This document shows positions 1 through 64,000 of a DNA stretch of 64,000 nt, piece after piece (position 1 is the first letter of the stretch; the number at the start of each line of letters is the position of its first letter). This DNA comes from Verrucomicrobiota bacterium. GTDB lineage: Bacteria > Verrucomicrobiota > Verrucomicrobiia > Chthoniobacterales > UBA10450. The notes beneath the pieces were generated by a model, which was given only the letters and a program-made list of their open reading frames with translations, was not told where the DNA came from and searched no databases. The translations under genes were made by a program, and so were the position numbers. The stretch lies in the NCBI GenBank assembly GCA_003219415.1, contig QHOS01000020.1, forward strand, positions 1-64,000, read 5' to 3'.

Positions 1-114
1 AAGAAATCATCAGCGCCGGGTCTTCCAAATTTACAGTGCATCGTTTGATTGCGCGAGTGTTGGCGGTTTTTGACCGGTCGTGCGACCTGTTGCTCGGAAA
101 GCTGTCTCGGCTCG

Positions 115-804
115 ATGATCCTATCGCACAAATACAAATTCATTTTCATTAAGACCGCGAAGACGGCGGGCACGAGTATTGAAGTCTTTCTTTCAAACCA
201 CTGCGGTGCCACCGACATCCTGACCCCGATCGAGCCCCCAATCGAAGGTCATCGACCGCGCAATTATGAGGGATTTATTAACCCTATTCCTGAAATTGCA
301 GAGAGACCGGGCAAGTTCCTCTCTGCACTGCAGCATTCCATCGTCAGCCGCGAGAAATTTTACCGTCACATGCCGGCATTTGAGGTTCGCCACCGGGTTC
401 CTTGCGACATCTGGAACAGCTACTTCAAGTTTTGCGTGGAACGAAATCCCTGGGACAAAGTTTTGTCTCATTACCACATGCATGCGGCTCGCGAGAGCGG
501 TTCACTTTCGCTGGATGAGTATCTCGCTCGTGGCAGATTCCCGATTAATTATTTCCGGTACACTGATCGCTCAGGAAAAAAAATCATCGTGAATCGCATT
601 CTGCGCTATGAGAACCTGACCGCCGAGCTCAGCGAAGTCTTCGCGCGATTGAACATTCCTTTTGATGGAACACTCGGCGTCGCAGCAAAATCAGAATATC
701 GGAGTGATCGCCGACCGTATCAGCAGGTATTCAATGATGGCCAACGGCGAGTCGTGGAAAAAGCGTTTGCAAAGGAAATCGAATTGCACGGCTATCGCTT
801 TTGA
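115..804 (+). CDS. sulfotransferase family protein (ORF 49..804; start more likely at 115, MILSHKYKFIFIKTAKTAGTSIE)
   Basis: N-terminal FIFIKTAKTAGTSIE PAPS-binding-like P-loop and later FCVERNPWDKVLSHY motif typical of sulfotransferases. Confidence 0.8.
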   Translation: MILSHKYKFIFIKTAKTAGTSIEVFLSNHCGATDILTPIEPPIEGHRPRNYEGFINPIPEIAERPGKFLSALQHSIVSREKFYRHMPAFEVRHRVPCDIWNSYFKFCVERNPWDKVLSHYHMHAARESGSLSLDEYLARGRFPINYFRYTDRSGKKIIVNRILRYENLTAELSEVFARLNIPFDGTLGVAAKSEYRSDRRPYQQVFNDGQRRVVEKAFAKEIELHGYRF

Positions 805-939
805 CGGGTAGCCGTCCGCGAGATGCGGGATGGCGGCACGTACTATGTCACAAACGGAAATGTAGCGTTTTTGGGGATTGGTCCTTGAACTTTCGCATTT
901 GAAGCCGTATCCACGATTCAGTCCAAGCGGAAAGGTCTT

Positions 940-2334
940 ATGCCGCTCTTAAAGCCAGACCCGACGTTTTACCCCTCACCGCGGCTAGCCATGCGTGGGC
1001 CACCAGAGAAATATGCGTTCGTAGCAGCTCTTAATCCGCCCGGAAGCCGATTTAACGACGCACTTTTGGTAGTCGACGTTGATCCGGACTCGCGTACCTA
1101 TGGCCGCCAGGTCGGCGAGGTTAAAATGCCAGAATTTGGTGATGAACTGCATCATTTTGGCTGGAACGCGTGCAGCTCGGCACTTTGCCCGTATGCGCCG
1201 CATCCACACGTCGAGCGCCGCTACTTGGTTGTGCCCGGGCTGCGCTCCTCGCGTATTCATATCATCGACATCAAGCCCAACGCGCGAAAACCGAAGATCG
1301 TTAAGGTGATCGAACCGGAGGAGGTTTTTGCGCGCGCTAACTATTCGCGTCCGCACACGATTCATTGCGGGCCGGAAGGCATTTACGTTAGCGCGCTTGG
1401 AGCACCCAATGGCGAAGGCCCTGGGGGTATTTTCATGCTCGATTGTGAGACGTTCGAAATCCTTGGTCAGTGGGAGATGAGTCGGGGCCCACAATTTTTG
1501 CATTACGATTTCTGGTGGCATCTGGGGTTCGACACGCTGCTGAGTAGCGAATGGGGCACGCCGAATATGATCGAAAACGGATTGCAACCGGACCTCCTCC
1601 TCAGCAGCAAATATGGACATCAAATGCATGTCTGGGATTTGCGTCGACGCCGGCATTTGCAAGCCCTCGATTTAGGGAACGAACAACAAATGGTCCTCGA
1701 GATGCGTCCCGCGCACGACCCGACGAAGGCGTACGGCTTCGTCGGCGTCGTTGTTTCGCTCAAGGATTTGTCTGCATCAGTCTGGCTTTGGCACCGCAAC
1801 AATGGAGCGTGGGATTTAAAGAAAGTGATCGAAATCCCAGCGGAGCCAGCCGACCCAGAAAAATTGCCGCCGATGCTCAAAGATTTTAAAGCGGTGCCAC
1901 CACTGGTGACGGACATCAATTTGTCGCTCGACGACAAATTTCTGTACGTCTCCTGCTGGGGAACAGGTGAGTTCATTCAATATGACGTGTCCGATCCATT
2001 CAGTCCGAAGAAGACCGGTTCAGTGCGCATTGGCGGAATCGTCAATCGTACTCCGCACCCAAAGAATCCGAACCAACAGCTAGCTGGTGGTCCCCAAATG
2101 GTGGAAGTGAGCCGCGATGGCAAACGGATCTATTTTACCAATTCGCTTTATGCCGCGTGGGATGAGCAATTCTATCCTGACGGCGTAGGCAGCTGGATGG
2201 TCAAGCTTGAAGCCGACCCGCAAGGCGGCATGAGTTTTGACGAAAACTTTTTCGTTGAGAACAGCGATTATCGTATTCATCAGATCCGCCTCGAAGGAGG
2301 CGATTCGTCGAGCGATTCGTATTGTTTTCCGTGA
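940..2334 (+). CDS. selenium-binding protein SBP56 / methanethiol oxidase family
   Basis: Full-length 464 aa; motifs HHFGWNACSSALCPYAPHPHVERRYLVVPGLRSSRIHIID, SRPHTIHCGPEGIYVSALG. Confidence 0.92.
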   Translation: MPLLKPDPTFYPSPRLAMRGPPEKYAFVAALNPPGSRFNDALLVVDVDPDSRTYGRQVGEVKMPEFGDELHHFGWNACSSALCPYAPHPHVERRYLVVPGLRSSRIHIIDIKPNARKPKIVKVIEPEEVFARANYSRPHTIHCGPEGIYVSALGAPNGEGPGGIFMLDCETFEILGQWEMSRGPQFLHYDFWWHLGFDTLLSSEWGTPNMIENGLQPDLLLSSKYGHQMHVWDLRRRRHLQALDLGNEQQMVLEMRPAHDPTKAYGFVGVVVSLKDLSASVWLWHRNNGAWDLKKVIEIPAEPADPEKLPPMLKDFKAVPPLVTDINLSLDDKFLYVSCWGTGEFIQYDVSDPFSPKKTGSVRIGGIVNRTPHPKNPNQQLAGGPQMVEVSRDGKRIYFTNSLYAAWDEQFYPDGVGSWMVKLEADPQGGMSFDENFFVENSDYRIHQIRLEGGDSSSDSYCFP

Positions 2335-2999
2335 GCGACCTCTGGCCCTGGCTGGTGGTATTTGCGCTCGGACTTTTTCACGGTTTAAACCCAGCCATGG
2401 GATGGCTCTTCGCTGTGGCGCTTGGGCTGCAGGAACAGAAACGCGCAGCGGTGCTTCGGGCGTTGCTGCCGATCGCACTGGGCCACGCGCTTTCCATTGG
2501 GATTATCATTGGCGCTGTTCTGGTGGCTCGAATCAGCCTGCCGCATTCAGCCCTGAAATTTTCCGCCGCGGCCATTCTGTTTGCGTTTGGATTATACCGT
2601 CTTTTCCGGTCGCGTCACCCCAACTGGGTGGGCATGCGAGTGGGTTTTGGCGATTTGACTCTTTGGTCGTTTATCATGGCATCAGCACACGGCGCAGGAT
2701 TGATGCTTATCCCATTATTTCTCAAACCAGTGGACGCGCCGCTCGGAACAGCTGCGGGTGCAATGGGCTCACACATGCATTCGATGTCCGGTTTTGGATT
2801 CGGCAATGTCAGTTCACCATCTCTGCTGAGTGGTTCAGTCGTCGTCCACACCTTTGGCTATCTTCTGGCAACTGGCGCGGTAGCAATGTTGGTTTATGAA
2901 AAGCTGGGTGTGGGCTTGTTGCGACACGCCTGGTTCAACATCGATTTGTTCTGGATGCTTTCGCTGATGATCGCTGGTTTGTTTATTCTTTTTCTTTGA
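2331..2999 (+). CDS. polytopic membrane protein, possibly HupE/UreJ or NicO-like (ORF 2322..2999; likely GTG start at 2331 overlapping the upstream stop)
   Basis: Multiple TM stretches; LFHGLNPAMGWLFAVALGL, GHALSIGIIIG, ASAHGAGLMLIPLF motifs; GTGA 4-bp overlap with the SBP56 gene. Confidence 0.7.
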   Translation: MSDLWPWLVVFALGLFHGLNPAMGWLFAVALGLQEQKRAAVLRALLPIALGHALSIGIIIGAVLVARISLPHSALKFSAAAILFAFGLYRLFRSRHPNWVGMRVGFGDLTLWSFIMASAHGAGLMLIPLFLKPVDAPLGTAAGAMGSHMHSMSGFGFGNVSSPSLLSGSVVVHTFGYLLATGAVAMLVYEKLGVGLLRHAWFNIDLFWMLSLMIAGLFILFL

Positions 3000-3124
3000 A
3001 CCAAACTCCGAAATCGCGTGCGGAGTCAGACTTTATTCTAAGCGGCTATCGTCGAGTCGTGGACCAGCGTCCCAATTCGAATGATCCGCAAGGCCGTTGT
3101 ATCCGTCGTTGACGCGCCGCTTAG

Positions 3125-4546
3125 TCACACTTTGAGCTTATCGTTTGTGGATTCCTGCCAGCGATGAATCTGATCGGCTAGACGAGAAATCACTGACGCG
3201 CATTGTTGGTCTTCATAAAGATTGCGCGTCTCCAGCGGATCGTCGTTCAGGTTGTATAGCTCATTCAGATCCTTGTCGCGCAAACAAAGCTTCCAACCAT
3301 CTGAAGTGACAATCGTCCGAGTAGATTCCTCGACGGCACGCTTGACCAACCGTCGCCGAGCTAGCTTGGTGCCCTTTTTGACCTTCGTCCGGTTTGGCGC
3401 CCACTCCAGAAATACGTTCTGGCGCGGCGCTGCTTCTTCGGTAATTAACGGCAGCAGACTTTTACCGGCGCACTGGGGATTGTTTGGTTGGCCGAGAAGA
3501 TCAAGCAACGTTGGCACAAAATCGATGTGACTAACTGGATGCTTAATCGTTTTGCTCGCTGTCTGGCCAGGTAGCCGAACCAGTAAAGGAACACGTGTGG
3601 CTTCTTCGAACATTGTTTCTTTCCCGAACAAGTGATGAGCGCCCAGGCTGTCGCCGTGGTCGCTCGTGTGCACGATAATAGTGTTGTCAGCCAGACCGAC
3701 TCGTTCGAGGCAGGCGAGAATGGCGCCAATGCTTTGATCCACCAGCGTAACCAAGCCGAGATAACGCTGCTTAATACTCCGATATTCCTCAGGAGTGACG
3801 CCAAAAAACAATTGAGTGGGTAATCGTTCCCGATCGAGAACCGCTTCCGCTTGCTGCCATTCCCGCATCAAACGATAACGCAGCGGAATATCTTCGCTCA
3901 GGGGAAGCGTAGCCGTTGCGTCGAGTTCAATTTGATCGAGCGGATGTTCATCGTTAAGAGGACCGTTGTACGGCGAGTGCGGCTCTACAAAACCAACAAC
4001 GAGAATGAAAGGTTCGCGTTGATGTTTTTCGATGAATTCGCATGCGCTTTTCTCGAGGAACTTTGGCCGTGATAGTTCGATCGGCAGATTGCTAATGGCT
4101 AGCTCTGAGAATCGTCCGTTCTGTTTGTCGGGTATGATGCTCTGTGAAATGAGGAAACTCGTGTAGTCACCGTGGTCGTCAGTAGAAATCCATTCGTCGA
4201 AGCCTCGTCCAATTGGTCCTTCCTCGCCCAGATGCCATTTGCCGATGTACGCGGCGCGATAATTCCTGTCCTCCATGAGCTCAGGGAAAACACGAAACCG
4301 GCGATCAAGTGGGACGCTGTTTCTTGTGCATCCGTTCGTGTGCGGCCAGGTGCCCGTCATGAGCGAAGAGCGCGAGGGAGTGCAAACCGGATGTGTGACG
4401 TACGTTCGCTCGAAAATCACCGATTCAGACGCAAGCTTGTTGAGATTCGGCGCATGAACTTTTACGCCTCCGTAGCAAGCGATAGTGTCAGCTCTCTGTT
4501 GGTCCGGCAGAAAAAGAACCAAGTTGGGCTTTCGATGTGCGGCCAT
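3125..4546 (-). CDS. type I sulfatase (formylglycine-dependent arylsulfatase); ORF extends to 4624, start likely MAAHRKPNLVLFLPDQQR
   Basis: CTPSRSSLMTGTWPHTNG sulfatase signature (C-x-P-S-R), HTSDHGDSLGAHHLFGK. Confidence 0.92.
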   Translation of the reverse strand: MAAHRKPNLVLFLPDQQRADTIACYGGVKVHAPNLNKLASESVIFERTYVTHPVCTPSRSSLMTGTWPHTNGCTRNSVPLDRRFRVFPELMEDRNYRAAYIGKWHLGEEGPIGRGFDEWISTDDHGDYTSFLISQSIIPDKQNGRFSELAISNLPIELSRPKFLEKSACEFIEKHQREPFILVVGFVEPHSPYNGPLNDEHPLDQIELDATATLPLSEDIPLRYRLMREWQQAEAVLDRERLPTQLFFGVTPEEYRSIKQRYLGLVTLVDQSIGAILACLERVGLADNTIIVHTSDHGDSLGAHHLFGKETMFEEATRVPLLVRLPGQTASKTIKHPVSHIDFVPTLLDLLGQPNNPQCAGKSLLPLITEEAAPRQNVFLEWAPNRTKVKKGTKLARRRLVKRAVEESTRTIVTSDGWKLCLRDKDLNELYNLNDDPLETRNLYEDQQCASVISRLADQIHRWQESTNDKLKV

Positions 4547-4595
4547 ACTTTCCGGTTCACGCACTAAATCAGCCCTAATGAGTCTCTGCAATCGT

Positions 4596-5228
4596 CTAAC
4601 GCTTGCTCGCCGCTTTCGTCGCAACAGCTGAATGATGTGCGATCAGTTTCAGCGCGCGTCCGAGCAATTCTTTTCCCGGCGCAACCTTGTGCCAGGGCGA
4701 GGCTCCGGAGGGATGCGGAAGCGGAATTACATCGAAGTGGTGCCCGGCACGCTCAACGCGAAATTTGCGGCCGATTACTTTTTCCAACTTCGCGCAATCG
4801 ATGAATTGCGTGATAGCCAGCCGGCCGACGGGAATGATGAGAGACGGCCGCAGAATTTCGATCTCACTATCCATCCAGGAAGAGCAGTTGCGAATTTCGT
4901 CCGGAGACGGAACGCGATCAGTGCCGCCAGAATTTTTTCCGGGAAAACAGCGGCAGACCGCTGCGAAATAAATTTTGGAACGGACGGCAGCCTCATTCAT
5001 CCCACAGAATTCTTCGAACCACCGAAAAAGAGTCTTACCAGCTGTGTGCGCAAACGGTCTTTGCAACACCGGCTCCCGTGGACCGGGGGCCTGACCTATG
5101 ACCATTACATCGCTCACGATTGCGCCGCCCGAGATCGGCGTGGATTGCATGCGCGGGCAACGACGGCAGCGCAGCAGTTGAGCAACGTGGCGGGCCAGTT
5201 TGATCTCTTTAGGATGTGGCACGCTCAT
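4596..5228 (-). CDS. uracil-DNA glycosylase superfamily protein (family 4/5-like)
   Basis: CRRCPRM..., VIGQAPGPREPVLQRPFAHTAGKTLFRWF, LPHPSGASPW motifs. Confidence 0.82.
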   Translation of the reverse strand: MSVPHPKEIKLARHVAQLLRCRRCPRMQSTPISGGAIVSDVMVIGQAPGPREPVLQRPFAHTAGKTLFRWFEEFCGMNEAAVRSKIYFAAVCRCFPGKNSGGTDRVPSPDEIRNCSSWMDSEIEILRPSLIIPVGRLAITQFIDCAKLEKVIGRKFRVERAGHHFDVIPLPHPSGASPWHKVAPGKELLGRALKLIAHHSAVATKAASKR

Positions 5229-5250
5229 GAATGTAACGAGTAGTCAGTCA

Positions 5251-5309
5251 TCTGTGATCTGTGATCCGTGAACGGAAAACTGATCACCGATCACTGTTCA
5301 CAGATCACA
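5251..5309. repeat. intergenic inverted repeat built on GTGATCTGTGA words; possible bidirectional terminator
   Basis: tctgtgatctgtgatccgtgaacg / tgatcggtgatca...tgttcacagatcaca read as a hairpin between minus-strand genes. Confidence 0.5.
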
Positions 5310-5315
5310 TCTTCA

Positions 5316-5528
5316 TCAGCGCCGGAAGATCGACAACAGCAAGCTAAGTAGAATGCTAATAATGACGCAGGTGACGATCGGAAAATAGAATACAGAATGT
5401 TCGCGCTCGATTCGAATGTCGCCGGGCAATCGTCCCAGCCATTTTGGAGTAAACCCAGCCCATATCACCAACCCTACCAGCGTGGTGATCACACCAATGA
5501 TCACGACGAATTTGCCCAGCTCACGCAC
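5316..5528 (-). CDS. DUF2905-type small membrane protein
   Basis: 70 aa with two TM segments and GFTPKWLGRLPGDIRIEREHSVFYFPIVTCVIISILLSL. Confidence 0.85.
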   Translation of the reverse strand: MRELGKFVVIIGVITTLVGLVIWAGFTPKWLGRLPGDIRIEREHSVFYFPIVTCVIISILLSLLLSIFRR

Positions 5529-5576
5529 TATTCAAAAAGTTGCGCGAATCGAGCGGAGGCACAAGCTTGAGGCGGA

Positions 5577-6530
5577 ATGCCTGTACAATTCCGAGATTAT
5601 TACGAGACACTCGGCGTGCCGAAGACGGCCACCGAAGACGAGATTCGCAGCGCCTTTCGCAAGCTGGCGCGCAAACATCATCCCGACGTCGCCAAGGACA
5701 AGAAGGTCGCTGAAGAAAAATTTAAGGAAATCAACGAAGCGTACGAAGTATTAGGAGACCCAGAGAAACGAAAAAAATACGATCAACTCGGCGCAGATTG
5801 GAATCGACCGGGCGGATTTCAACCGCCCCCGCAATGGGGCCCTCAACCGACGGAAGGTGGATATTATCAATGGGGCGGCGATGGCGGCGGCGTTCAATTT
5901 GAATTCGGCGGGACCGGCTTCAGCGATTTCTTTGAAGCGTTTTTCGGCGGAGGCCGCGGCCGCTCGGCTTTCGGCGGATTTGGCGGACGTCAGGCGACCG
6001 TGGAGCGCGGAGCGGATGTCGAGGCCGACATTATGGTCACTCTGGAAGAAGCACTGAACGGGTCCACGCGAACCGTCTCGTTGCGTCGGGCAGGTTCAAA
6101 TAAAGTCGAAAATTATCAGGTCAAAATCCCGCGTGGAGTTCGCGAGGGCCAGCGAATCCGTCTGGCTGGCCAGGGCGAAGCCGGCGTGGGCGGTGGGAAA
6201 AGCGGCGATCTGTTCCTGCGTGTCCGGCTTGCGCGCCACCCCGATTTTTCTGTCGAGGGCAGCGATCTGATTCATGAGGTGAAGATCGAACCGTGGAGGG
6301 CAGTGCTCGGCGGCGAATTGCTCGTGCCTACCCTCGAAGGCAAGGTGCGCCTGAAAATTCCGCCAGGCACACAGGGTGGTCAGCGGTTTCGCCTCCGAGA
6401 ACGGGGTTTGTCGGGAGTCTCCGGAAAGCGTGGCGATCTCTACGTCGAAGTTAAGATCAACGTGCCGAAGAAACTGACCGAACGTGAGCGCGAAATCTGG
6501 AACGAACTGGCGAAACTGCATGGGGCGTAA
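5577..6530 (+). CDS. DnaJ C-terminal domain protein (CbpA/DnaJ-like co-chaperone)
   Basis: J-domain YYETLGVPKTATEDEIRSAFRKLARKHHPDV, G/F-rich linker, C-terminal substrate domain; no zinc-finger. Confidence 0.93.
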   Translation: MPVQFRDYYETLGVPKTATEDEIRSAFRKLARKHHPDVAKDKKVAEEKFKEINEAYEVLGDPEKRKKYDQLGADWNRPGGFQPPPQWGPQPTEGGYYQWGGDGGGVQFEFGGTGFSDFFEAFFGGGRGRSAFGGFGGRQATVERGADVEADIMVTLEEALNGSTRTVSLRRAGSNKVENYQVKIPRGVREGQRIRLAGQGEAGVGGGKSGDLFLRVRLARHPDFSVEGSDLIHEVKIEPWRAVLGGELLVPTLEGKVRLKIPPGTQGGQRFRLRERGLSGVSGKRGDLYVEVKINVPKKLTEREREIWNELAKLHGA

Positions 6531-6534
6531 CGTT

Positions 6535-6642
6535 TGTCATGTCGAGCGGAGTCTCCCGCTGCTGCGGGATGGCTATTCTCTTTTCAGCTCGACGGGATTC
6601 GAAACAACAATTAGAGCTTCCTCGACTTCGCTCGGAATGACA
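6535..6642. repeat. dispersed TGTCATnnCGAGCG inverted repeat, copy 1
   Basis: tgtcatgtcgagcgga ... cttcgctcggaatgaca. Confidence 0.8.
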
Positions 6643-6647
6643 GACGT

Positions 6648-7079
6648 ATGAAAATTTCACTCGGCTCGGATCACGCCGGTTTTCGTTATAAAGAAAAAGT
6701 TAAACACCTGCTCGGCACTCTTGGACACGAGGTTAAGGACTTCGGCACATTCAATGAAGACCCCGTGGATTATCCGCTTTTTATTCGACCGGCGGCGGAA
6801 GCAGTCGCTCGCGGCGAATGTGAACGCGGTATTGTGTTCGGCGGATCAGGAAACGGCGAAGCGATGGTGGCCAATAAAGTCCACGGCGTGCGTTGCGCGC
6901 TTTGCTGGAGCGAAGAGTCGGCGCGCCTCTCGCGGCAACACAATGATGCCAACGTGCTTTCGATGGGCGAGCGTCTGATTCCGGAGGATCTGGCGCTCAC
7001 AATTGTGCGGATCTGGCTGGAAACGGGTTTCGACGGCGGCCGGCATGAGCGGCGCGTCGCCATGTTAAACGCGATGTAG
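6648..7079 (+). CDS. rpiB: ribose-5-phosphate isomerase B
   Basis: MKISLGSDHAGFRYKEKVK, GIVFGGSGNGEAMVANKVHGVRCALCW, RQHNDANVLSMG. Confidence 0.95.
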   Translation: MKISLGSDHAGFRYKEKVKHLLGTLGHEVKDFGTFNEDPVDYPLFIRPAAEAVARGECERGIVFGGSGNGEAMVANKVHGVRCALCWSEESARLSRQHNDANVLSMGERLIPEDLALTIVRIWLETGFDGGRHERRVAMLNAM

Positions 7080-7178
7080 CTTTCCTGTAGATGCTTCGCT
7101 CCGCGAAGCGCGCGGCACTGAGGTTGTTCATGCTACGCGCACCGCGCCAGCCAGAGGTCGGCGTCTAGAAAGTCCGAT

Positions 7179-8045
7179 CTAACCCAATCGATCCACGCAC
7201 ACAGCAATCAGGAAAACCGCGCTGACGAATGCATTACTTTGGAAAAAAGCGCGATTGATCCCCGTGAGATCCAGTTTCTCAGTTCTGTGCTCGTAAAAAA
7301 GCGCTGCTCCGATGAATGGCATCGACCAGAAATAAACTCGGCCAAGCTGAGCCACCATGCCGAAAGCGATGAGCGCCACAAATGTCAGAAGATGCAATAA
7401 CTGCGCCAGACGAAGGCTTCGCGTGATTCCAAGTTTTACAACGAGCGATCGAATATCTTCCCGTCGATCGAAATCGTAATCCTGCGTCGCATAAATCAAA
7501 TCGAACCCTGCGACCCAGCAAATTACGCCTGCCGCGAGCACAACCGGGGCAAGATCGATCCGACCAGTTTGCGCGATCCATGCACCGATCGGTGCAATGG
7601 CCAGCGCGAGGCCGAGAAAGAAGTGCGTTGCGCTCGTGAATCGTTTTGTGACGGAATAGAAAAAAATCAGAGCCAGCGCAACCGGCGCAAGAATGAGAGT
7701 CAATCGATTGATGGCAGCCGCCGCAAGGAGAAAGCCACCAGAACTGACTGCAAGCAACACGATTGCTCCTGGCTTCGAGATAAGCAGATGCCTCGAAGCC
7801 GTGCGGGGATTGCGCTGATCCAGCGACCAGTCAACCAGTCGATTAAAAAGCATCGCTGCGGTACGCGCGAACACCATGCAGACGACAACCAGAACAAAAA
7901 CTCTCAACGACGGCCAGCCGTTCGCGGCCACAATGAGCGCCCCGAGAGCAAATGGCAGCGCAAAAATTGTGTGGGAAAAACGAATCAGTCGTAGAAAACG
8001 CGAAACCCGTCCGCCGGCTCCAATCTTCTCCCCTGATTGATGCAT
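7179..8045 (-). CDS. UbiA-family prenyltransferase (4-hydroxybenzoate/menaquinone-type)
   Basis: RFSHTIFALPFALGAL, NRLVDWSLDQRNPRTASR, YATQDYDFDRREDIRSL (two Asp-rich motifs). Confidence 0.88.
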   Translation of the reverse strand: MHQSGEKIGAGGRVSRFLRLIRFSHTIFALPFALGALIVAANGWPSLRVFVLVVVCMVFARTAAMLFNRLVDWSLDQRNPRTASRHLLISKPGAIVLLAVSSGGFLLAAAAINRLTLILAPVALALIFFYSVTKRFTSATHFFLGLALAIAPIGAWIAQTGRIDLAPVVLAAGVICWVAGFDLIYATQDYDFDRREDIRSLVVKLGITRSLRLAQLLHLLTFVALIAFGMVAQLGRVYFWSMPFIGAALFYEHRTEKLDLTGINRAFFQSNAFVSAVFLIAVCVDRLG

Positions 8046-8151
8046 GCCGAAAGATTTCTACAGAAGGCAGCGAAGAAAACGAAGGTTGTAATGACGTTGC
8101 GAGTCTTTGTTTTCTTCTCTTAGCCCAGTCGGCACGCCCGGCGCTCGCACC

Positions 8152-9405
8152 CTACCCTTCCGGATTCACCGGGAAATTTTTGTTCTTGAGATGCTCCGGG
8201 ACCTGCCTGGTCTGTTCCATTTCGACTTTTTCGATCGCGGCATTCAACTCATCGTACGCTTCCCGACTCTTCGCGGCACGGCACATGTAAGCGGTGGCAT
8301 GCGCCAAAGGGATTCGCGCTTCGGGCATGCCGACGAATTCCACCGCCTCTTGTGTCGCGATCGCGAGCGGCAGCGCTTCGGGATCGGCAAGGCCGACGTC
8401 TTCGCTCGCAAAGATTACGATGCGTCGCGCGATGAAACGGAAATCTTCGCCGGCATGGAGCATTTTGGCGAGCCAGTACATCGCGCCTTTTTCGTCCGAG
8501 GCGCGCATGCTTTTAATGAACGCGCTGATCGTGTCGTAGTGCGAGTCGCCGGCGCGATCGTAAACGACCGCTTTTTGCTGAATGCTTTCCTCGGCAACCT
8601 GAAGCGTGAAAGGAATTGCGCTGTTATTTCCTTTTGGCGGGGTTGTGAGAACGCCGATCTCTAGCGCATTTAAACATTTGCGCGCATCGCCGTCGCTAAG
8701 CTTCGCCAGGTGCCGACGCGCGTTCCTGTCCATCTTCACGTTGTAATTTCCAAGTCCGCGCTCTTTGTCGGCCAATGCGCGATCGATCAACACTTCGAGT
8801 TGCTCGACTGTGAGCGGCTCAAGTCGAAAAACCTGCGATCGAGACACGAGTGCGCTGTTTACATAAAAGAACGGATTGTAGGTGGTCGCGCCGATGAGAC
8901 GAAGAGTCCCTGCCTCGACGTCTGGCAGGAGAATGTCTTGTTGTGCCTTGTTGAAATGATGGATCTCATCAACGAACAGGATCGTCTTTCGACCAGACGT
9001 GCGCAGACGATTCACGGCTGCAGCGATGACCCTGCGCATCTCGGCGACATTGCTTTCCACGCCGCTAATCCGGATGAATTTTGCGTGCGTCACCTCCGCA
9101 ATGATTCGGGCTAATGTGGTCTTGCCGGTGCCGGGCGGCCCGGAAAAAATCACCGAAGGCAATCGATCGGCTTCAATGGCACGGCGCAACAGCTTGCCAG
9201 GCCCCAGGATGTGCTCCTGGCCGACGAGTTCATCGAGCGAGCGCGGGCGCATGCGCGTGGCAAGTGGTGCATTATCGGCGCGCGCGACTTCAACATCTTC
9301 GTCATCTCCGAAAAGATCCTGCACGAGCGAAATTACGGCGCGCCCGCGACGCAGGCAATCGCGCCTGCGCCTATCCCAAGGAAGGTGGATTTCTAAGTTG
9401 ACCAT
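8152..9405 (-). CDS. rarA: replication-associated recombination protein A (AAA ATPase)
   Basis: LATRMRPRSLDELVGQEHILGPGKLLRRAIE, SGPPGTGKTTLARIIA, FVDEIHHFNKAQQD. Confidence 0.95.
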   Translation of the reverse strand: MVNLEIHLPWDRRRRDCLRRGRAVISLVQDLFGDDEDVEVARADNAPLATRMRPRSLDELVGQEHILGPGKLLRRAIEADRLPSVIFSGPPGTGKTTLARIIAEVTHAKFIRISGVESNVAEMRRVIAAAVNRLRTSGRKTILFVDEIHHFNKAQQDILLPDVEAGTLRLIGATTYNPFFYVNSALVSRSQVFRLEPLTVEQLEVLIDRALADKERGLGNYNVKMDRNARRHLAKLSDGDARKCLNALEIGVLTTPPKGNNSAIPFTLQVAEESIQQKAVVYDRAGDSHYDTISAFIKSMRASDEKGAMYWLAKMLHAGEDFRFIARRIVIFASEDVGLADPEALPLAIATQEAVEFVGMPEARIPLAHATAYMCRAAKSREAYDELNAAIEKVEMEQTRQVPEHLKNKNFPVNPEG

Positions 9406-9522
9406 GCAGCCGGGATTTATCCCGAAGCGCCGGAACTTTCAAATCGTCCCGCAAACAGCATTGATTGCGTCACGATGTTGAGCTGATCACACGATACGCT
9501 GTGCGTGGCCTTGGCTTCGATT

Positions 9523-9553
9523 GGGCAGTCCTTCGCTACGTTCGGGATGGCAA
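9523..9553. repeat. half-copy of the dispersed TGTCATnnCGAGCG repeat family
   Basis: gggcagtccttcgctacgttcgggatggca; reverse strand gives the CHPERSEG-like reading. Confidence 0.5.
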
Positions 9554-9650
9554 CTTCGTTGGAAGTCTTCTCTCACTTTTGAGATCTTGGTGATTGGTGA
9601 TCGCGATTGCGGCTTGCCTTGCCAAGCCCGGATAAGCGAAAAGCCGATGG

Positions 9651-11951
9651 ATGAAATTCCTAAACGCGCCGCGTCAGCCATTTGTTGGTTTGTCGCTCGC
9701 GGCTGCAATAGGAATTACCATCGCGGACGTCTTTCCCCTCCCTGGCGCCGCCTTAGTCCCGGTGACGATCATTTTAGCCATCTGCACGGTCATCGTCGCG
9801 TGCAGACCTACGCTGCTCGCGACTTACGCCATCGTTGGAGTTGGCTTTTTCCTGCTGCACAACTTTGAGACGAACAATACAGAAGGCCAGCGACTTGCTG
9901 ACGAACTTGGCGGCCGACCGCGGGTCGTCACGGCAATCGGGTCCGTCATCACTGAGCCAAAAGTCGCTCCCAGTGGGTTTGCGACGTTTCTGCTGAAGCT
10001 CAAGTCAATCGAATTTGAAGGCCGGAAACAACCGACACGCGCGGTCTGGCAGGTTCGTTGGAAAGGCGCCCCGGAATTTGGCGATGAGCTAAAGCTTTTT
10101 GGAATCGCGGAAGTAATCGAGTCTCCGCGAAATCCCGGCGAATTTGATATGCGCTCTTATCTGGCGCGTCACGACGTTCGTCGAATGCTCTTTGTTCGTT
10201 ACACCGAGGACGGCACTCTGATTCGACGCGGCGGCGGCAACCCCATTCTACGCCTGGCGCAGAAGTCGCGCGCATGGATGCAAAACGCGCTTTGCAGAGG
10301 GTTGGAGAGCGCGCCTGAAGTGCAAAATTTTCTCAGCGGAATCGTGCTCGGCCTCAGGCATCAAGCGCCGGAAGATATTGAGGAACCATTTCAACAAACC
10401 GGCACGCTTCACCTTTTCGCTGTCGCTGGTTTGCACGTGGGAATTGTTGCCGCGCTATTGTGGATGCTGGCAATGGTGGCGCGGCTCTCACGCAAATGGG
10501 CAGCTGCGCTCATCATACCTCTGCTACTCTTCTACGCCGCAGTCACGGGACTACACGTTTCGAGTGTAAGAGCCGCGGTAATGAGCTCGGTTTTGCTGGG
10601 CGGTTTATTTTTCGAACGCAAGGTTTTCGTTCTAAACAGCCTCGCTGCAGCGGCGTTCTTTCTTCTCTGCTGGAACACGAACGAACTTTTTTCGACAGGC
10701 TTTCAACTCTCCTTCGCGGTCGTTGGCGCCATTATATTGTTTGCCGATCCATTTGCGGAATTTTTGCAGCGCTGGACTGCTCCAGATCCTTTCCTGCCAC
10801 GAAGCCTGTTGCGTGGTCCGCGACTCCGGATGCACGTTGCCTTTGAATGGCTTTGTCGCGGAACCGGCGTTTCCCTCGCGGCATGGGTCGGTTCGTTGCC
10901 GCTGGTACTTTGGTATTTTTATATCGTTACACCAATTTCTTTGGTGGCGAATTTGATCGTGGTGCCGATTGCTTTCTTCATTCTCGCGATCGCGCTTCTT
11001 TCCCTTCTTTCCACGCCGCTTCTGCCAGGACTTGCGATGATTTTCAATAATGCCAACTGGCTTTTGGCACAGATTGTCATCGGAATTGTACAATTCCTCG
11101 CGCATGTTCCGGGCGGGCATTTTTATGTCGAACATCCGCATTGGCCCGAAAAGCTCGTTGCAAAAATTACGGTCCTTGATGTCGGCGCGGGAGCAGCCGT
11201 TCACTTGCAAACTGGAAACGCGAACTGGTTATTCGACTGTGGTAACGAACGGACTTACCAGCGGGTCGTCCGTGAGTATTTGCACTGGGCCGGGATAAAC
11301 CGGCTTTCCTGTTTGCTGCTCACTCACGGCGACGCGCTTCATCTGGGGGGCGCAGCACAATTGCTGGACGATTTTCCTCGAATCCGCATCGTGGATAACG
11401 CGGCGCCCGATCACTCAGCTGTACACAGACGATTGCAACAGTTGTTCCGAGAGCACGGAATCGAACCAGACAATCTAGCTGCGGGGGACAGTTTCCGCAT
11501 GTCGCGCGATGTCACCGCGCATGTCCTGTTCCCTCCACGAAACCTTAGCTCACCGATCGCCGATGATCAGGCCTATGTTATTCACTTGGTAGTCGCGCCG
11601 GCGACCTGGATCTTGTTCATGTCGGACAGTGGCACCAAGACGGAACAGGCATTGTTGGCGAGCGGTTTGAATTTGCAGAGCGACATCATCATCAAGGGGC
11701 AACATCATTCCGGAGAATCCGGTTCTGCCGCATTCCTCGACGCCACGCGGCCGCGCCTGATTATTGCTACTTCGCGGGACTTCCCCGGCTACGAGCGAAT
11801 CAGCGACGCCTGGGCGGAGAACATACGGAAACGCGGCATTAAACTCTTTCGTCAGGATGAAGCGGGCGCAGTGACGCTGAGCTTTCGTCAAGACAGTTGG
11901 GAAGCGCAAAGTTATTTCACCGGCGAAATCTTTCGCAGTTCCAGCCATTGA
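9651..11951 (+). CDS. comEC: ComEC/Rec2 DNA internalisation protein
   Basis: 766 aa; LHLFAVAGLHVGIVAALLW competence domain, polytopic TM, C-terminal metallo-beta-lactamase-like domain (VLDVGAGAAVHLQ, LLLTHGDALHLGG). Confidence 0.92.
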   Translation: MKFLNAPRQPFVGLSLAAAIGITIADVFPLPGAALVPVTIILAICTVIVACRPTLLATYAIVGVGFFLLHNFETNNTEGQRLADELGGRPRVVTAIGSVITEPKVAPSGFATFLLKLKSIEFEGRKQPTRAVWQVRWKGAPEFGDELKLFGIAEVIESPRNPGEFDMRSYLARHDVRRMLFVRYTEDGTLIRRGGGNPILRLAQKSRAWMQNALCRGLESAPEVQNFLSGIVLGLRHQAPEDIEEPFQQTGTLHLFAVAGLHVGIVAALLWMLAMVARLSRKWAAALIIPLLLFYAAVTGLHVSSVRAAVMSSVLLGGLFFERKVFVLNSLAAAAFFLLCWNTNELFSTGFQLSFAVVGAIILFADPFAEFLQRWTAPDPFLPRSLLRGPRLRMHVAFEWLCRGTGVSLAAWVGSLPLVLWYFYIVTPISLVANLIVVPIAFFILAIALLSLLSTPLLPGLAMIFNNANWLLAQIVIGIVQFLAHVPGGHFYVEHPHWPEKLVAKITVLDVGAGAAVHLQTGNANWLFDCGNERTYQRVVREYLHWAGINRLSCLLLTHGDALHLGGAAQLLDDFPRIRIVDNAAPDHSAVHRRLQQLFREHGIEPDNLAAGDSFRMSRDVTAHVLFPPRNLSSPIADDQAYVIHLVVAPATWILFMSDSGTKTEQALLASGLNLQSDIIIKGQHHSGESGSAAFLDATRPRLIIATSRDFPGYERISDAWAENIRKRGIKLFRQDEAGAVTLSFRQDSWEAQSYFTGEIFRSSSH

Positions 11952-12592
11952 ATGGGCGCGCCTTTTTCCCGGAAGATGCGTCCGAATTTGCTCGGTGGTA
12001 GATCGACATCAGCGTCGCCGATTGCAAAACTAGGATCTGATTCGGCGATCTCTTTGATTTTCCGAAAGTAATCAACGTCATCTGTCGCAATGTAAATGCT
12101 CCCGTTTTTCTCGAGCGCGGTATGAATCGAGCCCAGAAAATCCGGCGTCACAATCCGGCGTCGATGATGACGGCGTTTTGGCCACGGATCAGGAAACAAC
12201 AAATAGAATCTTTCCACCGATTCGGCCGGCAAGAGATAACGCACTGCATAGAAACTTTCCATCCGCAACAGCCGCACATTGTCCAGTGTGGCGGCTTTGC
12301 GCGCTGATGTGCGCACTCGATTGAGCAGCCGTTCGATCCCGAGAAAATTCTTCTCCGGCATCCGCTGCGCCAGCGCGCAAAGAAACGAACCATCGCCGCA
12401 TCCAAGATCGACGTGCAAAGGCACTTTGCGTCCGAAAATCTTATCGAGATCCAAATGATCCGTGAGCGATTCGACTGTAATCAGTCGAGAAGGGACGCGC
12501 CTGCGGTGAGCTAAGCTACCCTCATCCGCAGGCACGCTGAGGAGAAAGTGAATCGGGGAGAAATCCAAGAATTCGAATGAACAGGGAGACAA
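11912..12592 (-). CDS. trmB: tRNA (guanine-N7-)-methyltransferase
   Basis: VDLGCGDGSFLCALAQRMPEKNFLGIE, FYLLFPDPWPKRRHHRRR. Confidence 0.9.
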   Translation of the reverse strand: MSPCSFEFLDFSPIHFLLSVPADEGSLAHRRRVPSRLITVESLTDHLDLDKIFGRKVPLHVDLGCGDGSFLCALAQRMPEKNFLGIERLLNRVRTSARKAATLDNVRLLRMESFYAVRYLLPAESVERFYLLFPDPWPKRRHHRRRIVTPDFLGSIHTALEKNGSIYIATDDVDYFRKIKEIAESDPSFAIGDADVDLPPSKFGRIFREKGAPIQWLELRKISPVK

Positions 12593-12749
12593 TGCCGAAA
12601 GAAGCGTGGCTGTTTTGATGATTTGGTCTCGCCCGCATTGAATTAAGGTAAAACCCGTTTATGACGGTCGCCCTGCTGATGGCAAGCAAAAAATAGGCTG
12701 AGTTATTCACAACGCGCCGATTGAGAAGCTGTCTAACCATCGAAAGTAT

Positions 12750-13379
12750 ATGAAACGAGCACTTATTCTCTTGGTGAGCTATGCATTGATCGCTGCGTGC
12801 CCTATCACGAGTAGCCAGGGGCAAAATTCTTCTTCTGCCGAAACCAAAACCGCGATCTTTGCGGGCGGCTGCTTTTGGTGCATCCAACCGGCATTCGATA
12901 AGGCAAGAGGAGTCATCAAGACCGCGGTGGGTTATTGCGGTGGAACCGAACCGAACCCGACTTACGAGGTCGTTTCATCCGAAAAAACCGGATACCGCGA
13001 GTCGATCCAGATTACGTACGATCCGGCAAAGATCTCTTACGACCAGTTGCTCGATATCTACTGGCGCCAAATCGATCCGACCCAGGCAGACGGACAGTTT
13101 ACTGATATCGGACCGAGTTATCGCGCCGCCATTTTCTACGGTAACGATGGCGAGAAAAAAGTCGCGGAGGCTTCAAAGGAGAAGCTTGCGCGCTCGGGCA
13201 AGTTCAACAAACCGATCGTGACCGAAATTCTGCCGGCGATGAAATTTTATCCGGCTGAGGCGTATCACCAAAAATACTACCAGCAGAACCCGGAACATTT
13301 TGAAGCATTCGAGGAAGGCTCGGGGCGGGTCTCGTTCAAAAAGAAAACCTGGGAGAATAAAGAGCCTCAACGTCCCTAG
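12750..13379 (+). CDS. msrA: peptide methionine sulfoxide reductase MsrA with N-terminal signal/lipobox
   Basis: FAGGCFWCIQPAFD catalytic motif; VGYCGG; YHQKYYQQNPE; N-terminal LIAAC lipobox-like. Confidence 0.93.
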   Translation: MKRALILLVSYALIAACPITSSQGQNSSSAETKTAIFAGGCFWCIQPAFDKARGVIKTAVGYCGGTEPNPTYEVVSSEKTGYRESIQITYDPAKISYDQLLDIYWRQIDPTQADGQFTDIGPSYRAAIFYGNDGEKKVAEASKEKLARSGKFNKPIVTEILPAMKFYPAEAYHQKYYQQNPEHFEAFEEGSGRVSFKKKTWENKEPQRP

Positions 13380-13390
13380 AAGCCGAGCAA

Positions 13391-14311
13391 TTAGACAATC
13401 TGTACGCCTTCGGTCGCAGTTCGTTTGGCGTAAAGTTCGCTCAGGCGTTTTGTCATCGGGCCAACCTTGCCATCGCCAATTTGGCGATTGTCCAGCCTGG
13501 TGACCGCAGCCAACTCGCCCATCGTGCCTGTACAAAACATTTCGTTGGCGCCGTAAACATCGACCACCGACAAATCGGTTTCGATGCAGCGAATTTTTTC
13601 CGCGGCACAAATTTCAAGCACTGTTGACCGCGTAATTCCCTCGGGACAGGCCACAACGCGACTGGTAGCCAGATCGCCGCTTGCTCGCGATTTATCGGAG
13701 TTGCGCACGATAAAGACGTGCGTGGCGTTTGTTTCCGCGACGAACCCGCGCGTATCGAGCATTAAGGCGTCATCCGCGCCGGCGTTGTTTGCTTCGATCT
13801 TTGCCAGAATTGAATTCAGCAGATTCGCATGATGAATTCGCGCATCAAGAACCTCAGGGGGCGGGCGCCGGACTTTGCTCGTAGTTAAAGTCAGACCGGT
13901 TTTCGCGTAAACTGGCGACTTGTGCTCCGCCAGAACGATCAACGTCGGGCCGTTCTGATTCAGACGTGGATCCATTCCAGACGTGATCTTCAAGCCGCGG
14001 GTAAGCGTTAGGCGAATATGGACGCCGTCGCTCATCTTGTTTCCCGCGAGAGTGCGTTTGATCTCCTCGATGATTTTTTCGCGCGGCGGAATTTCGGCGA
14101 ATGACAAAGCGCGCGCCGAACGCTCCAGACGATCGAGGTGTTCGTGAAGTTTGAAAATCCGGCCGTTGTACAACCGCAATCCTTCCCACACCGCATCGCC
14201 GCCTTGCACAGCAGAATCAAAGGGGCTGATCCCGGCCTTGTCGCGGTGCACGAGCTGACCGTTGATGTTAATAATCAGGTTGCGATTTCGCTCATCAAAT
14301 TTCTGAAGCAT
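13391..14311 (-). CDS. branched-chain / D-amino-acid aminotransferase (class IV PLP)
   Basis: NINGQLVHRDKAGISPFDSAVQGGDAVWEGLRLYNGRIF, FVAETNATHVFIV, TGTMGELAAVTRLD. Confidence 0.9.
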   Translation of the reverse strand: MLQKFDERNRNLIININGQLVHRDKAGISPFDSAVQGGDAVWEGLRLYNGRIFKLHEHLDRLERSARALSFAEIPPREKIIEEIKRTLAGNKMSDGVHIRLTLTRGLKITSGMDPRLNQNGPTLIVLAEHKSPVYAKTGLTLTTSKVRRPPPEVLDARIHHANLLNSILAKIEANNAGADDALMLDTRGFVAETNATHVFIVRNSDKSRASGDLATSRVVACPEGITRSTVLEICAAEKIRCIETDLSVVDVYGANEMFCTGTMGELAAVTRLDNRQIGDGKVGPMTKRLSELYAKRTATEGVQIV

Positions 14312-14440
14312 GAAAAGAAAAACTAACTACGAATGAACACTAAGTTTCCGAGTTGTAAGGCAGATTTTGGTCTGGAAACCAGCTAACTAAAAGCAAAGCT
14401 GGTTAAGTCTTTTATCAGCCAAATCGGCGTAATCCGTGGT

Positions 14441-15178
14441 TCAGCGCAATCTGTATTCGTAGAATCGGTCGTAGTATTCGCTACAGCGATCATAAATTTC
14501 ACGTAAATGCGCCGGCACCTTGGACCGTCTCGCACGATATGGTTGAAACGATGTCGTCTTTGCCACTTCACCATACCAATGCCTGGCCCACACGCCATCG
14601 GTCTGACGCAATCCGGGCGGCCATGAGAGCATCGATTCGCTAAACTCAATACCGACCGCCTCGCAAACCAGGCGCAACATCCGTTCAGGATTTTCCAGAA
14701 CGTCTTTTGCATCGACAATTGGCGGGATCGAACCCGTGCGAATACGGACAAAATCAAGGATCTCTGCTTGCTGAATAAAGCCCAGGTCCGGCAGCGCTGG
14801 ATCCTCTCGCTTTTTGATATATGAAGCAATCACCTCGCGGGGGTCGCGAATAAGAAAGCAATTCGTGACTGCACCGAGCCATTCACGATCCACTTCCGGC
14901 AAAAGATGATGGGCCATTTGTTTCTGGAAGAAAATCCGCTTGGCATTCGGAATCGGGCCGGTCAGTTGCTCGATAACTTTTCGCCAATCGGTCTCGCCGA
15001 AAGCGATTATTTCATCCGCCCCCGGATGCTGTTTGCCGGTCGCCTTTAAATAATAGGCGTAAAACGGCTCATCGATCACCAAGGTATCGGGACGATTGCC
15101 CCAAGCGCGCATCATCGCCGTCGAGATATTTCGCGGACCCGACCACATCGCGATACGAACCGGAACGGATTGCGACAT
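14441..15178 (-). CDS. sulfotransferase family protein
   Basis: IAMWSGPRNISTAMMRAWGNRPDTLVIDEPFYAYYLK, NCFLIRDPREVIASY. Confidence 0.85.
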   Translation of the reverse strand: MSQSVPVRIAMWSGPRNISTAMMRAWGNRPDTLVIDEPFYAYYLKATGKQHPGADEIIAFGETDWRKVIEQLTGPIPNAKRIFFQKQMAHHLLPEVDREWLGAVTNCFLIRDPREVIASYIKKREDPALPDLGFIQQAEILDFVRIRTGSIPPIVDAKDVLENPERMLRLVCEAVGIEFSESMLSWPPGLRQTDGVWARHWYGEVAKTTSFQPYRARRSKVPAHLREIYDRCSEYYDRFYEYRLR

Positions 15179-15303
15179 TAAAACAGGACTCTAATCAGTG
15201 TCGCAGATAATTGAAGAGTTTTCCTAGTTTGCTCCCACTCAAAGGAAAAGCTGTAAGTCCAAGCAAGGAAGGGGAATTTCAACCGAGCGGTGAGGCTGAC
15301 ATG

Positions 15304-15404
15304 CGAAAGCGGCGGAGCACCGCCGCACTCCAAAGCGTGGCCGTATTTCGACGCGCAATCCTACGCTTGCGTCTTGGAGCGCGCGCGCTGCTGCGCCGCT
15401 TTCG
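15304..15404. repeat. imperfect inverted repeat (cgaaagcggcggagca...ctgcgccgctttcg), MITE/REP-like
   Basis: arms cgaaagcggcggagcaccgccgcactccaa vs reverse complement cgaaagcggcgcagcagcgcgcgcgctccaa. Confidence 0.7.
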
Positions 15405-15424
15405 ATTTTCCCGAGCGGCTCGAC

Positions 15425-15976
15425 CTAGCTCTTAGCGAAAACGCCTAACAGCGGCCGGCGCGATGGGGTTTTTGAACGGAAGTCACTTACAAAACCGTCC
15501 TCTGTGCGAATCTCCACGTGCCCTGCGGCACGTTTCGCATCATAAACCAACACTGCGCCAACGGGCGCCTGGTAAGGATCGGACACCGGCAGTTTCTTGA
15601 AGCCGAACTTGTTCACCAGCTCTTGACCAGCTTGCTTCGCCAAGGTTGTCTCCGGACGGGACTTCACCACGCCTGCGGCGACGAGGGCTTCTTTGACGTA
15701 GTGCCAGCACTTCGAAAGAGAATGAGCGCGAGCGCGTTCCTCTGCAATGGTCGCAGCCCGGCGCAGCTTTGGATCAATGTTTGAATCGTTGCCAAACGGA
15801 TGCACGATTTTCTTTGGATAATACTTGTCCACTACTTCAATTGACTGCTTTTTGCCCGAGGCGTCCCTGTACCCAAACTTGGGCTTAGGCGCCGAAAAAT
15901 TCAGCGCGGCCGCAGGACGCGGATAGAATGCTACGCAACAGAGACCGAGAATTAGATAGGGGGTGATTTTTCGCAT
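15425..15976 (-). CDS. secreted CHAP/NlpC-P60-like amidase-fold hypothetical
   Basis: signal peptide; SKCWHYVKEAL Cys region and PVGAVLVYDAKRAAGHVEIRTEDGFVSDF His region. Confidence 0.6.
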   Translation of the reverse strand: MRKITPYLILGLCCVAFYPRPAAALNFSAPKPKFGYRDASGKKQSIEVVDKYYPKKIVHPFGNDSNIDPKLRRAATIAEERARAHSLSKCWHYVKEALVAAGVVKSRPETTLAKQAGQELVNKFGFKKLPVSDPYQAPVGAVLVYDAKRAAGHVEIRTEDGFVSDFRSKTPSRRPLLGVFAKS

Positions 15977-16120
15977 AAAGCGCGCGTCCTATCGATCAGA
16001 TCGACTGCCTCCGCAACTGATTTTTTTCAGAAAACGTAAAATTTTTTCGGTTGACAATTACCGAACGTGACAGGGGTCGTAAAAACGGCAGTTTCCAAGG
16101 CAATTCCTGAGGCGGCGGAC

Positions 16121-17047
16121 TTAGAGTGACGAGACGAATTCGACCATCCGGTGGCGCATCTTTTCGTCGGGAAACCGACCGATCCCTGCTTGAATGTTGT
16201 CTTCAAGATGACCTGGTTTGTTAGTCGCGGGAATAGCGCAAGTGACAGCAGGATTGGTCACGATCCACTTGAGGAAAAATTGAGCCCAGGAATGACAATC
16301 AAATTCAGCAGCCCAATCCGGCAAGGGCTTTGAGCGAGTTCGATTGAAGAGATCGCCTCCCCCAAAGGGGCGATTGACGATAACCGCAATGCCGCGTTCC
16401 CGAGCAAGTGGTAGAACGCGTTCTTCTGCTTCGCGTTCCATCAGTGAATAGTTGATCTGCACAAAATCGAGTTTTTCGCTTCGCATGATTCTCTCCACGT
16501 CGGCAAAAGCCCCCGCTTCATAGTGGGTGACCCCCAGGTAGCGGATGCGCCCCTGCGCCTTCCATTCACGCAATGTCGTCAATTGCGTTTGGACATCGAC
16601 GAGATTGTGTACCTGCATCAGATCGATTCGTTTCGAACGCAAGAGCGCCATCGAACGCTCCATCGATTTGATCCCATCCTCCTTACCGCGTGTCCAAACT
16701 TTCGTGGCGAGAAAGATCTTGTCCTGGATACCGAGCGCAGTCGTCAGCGCGCCAATCACATCTTCGGCGCGACCATACATCGGCGAGGCATCGATTACGC
16801 GTCCGCCGAGCTTTACAAAAAGCGAAAGAACGTCTCCGAGTTGTCTCCGGTTATCCGAAGTAAGATCGACATCAAAGGCCTGCCAGGTTCCAAGGCCGAT
16901 GACCGGCAGTTTTTCGCCAGTTGAAGGAATTGCACGCGTCAGCATTGTTGATGATTCGGCTTTCGCCTGCGCGCGCAACGCACGAACCGGCAAACACAAT
17001 CCCGCCGCGCTCACGCCAATTAAGCGCGTGGCTTCACGTCGAGTCAT
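16121..17047 (-). CDS. aldo/keto reductase with Tat-type leader (ORF extends to 17146 through a repeat; start likely MTRREATRLIGVSAAG)
   Basis: GLGTWQAFD, VIDASPMYGRAEDVIG, FLATKVWTRGKEDGIKSMERSMALL, RRE leader. Confidence 0.9.
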   Translation of the reverse strand: MTRREATRLIGVSAAGLCLPVRALRAQAKAESSTMLTRAIPSTGEKLPVIGLGTWQAFDVDLTSDNRRQLGDVLSLFVKLGGRVIDASPMYGRAEDVIGALTTALGIQDKIFLATKVWTRGKEDGIKSMERSMALLRSKRIDLMQVHNLVDVQTQLTTLREWKAQGRIRYLGVTHYEAGAFADVERIMRSEKLDFVQINYSLMEREAEERVLPLARERGIAVIVNRPFGGGDLFNRTRSKPLPDWAAEFDCHSWAQFFLKWIVTNPAVTCAIPATNKPGHLEDNIQAGIGRFPDEKMRHRMVEFVSSL

Positions 17048-17065
17048 TTGGGTCGTCCTCTCTCT

Positions 17066-17145
17066 TGTCATGTCGAGCGAAGTCGAGACATCTCTAATTT
17101 CTAACGATAACAGCAAGAGATTCCTCGACTTCGCTCGACATGACA
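17066..17145. repeat. dispersed TGTCATnnCGAGCG inverted repeat, copy 2
   Basis: tgtcatgtcgagcgaagtcgag ... ctcgacttcgctcgacatgaca, near-perfect arms. Confidence 0.9.
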
Positions 17146-17164
17146 AGAAAGGTTAAGACGCCAC

Positions 17165-18292
17165 ATGAAAACGACGCGTCGTGAATTTATCAAACTTTCT
17201 GCTGCAGCTGGTGGCGCCTTTGCCTTGACCACAAGATCGACAACGCTGCTCGCAGAGAAATCGGCGAAACCTCTTCGCATTCTCATTCTTGGCGGCACCG
17301 GGTTCACCGGGCCGTATCAGGTTCGATACGCCCTGAGCCGCGGCCATAAGGTTACTACTTTTAACCGCGGCAAAACGCATCCCGGAGAGTTACCAAAGGA
17401 AGTCGAGCAATTGATCGGTGATCGCAACGGTCAGCTCGATGCGCTGCGAGATCGGCAATGGGATGTGGCGATCGATAATCCGACCACGCTTCCGGCTTGG
17501 GTCCGTAACGCTGCGCAGATTCTAAAAGACAATGTCGACCGTTACATGTTCATCTCGACAATCTCGGTTTATGCCGATACGGGCCAGGGCGTAGACGAAA
17601 CAGCGCCGCTCGCCAAATACGACGGACCCGACCCGTACAAAGAGACAATCGAAGCTGTGAAGGCTTCAGGCTATAAAACTTACGGTCCGCTTAAAGCATT
17701 GTCGGAAAAAGAAGTCGAAAAGTGGTGTCCTGGAAAGGCGTCGATCATCCGCCCAGGCCTTATCGTCGGACCACGCGATGAGACTGATCGTTTTACGTAT
17801 TGGCCAGTGCGCATCGACCGGGGCGGCGAAGTCGTGACACCCGGCAAGCCGAGCGATCCGGTGCAGTTCATCGACGCGCGCGATCTGGCGGAATGGACAA
17901 TCCGTATGGCGGAAAATCGCGAGACCGGAATTTATAATGCAACTGGTCCCGCCAAGCCGCTCGAAATCGGTCAGATGCTCAACGAAATCAAAGATGCGCT
18001 CCATTCGAATGCCACATTCACCTGGTTACCCTCTGACTTTCTCCAACAACAAAAAGTTGAAGCATGGTCGGACATGCCCGTCTGGGCCGGTGACGAGCTC
18101 GGACTTGCGCGAACGAAGATCGATCGCGCATTGGCAAAAGGCTTGACGTTTCGCCCGCTCGCGGAAACGTCGCGCGACACGCTCGTCTGGTTTAAATCGT
18201 TGCCGCAAGAGCGACAATCAAAATTGCGCGCCGGTCTAACACCCGAACGCGAAGCGGACGTGCTGGCTGCGTGGCATCAGAAAAAGGCATGA
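17165..18292 (+). CDS. Tat-exported NAD-dependent epimerase/dehydratase family protein
   Basis: MKTTRREFIKLSAAAGGAFALT leader; ILILGGTGFTGPYQVRYALSRGHKVTTFNRGK. Confidence 0.9.
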   Translation: MKTTRREFIKLSAAAGGAFALTTRSTTLLAEKSAKPLRILILGGTGFTGPYQVRYALSRGHKVTTFNRGKTHPGELPKEVEQLIGDRNGQLDALRDRQWDVAIDNPTTLPAWVRNAAQILKDNVDRYMFISTISVYADTGQGVDETAPLAKYDGPDPYKETIEAVKASGYKTYGPLKALSEKEVEKWCPGKASIIRPGLIVGPRDETDRFTYWPVRIDRGGEVVTPGKPSDPVQFIDARDLAEWTIRMAENRETGIYNATGPAKPLEIGQMLNEIKDALHSNATFTWLPSDFLQQQKVEAWSDMPVWAGDELGLARTKIDRALAKGLTFRPLAETSRDTLVWFKSLPQERQSKLRAGLTPEREADVLAAWHQKKA

Positions 18293-18297
18293 TAGCA

Positions 18298-18385
18298 TGT
18301 CATCCCGAGCGAATGCGAGGGACCTCACAAATTCGGAAAACGTTACGCAAGTAGGTGAGATCCTTCGCTCACGCTCAGGATGACA
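18298..18385. repeat. dispersed TGTCATnnCGAGCG inverted repeat, copy 3
   Basis: tgtcatcccgagcgaatgcgaggga ... ccttcgctcacgctcaggatgaca. Confidence 0.85.
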
Positions 18386-18395
18386 GCGATTTGGT

Positions 18396-19709
18396 ATGAA
18401 AAAACTCTTCACCAAAATCGTTGATGCTAAGCCGGACGAGCTCCGCGCGCTTTGGCTTGCCTTCGTTTTCAACTTCGTCGTACTTGCCGGTTACTACATT
18501 CTGCGACCGATTCGCGAAGAAATCGGTGCGACCAGCGGCGTGGAAAATTTGCCCTGGATGTACACGGCCACGCTCATCGGCATGCTCATCGCCAACGCGC
18601 TCTTCGCAGCCATCGTATCACGCATGTCGCGCCGCAAATTTCTGCCGATCGCCTACCGTTTTGCGATCGCTAATCTTTTCATCTTTTTCATTCTCATGCG
18701 CTTCGTGCCGGCGAACTGGCAATGGCTACTGGCGCGCTCGTTTTTTGTCTGGGTTAGCGTCTTCAATCTTTTCGCGACCACGCTTTTTTGGGCCTTCATG
18801 ACCGACCTATTTACCGCCGAACAAGGCAAGCGCCTTTTTGGTTTCATCGCGGTGGGCGGTTCGTTAGGCGCGATCCTCGGTCCGCTGGTCCCGACGTTTC
18901 TGGTTGATCGATTCAGCACTGGCATTTTCTGCCTCATGTCAGCGGCGATGTTCGAAATCGCGGCGCAATGCGTCCGTTTTTTCCCAACGGAATTTAGCGA
19001 GCACGCTGAAGCGGCGACAGCCGAAAAACCAATCGGCGGAAATATTTGGGACAGCGTCACGCACATCGTGCGTTCGCCGTACTTGTTCGCGCTCGTCGTT
19101 TTCATCTTCATTTACACGCTGACAAATACGTGGGCCTATTTTCAACAGGCGGACCTCACGGGGCATGAGTTGGCAAATAAATCGGCTCGCACCGCATTCT
19201 TCGGCAAAATGGATTTCTCGGTCAACACGCTCACTGTATTGATTCAACTTTGCTTAACGAGTCGTCTGCTAAAATGGTTCGGCGTGGGCTTTACCCTCGT
19301 GCTCATGCCGGCGCTAAGCGGGCTCGGTTTTCTCGCGATCGGTTATGCGCCCATCCTGGTTGTGCTAGCAGTTTTTCAGGTGGTGCGGCGTTCAACCGGG
19401 TTTGCGCTGCTTCGTCCGGCGCGCGAAATTTTGTTCACCGTTTTGCGGCGCGAAGACAAATACAAAGCGAAAAGCGTAATCGATACATTCGGTTATCGTC
19501 TCGGCGATATAGTCGGCGCCTGGTCGTATAAAGCGCTCCACGTCGTGGGCCTGAGCTTGAACGCGATCAGTTTCATTGCTGTGCCCATCATTGCTGCATG
19601 GTGCGCGCTGAGCATTTGGCTGGCTCGCAAACAACGCGCCTTGGCGGATGCTCAGCACCGTTCAGAAGCTGGTCCGGCTGTTGACGTCGCAGCTGCGAAA
19701 CCAGCCTGA
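18396..19709 (+). CDS. MFS / ATP:ADP-antiporter-like (Tlc/AAA family) membrane transporter
   Basis: polytopic; LAFVFNFVVLAGYYILRPIREEIG, FGFIAVGGSLGAILGPLV. Confidence 0.75.
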   Translation: MKKLFTKIVDAKPDELRALWLAFVFNFVVLAGYYILRPIREEIGATSGVENLPWMYTATLIGMLIANALFAAIVSRMSRRKFLPIAYRFAIANLFIFFILMRFVPANWQWLLARSFFVWVSVFNLFATTLFWAFMTDLFTAEQGKRLFGFIAVGGSLGAILGPLVPTFLVDRFSTGIFCLMSAAMFEIAAQCVRFFPTEFSEHAEAATAEKPIGGNIWDSVTHIVRSPYLFALVVFIFIYTLTNTWAYFQQADLTGHELANKSARTAFFGKMDFSVNTLTVLIQLCLTSRLLKWFGVGFTLVLMPALSGLGFLAIGYAPILVVLAVFQVVRRSTGFALLRPAREILFTVLRREDKYKAKSVIDTFGYRLGDIVGAWSYKALHVVGLSLNAISFIAVPIIAAWCALSIWLARKQRALADAQHRSEAGPAVDVAAAKPA

Positions 19710-19788
19710 GTTCGTTAGGCTGAAAAGAAATTGCGTTTGCCTGTGTTCGGCAGAATCGTAATCAGCAACAAACACAGGAGGTAAAACA

Positions 19789-20214
19789 ATGGCAACACGA
19801 ACTGGATCGGCTGTTTGGGAAGGCACACTCAAGCAGGGCAAAGGAACGACGAAACTCGGGAGCGGTGCGTTCGAAGGTCCGTACTCTTTTTCATCGCGGT
19901 TCGAAGAAGGCAAAGGCACCAATCCCGAAGAGATGATCGGCGCAGCTGAGGCCGCGTGCTACTCGATGGCTCTTTCGGCGAACTTGGAGAAAGCGGGCCA
20001 TCCCGCGAAACGAATTAGCACCATGGCCACCGTCAAACTTGAAATGGTTGGCGGCGGACCAAAAATCACGACGATCGAGCTAAAGACCGAAGCCGACGTT
20101 CCCGGTATAGATGAGGCAAAATTCAAGGAACAAGCCGAGCTGACGAAAAAGACTTGCCCGGTCTCCGTGGCACTTTCCGGGACTCAGATCAATCTCGACG
20201 CGAAGTTGCTGTAG
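19789..20214 (+). CDS. OsmC family peroxiredoxin
   Basis: NPEEMIGAAEAACYSMALSANLEKAGHPAKRI and TKKTCPVSVALSGTQINLDAKL; strong RBS aggaggt. Confidence 0.93.
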   Translation: MATRTGSAVWEGTLKQGKGTTKLGSGAFEGPYSFSSRFEEGKGTNPEEMIGAAEAACYSMALSANLEKAGHPAKRISTMATVKLEMVGGGPKITTIELKTEADVPGIDEAKFKEQAELTKKTCPVSVALSGTQINLDAKLL

Positions 20215-20345
20215 TCGCGTCTCAGTGAAACGCGTTCGAAGCGGAAGTGGCAGTCGTTGCACAGAGCGCGAAGGCTACTTGTTCGGCTTCGACAAGATTG
20301 GACTTTTACTGAATCCAAACGACCACGCGATGCATCTCAACAGGG

Positions 20346-21779
20346 ATGGCGCGGAGAATCGGACTTTGGATTTGCCTGTGGCTAATTGTTAGTCTTGCGC
20401 CGATTCGCGCCGGGCAAAACTCAGGTGATCTGCTTAACGACAACGAAATTCGCAGATTAGCCGCGGAGCGAATCAAAGCGCTCGGCGGTGAGCAGAACGG
20501 CGTCGGTATCGTCGTTGGCACGATCTCATCGGAGGGTCGCAAGATCATTTCGGCCGGTGAACGCAGCTTGGATGACCCGCACCCTCTCGATGGCGATACC
20601 GTTTTTGAAATCGGATCGGTGACGAAGGTATTCACAGCGCTGCTGCTTGCTGAGATGGCCGAGAAAAACGAAGTCGGATTGAATGATCCGGTCGCAAAAT
20701 ATTTGCCAGCCGGGTTCAAGGTTCCGGAGGGAAACGGAAAAACGATTTCGCTGCTCGATCTGGCAACGCACACCTCAGGTTTCCCGTTCATGCCTAACGA
20801 GTCGACGATTTCGAACGAATCCGCAGCCGCGAAGTACTCGACCGCCGATCTCCGTCGGTTCGTTGCGAGCTCCGAATTGCGCGGCGTCGGCGAAAAATGG
20901 GAATACTCGAACATCGGCTACTGGCTTTTGAGCGAAGCGCTCGCCGCCCGTGCTGGTCTTGACTACGAAAGTCTGGTGCGGAAGCGCGTGATCACGCCAT
21001 TGGCCCTAACCAATACGGCGTTCGCGCTCTCGCGGGAAATGAAAGCGAATTTCGCGGCTGGCCACAATGCCGTTCTCCAGCCGTCGTCGCCGATCTCGAC
21101 GTTGCCGATCTATTCAATCATGCCTGCAGCCGGCGGTCTTTATTCGACCGCGAATGATTTGTTGAAGTTACTCGCCGTGGCGATGGATTACGAACATTCG
21201 CCGTTAGACGGCGCAATGCGCCTCACCTGGAATACGCGCCGGCTGATGTCGCGGGATGGTTTCGAGCAGGCGCTTGGATGGACAATCATTCACGAGCAGA
21301 AAAGCCTTCTCATCGTACAAGACGGCGGCACATTCGGTTACGCGGTTTCGATTGCGTGGGATCCGGTCAGGCGCGTGGGCGTCGTCGTGCTGTCAAATCA
21401 GGTCGCGAACGTCGGCGACGTCGCGCGTCACTTGTTGCGGCCGAGCATCCCGCTGGAAAAACCGACCGTAACGAAGCGAACCGAGGTGGCGCTCGATCCG
21501 GCAACACTCGACATTTACGTTGGAAATTACGAAGCAACCGGCGAAGGAATCTTCGCGGTGGCTCGCGAGGCTGATTCTCTGACTCTCCGCTCGCCCGCTG
21601 AATGGGGCCTGCCGAAATTCCGACTGCACCCGGAAAATCGACAAGACTTTTTCGCAGGCGAGCTACCGATGCGCCTCGCGTTTCAATTCGAGAATGATGG
21701 CTCGGTCAAGAAGATGCTCGTCTATCCGCCTCGCGGGCAGAAACCGATTTCGGCTGTTCGCTTGGACTCATCCCGCTGA
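20346..21779 (+). CDS. serine hydrolase, class C beta-lactamase family
   Basis: FEIGSVTKVFTALLLAEM (SxxK), EYSNIGYWLLSEALAA (YSN). Confidence 0.9.
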   Translation: MARRIGLWICLWLIVSLAPIRAGQNSGDLLNDNEIRRLAAERIKALGGEQNGVGIVVGTISSEGRKIISAGERSLDDPHPLDGDTVFEIGSVTKVFTALLLAEMAEKNEVGLNDPVAKYLPAGFKVPEGNGKTISLLDLATHTSGFPFMPNESTISNESAAAKYSTADLRRFVASSELRGVGEKWEYSNIGYWLLSEALAARAGLDYESLVRKRVITPLALTNTAFALSREMKANFAAGHNAVLQPSSPISTLPIYSIMPAAGGLYSTANDLLKLLAVAMDYEHSPLDGAMRLTWNTRRLMSRDGFEQALGWTIIHEQKSLLIVQDGGTFGYAVSIAWDPVRRVGVVVLSNQVANVGDVARHLLRPSIPLEKPTVTKRTEVALDPATLDIYVGNYEATGEGIFAVAREADSLTLRSPAEWGLPKFRLHPENRQDFFAGELPMRLAFQFENDGSVKKMLVYPPRGQKPISAVRLDSSR

Positions 21780-21866
21780 TATCAACTCGTTAGGTGACGA
21801 CGCAAATTCGCGATGCCGCGAAGACACGATAGTGCCGCACGCGAGCATGGGGCACAATCCGAAATT

Positions 21867-23357
21867 TTACTTCGCCAACTCGTAGAGATATTCGACAAAA
21901 GACATTACCGCGCCATCGAGTCCTTGTATTTTCGGGTTCGTAGATTCGATGATGTAATATTCGTCCGGCGCATGTGCGCCCGAGCCGTGACCGAGACCGA
22001 AATGTCCGGCGGCAAGTTTCAGGGGATCGCCGGTAAAGACGTAACCTGGATACGAGCCGGCGTTGCGCGGCCACAACAGCGCATCGATTCCGGATTTCTT
22101 GTAAGTCGTGACCTGCGCCTTTATGAGTGCGGAATCGGCGGATGTGCTCGTGGGATCGTAACCGCCGGTCATGTTCACTTCGATGTCGCCGAAGCCGCGC
22201 TTGGCCAAATGCGCCTTTAACGCCGCGAGTGCGTCTGCGGCCTTCATGTCTGGCACGAGGCGCATGTCAATCTTCGCAACAGCGCGATGAGGCAAAATGG
22301 TTTTGCCGCCAGGACCTGTGTAACCGCCAACCAAACCCTCAATGTTCACCGTCGGCTGGGATTCGAGTCGTTCGTTGGCCTGGTCCCACGGCAAATTGTT
22401 GATCCAGTGTTGGACGCTGAACAGTTTCTTCGTCTGTGCTTCGCTCCGCACCTTCGACACTTTTTCGATCGTCGATTTTTCTTCGGCGCTGAGCGGAAGA
22501 GGCTTCGGATAATTGTCGATTGCGATTTCGTTGCCGTCGTCTGACACCAGCGTGTCGAGCGCCTTGACCAAATGCCAGGCAGGACTGTCGACCATCGCCT
22601 TGAGCGATGAATGAATGTCTTTGGACGGACCGCGTCCCCATTTTTCACCGCTCGACACCAATTCCAACTCGATCACGCCTTTCGACCCGAGATTGACTGT
22701 GACAACGCCATCTAAATCCTGCGTCGCCGAGGGCATGAATACGCCGACACATTTCTTTAGCGCATCGAGCACTTCCGGTCGCCTAACAAGTTGCGGGATG
22801 TGCGGCGAACCGATTTCTTCTTCGCCTTCGGCTACCATCACCAGGTTCACCGGCAGTTTCTTGCCCGCACCGCGAATGGCATGCAGCGCTGCGAGGAACG
22901 CTGCTTCCGGTCCTTTTTGGTTCACCGCGCCACGGCCGATGATCACCTTCCCCAGAGGCGGTTTGTCCACTATTCGCGCTTCGGTAGGCGGAGACGTCCA
23001 TTCTGCCGGATCGAACTGTTTCACGTCGTACATGAAATAAAGACCGACAGTTTTCGGAGCACCTGCATCAAGCGTCGCGAATACGCCGGGTTTGCCGTCC
23101 GTGCTGATCACCGTTGCCTGCTGAAATCCTGCATCGCGAGCGAGCTTAGCCATGTATTCCGCGCCTTCCGGATAGCCGCGGTTCTCCGCCGCGATCGACA
23201 CCTGTCCGATCCAATCCTGTAGGCGTTTCACCGACTCATCATGTCGCTTCGTGATCTCCGCTTTGATTGGAGCAAGGTTGTCTTCAGTTGGATAGGCTCG
23301 GTCTGTGCCGCCGACGAAAGCGGCAACTATTAACAACAATAGAAGTCGTTTATTCAT
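21867..23357 (-). CDS. M20/M25/M40 family metallopeptidase (dipeptidase)
   Basis: signal peptide; LYFMYDVKQFD, KGPEAAFLAALHAIRGAGKKLPVNLVMVAEGEEEIGSPH. Confidence 0.88.
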   Translation of the reverse strand: MNKRLLLLLIVAAFVGGTDRAYPTEDNLAPIKAEITKRHDESVKRLQDWIGQVSIAAENRGYPEGAEYMAKLARDAGFQQATVISTDGKPGVFATLDAGAPKTVGLYFMYDVKQFDPAEWTSPPTEARIVDKPPLGKVIIGRGAVNQKGPEAAFLAALHAIRGAGKKLPVNLVMVAEGEEEIGSPHIPQLVRRPEVLDALKKCVGVFMPSATQDLDGVVTVNLGSKGVIELELVSSGEKWGRGPSKDIHSSLKAMVDSPAWHLVKALDTLVSDDGNEIAIDNYPKPLPLSAEEKSTIEKVSKVRSEAQTKKLFSVQHWINNLPWDQANERLESQPTVNIEGLVGGYTGPGGKTILPHRAVAKIDMRLVPDMKAADALAALKAHLAKRGFGDIEVNMTGGYDPTSTSADSALIKAQVTTYKKSGIDALLWPRNAGSYPGYVFTGDPLKLAAGHFGLGHGSGAHAPDEYYIIESTNPKIQGLDGAVMSFVEYLYELAK

Positions 23358-23371
23358 ATTACAGACGGCTC

Positions 23372-25645
23372 TTACAGAGCCAAATTTTCCTGCTTTGCAG
23401 TTGAGCCGGCAGCGACGGTAAGTCCACCGAATTTTTTCATGAGGTCGTCAAGCTTGGCGACATAGTAATCGACGTTTTCGTCGCGATTTTCGGGATCGAA
23501 CTCGCTGGCGAGCTTGGCGGCTTCGTAAGCGGGAACTTTTTTCGGTGTCGCTTTAATGTAATAGCTGATTTGGTCGCCCGGTTTGTAATTGCGGCCGCTT
23601 GCCAGGGCGAGTTCGTACGCGGCAGCGCGGTTGCGCGCGGAGCCGGCAATCTTGGCGCGATATTTATCGAGCGAATCTTGCAGCGTGTCGGTCTTCATCA
23701 GCATGTCGATCTTCCATTCGCAGTTCTGGATTTTTCGCTCAAACTCATCCCGAAGATTCGTAATCGCTTCTGGTTTTCCCTCCATGATCAGCTTGATCAT
23801 GTCCTCCAAAAAAACGCGCTGGAATTTTTCGAGTCCGCGCGATTTGAGCGCGCCGCCTTTCATAATCACGTCACCATCTTTGGTGAGGAGTGCGTAATTC
23901 TTAGCTTTGTAGCTGAACATGGCGTCAAATTCTTCGTCGAACTCGATTTCAATTCCCTCGGGCAATTCCTTCGCCAAACCTTCACGCAATTCGTCGATTT
24001 CGTCTGCTGTAGTGGCAGCCGAGTTGGCTGCTTTACCTTTCTTCGCAGGCGACATGCCTGCCTTCATGGAAAAAGGCGGCACGAAATAAATTCCGTCCGT
24101 ATCGACTTCGATCACCTTCGCGCCGTGAGCGCCTAACCAGTCGATCATCTTCTTGAGCAAATCGCGTCCGATCTGGGTGACCCGCGCCGCGGCATCGAAA
24201 TCGGCGAAATGTCCCTGCGCGAACCCCAGATAACCGTAGAAGCTGTTCAGCAGAATCTTAAACGTATTTTGCAACGCCTGGAGATGATGCTGCTTTGCGG
24301 GATCTTTCTCCGCCCGCATCTCGGCCTTCGCTTCCAATCGAAACGTGCGCAGATCAGTGAGCAAATGGCGGAAGATTTGCAGTTGATCGCTCACCGGAAA
24401 ACAATCGAATTTCAACATGATCGACGGATAGAGCGAAGCGACGTCGCAGTGCCAGACGTTGTGCGCAACTCCGGTGAAGAAGATATCAGTGTATCCACCT
24501 TCGAATGCGCGCACCATCGGCAGCTCGGGAATGGAATGGCGTTGCCGGAAATACTCACGCAGGAACAACGCATTGATTCGCGTTGCATTGCCGCGCACGA
24601 TCACATCCTGATAGTTATAGGGAAAAATCTGGGCCTGGATGAAGTAGCTCGCGCTTAACAGTTCCGAGAGTGCTCGCGTCTCACGGACGCCGCACAACGC
24701 GCGTCGTCGAAATTGTTCCGAATTGTCCAGATACGCTCGCTGTAATTCCTTGCCTGTAAGCGTGGAAATCTCTCCGCTGTCGCAAAGATCAAAATGACGG
24801 GCGACATCGGTCCTCTCGAAACCGGCAAGCGAACGCATGCCGACGTCATAAAATTGCGCGAGCAAAAAAGTATCAACGAAATGACGGCCACCAACTGTGA
24901 ACTTCGGATAATCGATTGTTTTTTCGGCGATTTGGAGTCGTGACGGCCGCGAACGCAAGAATCCGTCACTGCGTCCCCAATCGAGTTTTGTCTTCGCTTT
25001 CTTCGCACGTGCGACCAGATATGGCAGATCAGAACGGAAGAGATCGTGGCCTTCGATCACATCCGGATCTCGTTCTTTGATAATCGCGGTCAGTCGCTTC
25101 AATGCCGCGTGTTCCGATTCCTCCACATTTTTGGGATCGACAACCAGTTGTTCTTCCCAACCGGTGTTATCCGAGAGTGCGATGCTCATGATGTGATCGC
25201 CCCGGCCAGGATCATCGATCCCGGCTACAGCGTTTTCGAATGAAAGCACCTCGATCTGCATGCGTTTGAGCTCTTCAAACGGGAGGTCTTTAAACAATGT
25301 GCGCCCCGTGGCAGTGAGGTAATGCTGCACGGGATCAGTGAATGCGAAGAAGTCGCGCCCAGTGCCTTTAAGCCCGTTGCGCAATGCGATGAGTTCCTTC
25401 CAGCTATCAACCGTGACCAGCCAGCCGTATTTGAGACTGCTCTCAAGCTTTTCGGACTCGATACCAAGATCGACAACGTCCGAATCGCACCAGACAAATG
25501 GGTGAAAAGGCTCGACATCGGCAATGGTCGATCCATCTGCTTCCCGGCGATAAACCTTAACCGTCCCGGTTTCGCCAAGTTCGATGGCGACAATGCGTGG
25601 AGTAAGATCAGCGCCGAAGAGCAGTCTGTTCTTCTCGAATTCCAT
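23372..25645 (-). CDS. family-B DNA polymerase
   Basis: motif A CDVASLYPSIML, motif B FKILLNSFYGYLGF, motif C VIEVDTDGIYFV; exonuclease domain present but degenerate. Confidence 0.9.
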   Translation of the reverse strand: MEFEKNRLLFGADLTPRIVAIELGETGTVKVYRREADGSTIADVEPFHPFVWCDSDVVDLGIESEKLESSLKYGWLVTVDSWKELIALRNGLKGTGRDFFAFTDPVQHYLTATGRTLFKDLPFEELKRMQIEVLSFENAVAGIDDPGRGDHIMSIALSDNTGWEEQLVVDPKNVEESEHAALKRLTAIIKERDPDVIEGHDLFRSDLPYLVARAKKAKTKLDWGRSDGFLRSRPSRLQIAEKTIDYPKFTVGGRHFVDTFLLAQFYDVGMRSLAGFERTDVARHFDLCDSGEISTLTGKELQRAYLDNSEQFRRRALCGVRETRALSELLSASYFIQAQIFPYNYQDVIVRGNATRINALFLREYFRQRHSIPELPMVRAFEGGYTDIFFTGVAHNVWHCDVASLYPSIMLKFDCFPVSDQLQIFRHLLTDLRTFRLEAKAEMRAEKDPAKQHHLQALQNTFKILLNSFYGYLGFAQGHFADFDAAARVTQIGRDLLKKMIDWLGAHGAKVIEVDTDGIYFVPPFSMKAGMSPAKKGKAANSAATTADEIDELREGLAKELPEGIEIEFDEEFDAMFSYKAKNYALLTKDGDVIMKGGALKSRGLEKFQRVFLEDMIKLIMEGKPEAITNLRDEFERKIQNCEWKIDMLMKTDTLQDSLDKYRAKIAGSARNRAAAYELALASGRNYKPGDQISYYIKATPKKVPAYEAAKLASEFDPENRDENVDYYVAKLDDLMKKFGGLTVAAGSTAKQENLAL

Positions 25646-25661
25646 GAGCGTTCCAACTTTC

Positions 25662-25747
25662 TGTCATTTCGAGCGAAGTCGAGAAATCTCTTACGTCATT
25701 GCGCGGCGTAAGAATTCAGAGATGCTTCGGCTTCGCTCAGCATGACA
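25662..25747. repeat. dispersed TGTCATnnCGAGCG inverted repeat, copy 4
   Basis: tgtcatttcgagcgaagtcgag ... cggcttcgctcagcatgaca. Confidence 0.85.
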
Positions 25748-25749
25748 AA

Positions 25750-27093
25750 ATGAAGACCGTCTCGTCGTCGATCGTGTTACTTTCCATCCTCCTGCCGGCT
25801 CTTGCCATTGCGCAGCAAACGCCGCAATCGTTCGCTGACACGCAGCTGCCCTCATTACTCGCGATTTACAAGGACATTCACAGTCATCCGGAATTATCCG
25901 GGCACGAGGAACGCACCGCACTTCTCATCGCAAAGGAATTGCGCGCCGCGGGTTGCCAGGTCACCGAGCATCTCGGCAAATATGAGAACGCCAAACTCAA
26001 AGGTTACGGGGTTGTGGGCGTGATGAAGAATGGTGACGGGCCGATTGTGCTTGTACGCACGGATATGGATGCGTTGCCAGTGGAAGAAGAGACTGGTTTG
26101 CCGTACGCCAGCAAGACCGTCGCGCAAAACGATGAAGGTAAGGATGTGCATGTGATGCACGCCTGCGGGCACGACGCACACATGGCCGCTTTCATTGGCA
26201 CGGTGCGCGCTCTCGCAAAGCTAAAGGATCAATGGCACGGGACGATCGTGTTCGTAGCGCAACCCGCGGAGGAGACAGGCAACGGCGCGCGCGCCTTGCT
26301 CAAGAACGGTCTTTACGAAAAATTCGGTAAACCGAATTTCGCGCTCGGTTTTCATGACAAAGCGGACCTGGAAACCGGCCACATTGGCGTAACCGAAGGT
26401 TACACCTACGCAAATGTCGATTCAGTCGATGTCACCGTCCGGGGCGTGGGCGGTCACGGCGCCTACCCGCACAAAACAAAGGACCCGGTGGTACTTGCGG
26501 CGGAAATGATCAACGACTGGCAAACCATCGCGAGCCGCGAGAACAATCCACTCGATCCCATTGTTATCACAGTGGGTTCCATTCACGGCGGAACGAAGCG
26601 CAACATCATTTCGGACGAAGTGAAGATGCAGCTGACAGTGCGCACCTACAAATCTGATGTGCGCGAACGCGTGCTGGCTGCGATTGAGCAGATCGCCAAA
26701 GGGATCGCCGCCGCTGGCGGAGTCCCGCCGGAGCGGGCGCCGATTGTCACCGTAAGTAAAGATGAATTCTGCCCCGCAACTTATAACAACCCCGAGCTGA
26801 CCAAGCGACTCATTGCCGTTTGGAAGACGTCTTTAGGCAACGAGAACGTGAAGATTGTTGATCCAACGATGGGCGGTGAAGATTTTTCCGAATACAGTCT
26901 GCCCGACCATTCCATTCCCGCGGTTGATTTTCACATCGGCGCAGTCGAGCCGGCGAAGATCGCCGAGTACAAGCAGTCGGGAAAAGAATTACCAAGCCTG
27001 CATTCAAGCAAGTTCGCGCCGGTTCCAGAACCAACAATCCGTGTTGGGATCATCGGAATGACGAGCGCCGTGCTCGAATTAATGAAGAAATAG
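25750..27093 (+). CDS. M20D amidohydrolase (IAA-amino-acid-hydrolase-like), secreted; ORF extends upstream to 25699 into a repeat
   Basis: IHSHPELSGHEERTALLIAKEL, DMDALPVEEETGLPYAS, MHACGHDAHMAAFIG. Confidence 0.9.
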   Translation: MKTVSSSIVLLSILLPALAIAQQTPQSFADTQLPSLLAIYKDIHSHPELSGHEERTALLIAKELRAAGCQVTEHLGKYENAKLKGYGVVGVMKNGDGPIVLVRTDMDALPVEEETGLPYASKTVAQNDEGKDVHVMHACGHDAHMAAFIGTVRALAKLKDQWHGTIVFVAQPAEETGNGARALLKNGLYEKFGKPNFALGFHDKADLETGHIGVTEGYTYANVDSVDVTVRGVGGHGAYPHKTKDPVVLAAEMINDWQTIASRENNPLDPIVITVGSIHGGTKRNIISDEVKMQLTVRTYKSDVRERVLAAIEQIAKGIAAAGGVPPERAPIVTVSKDEFCPATYNNPELTKRLIAVWKTSLGNENVKIVDPTMGGEDFSEYSLPDHSIPAVDFHIGAVEPAKIAEYKQSGKELPSLHSSKFAPVPEPTIRVGIIGMTSAVLELMKK

Positions 27094-27198
27094 GACAAGC
27101 CTGCGCGAGTCGTCATCCGAGACTCGTAATTCGAAATCCGAGATCCGGCCGAATTACGATTCAACGATTTAACAAATTACGATTTAACCCGCGAAGTC

Positions 27199-28623
27199 TC
27201 ACTTCACCTTGATTTTTTTTCGCAGATACGTCGGAACGTCGAGATCTTCACCTTCGACAATAGTTGGCTCGCTTTTTTCAAATCGACCGCGGTTGACCGG
27301 CTCGAACTGCAAGACTTCCTGTTTGGCTTGTATGGATTTTTCAGTGGACACTTTTTCCTCTTTTGGAGGCGGCGGTTTTCTCCGTGGCGCGCTCACGGGC
27401 GGCGGCTCAGGCGGGTCGACAACCTCGAATGAGTTCGAGACTGATTCGACAGGCGGCGCTGGCGCGGTTTCGACCTCAGGGAAATTGGGTTCCTCAACAG
27501 GAGTGTCCTCCGCCGACTGAAAATCTTCGACTGATGCAGGCTCGGGCTCGACTTCAATCTTCGGCGGCGCCTCTCGAGGTTCTTCCCACACTGCCGGCAT
27601 TGCTGGCGCGCTGCTGAGCGGAGGCTGAGTCTGCGGCAAATCCTCATCCGCTGTAAACGAACTGATAATCGTCACGCTCAAGCAATCCCCCAACCGTCCG
27701 TCCACAGCAGTGCCAAAAAGAATCTGCGTTTCCTCGTTCACGTGCCGGCCGAGTTCCTTCATGACGATTTCGACTTCCGACAAGGTCATGGCCGGCCCGC
27801 CTGCCACCTGTACGAGGACCCGCGCGGCGTCCGCCAGCGTGCGACCTCGATCCATCAATGGACTCTTGAGCGCCTGTGCCAGCGCATCATGCGCGCGATT
27901 GTCCGAATCGGATTCGCCAAAGCCGAACAAGCATCGGCCATTACGGCTACGCAACGCAGAAAGCAAATCGTCGAAGCCAATGCGAATGAGTCCTGGTCGC
28001 TGAATCAGATTTACTATCGAACGGATACTTTGACTGATAGTCGTATCGGCCTTGGAAAACGCCTGATGAATACCGGCGTGCGGCGCGACCATGTCACCCA
28101 TCTGATCGTTTTCGAAGCAAACCACTGCGTTCGCGATCTCGTTGAGACGGCCCAGAGCTTCACGGGCCTGAGCGTTGCGGCGCCTGCCTTCGAACGCAAA
28201 CGGCAATGTTGCGAATGCAAGAACCAGCGCGCCCGCCTCGCGAGCGAGATGCGCCACATATGGCGCTGCCCCCGATCCCGTGCCACCGCCCAGCCCTGCA
28301 CAGATAAAGATCATTCGTGCGCCGGTCAACGCCTCGCGGATCTCTTCTGTCGATTCGAATGCCGCCTGATAGCCAAGCTCGGGATCGCCGCCTGCACCCA
28401 AGCCACGGGTGACAGTGCGACCGAGCTGTACTTTGTGCGCGGCAACTGAGCTCGCCAGTGATTGCACGTCGGTGTTGACGGCGAGGACTTCTGCTCCCTC
28501 CAATCCGTCGAGCACGATCCGATCGAGCGCATTCAGACCGGCGCCACCGACACTGACAATTTTGATTGGAATAAATTCCTCCGCCCGCTCGGGGAGGCTG
28601 TAGTTTTTACTGAGTTGAATCAT
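27199..28623 (-). CDS. ftsZ: cell division protein FtsZ
   Basis: GLGGGTGSGAAP tubulin signature, VGGAGLNALDRI, C-terminal DLDVPTYLRKK. Confidence 0.95.
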   Translation of the reverse strand: MIQLSKNYSLPERAEEFIPIKIVSVGGAGLNALDRIVLDGLEGAEVLAVNTDVQSLASSVAAHKVQLGRTVTRGLGAGGDPELGYQAAFESTEEIREALTGARMIFICAGLGGGTGSGAAPYVAHLAREAGALVLAFATLPFAFEGRRRNAQAREALGRLNEIANAVVCFENDQMGDMVAPHAGIHQAFSKADTTISQSIRSIVNLIQRPGLIRIGFDDLLSALRSRNGRCLFGFGESDSDNRAHDALAQALKSPLMDRGRTLADAARVLVQVAGGPAMTLSEVEIVMKELGRHVNEETQILFGTAVDGRLGDCLSVTIISSFTADEDLPQTQPPLSSAPAMPAVWEEPREAPPKIEVEPEPASVEDFQSAEDTPVEEPNFPEVETAPAPPVESVSNSFEVVDPPEPPPVSAPRRKPPPPKEEKVSTEKSIQAKQEVLQFEPVNRGRFEKSEPTIVEGEDLDVPTYLRKKIKVK

Positions 28624-28666
28624 ATTGATCTTTCTGCTTTTGGTCGTGCAATCACCGTTCCAAATT

Positions 28667-28813
28667 TGTCATTCCGAGGAACCTCTCAATTCGCCAGGAA
28701 GTCACACGAAGTCCTAATGGTGTCGTCCTGGCCTTGTGCGCACGTAAGTGAAGCCAGGTAAACGCTGAGCGTATTTGTGAGGTCCCTCGCCGTCTGTGCG
28801 GCTCGGGATGACC
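28667..28813. repeat. dispersed TGTCATnnCGAG inverted repeat, copy 5 (long variant with internal inverted structure)
   Basis: tgtcattccgaggaacctc ... gaggtccctcgcc...ggctcgggatgac. Confidence 0.65.
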
Positions 28814-28835
28814 GATTGAGAGCGCGCTCATCATC

Positions 28836-30044
28836 TCATCGTCGTCCGCTGAAAATTCTTCCCAGGATTCGCCCAATTCCTCGCGCTGGCCGCTCTGTTT
28901 GCACCGCCTGGGCATATTTGATCAACCCGATTGCGGTGGAAAATTGCGGGTTCTCTACTGCAGAGGTGACGCCTGATGTTGTTTGAGCGTGCGCGACGTG
29001 TGCCGGCATTTCGAAAATCTCTTCCGCGAGATTGTCGATGCCATTGAGGAGGCTGCATCCGCCTGTGATGAAAATTCCAGCGCCCAGGTAATTGATGAAT
29101 GGTTCGTCATCGAGCCTGCGTTTGAGCAACTCAAGAGTCTCGCGCAAGCGCAGATGAATAATTGTGTTCAAGGTTTCACGCTCGATTTCCTTGCCCGCAA
29201 AACCGGAATCGTCCTTTAGCAAAATCATTTCGCCCGGAAAACAATTGCCGAGCACGCAACTTCCTTCCTCGATTTTGAGTTTCTCTGCGCGTGCCATTGG
29301 GATGCGCAACCCCATGGAGATATCATTTGTGATATGGTCGCCGCCGATCGCGACGCAACCGCTCTGCTTCACCGCGCCGTCCGCGTACAGGACATAGTCT
29401 GTCGTCCCGCCGCCGATATCGATCGCCAGTGCCCCGAGATCTTTTTGGTGTTGCGTGAGGACCACCTGGGCAGAAGCAAGGCCGCCGAAAACGACATCCT
29501 CGACGTCGAGCGGTAATTCCTTCACACATCGGATTGTGTTCTGGATGCGCGTCCGGACACCGTGAATAATGTGGAAATCGGCTTCTAATCTTTGGCCGAG
29601 CATCCCGAGCGGGCTCAGCACGCCGTCTTGTCCATCGACGTGATAATGCTGAATGATGGAATGAAGGAACGCGTTTTGCGCAGGAATGCTTACCTCGCGC
29701 GCATTGATTTTCACGTCTTCGATGTCCTGCTCGTCAATTTCATCGCGGTCTTCGGGCAGCATGACGCATCCGCGATTGTTGAAGCTTTGAAGATGCGACC
29801 CGGCAATCGCCACATAAACGCTTCGGATCATGACGTCGCTTTTCTGTTCGGCATCGACCACGGCCTCGTGCACGCATTTCATTGCCGTTTCAAAATCAAC
29901 GATCTCGCCCTTGCGTACGCCCCGCGACGGCGTTTGCCCGACACCGAGAATTTTGACGGTGCCGTCGGGCCGGCTCTCTCCAACAACCACACAGATTTTG
30001 GAGGTTCCAATCTCAAGACCAATCATCAAATTATTGCTCGCCAT
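28836..30044 (-). CDS. ftsA: cell division protein FtsA (ORF extends to 30176; start likely MASNNLMIGLEIGTSKI)
   Basis: MIGLEIGTSKICVVVGE, LAIDIGGGTTDYVLYADG, YLGAGIFITGGCSLL. Confidence 0.95.
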   Translation of the reverse strand: MASNNLMIGLEIGTSKICVVVGESRPDGTVKILGVGQTPSRGVRKGEIVDFETAMKCVHEAVVDAEQKSDVMIRSVYVAIAGSHLQSFNNRGCVMLPEDRDEIDEQDIEDVKINAREVSIPAQNAFLHSIIQHYHVDGQDGVLSPLGMLGQRLEADFHIIHGVRTRIQNTIRCVKELPLDVEDVVFGGLASAQVVLTQHQKDLGALAIDIGGGTTDYVLYADGAVKQSGCVAIGGDHITNDISMGLRIPMARAEKLKIEEGSCVLGNCFPGEMILLKDDSGFAGKEIERETLNTIIHLRLRETLELLKRRLDDEPFINYLGAGIFITGGCSLLNGIDNLAEEIFEMPAHVAHAQTTSGVTSAVENPQFSTAIGLIKYAQAVQTERPARGIGRILGRIFSGRR

Positions 30045-30048
30045 TGTG

Positions 30049-31146
30049 TTAATCCGTTTTCTGTCGCTGAGTGGGAATCGCCTTGGGGGATGGTTTTGAC
30101 TTAGTGCGCGCCTTGGGTGCTGGTGACGCAGTATCTTGCGCTCCGGAACCTTGACGAGGGCGGGTTTCAGAAGCATGCACCGGGATCGCCTTCATAACCC
30201 GCGGTTCCACAGCAGGCTCGATGGTGTCGTTAATAACCGCGACCGGCCGCGGCGCGAACGTCACCGGGATGTTTCGCTGCACAAGCAGGTTCAACGCCGC
30301 CAGTTCCTGTTTTGAATCGTCACAGTAAACAAGAAATTGCTCGAGCCGGCGTAATTGCGTTTCGAGATCGTTATAACCAAACATTACGCGGCTATGATTC
30401 TTGTCGGTCACTAGCAGACGATAACTCTCGGATACGTCGATCTCGCGGATCTGAAAGCGCATTTGCAAAAAGCTGCGCGAACTCAACCGCAGCAGCTCGA
30501 GTGCCGTCTTTGCTTCGAGCGACTCGACGACTTTGCCCACCTCGAGCCATTCGCTCGAGCATCCCAGAATGACCGGTAATCCGAGATATTCGGGCAGCAA
30601 CTTCTTTTCTTTCATCAAAACACCGCGCGCGTCCACTAGAAAGGCCGAGTCTGATGCAAATGGATCGGAAATTTCCTTTTCGCTCGTGATCCACGCGACC
30701 GGCTTTCGTTCCACTACACGAATATCGATCTCGGAAGGCAATTTTCGCATAACCTGCACTTCATCGGTTTGAGGCAGTTGCTGTATCAGATCGTGGACGC
30801 GAGCCAGATTTATGCGGAAAATGTTTTCGCCTTCGCGTAGATCAGCGGCGTTTAGAATCTGCTCGCGCTGCAACGTTCCGTCCGTCTGGAATTCAATTGT
30901 TTTCAGCTGATAATCCGTATTCTCGAAAAACAGACGCCGCGCGGCTTCACGTGTCCCCGCATAAATCGCGGCGCACAAGGCGGCGAGCAACACCACTCGG
31001 GAGAGAACGGCCAGTGCCCTTCGGGCGCGATGCTGTGCCACTCTGCGGGAGCGAACTTTCACATCAAGCAAGTGCTGCTGGCGGCGCTGGCGCACATTTG
31101 AGACTCGCCGATTGCGCGACCGTGAGGGTCTCGGAGCGGTTCTCAT
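30049..31146 (-). CDS. ftsQ: FtsQ/DivIB (POTRA domain) division protein
   Basis: TM then FQTDGTLQREQILNAADLREGENIFRINLARVHDLIQQLPQTDEVQVMRKLPSEIDIRVVERKPVAW; position in dcw. Confidence 0.88.
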   Translation of the reverse strand: MRTAPRPSRSRNRRVSNVRQRRQQHLLDVKVRSRRVAQHRARRALAVLSRVVLLAALCAAIYAGTREAARRLFFENTDYQLKTIEFQTDGTLQREQILNAADLREGENIFRINLARVHDLIQQLPQTDEVQVMRKLPSEIDIRVVERKPVAWITSEKEISDPFASDSAFLVDARGVLMKEKKLLPEYLGLPVILGCSSEWLEVGKVVESLEAKTALELLRLSSRSFLQMRFQIREIDVSESYRLLVTDKNHSRVMFGYNDLETQLRRLEQFLVYCDDSKQELAALNLLVQRNIPVTFAPRPVAVINDTIEPAVEPRVMKAIPVHASETRPRQGSGAQDTASPAPKARTKSKPSPKAIPTQRQKTD

Positions 31147-32081
31147 CTAGTGCTCCTTTCCATTCTGGCGCGAGAGAGCGCGATGATACGCGCGCAAAGA
31201 TCGATGTAATTGATACCGGCAGCCGCAGCGGCCTCGGGCAGCAAGCTCGCTTCTGTCATACCTGGAATCGTGTTCACTTCCAGGACGAACGGTTCGCCTG
31301 AATCGGAAAGCAGGACGTCGACGCGACCGTAAACAACCAGGCCGAGCGCACGAAAAGCATGCAGCGCCTGTTCCTGAATTTGCTTTGTCCTGGTTGGATC
31401 GATTTTCGCCGGGCAAACGTGCTCGGCGCCGCCGCCACCCTGCGGATTCAGAAACGGGTACTTGTTGTTAAAGTCGTAAAAACCGCCCTTTGGAATTATT
31501 TCAAGAATCGGCAGGGCCTGATCACCAAGAACACCTATCGTCAACTCGCGACCCGGCACAAATTTTTCTATCAGCAATTTGCGATCATACTTGCCGGCCT
31601 CCGTCATCGCCAAATCAAGTTCGCTCGCGTTTTTTACAATCACCACGCCAACGGTAGAACCTTGTCTCGCCGGCTTTACCACCAGCGGAACCAAGATCGT
31701 TGGCTGCTGGCCGACTTCGACGACTTCCCATTCCGGAGTGACAACGTTGTGCTCGCGAAATTTTTTTTTCGACAAAATCTTATCGAATGCCGCGCGGCTC
31801 GACTCGACAGCGTCACCGGTGTAAGGCACTCCGCGCTCTTCCAGAATCTCCTGGAGCTGACCGTCTTCGCCGAAAGTTCCGTGAATGGTGATGAACGCAA
31901 GATCGACATCTTTCGGGAGCGCGAAGTTTTCATCACGAACATCGACATCGACGACTTCTGCACCTAACGAGCGAAGCGCTTTAGAAACGCCGCGACCAGT
32001 CGCCAACGACACATCGCGCTCAGATCCAGGGCCGCCCATCAACACCGCAATTTTTTTCGGTAAACTCTGATCTGTCGCCAT
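31143..32081 (-). CDS. ddl: D-alanine--D-alanine ligase
   Basis: VLMGGPGSERDVSLATGRGV, IHGTFGEDGQLQEILEERGVPYTG, FVLEVNTIPGMTEASLLPEAA. Confidence 0.95.
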   Translation of the reverse strand: MATDQSLPKKIAVLMGGPGSERDVSLATGRGVSKALRSLGAEVVDVDVRDENFALPKDVDLAFITIHGTFGEDGQLQEILEERGVPYTGDAVESSRAAFDKILSKKKFREHNVVTPEWEVVEVGQQPTILVPLVVKPARQGSTVGVVIVKNASELDLAMTEAGKYDRKLLIEKFVPGRELTIGVLGDQALPILEIIPKGGFYDFNNKYPFLNPQGGGGAEHVCPAKIDPTRTKQIQEQALHAFRALGLVVYGRVDVLLSDSGEPFVLEVNTIPGMTEASLLPEAAAAAGINYIDLCARIIALSRARMERSTR

Positions 32082-32083
32082 CG

Positions 32084-34450
32084 TCACCCCGTCTCTCCCA
32101 CGATTTGCACTTCGGTTTCCAGTTCGATTCCGCGCTTAGCCCGCGCAGTCGCCTTGATCTCTTCGATTAACTGCAGCATTTCTGCCGCTGTCGCGCCGCC
32201 GTCATTGACAATGAAATTCCCGTGAACCTCCGAGACCCGAGCTTTTCCGACAGCCAAATTTTTCAGTCCCAACTCGTCAACCAGTTTTCCCGCAGGACAT
32301 GTGTCCGGATTTTTAAAAATACAGCCCGCGCTTTTCGCTGCCGGCTGTGATGTCCGCCGTTTTTCCTGTGACGCTTGCAGCTTGCGAACAATTTCTTCGA
32401 GCGGCGCAGGCTCGCCACGAAAAACGGCGGACACTGCAAAATTTTTCGCCAACAACGGGAAATTCCGGTAATACACTTCAAGTTCGTCCCGTGTTTTTGT
32501 GTGTACCTCGCCATTCGCATCGAGATAGCGAACACGCACAACATTGTCGAAGGTTTGCATGCCCATCGCGCCCGCGTTCATGCGCAAGCCGCCTCCGACC
32601 GTGCCCGGAATTCCTTCCAACCACTCTAGCCCGCCAATGCCGGCCGCTTTGCCCGCGTAAGCAACTTCTTTCAATTTCGCCCCAGCGCCGGCGGTGATCT
32701 CGACTCCGTTGATCTCGATCTTCTCGAAATCGCCACCGCACGGATGAACAACTGCGCCGCGAATGCCGCCATCGCGAACCAGGAGATTCGACCCGCGGCC
32801 CATCACGAAAAGGGGAAGATTTTCCTCCCGGCAAAACCGAATCAACTTCGCGAAGGCTTTCTCATTTCGCGGCTCGGCCCAGAATTGCGCAGGGCCGCCT
32901 ACTCGAAGAGTCGTATGTTTCGAGAGCGGCTCATAGAGGCAGACTTCACCATCTTCGCCCATGATCTCTTTCAACTTTTCAGCAGTAACCAAGTCGGCAG
33001 CGAGGGCAGATAACTGCTCGTGAATATTTCCGGCACCCAGACTCAAAACGAGGTCGCCGGACTCGAGCATGTTTCCGATAGCCCGGCGGACCCATTCCAA
33101 ACGGGATTCGTAGCTGACACCGCGATGTCCGTGCGCAACGATTTCGTCAACGATCACTTGTCCGGTCACTCCCGGAATCGGTGCTTCGTTCGATCCATAA
33201 ATATCCGTTACCACCACGCGATCCGCATCATCGAACGCGCGGCCAAATTCCTTCCGCAATGCTTTTGTCCGCGAATAACGGTGCGGTTGAAATATCGTTA
33301 GCACGCGCTTGCGCCCGACCGATCTCGCCGTCTTTAGCGTGGCGCGGATTTCCGTCGGGTGATGTCCGTAATCGTCCACCAAAAGAAATCGCGGGCTGTC
33401 GTACTTGATTTCGAAGCGCCGTCGCGCGTGCTCAAACTTTGCGAGCGATTTCGCGATTTTTTCAAACGCGATGCCGAGCTCTGATGCCAGCGCGACGACT
33501 CCCAGCGCGTTGTGAACGTTATGTTGTCCGGGGACATTCAACGTTGCTTCGCCGAGATCTTGTCCTCGATGATTGACCCGGAACGTCGAACTAAAGTCCT
33601 TCAGCCGGATATCCGCAGCGCGATAATCGGCCGTCTCGCCAAAACCATAGGAAATTCCGCGCGTGAAAGATCGGAATAACCGCGCGGCATTCTCATCGTC
33701 GACGTTATAAAAAACCTTGCCGGCCGTTTGCGCCATCAATTGCGCGAAAACGTTTTCAATCGCGCCGAGATCAGCATAAAAATCCAGATGCTCCTCCTCG
33801 ATATTCAGAATGAGCGTGTGCTCCGGGTGAAAAAGCGCGATAGTGCCGTCGCTCTCGTCTCCTTCGGCAACGAAATATTCGCCACGCGGATCCCAATGCG
33901 CGTTACTTCCGAGAATTGGAATCTCGGCGCCAACGTAATGCGATGGATGCAGCCCACCTTCGCGCAGGACGTGCGCGGCCATTGATGAGGTTGTCGTTTT
34001 GCCATGCATTCCAGCGATGACGATGCCGCGTTTGCTGCGCATGATTGCGGCCAACGCTTCTGCGCGGCGTACGATCGGCTTTCCCTCATCGCGCGCGCTA
34101 CCAAGAATTGGATTGTCGCTCCTGATTGCAGAAGAAAAGATAATGAGGTCAGCAGTGCTGGCATGTTCCGGTAGGTGCTGCTCGTGAAAACGCAGACCGA
34201 GCCGCTGCAATCGATCAGTTTCCGTTGTGCTAACCTTGTCTGAGCCGCTGACGGCGTGCCCCAGTTCGATCAAAAGCGCGGCGATACCGCTCATGCCACT
34301 GCCTGCTACGCCAACCAGATGAATCCGGTGCTGCTCACGGGTGAGGAATGCTGGCAGATCAAGCGGCAGAGTACGCATGCTCCCTGCTGCGGAGCCGGTG
34401 TGCAGCGGAGGCTGCGCGGTCACGCTGTAATCTTCAGAGACGGGCTTCAT
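32084..34450 (-). CDS. murC/murB: MurC-MurB fusion: UDP-N-acetylmuramate--L-alanine ligase + UDP-N-acetylenolpyruvoylglucosamine reductase
   Basis: N-half HLVGVAGSGMSGIAALL...GMHGKTTTSSM (MurC); C-half TTLRVGGPAQFW...GRGSNLLVRDGG...SAGCIFKNP...GNFIVN (MurB); continuous ORF. Confidence 0.95.
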   Translation of the reverse strand: MKPVSEDYSVTAQPPLHTGSAAGSMRTLPLDLPAFLTREQHRIHLVGVAGSGMSGIAALLIELGHAVSGSDKVSTTETDRLQRLGLRFHEQHLPEHASTADLIIFSSAIRSDNPILGSARDEGKPIVRRAEALAAIMRSKRGIVIAGMHGKTTTSSMAAHVLREGGLHPSHYVGAEIPILGSNAHWDPRGEYFVAEGDESDGTIALFHPEHTLILNIEEEHLDFYADLGAIENVFAQLMAQTAGKVFYNVDDENAARLFRSFTRGISYGFGETADYRAADIRLKDFSSTFRVNHRGQDLGEATLNVPGQHNVHNALGVVALASELGIAFEKIAKSLAKFEHARRRFEIKYDSPRFLLVDDYGHHPTEIRATLKTARSVGRKRVLTIFQPHRYSRTKALRKEFGRAFDDADRVVVTDIYGSNEAPIPGVTGQVIVDEIVAHGHRGVSYESRLEWVRRAIGNMLESGDLVLSLGAGNIHEQLSALAADLVTAEKLKEIMGEDGEVCLYEPLSKHTTLRVGGPAQFWAEPRNEKAFAKLIRFCREENLPLFVMGRGSNLLVRDGGIRGAVVHPCGGDFEKIEINGVEITAGAGAKLKEVAYAGKAAGIGGLEWLEGIPGTVGGGLRMNAGAMGMQTFDNVVRVRYLDANGEVHTKTRDELEVYYRNFPLLAKNFAVSAVFRGEPAPLEEIVRKLQASQEKRRTSQPAAKSAGCIFKNPDTCPAGKLVDELGLKNLAVGKARVSEVHGNFIVNDGGATAAEMLQLIEEIKATARAKRGIELETEVQIVGETG

Positions 34451-35531
34451 GAGTCGTATATCTCTCCATCGTCGTGACCACACGCCCGGCCGCGTCCTGC
34501 GGCGCGAGCCGCGAAGAATTTGCAGCCATCTGTTGAATCTGCTCTGGATCCTCGATTAACTCCCGAATCTTGCGCGCAAGCAACTCGCCCGAGACTTCTG
34601 ACTCCTTGAGGAGAATAGCGGCCTGGACGCGAGCATAGATCTCCGCGTTGCGGGTTTGATGATCGTCAGTCGCATAGGGAAATGGAATCAGGATGCCGGG
34701 CAACGAAAAGGCGGCGAACTCTGCCAGACTAGCTGCACCCGCCCGCGCAACGACGAGATCGGCGGCGCTGTAAGCTTCTTCCATTCGATGATGAAAGGCA
34801 GCAATGCGCGCGGGAACATTCTCCCGCCGATAGTTATCCGAAACTAGACGTTCATCGCGCGCGCCGGAAAGATGAATTACCTGCACTGAAGCGCCCCGCA
34901 AAAACGGCAGCGCTTTAATCATCGCCTGATTAATTCCGCTGGCGCCCTGGCTGCCTCCCATCACAAGGACCGTCATGAGATCTTCTTGGAGTCCGAGTTT
35001 TTGACGCGCCTCCCGTCGATTCAAACGCACCAGCTCGGTCCGGACTGGAGTGCCTGTAATTTCTGTGTTTGTTTTTGGAAAAAAAGGCGCGCATTCCTTA
35101 AAGCCGAGCATGACCGTGCGGACTATTCGCGCTGTCAAACGGTTGGCTTTTCCAGGCACGGCGTTCGACTCGTGAATAAAGGTGGGAATGCCGCGCATCC
35201 GCCCGGCCAATACCGGCGCTGTAGAAGTGAATCCCCCCATGCCCAGAACGACCTGAGGCTTAAATGTCCGGTAAATCGACCGGCAAAGCGCCAGGCTTTC
35301 GTAAAAACGACCAAGGAAACCGAAAAATGCCGGAGAAAATGGCGACGGCAGTCCTACGGTCGGCAATTTTTCCACTCGGAAACTTTCACGACCTGAGAGG
35401 GCCAGAGCGTCAATATCCTTCTCGGAAACTAACAGCATCACTTCATGGCCCCGGTCGCGCAGCACTTCCGCCACGGCGATCCCGGGAAAAAGATGTCCGC
35501 CAGTTCCTCCGCATGCGATGATTGCATTCAT
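34434..35531 (-). CDS. murG: MurG glycosyltransferase
   Basis: ACGGTGGHLFPGIAVAEVL, VLGMGGFTSTAPVLAG, VARAGAASLAEFAAF. Confidence 0.95.
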   Translation of the reverse strand: MNAIIACGGTGGHLFPGIAVAEVLRDRGHEVMLLVSEKDIDALALSGRESFRVEKLPTVGLPSPFSPAFFGFLGRFYESLALCRSIYRTFKPQVVLGMGGFTSTAPVLAGRMRGIPTFIHESNAVPGKANRLTARIVRTVMLGFKECAPFFPKTNTEITGTPVRTELVRLNRREARQKLGLQEDLMTVLVMGGSQGASGINQAMIKALPFLRGASVQVIHLSGARDERLVSDNYRRENVPARIAAFHHRMEEAYSAADLVVARAGAASLAEFAAFSLPGILIPFPYATDDHQTRNAEIYARVQAAILLKESEVSGELLARKIRELIEDPEQIQQMAANSSRLAPQDAAGRVVTTMERYTTHEARL

Positions 35532-35584
35532 AAGATCTGATTCTCCGACTTATACGATTTATACACCTATTAAACTCATCGACG

Positions 35585-36727
35585 CTAAATACGTGGCGTT
35601 ACTCGCACCCGCATGGCCACAGGTTTCTTGTGCGGCGGCTCAAGGATGCCCTGGCGATATATGTTCAGTAATAAACCGATCCCGAACATGCATGCGACCA
35701 GGTTCGAACCACCATAACTAATGAACGGCAGCGGCAACCCTTTGTTCGGCAGAAGCGATGTCGTCACACCGATATTGACTGCGGCCTGCAAAGCGAGCAG
35801 CGAAACGACGCCACAGCCAAGAAGAAGGCCGAACCGATCCTTGGAGTGCAGCGCGATTAGGATGCCGCAAACAATGATGACCACGAACAAAAAGATCACG
35901 AGCAAACTGAACCGCAGGCCAAGCTCTTCGCCAATAATTGGAAAAATGAAATCTGTATGCGCGTACGGCAGATAAAGCATTTTTTGACGACCGTTACCAA
36001 GGCCCAGTCCCTCCATTCCGCCACTGCCCCAGGCGATCAATGCCTGCATCTGCTGCAAGCCAGCGTCTTCCTTGTAGTTTTGCGGATGAAGAAAGGCGGA
36101 GAGTCGCCCCATTCGCTCGGAGATTCGGCTGGCAATGATCAGAAGCCCGCCAAGGCCGGCGAACGATATCATACCGAGCCATAATGGATTGGTACCGGCA
36201 ACGAACATGACCACAAAAGCAGTGGTTCCGAGCAAGGCCGTCGTCCCCAGATCGACTTCTCCGAGAACAAGAGCCGCCGGGAGGCTAATGATTGCAAGGG
36301 GAAGAATGAGTCCAAAGAAGACATTGCTCCCTGCGTCTTCGCGTCGCGCAAACCAGGCAGCAAGGAAAACGACTGCGGCCAGCTTCGCGAGTTCCGAGGG
36401 CTGAAAGGTTACCGGGCCAACAGCGATCCAACGGCGCGATCCGTTAAGGCGCATCCCGATGTGCGGAAAATAACAAAGCAATAATGCGACGAGCGCCAAT
36501 GTAAACCACAGCCACCATGTACGCTGCCAAAAGTGATAATCCGTCAGCGCACCAACGATGCAGACTGCAAGGCCAACTCCGAACCAAATCGCCTGCCGTC
36601 TGATGAAAAAATAGACGTCTCCGTGGCTGTCGCGCGCAAACGCACTCGTGCTAAAAAGCATGACAATCCCAATGACGAGAAGCCCCAGCACGGCGAGAAA
36701 AAGGATATAGGCGCTCTTACGATGCAT
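35585..36727 (-). CDS. ftsW: FtsW SEDS-family lipid II polymerase
   Basis: SRRWIAVGPVTFQPSELAKLA, NIGVTTSLLPNKGLPLPFISYGGSNL. Confidence 0.95.
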   Translation of the reverse strand: MHRKSAYILFLAVLGLLVIGIVMLFSTSAFARDSHGDVYFFIRRQAIWFGVGLAVCIVGALTDYHFWQRTWWLWFTLALVALLLCYFPHIGMRLNGSRRWIAVGPVTFQPSELAKLAAVVFLAAWFARREDAGSNVFFGLILPLAIISLPAALVLGEVDLGTTALLGTTAFVVMFVAGTNPLWLGMISFAGLGGLLIIASRISERMGRLSAFLHPQNYKEDAGLQQMQALIAWGSGGMEGLGLGNGRQKMLYLPYAHTDFIFPIIGEELGLRFSLLVIFLFVVIIVCGILIALHSKDRFGLLLGCGVVSLLALQAAVNIGVTTSLLPNKGLPLPFISYGGSNLVACMFGIGLLLNIYRQGILEPPHKKPVAMRVRVTPRI

Positions 36728-36729
36728 AA

Positions 36730-37398
36730 TCAGGTCGAGCGCGCTTGTTGCTTTGTGTGGCGCACTTCATTTTTCCTGGGGTTCGCTGCTTTTTCGTTCG
36801 TCGTTTTTGACTTTGTTGCCTTGGGGATTAACAGCTTTTGGCCAATCCGTAATTTGCGCGCATCCTCGATATGGTTGAGCGCGATCAGATCGTTGTAAGG
36901 GACCTTTAGTTTTCTTGCGATCGTCACCGGATTATCGCCCTTCTTCACGACGTACGTTTTTCCAGAAGGCACAGGCTTGGCCGCGGCAGCTTTCGCGACG
37001 GAGGGCGCGGTCGCGTGGTCGTCTTTTGAAGATAATTTCGAAGGCGAATGTGAAGGTTTTAGATCCTCGCGGGGCGGATTCTCTTTTTGCACCACTGCAG
37101 TTTGCGGCTTGGCGCCATCAGCGTGAATTACTGCGCTCACCGTCGCGGAGGGTTTAGGTTCCGCGTTCGCCGAGGATGCCGGAACGAACGAACTCTCCCG
37201 GGTTTTGATCGCGTTGAACGCGATAATTCCCGACACGGCGACTACGTGCAGAAGCAAAACAATCAGCAGCGCTCGCGACAATTTCATGTTCGGCTCCGGC
37301 ATTTCTTCAAAGTCCATTCCGGCAGACGCTGCCGACGAGCGGCGCGCAGTCGCGGCCCAGAGTTTTCTATGTCTGAAGAAGCGCGGAACTTTCATCAT
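36730..37398 (-). CDS. LysM-domain single-pass membrane protein
   Basis: one TM (LLIVLLLHVVAVSGIIAF), Pro/Ser linker, LysM KTYVVKKGDNPVTIARKLKVPYNDLIALNHIEDARKLRIGQKLLIP. Confidence 0.9.
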   Translation of the reverse strand: MMKVPRFFRHRKLWAATARRSSAASAGMDFEEMPEPNMKLSRALLIVLLLHVVAVSGIIAFNAIKTRESSFVPASSANAEPKPSATVSAVIHADGAKPQTAVVQKENPPREDLKPSHSPSKLSSKDDHATAPSVAKAAAAKPVPSGKTYVVKKGDNPVTIARKLKVPYNDLIALNHIEDARKLRIGQKLLIPKATKSKTTNEKAANPRKNEVRHTKQQARST

Positions 37399-38729
37399 TA
37401 GGTTTCCGGCAACGCGCGAACGAGCGCGCGAAATTGATCGCCTCGATCGGCGTAGCTTTTGAACATGTCGAACGATGATGTCCCCGGAGAGAAAAGAACC
37501 ATTTCCCCAGGTTTTGCGCTGGAATGCGCACGCTCGACCGCGTCGGCAAGCGAGCTTGCAATCTCGGATTCGACCGCGTCAGCCCAGGAGCGCTTGATGC
37601 TGTCGGCTATTTCGCCGATCAAAATCGTGGATTTGACCTTCTCCTTTACGAGGGATCGAAGCGGATCAAAACTAAATCCCTTGTCCTTACCGCCGGCGAT
37701 CAGAATGACGGGCTTGGTTTGCGCGCGCAATGCCTTGTCCACTGCATCGAGGTTGGTCGCCTTGGAATCGTTTACATAGGCGACGCCGTTGACTTCGCGC
37801 ACAAATTCGCACCGATGCGGACGCGGCTCATAAGCAGAAAGCGGCGGCACCATCTGCTCGAACGACAAACCTCGCGCCATGCCGACTGCAAGGGTCGCCA
37901 TTAAATTCTCGATGTTATGCAAGCCGCGCAGCTTGGTATTTGCCAATCGCAAGACTGATTCGTCGCCGTAAAGAATCGCTCCTTCTGAGAGTCGGAAGTC
38001 TCCACCATTAGCGTAGGCGCTAAACGTGATCGTGCGCGGGCGGATATTCGGTATTTTCTCTATGGCATTCACGACTGCCACATCGGCATTGGTTTGATTT
38101 TCAAAAATGCGCAGCTTGGCCGCGCGATATTCTGCTACCGAACGATAACGATCGAGATGGTCCGGAGCGAAGTTAAGCCAGAGACTGATGGATGGATGAA
38201 AGGTGCGAATCGTTTCCAGTTGGAACGAGCTCACCTCTACCGTGAGCACGTCGAATGGCTGCTTCTCGCGCGCAACTTCGGACAGCGGTTTCCCAATATT
38301 TCCGCAGGCAATCGTTCGTTGGCCGCAAGCATTCAGCGTTTGAGCGAGCAATTCGGTAGTTGTCGTTTTGCCGTTCGTGCCCGTGACTGCGATGACCGGA
38401 ATTTTATCGCAAAAGCGCCAACCGAGTTCGAGCTCGCTGATGATGTCGATTCCGCGCGATGAGAAATTGCGCACCAATCGAGAAGCCGGATCGATGCCCG
38501 GACTTAAGACCGCCATGTGATAAGTAGTCGCCGCGGCATCCGCTGCCGCTCCGCAGATTACACGGACATTCTGTGCTCGCAGATTGTCGATGGTCGATTT
38601 AAGTAAGTTCTTCTCTTCGGCACTATCGAGCACTGTAACTTGCGCACCCTCCGATATGAGCAGCAGCGCCGCAGCGCTCCCGCTTAATCCCGCACCAAGA
38701 ACGGCGATATTCTGATTTTTGTAGCGCAC
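37398..38729 (-). CDS. murD: MurD ligase
   Basis: IAVLGAGLSGSAAALLL, VTGTNGKTTTTELLA, YVNDSKATNLDAV. Confidence 0.95.
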   Translation of the reverse strand: MRYKNQNIAVLGAGLSGSAAALLLISEGAQVTVLDSAEEKNLLKSTIDNLRAQNVRVICGAAADAAATTYHMAVLSPGIDPASRLVRNFSSRGIDIISELELGWRFCDKIPVIAVTGTNGKTTTTELLAQTLNACGQRTIACGNIGKPLSEVAREKQPFDVLTVEVSSFQLETIRTFHPSISLWLNFAPDHLDRYRSVAEYRAAKLRIFENQTNADVAVVNAIEKIPNIRPRTITFSAYANGGDFRLSEGAILYGDESVLRLANTKLRGLHNIENLMATLAVGMARGLSFEQMVPPLSAYEPRPHRCEFVREVNGVAYVNDSKATNLDAVDKALRAQTKPVILIAGGKDKGFSFDPLRSLVKEKVKSTILIGEIADSIKRSWADAVESEIASSLADAVERAHSSAKPGEMVLFSPGTSSFDMFKSYADRGDQFRALVRALPET

Positions 38730-38732
38730 GTT

Positions 38733-39833
38733 TTACCTCAGTTTCAGTGTTGCGAGACCGAGCAAGGCAAAGATGATCGAGAGAATCCAAAACCGAACGA
38801 TGACCGTATTTTCCTTCCAGCCTGTCAATTCGAAGTGATGATGAAGCGGAGACATGACGAAAATCCGCTTGCCCGTGAGTTTGAAACTCATCACCTGCAA
38901 AATCACCGAGACGGCTTCGATCACGAAAACGCCGCCTACCACAACCAGGAGCAGCTCCTGCTTGCAACAGATCGCCACGACGCCAATCGTGCCGCCGAGA
39001 GAGAGCGACCCGGTATCGCCCATGAAAACTTTCGCTGGAAAACAATTAAACCAGAGGAAGCCCAGACCCGCACCGATCAGTGCGGAGCAGACGACAGTCA
39101 GTTCCCCGGCAAACGGATAGAACGGAACCTGTAAATATTCAGCGATTCGGAAATTTCCAGCCGCGTAGGAAAGCAAAGCATAAGCAAATGCCACGGTGAT
39201 GGTGCACCCAATCGCCAAACCGTCGAGCCCGTCGGTAAGATTGACCGCATTCGAGGAACCCACAATGACGAGGAGAAAAAATACGAAGGTAAACCAGCCC
39301 ATGTTCGCAATGACCGGGGCCTTGACGAATGGCACATAGAGAGAACGCGCCTGCACTTCCAGCAGTGGACTGGTGAGAAAAACGGCGGTGACAATTAGGG
39401 CTAGAGCAATCTGAAAAACCAGTTTGATCCGGCCGCTAATGCCATCGGACTTCTTCTTCGTCACCTTGAGATAATCATCAGCGAACCCGAGAGCACCGAG
39501 ATAAACCATGCAAAACAGGACCAGCCAAACGAAGCGGTTATCAAGGCGCGCCCAGATAAGACTGGACACAAAGACGGAGCCAATAACCAGCACGCCACCC
39601 ATGGTGGGCGTTCCTTGCTTGCCGCCGTGCAGTTCGGCGAGGCGGTGAACCTCGGCCGCTCCACGAATCGGTTGTCCCAATTTCAGCGCGATCAGGATTC
39701 GAATAATGAAGTTTCCAAAGATCAACGTGAGCAAGAATGCCGTCACTGCCGCGGCAATGGCCCGGAACGTGACATAAAGGAAAACATTGAACCCGATGAA
39801 CCGATCGCTCAGGTGATGGAGGAAGTACATCAT
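38733..39833 (-). CDS. mraY: MraY phospho-N-acetylmuramoyl-pentapeptide transferase
   Basis: GTPTMGGVLVIGS, GFADDYLKVTKKKSDGI, NLTDGLDGLA, FMGDTGSLSLGG. Confidence 0.95.
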   Translation of the reverse strand: MMYFLHHLSDRFIGFNVFLYVTFRAIAAAVTAFLLTLIFGNFIIRILIALKLGQPIRGAAEVHRLAELHGGKQGTPTMGGVLVIGSVFVSSLIWARLDNRFVWLVLFCMVYLGALGFADDYLKVTKKKSDGISGRIKLVFQIALALIVTAVFLTSPLLEVQARSLYVPFVKAPVIANMGWFTFVFFLLVIVGSSNAVNLTDGLDGLAIGCTITVAFAYALLSYAAGNFRIAEYLQVPFYPFAGELTVVCSALIGAGLGFLWFNCFPAKVFMGDTGSLSLGGTIGVVAICCKQELLLVVVGGVFVIEAVSVILQVMSFKLTGKRIFVMSPLHHHFELTGWKENTVIVRFWILSIIFALLGLATLKLR

Positions 39834-41224
39834 GGCGAATTGGCAACTATGGATTGCGGATTGCGGAACGCTTCAATCACTTGCTCTGTGCGCGCCAGGC
39901 GACTGCCCTTGATGAGAATGAGGTCGCCCGGCGCGGCGAGTTCGCCTAACAGTTCAGCTGCTTCGGCAGTTGATGCCACAGTCGAGCTGTTCTGAAGCCC
40001 GGCCCGTCGTGCCGCTTCTGCGATGGTGGCGGCCACATTTCCAATGGCAATCAGATGGTCAACCTTTAACGCGGCCGCCGTTTCGCCTACTTCGCGGTGT
40101 CCGCGCTCCGATTCGTCGCCCAATTCAAGCATCTCGCCCAACACGGCGATCCGTTGCCCCTCAGCGTCCAGCTCAACTAATGTTCGCAACGCCGCTTTCA
40201 TAGAATCGGGATTTGCGTTGTAGCTGTCGTCGAGAAACTGCACGCCGCGGACTTCCTTGACTTGTAAACGCGCCTTCGTGAGTGGCGCGGCGACCAGGCC
40301 CGCAGCGCATTCTTCCAGCGAAAGACCGAAGACGCGACCGGCCGCAATGGCCAGCAGCGCGTTCTGCACCATATGCAACCCAGGCACAGGTAATTGGGCC
40401 CGGCAGCGATGCGCGCCTTCGAGAATCGTAAAATCTGTTCCGCTCCCGCTCTGATTGACCTCGCTTGCGCGAATCGTGCCAGCAGTCGTGCCTGCCAAAA
40501 TCACTTTGCCCTGCGTGCGAGCCGCGATCTCCCGGGTAAATCGATCGTCAGCGTTTAAGATGACCGTTCCCTCGGCGCCCACGGCCTCTGCAAGCGCGCC
40601 TTTCTCCCCGGCAATTCTTTCGCGCGATCCCATAAACTCGATATGCGCGACGCCAACGTTTGTAATGATGCCGACGTCGGGCGCAGCTACTTTGGCCAGC
40701 GCCGCAACTTCGCCCGGGTGATTCATTCCAATTTCCCAGACTGCGACTTCGTCCCGCGACGTGGCTTCCAGAATTGTTCGAGGCAGGCCGACGTGATTAT
40801 TAAAATTTCCTTGTGTCTTCGTGACTTGAAACCGGCGAGCGAGAACCGCCGCGGCGAAATCCTTCGTACTCGTTTTGCCGTTGCTTCCGGTTATTGCGAC
40901 CACACGTAGTGCCAGTGACTTCCGGTAGTTGGCAGCAAGTTGCTGGTACGCCTGCAACGTGTCGTTTGCACGAATAAGCGCGAAATTCTGCGGCACCTTT
41001 GCGTTCCAATTGAAATCAACGATCGCGCCAGCCGCTCCGCTCGTTGCGACGGCTTCGATGAAATTGTGTCCGTCAAATTTTTCGCCGCGCAACGCGACGA
41101 ATAGTTCGCCGCGCTTAATCGTGCGCGAATCCGTGCTGACCTTATCGATTACAACAGTTCCGTCTCCGGACGAAAGCGAGCCTCCGGCCCATTGGGCAAT
41201 CTGAGAAAGCGGAAGTGGATTCAT
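39830..41224 (-). CDS. murF: MurF ligase
   Basis: ITGSNGKTSTKDF, QGNFNNHVGLPRTIL, LDDSYNANPDSMKAAL. Confidence 0.95.
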   Translation of the reverse strand: MNPLPLSQIAQWAGGSLSSGDGTVVIDKVSTDSRTIKRGELFVALRGEKFDGHNFIEAVATSGAAGAIVDFNWNAKVPQNFALIRANDTLQAYQQLAANYRKSLALRVVAITGSNGKTSTKDFAAAVLARRFQVTKTQGNFNNHVGLPRTILEATSRDEVAVWEIGMNHPGEVAALAKVAAPDVGIITNVGVAHIEFMGSRERIAGEKGALAEAVGAEGTVILNADDRFTREIAARTQGKVILAGTTAGTIRASEVNQSGSGTDFTILEGAHRCRAQLPVPGLHMVQNALLAIAAGRVFGLSLEECAAGLVAAPLTKARLQVKEVRGVQFLDDSYNANPDSMKAALRTLVELDAEGQRIAVLGEMLELGDESERGHREVGETAAALKVDHLIAIGNVAATIAEAARRAGLQNSSTVASTAEAAELLGELAAPGDLILIKGSRLARTEQVIEAFRNPQSIVANSP

Positions 41225-41249
41225 AGCAAAAGTAGCACAGCCATCCTGA

Positions 41250-42734
41250 TCATGATGAAAACTCTACTGGATGATCCTCGATCGCACGTCGCGCGACTTG
41301 AATATCGTCGAACGGGATGGTGTGATCTGCGAACTCCTGATAATTTTCGTGCCCCTTGCCGGCGATCAAGATAATGTCGCGCGGGCGTGCCAGCTCAATG
41401 GCGCGATTAATGGCCTGAGTGCGATCGACAATTTTTTCATAGTGAGTCGATCGAAATCCCTTTTCGATTTCGGCGACGATCGTGTCCGGATTTTCTTTGC
41501 GCGGATTGTCCGAGGTAATGATGGCGTAATCGGCATGGCGATCCACTGTTTGGGCCATCAACGGACGTTTCTGCCGGTCGCGATTTCCACCACAACCAAA
41601 AACGGCAATCAACCGATGCGGGTCAAGCTCGCGCAGAGTTTTGAGCACGTTGCCTAAGGCGTCAGGCGTGTGGGCGTAATCGACAAAAACCTGAAACTGC
41701 CGCTTTGCCGCAACCAGCTCCAGGCGTCCCGGCACTTGCGGCGACCTGCCAAGGCTAAACACAGCATCGCGCAGATTGATTCCAAGAGCATTGGCTGCAG
41801 CCAGCGCCGCCACCGAATTTGTGACATTAAATCGGCCAATCAACGGAACGCGGACCAGATAGCTCTTTCCGCGAGCATCCAACTGATAGGAGGTGCCGCT
41901 GGACTCAACGCGATAATTTGAAGCGCGGAAATCTGCGCGCATCCCCATTCCGTAAGTGATCACTGCAACGCGCTTGTCGATTTTGTCGAGGAGTTGTTCG
42001 CCGTAGCGGTCATCAATATTTACAATTGCTGTTGGTTTGCGCTTTCTTTTCTGACTCCCGAGTCCTGTGAAGAGCTTCATCTTGGATTCGAAATAGCTTT
42101 TCATGGTCCCATGAAAATCGAGATGGTCCTGCGTAAGATTTGTAAAGACGGCGACGTTCCATTCGATTCCACGCGTGCGATCCTGCGCAAGCGCATGCGA
42201 AGAAACTTCCACCGCCGCTGCCTTACAACCCGCGTTGACGATCTGGGCCAATAGCTCCTGTAAATCGAGCGATTCCGGCGTAGTGCGAATGGCCGGCAGC
42301 ACCCGCTCGCCGATCTCGTAGCGCACCGTTCCGATTAATCCGCAACGCAAGCCGGAATTTTCACAAATGTGCCTGATGAGAAACGTAGTGGTGGTTTTGC
42401 CGTTCGTACCGGTGGCTGCCGCCAGTTTTAGTTTGCGCTCCGGGTGCCCGTAAAGGGTTGCTGCAAAATCAGCGAGCGCGGTACGCGTATTCTCGACGAC
42501 AAGACAAGTTGCGCGGGGATTTTGTTCCTCCCGTTCGGCAACGATTACCGATGCGCCTTTTTCGATTGCCTGACCGATGAATTCGTGGCCATCGGATTTC
42601 TCGCCCCGCAATGCCACGAACATGCCATTCCTTTGCACGCGGCGCGAGTCATACGCGATGTTTTCCACCGTGCGATCAAGTGTCCCGATGATCTGGCGAA
42701 CTGCAGTCGCGGAGAGGAGAGTCTTGAGCTGCAT
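41250..42734 (-). CDS. murE: MurE ligase
   Basis: AATGTNGKTTTTFLIRHI, EVSSHALAQDRTRGIEWN, DYAHTPDALGNVLKTL, TSDNPRKENP. Confidence 0.95.
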   Translation of the reverse strand: MQLKTLLSATAVRQIIGTLDRTVENIAYDSRRVQRNGMFVALRGEKSDGHEFIGQAIEKGASVIVAEREEQNPRATCLVVENTRTALADFAATLYGHPERKLKLAAATGTNGKTTTTFLIRHICENSGLRCGLIGTVRYEIGERVLPAIRTTPESLDLQELLAQIVNAGCKAAAVEVSSHALAQDRTRGIEWNVAVFTNLTQDHLDFHGTMKSYFESKMKLFTGLGSQKRKRKPTAIVNIDDRYGEQLLDKIDKRVAVITYGMGMRADFRASNYRVESSGTSYQLDARGKSYLVRVPLIGRFNVTNSVAALAAANALGINLRDAVFSLGRSPQVPGRLELVAAKRQFQVFVDYAHTPDALGNVLKTLRELDPHRLIAVFGCGGNRDRQKRPLMAQTVDRHADYAIITSDNPRKENPDTIVAEIEKGFRSTHYEKIVDRTQAINRAIELARPRDIILIAGKGHENYQEFADHTIPFDDIQVARRAIEDHPVEFSS

Positions 42735-42792
42735 GAGGCTTTAACATGTCCGCAACGGGACCGATTCGCAGCCGCGAACCATGGCGAGGTGT

Positions 42793-44610
42793 TCAATTGC
42801 GCGACGCATTGGTTAAGGCGACTCGTTCCGCCGATCCGGTCTTGCGGATTCGTTCCGCCGGCGTTGTTTTTTCGACTCGCTGTACGGGAATCGCTTTGCG
42901 AATCTCCTCATGCGGCTCAAGATCTAGATAGCGGGCCGCCTTTTCCGCCACCCGGGAAAAAATTGGTCCGGCGATGAGTCCGCCGTAGTTAAGCTCGGGT
43001 TTGCTAGTGTGCGCATCGTCGAGCACCACCAGACCGACAAACTCCGGATGGTCCGCCGGCAGATAACCAGCGAAAGAAACAACATATTTTCCCTGCTCGT
43101 ATCCCCCTCGAGGATCAACCTTTTGCGCGGTTCCGGTTTTGCCTGCAATCGTAAAACCGGGAACAGCAGCGGCGGCAGCGGTACCGCGATCGCTTACCAC
43201 ACCGCGCAGGGCGTCACCGATTTCTCTTGCGGTTTCCGGAGAAATCACCTGCCGCAGCTCTACAGGGGAAAGTGAGCTGATCGTTTTCCCTTCCGGCGTG
43301 GTAATCGATTTTATGATGCGTGGCGTGATTAATTTGCCTCCATTGGCAATCACAGCCATCGCCACGGTCATTTGTAACGGGGTCACCCCGACTTCGTGTC
43401 CCATCGGAATACGGGTGATCGAGATTTTACTCCACGCTCGCGGCGGTCGGATGAGTCCACCGATTTCACCCGGCAGCTCGATTCCGGTCCGCTCGCCAAA
43501 ACCGAATCGGCGTATGTATTCGTAGAATCGTTGCTCGCCCACGCTCAAGGCAAGTTTGGCTGCGCCGATATTGCTCGATTTGACGAGAATGTCGCGGACA
43601 CTCAGATACGAAAATGCGCGATGATCGTGTAAGGCTGAGCCGCCGAAATTCCAAAGACCGTTCTCGCAAAAGATCGTCGAATCGGGTCGCAGTTTGCGTT
43701 CGTTGAGAGCAGCGGCTGCGGCAACGATCTTAAAGGTGGAGCCGGGCTCCATCATGTCGATGATGGCCCGGTTTTTCATTTCTTCGGGCTTCGCCTCGGC
43801 GCGGAGGTTTAAATCGAAATCCGGCCGATTAGCCAGTGCCAGAATTTCGCCCGTTTGCGGCCGCATCAGAATAATCGTCGCCTTTTGAGGAGAATATTCC
43901 TGCATCGCAGCGTCGATCTCGTTCTCAACAATATTCTGTAAACTAAGATCGACAGTCAGATGAACCTGATAGCCGTCGCGCGGCGGTCGCTCCTGCCCAC
44001 GATAAGGCACGATTTCCTGGCCAGCGCGGTTGTGTTCGATGAAGCGAAAACCATCCTGCCCATGAAGATATTCCTCCATCGAAGCTTCCACTCCCTGGAT
44101 ACCACGATGGTCGAAGTCGGTGAATCCAATGACATGGCAAAGCATCGAGCCGTTTGGGTAAATACGAGTGGCGTCATGCTCGAAATAGATTCCGCGCAGA
44201 TTAGCGGCACGAAGTTTTTCACGCAGCGCGCCTGCCTGCGCCTCGGGTACTTCACGCTTAACTACGATGTAGCGGCGATCACTGCCTAACTTTTCGGCGA
44301 CCTGCGCGGGTGGGAGCTTGAGTTCCGCGCTCACGAGATCAACGATTGCCTGCCGGTTGTTAAGATGTGTGGCGTCGGCCACTACGGTTTGAACAGGAAT
44401 GTTGTGCGCGAGGACTTCACTATTCGCGTCGAGGATCGTGCCGCGTTCTCCGTGGATGATTTGCTTATAGACGTGCTTTTCAGCGGCAAGACCGGCGTAC
44501 TCGTCGTGCTTGATTGCCTGTAGATAGATTAAACGAAATGAAAAAACGCTGAACAGCCCGATAAAAGCAGCGCACACCAGCACGCAACGGGTTCGACTGT
44601 GTGATTTCAT
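42793..44610 (-). CDS. ftsI: FtsI-type transpeptidase (class B PBP); ORF extends to 44952, start likely MKSHSRTRCVLVC
   Basis: MEPGSTFKIVAAAAAL (SxxK), SSN, KTGTAQK. Confidence 0.93.
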   Translation of the reverse strand: MKSHSRTRCVLVCAAFIGLFSVFSFRLIYLQAIKHDEYAGLAAEKHVYKQIIHGERGTILDANSEVLAHNIPVQTVVADATHLNNRQAIVDLVSAELKLPPAQVAEKLGSDRRYIVVKREVPEAQAGALREKLRAANLRGIYFEHDATRIYPNGSMLCHVIGFTDFDHRGIQGVEASMEEYLHGQDGFRFIEHNRAGQEIVPYRGQERPPRDGYQVHLTVDLSLQNIVENEIDAAMQEYSPQKATIILMRPQTGEILALANRPDFDLNLRAEAKPEEMKNRAIIDMMEPGSTFKIVAAAAALNERKLRPDSTIFCENGLWNFGGSALHDHRAFSYLSVRDILVKSSNIGAAKLALSVGEQRFYEYIRRFGFGERTGIELPGEIGGLIRPPRAWSKISITRIPMGHEVGVTPLQMTVAMAVIANGGKLITPRIIKSITTPEGKTISSLSPVELRQVISPETAREIGDALRGVVSDRGTAAAAAVPGFTIAGKTGTAQKVDPRGGYEQGKYVVSFAGYLPADHPEFVGLVVLDDAHTSKPELNYGGLIAGPIFSRVAEKAARYLDLEPHEEIRKAIPVQRVEKTTPAERIRKTGSAERVALTNASRN

Positions 44611-44975
44611 TTTGTGCCGGAGGCGTTGGCTACAGGTTGGATCGCATCGTCGTCCGCTGAGCGGGCAGGCATGGTGAGCCGCACAATGCTGGCTTCCGAA
44701 ATCGGCACCATTTTCAAATAGCCTTCTTTCAAACGGCGTTGCAATGCCGACCGCGAGGTCAAAGCCGCGATTTGTGCGCCGGCCATGTCGTTTTGCGTGC
44801 GCAGAGCAGCGAGTTCGTTTTCGATCGCCTTCCTGCGCTCGCCCAGGTGGTAGAGTTGAAGCGTCAAATAGACATAGCTCAGACCAGCCAACGCCAGAAA
44901 CGCCGTCACCACAATCCAACGCGCCAGCGACGCCGCGTTGACTGTATTGCAATTTCTTCGACGCGAACGGTTCAT
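44607..44975 (-). CDS. ftsL: FtsL-like bitopic division protein
   Basis: short, single TM, coiled-coil (LGERRKAIENELAALRTQNDMAGAQIAALTS), between rsmH and ftsI. Confidence 0.75.
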   Translation of the reverse strand: MNRSRRRNCNTVNAASLARWIVVTAFLALAGLSYVYLTLQLYHLGERRKAIENELAALRTQNDMAGAQIAALTSRSALQRRLKEGYLKMVPISEASIVRLTMPARSADDDAIQPVANASGTK

Positions 44976-45992
44976 TTAGATTTTTTCAGCCACGCGCAAT
45001 TTTGCGCTGCGTGACCTGGGGTTCGTGCGCCGTTCCTCTTCGGTCGGCTCAACCGGTTTTGGTGTGATTAGTTTAAGATCGTAATCCGGGTTGCGCTGCG
45101 GCGCGGGCCACTCCGGCTTGTCGAGCCATTCCCGGCTACGATCGCGGAAGAAATTCTTGACGATCCGATCCTCCAGCGAATGAAAAGCGATCACCGCAAT
45201 ACGCCCGCCGCGCTCAAGGCGCGCAGCAAACACTCGCAGGCCCTCTTCGAGCGCGCCGAGCTCGTCATTTACCTCCATCCGCAGCGCTTGAAACACCTGG
45301 GTAGCCGGATGATGACGGCCGTGACGGCCGACCAGTTTTTCGATAGCGCGCGCCAGCGGCAGAGTTTCGCGAAACGGTGCAGTTTTTCGCATCTTTACGA
45401 TCAGGCTTGCAATGCGACGCGCTGCTGGCTCCTCTCCCAGTTCGCGAAACAACCGCGTCAACTGTTCCTCACTGTATTCGTTTACGATCGTGGCAGCGGT
45501 TAGTTGACCTCGCGGATCCATGCGCATATCGAGGGGACCGTTTCGCATGAAGCTGAACCCGCGCTCGGCATTTTCGAGTTGCCGCGAAGAGACACCAAGA
45601 TCAAGAAGCGCCCCCCCTATCGTGCGAATTCCTAGCTCATCGAAGAGACTGAGTGCGCACCTGAAATTCGCCTGTCGCACGGCGAGGCGATCGCCGAAGC
45701 GTGCCAGTTGCTCACTGACGTATTGGACCGCGTCGGGATCCCGGTCCAGCGCCAGAACGTTGGCCCCGCTCCCCAAAAACGCTTCCGTGTGGCCACCGCC
45801 ACCACATGTGGCATCTACGATAAGTGAGCCCGGCTTCGGTTCGAGTAATTCCAGCACTTCACTCTCGAGCACTGGACGGTGATATATGAATTCCTCCACT
45901 TCGGGTGCCTCCTCTTCGGCAGTAAACGGATCAACGGCCATCCACAAAGGCCGCTCAAACCAAAATGTATTGATGACGTTTTGAACAAGCAT
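44976..45992 (-). CDS. rsmH: 16S rRNA (cytosine1402-N4)-methyltransferase (ORF extends to 46118; start uncertain, 45992 or 45941)
   Basis: IYHRPVLESEVLELL, VDATCGGGGHTEAFL, RGFSFMRNGPLDMRMD, FHSLEDRIVKNFF. Confidence 0.93.
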   Translation of the reverse strand: MLVQNVINTFWFERPLWMAVDPFTAEEEAPEVEEFIYHRPVLESEVLELLEPKPGSLIVDATCGGGGHTEAFLGSGANVLALDRDPDAVQYVSEQLARFGDRLAVRQANFRCALSLFDELGIRTIGGALLDLGVSSRQLENAERGFSFMRNGPLDMRMDPRGQLTAATIVNEYSEEQLTRLFRELGEEPAARRIASLIVKMRKTAPFRETLPLARAIEKLVGRHGRHHPATQVFQALRMEVNDELGALEEGLRVFAARLERGGRIAVIAFHSLEDRIVKNFFRDRSREWLDKPEWPAPQRNPDYDLKLITPKPVEPTEEERRTNPRSRSAKLRVAEKI

Positions 45993-45996
45993 CTGA

Positions 45997-46476
45997 TTAT
46001 AAGCCAATGACGTTTGCCACGTGCTGGTAAGTAGCCGTCTCCTCCTCGTGCGCTCGCTTCCAACGTTGCAGATTCCAAATCTCAAACCGCCCCCGGTTAC
46101 CGACCAAGGCAACTTCATCCTTCAGACCGATCTTCCGGCAAAGCTCTTCGGATAGAACAAGACGCCCCTGCCGGTCCGCGATCGCGTGCTGGGCGCGTGA
46201 ATGCAGATGGCGCAAAAAAATTCGGCGATCCCGCGCAGAAACGCCCTGGTTTATTTCTGCCGCCGAACTCATTCGCGCAAACTCGTATGGCGACATGACG
46301 AGCAGAAATTGATGAGTCGCTTCCGGCAGGAGAATGAATTCCTCTGCCTTGTCCCGACGCCAGCGAGAAGGAATCGTGATTCGGTTTTTCTCGTCGATGG
46401 AATGCCGGAACTCTCCGGCGTAGAAGCGTTCGGGTGGAGAATCGTTGTCCATGAATCGAGTGGAGAATTCATCCAT
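45997..46476 (-). CDS. mraZ: MraZ transcriptional regulator (start 46476 or 46452)
   Basis: YAGEFRHSIDEKNRITIPSRWR, SRAQHAIADRQGRLVLSEELCRKIGL double-AbrB fold motifs. Confidence 0.92.
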   Translation of the reverse strand: MDEFSTRFMDNDSPPERFYAGEFRHSIDEKNRITIPSRWRRDKAEEFILLPEATHQFLLVMSPYEFARMSSAAEINQGVSARDRRIFLRHLHSRAQHAIADRQGRLVLSEELCRKIGLKDEVALVGNRGRFEIWNLQRWKRAHEEETATYQHVANVIGL

Positions 46477-46526
46477 TTTGCTCCACTTGACCCCACTTTT
46501 AACCACCTTCCCACCGCGAGGTCAAT
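46473..46526 (-). promoter_or_regulatory. putative sigma70-like promoter overlapping MraZ-box repeats upstream of mraZ
   Basis: minus strand: TTGACC-N17-TTAAAA, with GTGG cores at 46503-46506, 46493-46496, 46483-46486 (10-bp period), plus an ATGG core at 46473-46476 and one more GTGG at 46511-46514. Confidence 0.65.
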
Positions 46527-46581
46527 AAAAAATTTCAGGCCTGTTTGCGCCGACTCACCTCAACCGTAAGCTCCTCGGATC

Positions 46582-47097
46582 ATGAAATTTTTCAAAATGG
46601 GGGTGACAATGGCTTGTACGCTTGTCGTCTGCGGCACCGATGTCGGATTGAGCCAGTCTACAGAGCAAACGCAAGGTGACGCTGTGCGCGTGACCGTTTC
46701 AATGCACCCAGATGGTTCGCGCACCGTTTACAAGTTCGACAACGCGCAGCACAAAGCCGTGGCGACAACCACGAACCCAGATGGCAAACTCCGCGAAACG
46801 ATTCGTTACGAGCTGGATGAGGCAGGACGTTTTTCCAGCGGGGAAATCTCCGGACCTGATGGCCGGTTGCGTTTCAAGAGCCGTTACAAGTATGACGATG
46901 GGGGACGCCTTTTGGAAGAGACCCAAAGCTCCGAAAACGGCACGCTTTTGCACAAGATTGTGTACAGTTACGACGCGTCTGGCAAGCAAACCGGTTATTC
47001 CGTGTTTGACGCGTCCGGCAAACTGGTAGGTGGAACCAGCGCTGGCAAGATCCGCCCGTCTTCTTCTCCCAAAGCACGAGACAAAGGCGCCCGATGA
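46582..47097 (+). CDS. secreted YD/RHS-like repeat hypothetical protein
   Basis: signal peptide; repeated YxxDxxGR units: YELDEAGRFSSGEISGPDGRLRFKSRYKYDDGGRLLEETQ...YSYDASGKQTGY. Confidence 0.6.
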   Translation: MKFFKMGVTMACTLVVCGTDVGLSQSTEQTQGDAVRVTVSMHPDGSRTVYKFDNAQHKAVATTTNPDGKLRETIRYELDEAGRFSSGEISGPDGRLRFKSRYKYDDGGRLLEETQSSENGTLLHKIVYSYDASGKQTGYSVFDASGKLVGGTSAGKIRPSSSPKARDKGAR

Positions 47098-47206
47098 GCG
47101 AACTCATTTGGGAAATCACCAAACGCTAACCATGCATTGAGCGACCAGTCGCATCGACATCTGGCTGTTGGCTTGCCACAGCCTGCAAAGAAGACTACAA
47201 AAAAGC

Positions 47207-47887
47207 GTGATTGATTACATCCAAAAGGGCGGCCTTTTAATGTGGCCGATTGTGGTGTGTAGCATCATCGCGATCGCGGTCTTCGCCGAGCGCCTCTTTT
47301 ACTTTCATCGTGCAACAATTCATGTGGGCGAATTCCTCAAGGGATTGTCGAATCTGATTCGGCGACGCAATTTTGCAGAGGCGCTCCATGAATCAGCCGG
47401 CACTCCAGGTCCGGTAGCACGCGTGATTCATGCGGCGATTATCCGACACGACGCACCTCGAGCAGAATTGCGCGACATCGTGCAAGAATCCGCCCAACTC
47501 GAAGTGCCGAAGCTGGAACGATTTCTTCCAGTGCTCGCTACGATCGCTTTCCTGACGCCATTACTTGGGTTGCTGGGGACGGTCGCCGGCATGATCGACG
47601 CATTTGCGACAATTGCCTCAAGCGGCGGCTACGCCACGGTGACTGAGCTTTCCAGCGGAGTGTACAAGAGTTTGCTAACGGCTGCAGCTGGTCTGGTTGT
47701 AGCTACTCCGACTTTTGTTGCTTACAGTTACCTTTCTTCGCGCGTGAATAACATGCTCCATGACATGGAGCGGGCAGGGATCGAGATTGTCCACATGTTG
47801 ACCGAGAGCCGCCCGATTAGCGGGATCATTAGCTTTCAACCAGCCGATGAGACGGCACGTGAGGTTGAAGCGCGCCGGGATTTGTAA
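47207..47887 (+). CDS. exbB: MotA/TolQ/ExbB proton channel family (ORF 47168..; likely GTG start at 47207)
   Basis: VIDYIQKGGLLMWPIVVCSIIAIAVFAERLFYF; LATIAFLTPLLGLLGTVAGMIDAF. Confidence 0.88.
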   Translation: MIDYIQKGGLLMWPIVVCSIIAIAVFAERLFYFHRATIHVGEFLKGLSNLIRRRNFAEALHESAGTPGPVARVIHAAIIRHDAPRAELRDIVQESAQLEVPKLERFLPVLATIAFLTPLLGLLGTVAGMIDAFATIASSGGYATVTELSSGVYKSLLTAAAGLVVATPTFVAYSYLSSRVNNMLHDMERAGIEIVHMLTESRPISGIISFQPADETAREVEARRDL

Positions 47888-47955
47888 ATCAAAAAGGGTT
47901 GTAAGTTTTTAGTTTTAAGGAGGCGCGGCCACACTCAAGATTTAAAGCGTCCTCG

Positions 47956-48363
47956 TTGATGAAACTCGAGCGCACAATTAATTATAACTTCGGCTCGCTT
48001 GTGCTCGTGGCGCTGGTGAACGTCGCTTTCCTTTTGGTTTTTTTTCTGTTGCTGAGTTCGAATTTTATTTTGCAACAGGGGATTTCCGTTTCAATGCCGT
48101 TCTCTCGTTTTACGCTTGGCCCACAAACTAACCAGCAAATCATCAGCATCACGGGTGGCGTAGTTCCAGCCATCTATTTCCGTGACCAGCGCGTCACCAT
48201 GGAACAACTCGGGCCGTTGTTGGACGCGGCCAAGCGCGAAGGCAAATCAATCATCATCAAGGCGGATCGTTTCACCTCTTACGAAACGGTTGCCGAAGTA
48301 ATGAATGCTGCTCTCGAACACGGCATCACATCCGTGTCACTTGCCGCCGCTCCGCCGCGATGA
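47956..48363 (+). CDS. exbD: ExbD/TolR family biopolymer transport protein
   Basis: single TM LVLVALVNVAFLLVFFLLLSSNF, periplasmic domain; 4-bp overlap with next gene. Confidence 0.82.
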   Translation: MMKLERTINYNFGSLVLVALVNVAFLLVFFLLLSSNFILQQGISVSMPFSRFTLGPQTNQQIISITGGVVPAIYFRDQRVTMEQLGPLLDAAKREGKSIIIKADRFTSYETVAEVMNAALEHGITSVSLAAAPPR

Positions 48364-49151
48364 ACAATCTCACTCCCGAGCCCGAACCGCTGCTTTTTAG
48401 TTGGGATTCACTTCGGACAAGAAAAGGAGCGCTCCTGGCCTTTCTGGCGCTTTCCTTATTGGCACACGCCACCTGCTTTTATATTTTCCAAGTGGTTTAC
48501 CCGCCCACAGTCACGCTTCTGCCACCGCCGGCTCGTATCGCTTTGATCACTCCTGCATCTGAAGAGGGTCGCACGCTGCTTCGCTGGATCGACGCAGAAG
48601 ATCCTGGGGTTGCTTTTACGACTCATCGTCCGCTGGAAACGAGGCTCCGCGCTCTGCCAAAGGTTGAGCATGTCCCGTCGTATCACGCGATGGAACTAAC
48701 TCTGAAGGAACTTCCACCCTTCGAAGTCGATTCGCGCGCGCCCGACTCTCAGCCGCCGGGCCCTGTACCGCTTATTCGCCAACAAAACGCTTCCGCTGCC
48801 GGCCCGATCCCAACGTCCGTTTCGTTTTCAAGCGAGCTCGACGCCTTGGGAGTTGCGACATTGCCACCGCTCAAGTTCGACGCTTCAACTGGAGAAACGC
48901 CTGAAGCAATTTGTTTTCGCGTTGCCGTAAGCAAACTTGGAGAAATTCGGTTTTGTTTTCCTATGAATTCCTCAGGGGATCCGGCATTGGACGAACAAGC
49001 GCGCCTTTATCTCGCGCGTTGCCGTTTTCCCAAAAACGCTCCAGGCGACAGCAAGCCTGATGCGCTTTTGACCTGGGGGATCGCAACAATTGAGTGGGGC
49101 AGCGACATTACACGTCCGCACGCAAGGCGGCCAGGCAGCGCTACGCCGTGA
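48360..49151 (+). CDS. TonB/TolA-like envelope protein
   Basis: N-terminal TM, Pro-rich middle, C-terminal TonB-like fold segment; adjacent to exbB/exbD. Confidence 0.6.
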   Translation: MNNLTPEPEPLLFSWDSLRTRKGALLAFLALSLLAHATCFYIFQVVYPPTVTLLPPPARIALITPASEEGRTLLRWIDAEDPGVAFTTHRPLETRLRALPKVEHVPSYHAMELTLKELPPFEVDSRAPDSQPPGPVPLIRQQNASAAGPIPTSVSFSSELDALGVATLPPLKFDASTGETPEAICFRVAVSKLGEIRFCFPMNSSGDPALDEQARLYLARCRFPKNAPGDSKPDALLTWGIATIEWGSDITRPHARRPGSATP

Positions 49152-49387
49152 TTCGAGTTAGCCTCGCCGCCCTGGTCACGATTTATTTGCTGCTTTTTCT
49201 TGCGGCGGTTTTTCTCCTTTGGATAGTGGGAGAATGGAATCGCCGGAGGCGGGAGCGACGGGCTCTGCAGTATCGGCTGCGCTGCGTGATGTGCGCGTTC
49301 GAATTTGAAGATCGAACGGACGCCCTGCTTCCCCGCTGCCCGCGCTGTGGAAGCTTAAACGAACGATTTAGAATGGAGCAAATTTAA
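49148..49387 (+). CDS. small TM protein with C-terminal zinc ribbon (ORF 49094..; likely GTG start at 49148)
   Basis: TM then CVMCAFEFEDRTDALLPRCPRCGSLNE (two CxxC); GTGA overlap with upstream stop. Confidence 0.7.
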   Translation: MIRVSLAALVTIYLLLFLAAVFLLWIVGEWNRRRRERRALQYRLRCVMCAFEFEDRTDALLPRCPRCGSLNERFRMEQI

Positions 49388-49388
49388 C

Positions 49389-50567
49389 ATGGGAATGTGG
49401 ATAGGCCGGAATCGCAAAGCACGGGTGACCTACGGATTTGATGAAATCGCGCTGGTACCCGGGCGCGTGACAATCAACCCGAACGAAGTCGATCTCACTT
49501 TCCGTTTATCGCGCAGAGAAGCGGAGCCGCTCGAATTGAAAATTCCCATCCTTGCCAGCGCCATGGACGGAGTTGTCGATGTCCGCTTCGCTATCGCCAT
49601 GAACAAATTGGGCGGTTTGGCCGTTTTGAATCTCGAGGGAGTGCAAACCCGCTACAAGAATCCCCAGGAGGTGCTGCAAAAAATCGTCGAAGCCGATAAA
49701 TCCGAGATCACAGCGCTGCTGCAACGAATTTACCAAGAACCCATTCAAGAAGATCTAATCGCGGCGCGTGTGCGCCACATTAAAGACGGCGGCGTGTTGG
49801 CGGCGGTTAGTTCCATTCCTCAGCGAGCGGCCGAATTCGGCAAGATCGCGCAGGAGGCTGGTGCGGACGTTTTCGTCGTACAAAGCACGGTGTCGACGGT
49901 GCGACACATTTCGTCGGAGTACAAGTCGCTCGATCTGGAAAAGTTTTGCCGTGAGATGCGCATTCCCGTGATTGTCGGAAACACTGTAGGGTATGACGTG
50001 ACTTTCGAAATTATGGAGTGTGGGCCGGCCGCGGTTTTGGTCGGTGTCGGCCCAGGTGCGGCTTGCACCTCGCGCGGTGTGCTTGGACTCGGTGTTCCGC
50101 AGGTTACTGCGACAGTTGATTGCGCGGCGGCGCGCGACGCTTACTTCAAAAAAACATCGCGCTATGTGCCAATCATCACTGATGGCGGAATGAGCAGAGG
50201 TGGCGATGTTTGCAAGGCACTCGCCTGCGGTGCGGACGCTGTAATGGTGGGAAGTGCCTTCGCCAAGGCGCACGAAGCGCCTGGCTGTGGATACCATTGG
50301 GGAATGGCCACGCCGCACGCCAATCTTCCGCGAGGAACCCGCATCAGGGTGGGCGCCACGGGTTCGCTAAAACAGATCCTGTTTGGTCCGGCAGAAGTTG
50401 ACGATGGCAGCCAAAATTTGGTTGGTGCGATTACTACCTGCATGGGCAACGTTGGCGCTCGAAATATTGCGGAATTTCAGCAAACGGAGATTATCATCGC
50501 GCCTTCTATCAAGACCGAAGGAAAACTCTTTCAAACCGTTCAAAGTGTGGGCATGGGAACGAGCTGA
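49389..50567 (+). CDS. GuaB3-type IMP dehydrogenase-related protein
   Basis: TYGFDEIALVPGRVTINPNEVDLTFRL, GVGPGAACTSRGVLGLGVPQVTA catalytic Cys loop, no CBS domains. Confidence 0.85.
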   Translation: MGMWIGRNRKARVTYGFDEIALVPGRVTINPNEVDLTFRLSRREAEPLELKIPILASAMDGVVDVRFAIAMNKLGGLAVLNLEGVQTRYKNPQEVLQKIVEADKSEITALLQRIYQEPIQEDLIAARVRHIKDGGVLAAVSSIPQRAAEFGKIAQEAGADVFVVQSTVSTVRHISSEYKSLDLEKFCREMRIPVIVGNTVGYDVTFEIMECGPAAVLVGVGPGAACTSRGVLGLGVPQVTATVDCAAARDAYFKKTSRYVPIITDGGMSRGGDVCKALACGADAVMVGSAFAKAHEAPGCGYHWGMATPHANLPRGTRIRVGATGSLKQILFGPAEVDDGSQNLVGAITTCMGNVGARNIAEFQQTEIIIAPSIKTEGKLFQTVQSVGMGTS

Positions 50568-50610
50568 CCTTTTGACCTTTCGTCGCTTCACGCTTTAACG
50601 ATTCATCGCC

Positions 50611-51861
50611 ATGACCGATCGCAGAGTTGTTATCACTGGCATTGGCGTGCTCACGCCAGTGGGCAACGACGTGGAGACGTTTTGGTCCAATCTCAAGCAT
50701 GGGGTCAGTGGCATCCATACAATCGATGCATTCGATACGGCGGCGTACGATTGCAAAATCGGCGGGCAAGTCCGCGGTTTCGATCCAAAGCCATTTTTCA
50801 AAAATCCGAAGGATGTCCGCCGTACCGATCGATTTTCGCAACTCGCGGTGGCAGCATCAAAAATGGCCCTTGAAGACAGCGGAATTGATGTAGAAAATCT
50901 CAAACAGCGCGACCGTTTCGGTGTCCTCGTCAGTAGTGGAATCGGCGGACTGAAAACCCTCCAGGATCAGCTGACAATCCTCCTGACCAAAGGACCTTCC
51001 CGGAATTCGCCATTCACGATTCCAATGTTGCTCAGCAACATGGCAAGTGGCCTCATCTCGATGGAGTTCGGCCTGCACGGCCCCAACATGTGTATCGTTA
51101 CTGCCTGCGCGACAGCAAACAACGCCATCGGCGAGTCGTGGCGAATCATCAAGTTTGGCGATGCCGACATTTTCCTCGCCGGCGGTTCGGAGGCGTCCAT
51201 CGTCGAGATTGGTCTTGCCGGATTTTCTGCCATGAGGGCGTTGAGCACGCGCAATGATGAACCTGAACGCGCCTCGCGCCCATTTGATCGTGACCGAGAT
51301 GGTTTCGTTGTCAGCGAAGGCGCAGGAATCGTTGTGGTGGAGGAATTGGAACACGCCAAGGCGCGTGGAGCGAAGATTTACTGCGAACTCACAGGATACG
51401 GTCTTTCTGCGGACGCGTATCACATGACGGCTCCGCCCCCAGACGGCCAAGGTGCTGCGCGTGCCATGCAATTGGCGTTAGAGCATGCACGTCTATCGCC
51501 TGATCAGGTCGATTACATCAACGCGCATGCTACGTCGACTGATATCGGTGATATCTGCGAGACACGCGCGATAAAACAGGTGTTTGGAGAGCATGCCCAC
51601 AAGGTCGCGATCAGCTCTACCAAGTCGATGACCGGCCACTTGTTAGGCGGCGCCGGCGGAATTGAAATGGCCGCTTGCGCGCTCGCTATCCGCGATTCGG
51701 TCATCCCGCCAACAATCAACCTGGAAAATCCGGGAGAAGAATGCGACCTCGATTACACACCCAACGTCGCACGCGAAAAGAAGGTGCGCATTGCTTTAAA
51801 TAACTCATTTGGTTTCGGTGGCCACAATGCCACCCTGGTCGCGGCCGCATTCGAACCGTAG
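50611..51861 (+). CDS. fabF: beta-ketoacyl-ACP synthase II
   Basis: VVITGIGVLTPVGNDVETFW, CIVTACATANNAIGESWR, NAHATSTDIGD, NNSFGFGGHNATL. Confidence 0.95.
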   Translation: MTDRRVVITGIGVLTPVGNDVETFWSNLKHGVSGIHTIDAFDTAAYDCKIGGQVRGFDPKPFFKNPKDVRRTDRFSQLAVAASKMALEDSGIDVENLKQRDRFGVLVSSGIGGLKTLQDQLTILLTKGPSRNSPFTIPMLLSNMASGLISMEFGLHGPNMCIVTACATANNAIGESWRIIKFGDADIFLAGGSEASIVEIGLAGFSAMRALSTRNDEPERASRPFDRDRDGFVVSEGAGIVVVEELEHAKARGAKIYCELTGYGLSADAYHMTAPPPDGQGAARAMQLALEHARLSPDQVDYINAHATSTDIGDICETRAIKQVFGEHAHKVAISSTKSMTGHLLGGAGGIEMAACALAIRDSVIPPTINLENPGEECDLDYTPNVAREKKVRIALNNSFGFGGHNATLVAAAFEP

Positions 51862-51948
51862 GGCGCAACCGCCGACCGCGCCGCAATGTGCGGCAATCGC
51901 TTTTGACTATTCACGAGTCCCAAGTCAATTTTCAGCTCTAAGAAAAGC

Positions 51949-52019
51949 GCGGGCATAGCTTAATGGTAAAGTTCCAGCCTTCCAAGCTGGCCATGCGGGT
52001 TCGATTCCCGTTGCCCGCT
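51949..52019 (+). tRNA. tRNA-Gly (anticodon TCC)
   Basis: GCGGGCA...TGCCCGC acceptor pairing; CCAGC-CTTCCAA-GCTGG anticodon arm; GCGGGTTCGATTCCCGT T-arm. Confidence 0.95.
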
Positions 52020-52230
52020 CCCCCCTATTCATAGGTGAAATGCTCGAAAGTAAAAGATTTTGAAAGTGATTGTGTCACGCCGCGTTCGTTATCTCCTCAA
52101 CAAGCCTAAAGGGGAAGTGCGCCGACGCAGGATGGCGCTGTAGGCTGTCGCCCAGAGCGAATCGTAAGATATCCCGACGCTTTTTCGGAATTTGAAGTCT
52201 TTTTCGCAACCCCAGACCGCGACCGTTGTT

Positions 52231-52425
52231 TCAAACAATGTGGTTTGGCAGCGACTGCGGGCTGTACACGGTGCGGAGAGGCGGGTGCCTGGGAGCTCCG
52301 TGCTGATTCATAAACACCGGACCGGGATAGTCCCCGTTTAATTCCTGGCCCCGCAGTCGTTGAGCCTCCCGGATTACGTCGATACCGATCTTTTTGGATT
52401 GTCCTCCGAGTGTCTGTTCGAACAT
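52231..52425 (-). CDS. small hypothetical protein (64 aa), speculative
   Basis: ATG preceded by gggaag RBS-like; isolated in non-coding stretch. Confidence 0.2.
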   Translation of the reverse strand: MFEQTLGGQSKKIGIDVIREAQRLRGQELNGDYPGPVFMNQHGAPRHPPLRTVYSPQSLPNHIV

Positions 52426-52592
52426 TGAATCGCTTCCCGTCTTTTTGGCATGCGTCCGCTGTTACAGAGCCCCAGAACAGACCGGATGCGCTGAGTCCTG
52501 CGGCCGATGATCGTACACTGTTTCAAATCGGTGAATAGTGCTTGTTTTAGTCTCCACACAACAACCACAAAATAATATGAAAGGGCGCTGTG

Positions 52593-52709
52593 ATGCCCAG
52601 CACGTTCACGGTTCTGAAATTGATCGCTGGCGGCACTGTTAGTGTCTGGCCCTTCATTGGCGTGCTAATCGGAAATACCAAAGCGGCACTGGAACCGATC
52701 GTACGCTAA
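52593..52709 (+). CDS. possible 38-aa small membrane protein MPSTFTVLKLIAGGTVSVWPFIGVLIGNTKAALEPIVR
   Basis: complete small ORF with one hydrophobic segment and aaagg upstream; not in the supplied ORF track. Confidence 0.3.
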   Translation: MPSTFTVLKLIAGGTVSVWPFIGVLIGNTKAALEPIVR

Positions 52710-52910
52710 GGGCTCCAAGGCGCCCGAAGCTGGCGAACAAAGAGGTTTAACCGCCGGGAGAACTTCGTTCTGCTGTTTCCGTAGAACAAACTTGGAAGGA
52801 CGTGTTTCCTTCCCGCGCGGCACTTTCTGCTTGGAGCTTGGTCGCGCGTCAGGAAGCACGAAAGGCCCCCCAACTGGGGTCCCCGGGGAGTGAACTCATA
52901 GGAGGGTAAG

Positions 52911-53930
52911 ATGGCTCGCTTGGTTGTGAACCGCGAGGAAGTTGATCTCGTAACGCATGAGTTGACTCGCGATATTGTCACGATTGGCAGTGCTCCGTTG
53001 AACCACATAGTCATTGACGACCCAGCGGTATCAGCGCAGCACGCGATACTCGCGAGAGTCGCCGACTCCTATTGGCTGAAAGATTTGCATTCAACAAACG
53101 GGACACAGATCAATGGCGTTTCTATTAGTGGCGCTGAGTTGAAGGATGGCGACAAAATTCAATTCGGTTCCGTCGTAGCGGTTTTTTGCGGGACGTTGCA
53201 AACATTGATGAAACAGATGTCATCCTCACCAGCAGGTCGCCTAATCCTCCCCGTGCTAGGTCAGACCGAGAGAGAGAGTCCGACGGCAACGGCGCAAATT
53301 TCCCCACCATCTTCGCGTAAATCAACTCTGATCGCTGTCGCAATCGCGGTCTTAATGATTGTCGGCGGTGCGGGATGGTATTTTGGACACAAAAGAGAAG
53401 TAGCACCAGAGAAGTTGAGCAGATCCGTCCAGGCTGAAAGACAGATCCCAATTGTTAACCCGACGGAAGATGAAGCGGCCAGCAAACAGCCGGAGCCGAT
53501 TGCAACACAACCGCAACGCAAGGCCGCCAAAGATCTGACGGTGTTGCCCACGGAAGATGTCGCGCGTGCCCAGCAACCGCAGCAAGAAGTCGGGGCAAAG
53601 GAAGGGTTTCCTGTGAGTAACTCACCGACGATTGCTCAGCCATCGATTGCGCCCGCGAGCGGACCATGGCTCTTCCCGGATTCAAGCTCTCGCTATCTGA
53701 GTGCGACCGACCTTTCGAGCCTTAGTTCTGCTGATTTATGGCGAGCCCGAAACGAAATATTTGCCCGGAAGGGCTACAAATTCTCGACTCCAAGGGGAAT
53801 CGCCTTTGCCCAAACGCTGGGCAATTATTACCGCGGTGTAGATGACAATCAGGGTCGCGTTTTCAGTAACATGAATCAATACGAGCGTGCCAACGTAACT
53901 CTGATCCGAGCAATCGAGAAAGGTCGATAG
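52911..53930 (+). CDS. FHA domain - TM - YARHG domain protein
   Basis: FHA: IGSAPLNHIVIDDPAVSAQHAILARV...LKDLHSTNGTQING; TM LIAVAIAVLMIVGGAGWYF; C-terminal LWRARNEIFARKGYKF (YARHG); RBS ggaggg. Confidence 0.88.
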   Translation: MARLVVNREEVDLVTHELTRDIVTIGSAPLNHIVIDDPAVSAQHAILARVADSYWLKDLHSTNGTQINGVSISGAELKDGDKIQFGSVVAVFCGTLQTLMKQMSSSPAGRLILPVLGQTERESPTATAQISPPSSRKSTLIAVAIAVLMIVGGAGWYFGHKREVAPEKLSRSVQAERQIPIVNPTEDEAASKQPEPIATQPQRKAAKDLTVLPTEDVARAQQPQQEVGAKEGFPVSNSPTIAQPSIAPASGPWLFPDSSSRYLSATDLSSLSSADLWRARNEIFARKGYKFSTPRGIAFAQTLGNYYRGVDDNQGRVFSNMNQYERANVTLIRAIEKGR

Positions 53931-54100
53931 CACCGCGCGCATCACGTCGCTCGGCTTTTTGCGCACGCGCGGGTTTCCGCATAGTCGATTGCCTGACGCT
54001 TCTCAGGAAACACCGGCTCAACGCCGGGCGATTCAAAAAGCTTCCAGCCCCAACGGTGTGGTCTAATTCCAATTGGTGTCATTGCGCACGGCCAGCGGTC

Positions 54101-54343
54101 ATGGGTGTTCGCAATTTTTTGTCAGAAGACGAGTGGAACTGTTCGCGCGAGTTCAAGAAACGCAGTCGGCTTGTCATCGGCCCGCACGACGAAACGCTTT
54201 CCGTCATCGCGGTGTGCGTTAACAATCCAGATCGTGCGCCCGCAAGAATCGACGGCTGAGACGCAGCCCCAGCTCCAACCGGCCTTGCTGAGATTGTCAG
54301 CGATGATCTGCCAGTAGTTTCACCAGGCTCGCGACGTGTGATG
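54101..54343 (+). pseudogene. short conserved-looking ORF interrupted by one in-frame TGA (54257-54259)
   Basis: MGVRNFLSEDEWNCSREFKKRSRLVIGPHDETLSVIAVCVNNPDRAPARIDG*DAAPAPTGLAEIVSDDLPVVSPGSRRV. Confidence 0.4.
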
Positions 54344-54476
54344 AGTCGCTCCAAGGAACATTCGAGAGGATCAGATGTGTCTTCCGGTCGTTTGCCGAAA
54401 TGATTACTTCTTGCGAATGACGCAAAGCCAGGATGAGGCTACGGAAGGAACTCACAGACCTCGTTGATGGCGTTAT

Positions 54477-54650
54477 TTGATCGACATCGTGGTACTCGTG
54501 GCGGTGACGTTTCTTCTCGACGCTCTTCTCGGTCCTTTTATTCCTGTGCCGATCAATTTGGAGAGGGGATTTGTCTTCGATGCGATTGGCAAAATGCTGC
54601 TGGTCGGAGTTAGCCGTGCCGAAGGTAAGTTGAAACGTCGGATGACGTAA
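54477..54650 (+). CDS. possible 57-aa small protein with TTG start, one hydrophobic segment
   Basis: LIDIVVLVAVTFLLDALLGPFIPVPINLERGFVFDAIGKMLLVGVSRAEGKLKRRMT; not in ORF track (non-ATG/short). Confidence 0.25.
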   Translation: MIDIVVLVAVTFLLDALLGPFIPVPINLERGFVFDAIGKMLLVGVSRAEGKLKRRMT

Positions 54651-54724
54651 TCAGAGGCATTTTAACACTCCTTCCAATAGCTGTACGTTAGACCTTAGTT
54701 CTATGTCTTTTGGGGGCCCGCTCG

Positions 54725-55222
54725 TTAGCTCCCGGTTTGTTCGTGTGCGGCGGCTTGCTTATGTTTGCGGAGCCACGCTGCATTTTTGCGTATTACATGG
54801 CCCCCTTTTACAAGCGCGCGTGTTCTTCCGAGTTTTGGATCGAACACACTAACGTCGGCAGGAAGCGCTGCCAGAAAGCCACAAAAATTTGCTACTCCAT
54901 TGTATTTGAACGCTGCCTCGCGCACAGCTTTCGCAGTGAGCGGCCGGCGGGCATTCGCTGTTCGTGGATCGCGATCGTGAGCAGCCGAGAGCGAGGGCAA
55001 CGATTCGGAGTACGGAAAAGGGGCAGGCGACGGCACGGGCGATGAGTCCGAAACGAGCGGCTGCGCCGGAACTTGCATGGGTGTTTCATACGGATAGGGA
55101 CCGGGGACTTTGACGGTCGGGGTTGCCGAGTAAACTATTTCAGTCGGGAAAGCGAGCAGGGTCGCTAGTCCTCCAGCGATTCCCATGATTCCGATCAGGT
55201 TTGTCGCACCGTCTCTTTTCAT
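54725..55222 (-). CDS. secreted Pro-rich hypothetical protein
   Basis: signal-like N-terminus, Pro/Ser-rich segment, basic C-terminus; sits alone with clear borders. Confidence 0.5.
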   Translation of the reverse strand: MKRDGATNLIGIMGIAGGLATLLAFPTEIVYSATPTVKVPGPYPYETPMQVPAQPLVSDSSPVPSPAPFPYSESLPSLSAAHDRDPRTANARRPLTAKAVREAAFKYNGVANFCGFLAALPADVSVFDPKLGRTRALVKGGHVIRKNAAWLRKHKQAAAHEQTGS

Positions 55223-55321
55223 GTTGGCACAATGCCGACTTTCCGGTGCTCGCGTATCGTTTTTGCTATGACGCTACGGGCGGGCATATGTCTTGCGCAT
55301 TTCTGAATTCAAGTGTGACCG

Positions 55322-55936
55322 CTATCGCATCAGGAAGCGTCGCGCCAAAGCGAGCACGCCGAGAGCCACGCCGAGCAACATTACCGTGACGCCACCGTCC
55401 GGGACCGCAGCACCACCTGTGCCAAAGAGCGTCCACCCTGTGAGGCAGTGGCCACTCGCTAGAAAGGGTATCGTTACTATTCCACTCAGATTACCCACGT
55501 ACCAGACTTCGGAACCGTAACCGTTGTATGTCGCGAACAGGTATGCGTATAAACCAACGGTGCGAAGGTCTATCGTTCTGCCACCGCCGTTGCGGGCCTG
55601 GGTCGCAGCCGGCAAGGACTTAAAAGCGTGGTTTGAGCGAAAGTAGGCCTCGCCGTTGGCAATGTTGATTGCGCCAAGAGCCATGCCGAGTAGGTGGTTC
55701 ACACAAGTTGCTTTGTTTTGAGCGCCTGATTTTTTTTGTACGCCAGGCCAGAGGAGACCCAACTCGTGGGAATCGCCCATACCGAGGCGAAAGGCCTTGG
55801 CGTCATGGCTCGACGCAAGGATTGCCCCGCAAAACGCTATGCAGAGCAGCAGGACTTTGTGTTTCGAAATTGCGTTTGAGTGCATGGCGCGGCGTGAAAA
55901 GTGTAATCGTACACGATGTCGCAAATGCCGTGCCAA
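55322..55936 (-). CDS. secreted hypothetical with VPDGG/VPDSG-CTERM sorting signal
   Basis: signal peptide; C-terminus AAVPDGGVTVMLLGVALGVLALARRFLMR = motif + TM + basic tail. Confidence 0.75.
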   Translation of the reverse strand: MARHLRHRVRLHFSRRAMHSNAISKHKVLLLCIAFCGAILASSHDAKAFRLGMGDSHELGLLWPGVQKKSGAQNKATCVNHLLGMALGAINIANGEAYFRSNHAFKSLPAATQARNGGGRTIDLRTVGLYAYLFATYNGYGSEVWYVGNLSGIVTIPFLASGHCLTGWTLFGTGGAAVPDGGVTVMLLGVALGVLALARRFLMR

Positions 55937-56167
55937 CAGAAACCTGCTAACTCCATAACTATCATAACGATCTGTTTTACAGCATGTTATATTTTGGCCA
56001 AATTTCGCCGGATTATGGTTGATCGACGACGAAGCTGTAAAGCGTCCAGACGATAATGCGCAGGCCCATCAAAACCTGATATAAGATACTCACAATGAAT
56101 AGTTTATCTAATACGCTTTGGCACGTAAGGATTCCCGACAATTCGACCTTTGGATTCTCGTTGGCGG

Positions 56168-56746
56168 CTATTGGTCTGGCGAAATCAGCTCGCGGTTCCG
56201 CCAGGTGAATCCAAGAGCGGAGTAAATCGTCAACGCTACGGTAACCCAGACCAGGACGGGGCCGGCTTCAGTCCAGGCGCGCACCCACCATGTCGATTTC
56301 TCATTGGCGTATCGCAGTTCCGCCATCGAAAGGAGCGCCAAAAAGAAAATAATAGTAATGATCTGCCACGAAGTTTTCTGTTTGCCCAGCCGTTCTGCTG
56401 GAAGAATCCGACCCTTGGTACTGGCCATCAGGCGCAAACCCGTGATTAAAAAATCTCGCGCTACCACTGTTGTGGCTGCCCATGCTGGAATGGCTTTAAG
56501 AGGAACCAACGAAATAAAAGCCGCGGCCATCATGATCTTGTCCACCAGCGGATCCATCAATTTTCCAAAGTTTGTTATCACCCCGTAACGCCGGGCGATT
56601 TCTCCATCGATAAAATCAGTCAGACCTGCTATGAGAAAGATGATCAGTGCCGTGGTGCGTGCGTATTGCCAGGAGGAATTAAGCGCCACGACAAAAACCA
56701 CGGTCAGGCCGAGCCGACTTAGAGTAATCCGATTAGCCCAGTTCAT
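56168..56746 (-). CDS. pgsA: CDP-diacylglycerol--glycerol-3-phosphate 3-phosphatidyltransferase
   Basis: NWANRITLSRLGLT, AGLTDFIDGEIARRYGVITNFGKLMDPLVDKIM (CDP-alcohol phosphotransferase motif). Confidence 0.92.
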   Translation of the reverse strand: MNWANRITLSRLGLTVVFVVALNSSWQYARTTALIIFLIAGLTDFIDGEIARRYGVITNFGKLMDPLVDKIMMAAAFISLVPLKAIPAWAATTVVARDFLITGLRLMASTKGRILPAERLGKQKTSWQIITIIFFLALLSMAELRYANEKSTWWVRAWTEAGPVLVWVTVALTIYSALGFTWRNRELISPDQ

Positions 56747-57204
56747 TTTGCTGTAGTTGGCGCCAGAGCTGTAGCCGGGGGCGCTGACCCCGGCATGTCA
56801 TTCCGGATCTTAAACCGTGGCCGTTTCCAAATCGGAACCTTTTTCTTCAACTCATCCACTATCCATCGACTCGCTTGAAATGCTGCTTGGCGATGTCCAC
56901 TGAAGACTCGCATAAAGAGCGAGGGCTCTCCAACCGCGACAAATCCGATCCGGTGATGAATGATAACCGATCGAAGGTCAAATTGGATTATGGCCTGCTC
57001 TGCGATTTCCCTCAGCTGATGTTCGGCCATTTTCCAGTGCGCTTCGTAATCGATTCCTTCGATTTCACGCCCATCCTCAGAGCCACGAACGATCCCCTGG
57101 AAATCAATTCTCGCACCTGCAGCAGGATCCACGCGATTCTCGGGCGCTTCGAGTTGCGCATCTGTCACTAAAACTTCACAAACCGGATTTGCCATAAGGT
57201 TCAA
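56743..57204 (-). CDS. moaE: molybdopterin synthase catalytic subunit (MoaE)
   Basis: GIVRGSEDGREIEGIDYEAHWKMAEHQL, HRIGFVAVGEPSLFMRVFSGHRQAAFQASRWIVDELKKKVPIWKRPRF. Confidence 0.88.
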   Translation of the reverse strand: MNLMANPVCEVLVTDAQLEAPENRVDPAAGARIDFQGIVRGSEDGREIEGIDYEAHWKMAEHQLREIAEQAIIQFDLRSVIIHHRIGFVAVGEPSLFMRVFSGHRQAAFQASRWIVDELKKKVPIWKRPRFKIRNDMPGSAPPATALAPTTAK

Positions 57205-57265
57205 GTACTCGCTACAGTGAGTCGGGGCCCCCTTGTTTCAAGCTATTGGAAAAGAAGATATCAAA

Positions 57266-58750
57266 ATGAACACGAATCAATGTGATATTGGAATAATCGG
57301 CCTGGCAGTGATGGGGGAGAACCTCGCTCTGAACCTGGAATCGAAGGGTTTTTCTGTTGCGGTGTTCAATCGCACCACCGAGGTCACGGAAAAATTCGCT
57401 GCTGGACGCGCCAAGGGAAAAAACATTCAGCCCACGCGCACAATGGAGGAGTTTGTTGCTGCGCTTAAAAAACCGCGCATCGCGATGATGATGATCAAGG
57501 CCGGCAAGCCGGTGGACATTGTTGTCGGTGAAATCGCGCTGTTACTCGAGCGAGGCGACGTGCTGATCGACGGGGGAAACTCTCTTTTCACCGACACGCA
57601 ACGGCGCGGCAAAGAGCTAGAGGAGACGGGAATTCATTTTGTGGGTATGGGCGTTTCGGGAGGCGAAGAAGGTGCCCTCAAAGGGCCTTCGCTTATGCCC
57701 GGCGGTTCTCGCGAATCCTGGGAGATCATCGCCCCGATTTTTCGCAAGATCGCTGCCCAGGTAGATGGCGAGCCGTGTTGCCGTTACATGGGACCGGACG
57801 GCGCCGGGCACTATGTGAAGATGGTCCACAATGGCATCGAGTACGGCGACATTCAGTTGATCTGCGAAGCTTATGCAATCCTTAAAGATATTCTGGAGAT
57901 GCAGGCTCCGGAGCTTGCCGACGTCTTTGCAGAATGGAACAAAGGCGAGCTCGACAGCTATCTGATTCAAATCACCTCAGAAATTTTTCGAAAGATCGAT
58001 CCTGACACCGGGAGACCCCTGGTCGATATGATTCTCGATAAAGCCGGACAAAAGGGAACGGGCATCTGGACACTCCAATCTGCCATCAGGCAATCTGTCG
58101 TCATTTCGACAATTAACGCTGCCGTTGAAGCGCGTGTTATTTCTTCGCGAAAAGAAGAACGGGAGGCCGCCTCGAAGATTCTGCCACAACCGAGAGCTCG
58201 AAAGTTTACCGGTAATCGAACGCGATTCGTCGATGCAATACGCGACGCGCTTTACGCATCGAAAATTGTTTCTTACGCGCAGGGAATGGAGCTTCTGCGT
58301 TCTGGAAGCACGGAATACAAATGGAACCTCAACCTCGGCGATATCGCCACCATCTGGCGGGGCGGCTGCATCATTCGCGCGAAATTTCTCAACCGAATCG
58401 TCGAGGCTTATCAGCGCGATCCTGCGCTCCACAACCTTCTGCTCGATCGTTATTTCACGAGAGCCATCAAAAAGGCGCAGCGCAACTGGCGCGTTGCGGT
58501 AACAACAGCCATTAAACACGGCGTCCCTGTTCCTGCATTTTCCGCATCGCTCGCTTACTTCGACAGTTATCGGTCGGCTTGGTTGCCTGCGAACCTCTTG
58601 CAAGCGCAACGCGATTTCTTCGGTGCGCACACGTACGAACGAATCGATAAGCCCGGCGTTTTTCACACCGAATGGATCGAGTCGGATCAGAAAGCAGCGG
58701 AAAAACCGACCGAACCGAAAACCCCCGAACCGCATCACGCGGGAGAGTGA
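57266..58750 (+). CDS. gnd: 6-phosphogluconate dehydrogenase, decarboxylating (ORF 57233..)
   Basis: IGIIGLAVMGENLALNLESKGF, GMGVSGGEEGALKGPSLMPGG, RRDFFGAHTYERID-like C-terminus. Confidence 0.95.
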   Translation: MNTNQCDIGIIGLAVMGENLALNLESKGFSVAVFNRTTEVTEKFAAGRAKGKNIQPTRTMEEFVAALKKPRIAMMMIKAGKPVDIVVGEIALLLERGDVLIDGGNSLFTDTQRRGKELEETGIHFVGMGVSGGEEGALKGPSLMPGGSRESWEIIAPIFRKIAAQVDGEPCCRYMGPDGAGHYVKMVHNGIEYGDIQLICEAYAILKDILEMQAPELADVFAEWNKGELDSYLIQITSEIFRKIDPDTGRPLVDMILDKAGQKGTGIWTLQSAIRQSVVISTINAAVEARVISSRKEEREAASKILPQPRARKFTGNRTRFVDAIRDALYASKIVSYAQGMELLRSGSTEYKWNLNLGDIATIWRGGCIIRAKFLNRIVEAYQRDPALHNLLLDRYFTRAIKKAQRNWRVAVTTAIKHGVPVPAFSASLAYFDSYRSAWLPANLLQAQRDFFGAHTYERIDKPGVFHTEWIESDQKAAEKPTEPKTPEPHHAGE

Positions 58751-58755
58751 ATTAC

Positions 58756-58812
58756 CGTTAAAGCGTTGAACAGTTGCAGCGTTGAAGCGGCAAACGCTTT
58801 ATCGCTTTAACG
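58756..58812. terminator. hairpin between convergent gnd and dnaE2 (perfect 10-bp arms cgttaaagcg)
   Basis: cgttaaagcg 58756-58765 / cgctttaacg 58803-58812. Confidence 0.55.
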
Positions 58813-58814
58813 AA

Positions 58815-61800
58815 TTAGTGAAAATCGTGCGACTCGCTCCCCACGAGTTCCGCATGGGTAAGCGGTTTGATCTCCCGCGCTTTGATCAAAATCACGTTGT
58901 CCGAATTCTGCACTTCGCCCTCGATGAGCAGAAAGGCTTCTTCAGTGATCACGAGGCGAAAGTGTTCAAACAAGTCAGGATCCACAATTGCATTTGAAAC
59001 ACCGGTCTCGTCTTCCAGGCTGACAAACACAAAGCCCTTCGCCGTACCGGGACGCTGGCGGCAAATCACGTTTCCGGCGATTTGGATGATGGAACCATGT
59101 CGTGCGCGCGGAAGGTCGATTGCGCGCCAAATATTCGGCAAACTTTCGCGCAATAGCTTCATAGGATGCGGGCCGGTGGTAAGATTCATCGTGTCATAAT
59201 CCGCTTTCACGCGCTCGGGTAACGTCATTGGCGGTAGGGGAGCGCGGGCACCCCGCCCGGTACCGCCAGTCCGGCTCGGACTTTCGGCGCCCTCGCCGGA
59301 AAGCTCTCGATGAGTATCACGCGAGGCGCGTGACACAGCGGGCGAGGCGTCCGCGCTCCCTAGCAAATCGTCATGCAATGTTTCTTCCACATCCCACATC
59401 GCCGCACGGCGATGCTCGGCAAAACAATTCAGCGCACCCAACTCCGCTAATGTGCGCAATTCATCTTTTGGGAGCGGGATACGTCGCTTGAAAGCCTCCA
59501 ACGAATCGAATTGTTGTTTTTTTCGTTGCCTAACGAGTTCTTCAGCGTGTTCCTCGCGTAATCCGCTCACGACACAAAATCCCAGGCGCACGGTGTTGTC
59601 ATCGACAACCGTGCAGCGCCATTCGGATTGCGAAACGCAAACCGGCTTGATCTTCAAGCCATGCCGCTGCGCGTCCTTCACAATCGTCGCGGGGTTGTAA
59701 AAACCCATCGGCTGATTGTTCAAAAGGCTCGCGTAAAATTCCGGCGCTCGATGCACTTTTAAATACGCGCTGCCATACGCGAGAATGGCAAAACTAATCG
59801 CGTGCGATTCCGGAAATCCGTAAAGCGCAAACGACGAGATGGACTGAACGATTTTATCGATCTTCTCACTGGTCACACCTTTGCGTTCCATCGCCATGCG
59901 CAATTTTGCGCAGACCTTGTTCATCCGTTCTTCGGAACGATGAAAACTCAGTGCGCGTCGCAGCTCTTCCGCTTCGTCGCCGGAAAAATCGGCCATTACC
60001 ATTGCGATCTTGAGCATTTGCTCCTGGAAAAGCGGAACGCCAAGGGTGCGTTTTAAAACAGGTTCCAGGCGCGGATCAAAATATGTCGGCGGTTCGCGTC
60101 CAGCCCGGCGCGCGAGATACGGATGCACCATATCACCTTGAATCGGTCCTGGCCGGATGATCGCCACTTCGATCACCACATCGTAAAAACATTTCGGTTT
60201 CATCCGCGGTAAGATGGCCATTTGTGCTCGACTCTCGATTTGGAAAACCCCGATCGTGTCGGCGCGCTGCATAATCTCGAACGTCTTCTCGTCATCTTTC
60301 GGGATGTGCGCCAAATCGAGCGGCCGGCCCCGTTCGCGGCATAACTCAAACGCGTCCTGCATCACCGACATCATGCCGAGGCCTAACAAGTCCACCTTCA
60401 CGATGCCCAGGTCTTCGCAATCATCCTTGTCCCATTGCGCCACCACACGACCTGGCATTGAGGCGTTTTCCAGCGGCACAAAGGAACTGAGCTTGTTCTG
60501 GCAGATAATCATGCCACCAGAATGCTGGCCAAGGTGTCGTGGCAATCCATAAATTGCGCGATAGAGCCTGACGAATGCAGGCATGCGCGGATGATTTTTC
60601 GGCAAGCCTGCCTGTTCGATCTGCGATTCGAGTTCGAGCGTGTGCGGGAAATCGCCACTGGCAAACAGATGGGAGAAACGATCGATAATGCTTGGCGAAA
60701 AATTGAGCGCTTTGCCGATCTCGCGTGCCGCACTGCGTCCCCGGTAACTGATCACGTTCGCCGTCATCGCGGCCCCGTGTTTCCCGTAGCGACGATAAAT
60801 TTCCTGGATCACGGCTTCACGCCGGTCGCCGCTGGGAAGATCGAGATCGATATCCGGCCAGCCTTTACGGCTCTCGTTTAGGAATCGTTCGAAGACGAGA
60901 TGATTTTCCACCGGATCGACCGGCGTAATCCCGAGGCAAAAACAAACCGCGCTGTTCGCGGCGCTGCCCCGGCCTTGGACCATGATATTGTGTTCGCGAC
61001 AGAAATTGACGATGTCCCAGACGATCAAAAAATAACCGGGAAACCTGAGCTTGGTAATAAGTGCAAGTTCTTCTTCGAGCTGGTGCTTCACCTTGGTGTT
61101 GATCGCAGCATAACGTTGTTGCGCGCCAAACCAGACGATAGTGCGCAAGAATGAATCCATTGTATGACCCGCTGGCACCGGGTATTCGGGAAATTCGTAC
61201 CCGAGATTTTCGAGCGAAAACATGAGCCGCTCGGCCAGGCGCGCCGTATTTTCAATCGCTTCCGGCAAATCCGCGAAAATTGCTCGTATTTGCCGATCGC
61301 TCTTCAGATAGCGCTCGGCATTTTGGGTCAGCAATTTTCCAGCAGCATCCAAATGCGTGTGCTCTCGAATACAGGTGAAAACATCCAGCACTTCGCGCCC
61401 GTACGGCTTCGCGTATTTCACCCCGTTTGTTGCCAGGAGCGATAATCGGTATCCGCGTGCCAGATCGATCAGTTCGCGATTAGCTCGTTCTTCACCCCGA
61501 ATGAAATGCCGCTGAATTTCAACGAAAACATTTTCGCAGCCAAACGTGTCGATCAAAAATCGGGCGCGATCCGCAGATTTGTAGGGCGTTTGACTCGCTC
61601 GCTCCCGCTCGCTCGATTTTTCAATCTGCCCGTCCATGTCGCTCGCGTCCCCGCGGCTCCATTCTGTGAAACGCCGGGAAGAATTGGCGTCTGACACAGA
61701 CGCCCTACAATTTGCGAACGAGGCGTTGAACAACGCAATAAGTCCTTTCGCAAATTCCGACAGCTCATCCCATCGCACCGCGCATTTTCCTTTCTCACTG

Positions 61801-62093
61801 CGCAGATGCGCCTTGGTCAGCAGTTCGCACAAATGTTTATAGCCGGTGCGATTTTCAACCAACACAGGAAGAACTGCACCGTCTTCCATCAACAATTCGC
61901 AGCCAATGATCGGGCGGACATTATGTTCACGCGCAGCGACGGAAAATCGTTGCGCACCATAAACCCCGTTGCGATCTAGCAACGCCATCGCCGGCATTTC
62001 CAGCTCGGCGGCGACCTCAGCTAATTGCTCTGGGAATGAACCGCCGCGCAAAAAGCTAAATGCGCTGCACGCATGTAACTCGATGTATGGCAT
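58815..62093 (-). CDS. dnaE2: error-prone DNA polymerase III alpha subunit DnaE2, with two in-frame repeat-derived insertions
   Basis: YIELHACSAFSFLRGGSFPEQLAEVAAELEMPAMALLDRNGVYGA; VQGRGSAANSAVCFCLGIT; GWPDIDLDLPSGDRREAVIQ. Confidence 0.95.
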   Translation of the reverse strand: MPYIELHACSAFSFLRGGSFPEQLAEVAAELEMPAMALLDRNGVYGAQRFSVAAREHNVRPIIGCELLMEDGAVLPVLVENRTGYKHLCELLTKAHLRSEKGKCAVRWDELSEFAKGLIALFNASFANCRASVSDANSSRRFTEWSRGDASDMDGQIEKSSERERASQTPYKSADRARFLIDTFGCENVFVEIQRHFIRGEERANRELIDLARGYRLSLLATNGVKYAKPYGREVLDVFTCIREHTHLDAAGKLLTQNAERYLKSDRQIRAIFADLPEAIENTARLAERLMFSLENLGYEFPEYPVPAGHTMDSFLRTIVWFGAQQRYAAINTKVKHQLEEELALITKLRFPGYFLIVWDIVNFCREHNIMVQGRGSAANSAVCFCLGITPVDPVENHLVFERFLNESRKGWPDIDLDLPSGDRREAVIQEIYRRYGKHGAAMTANVISYRGRSAAREIGKALNFSPSIIDRFSHLFASGDFPHTLELESQIEQAGLPKNHPRMPAFVRLYRAIYGLPRHLGQHSGGMIICQNKLSSFVPLENASMPGRVVAQWDKDDCEDLGIVKVDLLGLGMMSVMQDAFELCRERGRPLDLAHIPKDDEKTFEIMQRADTIGVFQIESRAQMAILPRMKPKCFYDVVIEVAIIRPGPIQGDMVHPYLARRAGREPPTYFDPRLEPVLKRTLGVPLFQEQMLKIAMVMADFSGDEAEELRRALSFHRSEERMNKVCAKLRMAMERKGVTSEKIDKIVQSISSFALYGFPESHAISFAILAYGSAYLKVHRAPEFYASLLNNQPMGFYNPATIVKDAQRHGLKIKPVCVSQSEWRCTVVDDNTVRLGFCVVSGLREEHAEELVRQRKKQQFDSLEAFKRRIPLPKDELRTLAELGALNCFAEHRRAAMWDVEETLHDDLLGSADASPAVSRASRDTHRELSGEGAESPSRTGGTGRGARAPLPPMTLPERVKADYDTMNLTTGPHPMKLLRESLPNIWRAIDLPRARHGSIIQIAGNVICRQRPGTAKGFVFVSLEDETGVSNAIVDPDLFEHFRLVITEEAFLLIEGEVQNSDNVILIKAREIKPLTHAELVGSESHDFH
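59235..59362. repeat. inverted-repeat-ended element inside dnaE2
   Basis: taggggagcgcggg ... ccgcgctcccta arms. Confidence 0.7.
61579..61710. repeat. inverted-repeat-ended element inside dnaE2 (132 bp = 44 codons)
   Basis: ttgtagggcgtttg ... cagacgccctacaa arms. Confidence 0.8.
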
Positions 62094-62097
62094 GGCA

Positions 62098-62208
62098 TGT
62101 CATCCTGAGCGCGAGCGAAGGACCTCCCCTACGAAGCATTGATCACGCTGGAAACTGAGAGTGCTCAATTGTCCTTTTGTGAGATCTCTCGCTCCGCTCG
62201 AGATGACA
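62098..62208. repeat. dispersed TGTCATnnCGAGCG inverted repeat, copy 6, filling the imuB-dnaE2 gap
   Basis: tgtcatcctgagcgcgagcgaagga ... gatctctcgctccgctcgagatgaca. Confidence 0.85.
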
Positions 62209-62211
62209 GTT

Positions 62212-63246
62212 TCAGTCATATATCCCATCCAACTTCCAGGTCCCTTGACTTTCATGAGTGAGAACCAGTTCTCCAGCCTCCAGTTGCAAATCCCACTCGG
62301 CGCGGACCCACGATTTTTCATCCCACCAATTTCCGGAAAACAAATACGGGCCGCGTTGATCGACGATTTTGCCACGAACATCTGCACCGCGAACGTGCGA
62401 GGGGCGGTCTTCACCCAACAGGACAGATCCAGATATTGCTGGCCGAAATCTTCGCAGCACTGAGCGCAAAATATGGAGGGGCGAGCTCCTGCGAGCCTCG
62501 GGATATGGTCCCAGCGTCGCAGAGCTCCGTCCTCCATTGCCTGCCGCCGAAGTCAGCGCCCACGAAAACGCCTCTATCCGAAATGCATCTGGCCGATGCG
62601 TTTCTTCCAAAACCGGAGTACCGACACGATCAGCGCCCAGAAGAGCGGTCAAACGAGCAAGTGTTTCTGAGAGCTGATGCGGATTGCGTAATGTAGTTTC
62701 AAATAATCCGAATTGTTCCCTCGCAGGCCTGATCGGCTGTGCGCTCAGCGCGACCCCAACGATCGGATATTCGGATTTAAAATTCTCCAGATGCGTATGC
62801 AGCATCCGGAAGAGAAGATCGACATTGTTGGTCGGCTGCGGAATTTTGAAAATGCGCTCGTAAATTTGTTTATCCGTGAACGTGATGCGCAGGGTCAGTT
62901 CTTTTGCGACGAGATAAATTCCGCTCAACCGGATGGCGAGTTGCTCCAAAAATCGGCGGAGCATGAAGAGAAGTGGCTCGGCCGTTTCAATTTCGTTCTC
63001 AAATTCGAAACTCTCCTCGAATGACTCCGGGGGCCTGATCAGTTTGATTACTCTGCTGGATTGTCCATTTGCCCGCTCCCACATTCGGATTGCTTCCGGT
63101 CCAAGTCGCGCCCCTAGCTGCTGCTTATCCAGCGCCGCGAGCTGACCAATCGTATGAATCCCCCATTTGTGCAGGATTGCTAGAATTTGGCGGATCTCGC
63201 TCTGCCGAGTTTTTGTTGCAGAATTCGACGAATCAGAGCGCTCCAT
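62212..63246 (-). CDS. imuB: ImuB-like protein lacking the N-terminal Y-family polymerase domain
   Basis: thumb-like LHKWGIHTIGQLAALDKQQLGARLG, little-finger region, beta-clamp motif QFGLF (62701-62715), C-terminal RGPYLFSGNWWDEKSWVRAEWDLQLEAG...WKLDGIYD; in-frame stop at 63256-63258. Confidence 0.85.
   Translation of the reverse strand: MERSDSSNSATKTRQSEIRQILAILHKWGIHTIGQLAALDKQQLGARLGPEAIRMWERANGQSSRVIKLIRPPESFEESFEFENEIETAEPLLFMLRRFLEQLAIRLSGIYLVAKELTLRITFTDKQIYERIFKIPQPTNNVDLLFRMLHTHLENFKSEYPIVGVALSAQPIRPAREQFGLFETTLRNPHQLSETLARLTALLGADRVGTPVLEETHRPDAFRIEAFSWALTSAAGNGGRSSATLGPYPEARRSSPLHILRSVLRRFRPAISGSVLLGEDRPSHVRGADVRGKIVDQRGPYLFSGNWWDEKSWVRAEWDLQLEAGELVLTHESQGTWKLDGIYD
62473..62538. 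repeat. hairpin repeat inside imuB (66 bp = 22 codons)
   Basis: atggaggggcgagctcctgcga ... tcgcagagctccgtcctccat arms. Confidence 0.75.
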
Positions 63247-63273
63247 GCGCTCAATTTAAGCTGCTCGTTTATA

Positions 63274-63287
63274 TGTTCAAGAGAACA
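63274..63287. promoter_or_regulatory. LexA-type SOS box TGTTC-N4-GAACA
   Basis: TGTTCAAGAGAACA perfect 5+5 palindrome, 28 bp upstream of the imuB ATG. Confidence 0.75.
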
Positions 63288-63302
63288 TTAAACGAGAACT
63301 TC

Positions 63303-64000
63303 TCAAATGACTTCTACTGGACACTTCGGCAGCGCTTGCAGGAAGGCCCGGCCATAGGGCCTGGTCAGGACGCGACTGTCGAGGATGACAATTATTCCTT
63401 GATCGCTCTTTGTTCGGATCAAACGGCCGACGCCTTGTCGCAGTTTCAGGATCGCTTCGGGCAGCGAATATTCAGTGAACGGATCGCCTCCGCGCTCCTC
63501 GATCAATTCAAGTTTCGCTTCGATCAATGGATGGTCGGGCACGGCAAATGGCAGACGCGTAATAATTACATTCGAGAGCGCCTCGCCGGGAACATCGACG
63601 CCCATCCAAAAACTGTCGGTGCCAAAAAGAACGCTGCCTGGCGTGGTCTTGAATTGATCTAGAAGTTTTCCGCGCGGCGCGCCGCCGCCTTGCACCAACA
63701 GATTGAATTGTTTTTGCGAAAAGAATTGCCCCATTCGCTCGGCCGCCTGCTGCATGCCCCGGTGATTTGTAAAAAGCACGAACGCGCGGCCATCGGTCTT
63801 CTCGACAAAATGCGCGATCCAATGTTCCAGCGCTTCCCCGTAGCCAGCCTCCCGTGGATCGGGCATTTTCTTCACGATGAATATCCTCATCTGTTTCTGG
63901 AAATTGAACGGACTGCCGAGCAGCGCCGGCTCAACTTCATCTGCGCCGATGCGACGACGAAAATAAGCGAGGTCAGAGCGACCGACCGAGAGCGTGGCGC
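63303..64000 (-). CDS. DinG-like ATP-dependent DNA helicase, C-terminal part (5' end outside window)
   Basis: frame open to window edge (ATLSVGRSDLAYFRRRIGADEVEPALLGSPFNFQKQMRIF...); LFTNHRGMQQAAERM, SVLFGTDSFWMGVDVPGEALSNVIITRLPF, RQGVGRLIRTKSDQGIIVILD. Confidence 0.9.
   Translation of the reverse strand, partial: ATLSVGRSDLAYFRRRIGADEVEPALLGSPFNFQKQMRIFIVKKMPDPREAGYGEALEHWIAHFVEKTDGRAFVLFTNHRGMQQAAERMGQFFSQKQFNLLVQGGGAPRGKLLDQFKTTPGSVLFGTDSFWMGVDVPGEALSNVIITRLPFAVPDHPLIEAKLELIEERGGDPFTEYSLPEAILKLRQGVGRLIRTKSDQGIIVILDSRVLTRPYGRAFLQALPKCPVEVI

Follow-up and report, generated by a model that had tools for sequence, protein, structure and literature searches.

The ImuA-ImuB-DnaE2 mutasome is described from M. 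tuberculosis, C. crescentus, and other bacteria. The locus that we describe here resembles it in its three functions, its inactive Y-family ImuB, its clamp motif, the position of the RecA-NT segment, and the ImuB-C domain, as well as in its LexA-type boxes and in the placement of dnaE2 beside the C part and imuA beside the N part of ImuB. The difference lies in ImuB itself, which here consists of two polypeptides encoded in two divergent or unlinked operons; the mycobacterial cassette is also divided, but between genes (imuA'-imuB / dnaE2) and not within imuB (PMC6511836). In mycobacterial ImuB, the RecA-NT motif is the site that binds ImuA (PMC11791113); models assign DnaE2 binding to the thumb and ImuB-C (PMC12926913). 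The partner sites known for ImuB lie outside its dead palm/fingers domain and do not account for that domain's role.

A divided ImuB has a parallel in the DnaE2X systems, where an inactive Y-family polymerase and a standalone ImuB-C have been likened to a split ImuB (PMC12926913); similar operons (PMC6511836) and standalone ImuB-C (PMC3765255) are also on record. In both cases, the ImuB function is spread over two polypeptides and occurs together with DnaE2. In DnaE2X systems, however, the cut comes after the entire Y-family core and is interpreted as ancestral, and RecA takes the place of ImuA, whereas the split described here falls inside the core at the palm/thumb boundary, is derived by fission, and leaves ImuA in place. 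The locus thus has neither the whole core on one chain nor the lack of ImuA that mark DnaE2X systems and standalone ImuB-C. Some ImuBs are reported with structural elements deleted (PMC12926913); reduced ImuBs (Supplementary Fig. S22 of that source) retain hardly more than thumb, little finger, and ImuB-C, the domain content of the protein studied here, and are described as deletions, while in our case the palm/fingers domain is retained as a separate conserved gene. In the literature searched, we found no published description of a family-wide cut inside the Y-family core of ImuB with ImuA kept, and none of the searched papers treats Udaeobacter together with ImuB.

The window, that is, the whole stretch of 64,000 nucleotides analysed from a Verrucomicrobiota bacterium, carries imuBC at 62212..63246 on the minus strand. 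This gene encodes the 344-aa C-terminal half of ImuB: thumb, little finger, clamp motif, RecA-NT-like segment, and ImuB-C. It begins with an ATG and has no internal stop, and sequence and frame context place an in-frame TAA (63256..63258, minus strand) four codons 5' of the ATG. The initial annotation was right to call the ORF intact. Upstream, and conserved as a neighbor, lies the 3' part of a DinG-like helicase gene (63303..63998, minus strand; Helicase_C_2) that runs out of the window and ends, at 63303, 56 bp from imuBC. Downstream by 118 bp and on the same strand lies dnaE2, an error-prone polymerase gene (58815..62093, minus strand; NF004225 error-prone DNA polymerase, 1181.7 bits vs a cut-off of 939); imuBC and dnaE2 are a probable operon.

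The domain content of imuBC agrees with the earlier reading of an ImuB that starts at the thumb. A Pfam search matches IMS_C (PF11799) at residues 82-169 (E 2e-7, over the cut-off) and returns no IMS (palm/fingers) domain, and in a search against solved structures residues 25-181 align to chain positions 189-346 of DNA polymerase IV, its thumb and little finger. The thumb region (63022..63198, minus strand; about aa 17-75) contains LHKWGIHTIGQLAALD, and tiling with an outgroup shows homology to full-length ImuB setting in at the start of this region, that is, at the split point. The features then follow in the ImuB order. The beta-clamp binding-like motif QFGLF (62701..62715, minus strand; aa 178-182) is invariant in the alignment of relatives, and outgroup full-length ImuBs read QFGLF, QFQLF, QFGMF, or QFNLF there. 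Next comes the conserved RecA-NT-like segment HQLSETLARLTALLGADRV (62623..62679, minus strand; aa 190-208), the presumed ImuA-binding site, assigned by its position directly 3' of the clamp motif (as in PMC11791113) and not by a profile; the ImuB-C core GPYLFSGNWWDEKSWVRAEWDL (62287..62352, minus strand; aa 299-320) represents a domain described in PMC3765255 and PMC6511836. Conserved along this order are QFGLF, ETLARLTALLGADRV, and GNWWDEKSW, the RecA-NT segment being placed by position only. Relatives keep QFGLF as well as the C-terminal block GPYLFSGNWWDEKSW.RAEWDL, and both can be recognised in outgroup full-length ImuBs, in keeping with the earlier statement that the clamp-binding and C-terminal parts persist.

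The palm/fingers domain, reported as absent by the initial annotation, is encoded elsewhere in the same genome, which rules out its loss. Searching the contigs of the window genome with the palm/fingers family PF00817 yielded two matches, one being a DinB and the other an ORF of 197 aa (46 bits vs a cut-off of 23.2) that sits at one end of contig C153, directly downstream of an ImuA-like gene. We call this ORF imuBN. A separate conserved ORF for the N-terminal domain was what the initial annotation had named as telling against a truncated ImuB, and imuBN is such an ORF; imuA adjoins it. The ImuA match to NF033429 is 40.6 bits, below the cut-off of 150. All 30 aligned N halves match PF00817, and their profile aligns to residues 13-179 of Pol IV; Foldseek also matches the N half to Y-family polymerases, which adds weak support. 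The protein stops at FLAPLPIETLAMIGAT (...FLAPLPIETL), homology in imuBC starts at about EIRQILAILHKWGI, and a full-length ImuB from another family of the order reads FLADLPVTVLDLSPHAAAVLQKWGI over the split point; the two ORFs are therefore one ImuB cut at the palm/thumb boundary. Together they tile the full-length protein (alignment of halves against outgroups without the G044 row), with at most a few differing linker residues. Homology to the Y-family core is thus complete but distributed over two proteins, PF00817 in the N half and PF11799 in the C half, each above its cut-off.

By alignment, the palm/fingers half appears catalytically dead. In the profile alignment to Pol IV, the N halves have lost the catalytic carboxylates, with Ala/Thr at the Asp-Glu positions of SLDE; the first catalytic Asp falls just outside the aligned stretch, and the N halves read IYLPNF there. 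A palm insert of varying length, at about aa 108-137 of imuBN (L002, 1405-1998, minus strand), occurs in the subclade of the window as well as in a few relatives; most N halves are without it. The assembly also holds a second contig end, C76, with lexA upstream of an imuA that is 93% identical to the C153 copy. The two imuA copies (L134/L138 on C76, L077 on C153; genome G000), both at contig ends of one assembly, likely reflect strain mixing, and the ends of C76 and C153 probably overlap at imuA-imuBN.

The split is old and fixed across the family. We examined 83 genomes from about 14 genera of this family of Chthoniobacterales, including Candidatus Udaeobacter. The N half occurs in 73 of the 83 (74 with G088, which is excluded for its weak match in a 452-aa frame), the C half in 68, and both in 62; a joined frame occurs in none. 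ImuB in its usual one-polypeptide form was thus not encountered, and all 62 genomes with both halves carry two ORFs. Close relatives with a full-length ImuB, which the initial annotation had allowed for, are absent from this set. Six further genomes have the C half alone and 11 the N half alone, likely because of assembly gaps. Named records of split loci are MAGs labelled Verrucomicrobia, Chthoniobacterales, Spartobacteria, and Candidatus Udaeobacter. Outside the family, ImuB is joined in the phylum sample (n = 384 genomes). Within the order, 45 genomes of other families have an ImuB match, and every resolvable case (42/42) is one frame of 484-696 aa; three half-ImuBs (G114, G123, G127) considered as independent splits were rejected, as all three sit at contig ends. 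When the two halves are placed in a tree alongside eight outgroup ImuBs, the family forms one clade (support 100/99), so a single origin of the split is the simplest account. Two fairly complete genomes, G036 and G090, lack imuA, both halves, and dnaE2 all together; this joint absence fits a set of genes that functions as a unit, and loss of linked genes would look the same.

Gene order suggests how the split arose. Wherever the two halves share a contig (21 genomes, without exception), the genes run imuBN< imuA< lexA< ... lptFG< dinG> ... imuBC> dnaE2>. The halves are about 6-17 kb apart, and beyond imuBN come a TPR gene and, in many cases, an aquaporin gene; where lexA is in range in outgroups, they show lexA> imuA> imuB> dnaE2>. 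In the family, imuA directly precedes imuBN and dnaE2 directly follows imuBC, each remaining linked to its part of imuB. One inversion with ends inside imuB and beside the TPR/aquaporin genes would yield the family order; a single inversion is only inferred, because the ancestral order of dinG/lptFG relative to lexA (the far flank) is not seen in the outgroup regions. In the window's subclade (G000, G006, G029), a DegT-like gene stands beside imuBN in place of the TPR/aquaporin genes, and the two operons therefore appear to have moved further apart, both still being kept.

Both halves are under equal purifying selection, and the N half is not decaying. Median dN/dS (Nei-Gojobori) is 0.157 for the N half and 0.163 for the C half, next to 0.195 for imuA and 0.101 for dnaE2; with the same split found family-wide, the earlier argument against simple decay holds. 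Protein distances of the N and C halves correlate (r 0.79), which is weak evidence for interaction because common descent alone suffices and the other gene pairs of the set behave alike (0.67-0.83). AlphaFold models of the single halves are poor (mean pLDDT 50 and 41).

LexA-type boxes suggest shared regulation. The perfect TGTTC-N4-GAACA box TGTTCAAGAGAACA (63274..63287) lies 28 bp before the imuBC start; it confirms the SOS-like box noted earlier, and imuBC looks SOS-controlled. We name the box LexA-type because it recurs upstream of lexA, imuA, and imuBC. The 3.6-Mb genome contains the extended form of the box, TATGTTCN4GAACAT, just twice and the reversed control not at all; beside the second occurrence (L156, G000:C60:23367-23383), no convincing target gene was identified. 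Among 55 family genomes, a box with at most one mismatch precedes imuBC in 41 and imuA, head of the imuA-imuBN operon, in 52 (0.9% of shuffled upstream regions), and in eight joined outgroup ImuBs there is none before the position matching the C part. As the boxes are mostly present on both operons, the two halves should be co-induced by DNA damage. Genus g25 and a few others lack a box directly upstream of imuBC; several genomes without a box right at imuBC have one just after dinG, ahead of an extra gene. In G079, a 645-aa protein of repeated units (L115, 10547-12484) is encoded between dinG and imuBC, right after a one-mismatch box, and is possibly an added SOS gene.

We consider it probable that ImuB is naturally split here and that its halves work jointly within the ImuA-ImuB-DnaE2 mutasome. 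A rearrangement, for which a single inversion is the simplest account, would have broken an ancestral lexA-imuA-imuB-dnaE2 cluster within imuB, between palm and thumb, and left two intact genes: imuBN, the catalytically dead palm/fingers, behind imuA, and imuBC, from the thumb to ImuB-C, ahead of dnaE2. The boxes on both operons would co-induce the halves upon DNA damage. The two proteins would then most likely re-associate non-covalently, palm/fingers against thumb/little finger, in a complex with ImuA and DnaE2, and would do the ordinary ImuB job of tethering ImuA and DnaE2 to the beta clamp; SOS induction, re-association, and the function in SOS mutagenesis are inferred.

imuBC carries the clamp motif and every site that matches a known ImuB partner site; the N half therefore need not join the C half. 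On this rests the nearest live form of the initial idea, a minimal adaptor in which imuBC alone does the clamp, ImuA, and DnaE2 work and imuBN is an independent protein, such as a partner of ImuA or DNA. It would agree with the most reduced ImuBs known, which retain just thumb, little finger, and ImuB-C (PMC12926913), and with the loss of close linkage in the window's subclade, but we judge it rather unlikely: the N half is under as much constraint as imuBC, keeps the entire palm/fingers layout, and ends where imuBC begins. It is possible, but less likely than not, that fission made the vestigial palm/fingers a separate mutasome subunit, co-produced with ImuA from an operon of its own, that would serve as an AND-gate on error-prone synthesis or act separately with ImuA; under the AND-gate reading, mutasome assembly would need two independently made parts.

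Two further explanations are highly improbable. The window genome is in 253 contigs, with the halves on different ones and some strain mixing, as might be expected of an assembly or binning artefact, but the split falls at the same residue family-wide; the 62 genomes with both halves, 21 of them on single contigs and several from 20-60-contig assemblies, rule out the assembly error that had been raised as an objection, and dN/dS of about 0.16 for each half speaks against a decaying pseudogene. The halves also face away from each other on one contig, like the ends of an inverted segment, and a switch that flips these 6-17 kb could rejoin imuB in part of the cells; exact inverted repeats between the break regions, however, never exceed 13 bp in the 21 genomes, the orientation is the same in all 21, and start, stop, and, for the most part, LexA-type box are separate for the two halves.

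A naturally split ImuB separates by evolution a domain that is equally constrained; its role thereby becomes directly testable, as each half can be removed, expressed, or purified alone. Annotated one gene at a time, these genomes would seem to encode a truncated ImuB plus a stray fragment of DinB. The Candidatus Udaeobacter group comprises very common soil bacteria, and ImuB is made there from two operons with damage-control boxes.

The dnaE2 gene of the window has a feature of its own. A palindromic repeat, TTGTAGGGCGTCTGTGTCAGACGCC, at 61686-61710 falls within an in-frame insert of dnaE2 (58815-62093, minus strand) that is poorly conserved. The dnaE2 genes of relatives (e.g., L063) have different in-frame inserts, in which peptides such as RRDAET.TRDA recur; from their sequences, these inserts look as if repeat elements had been put in frame into coding genes.
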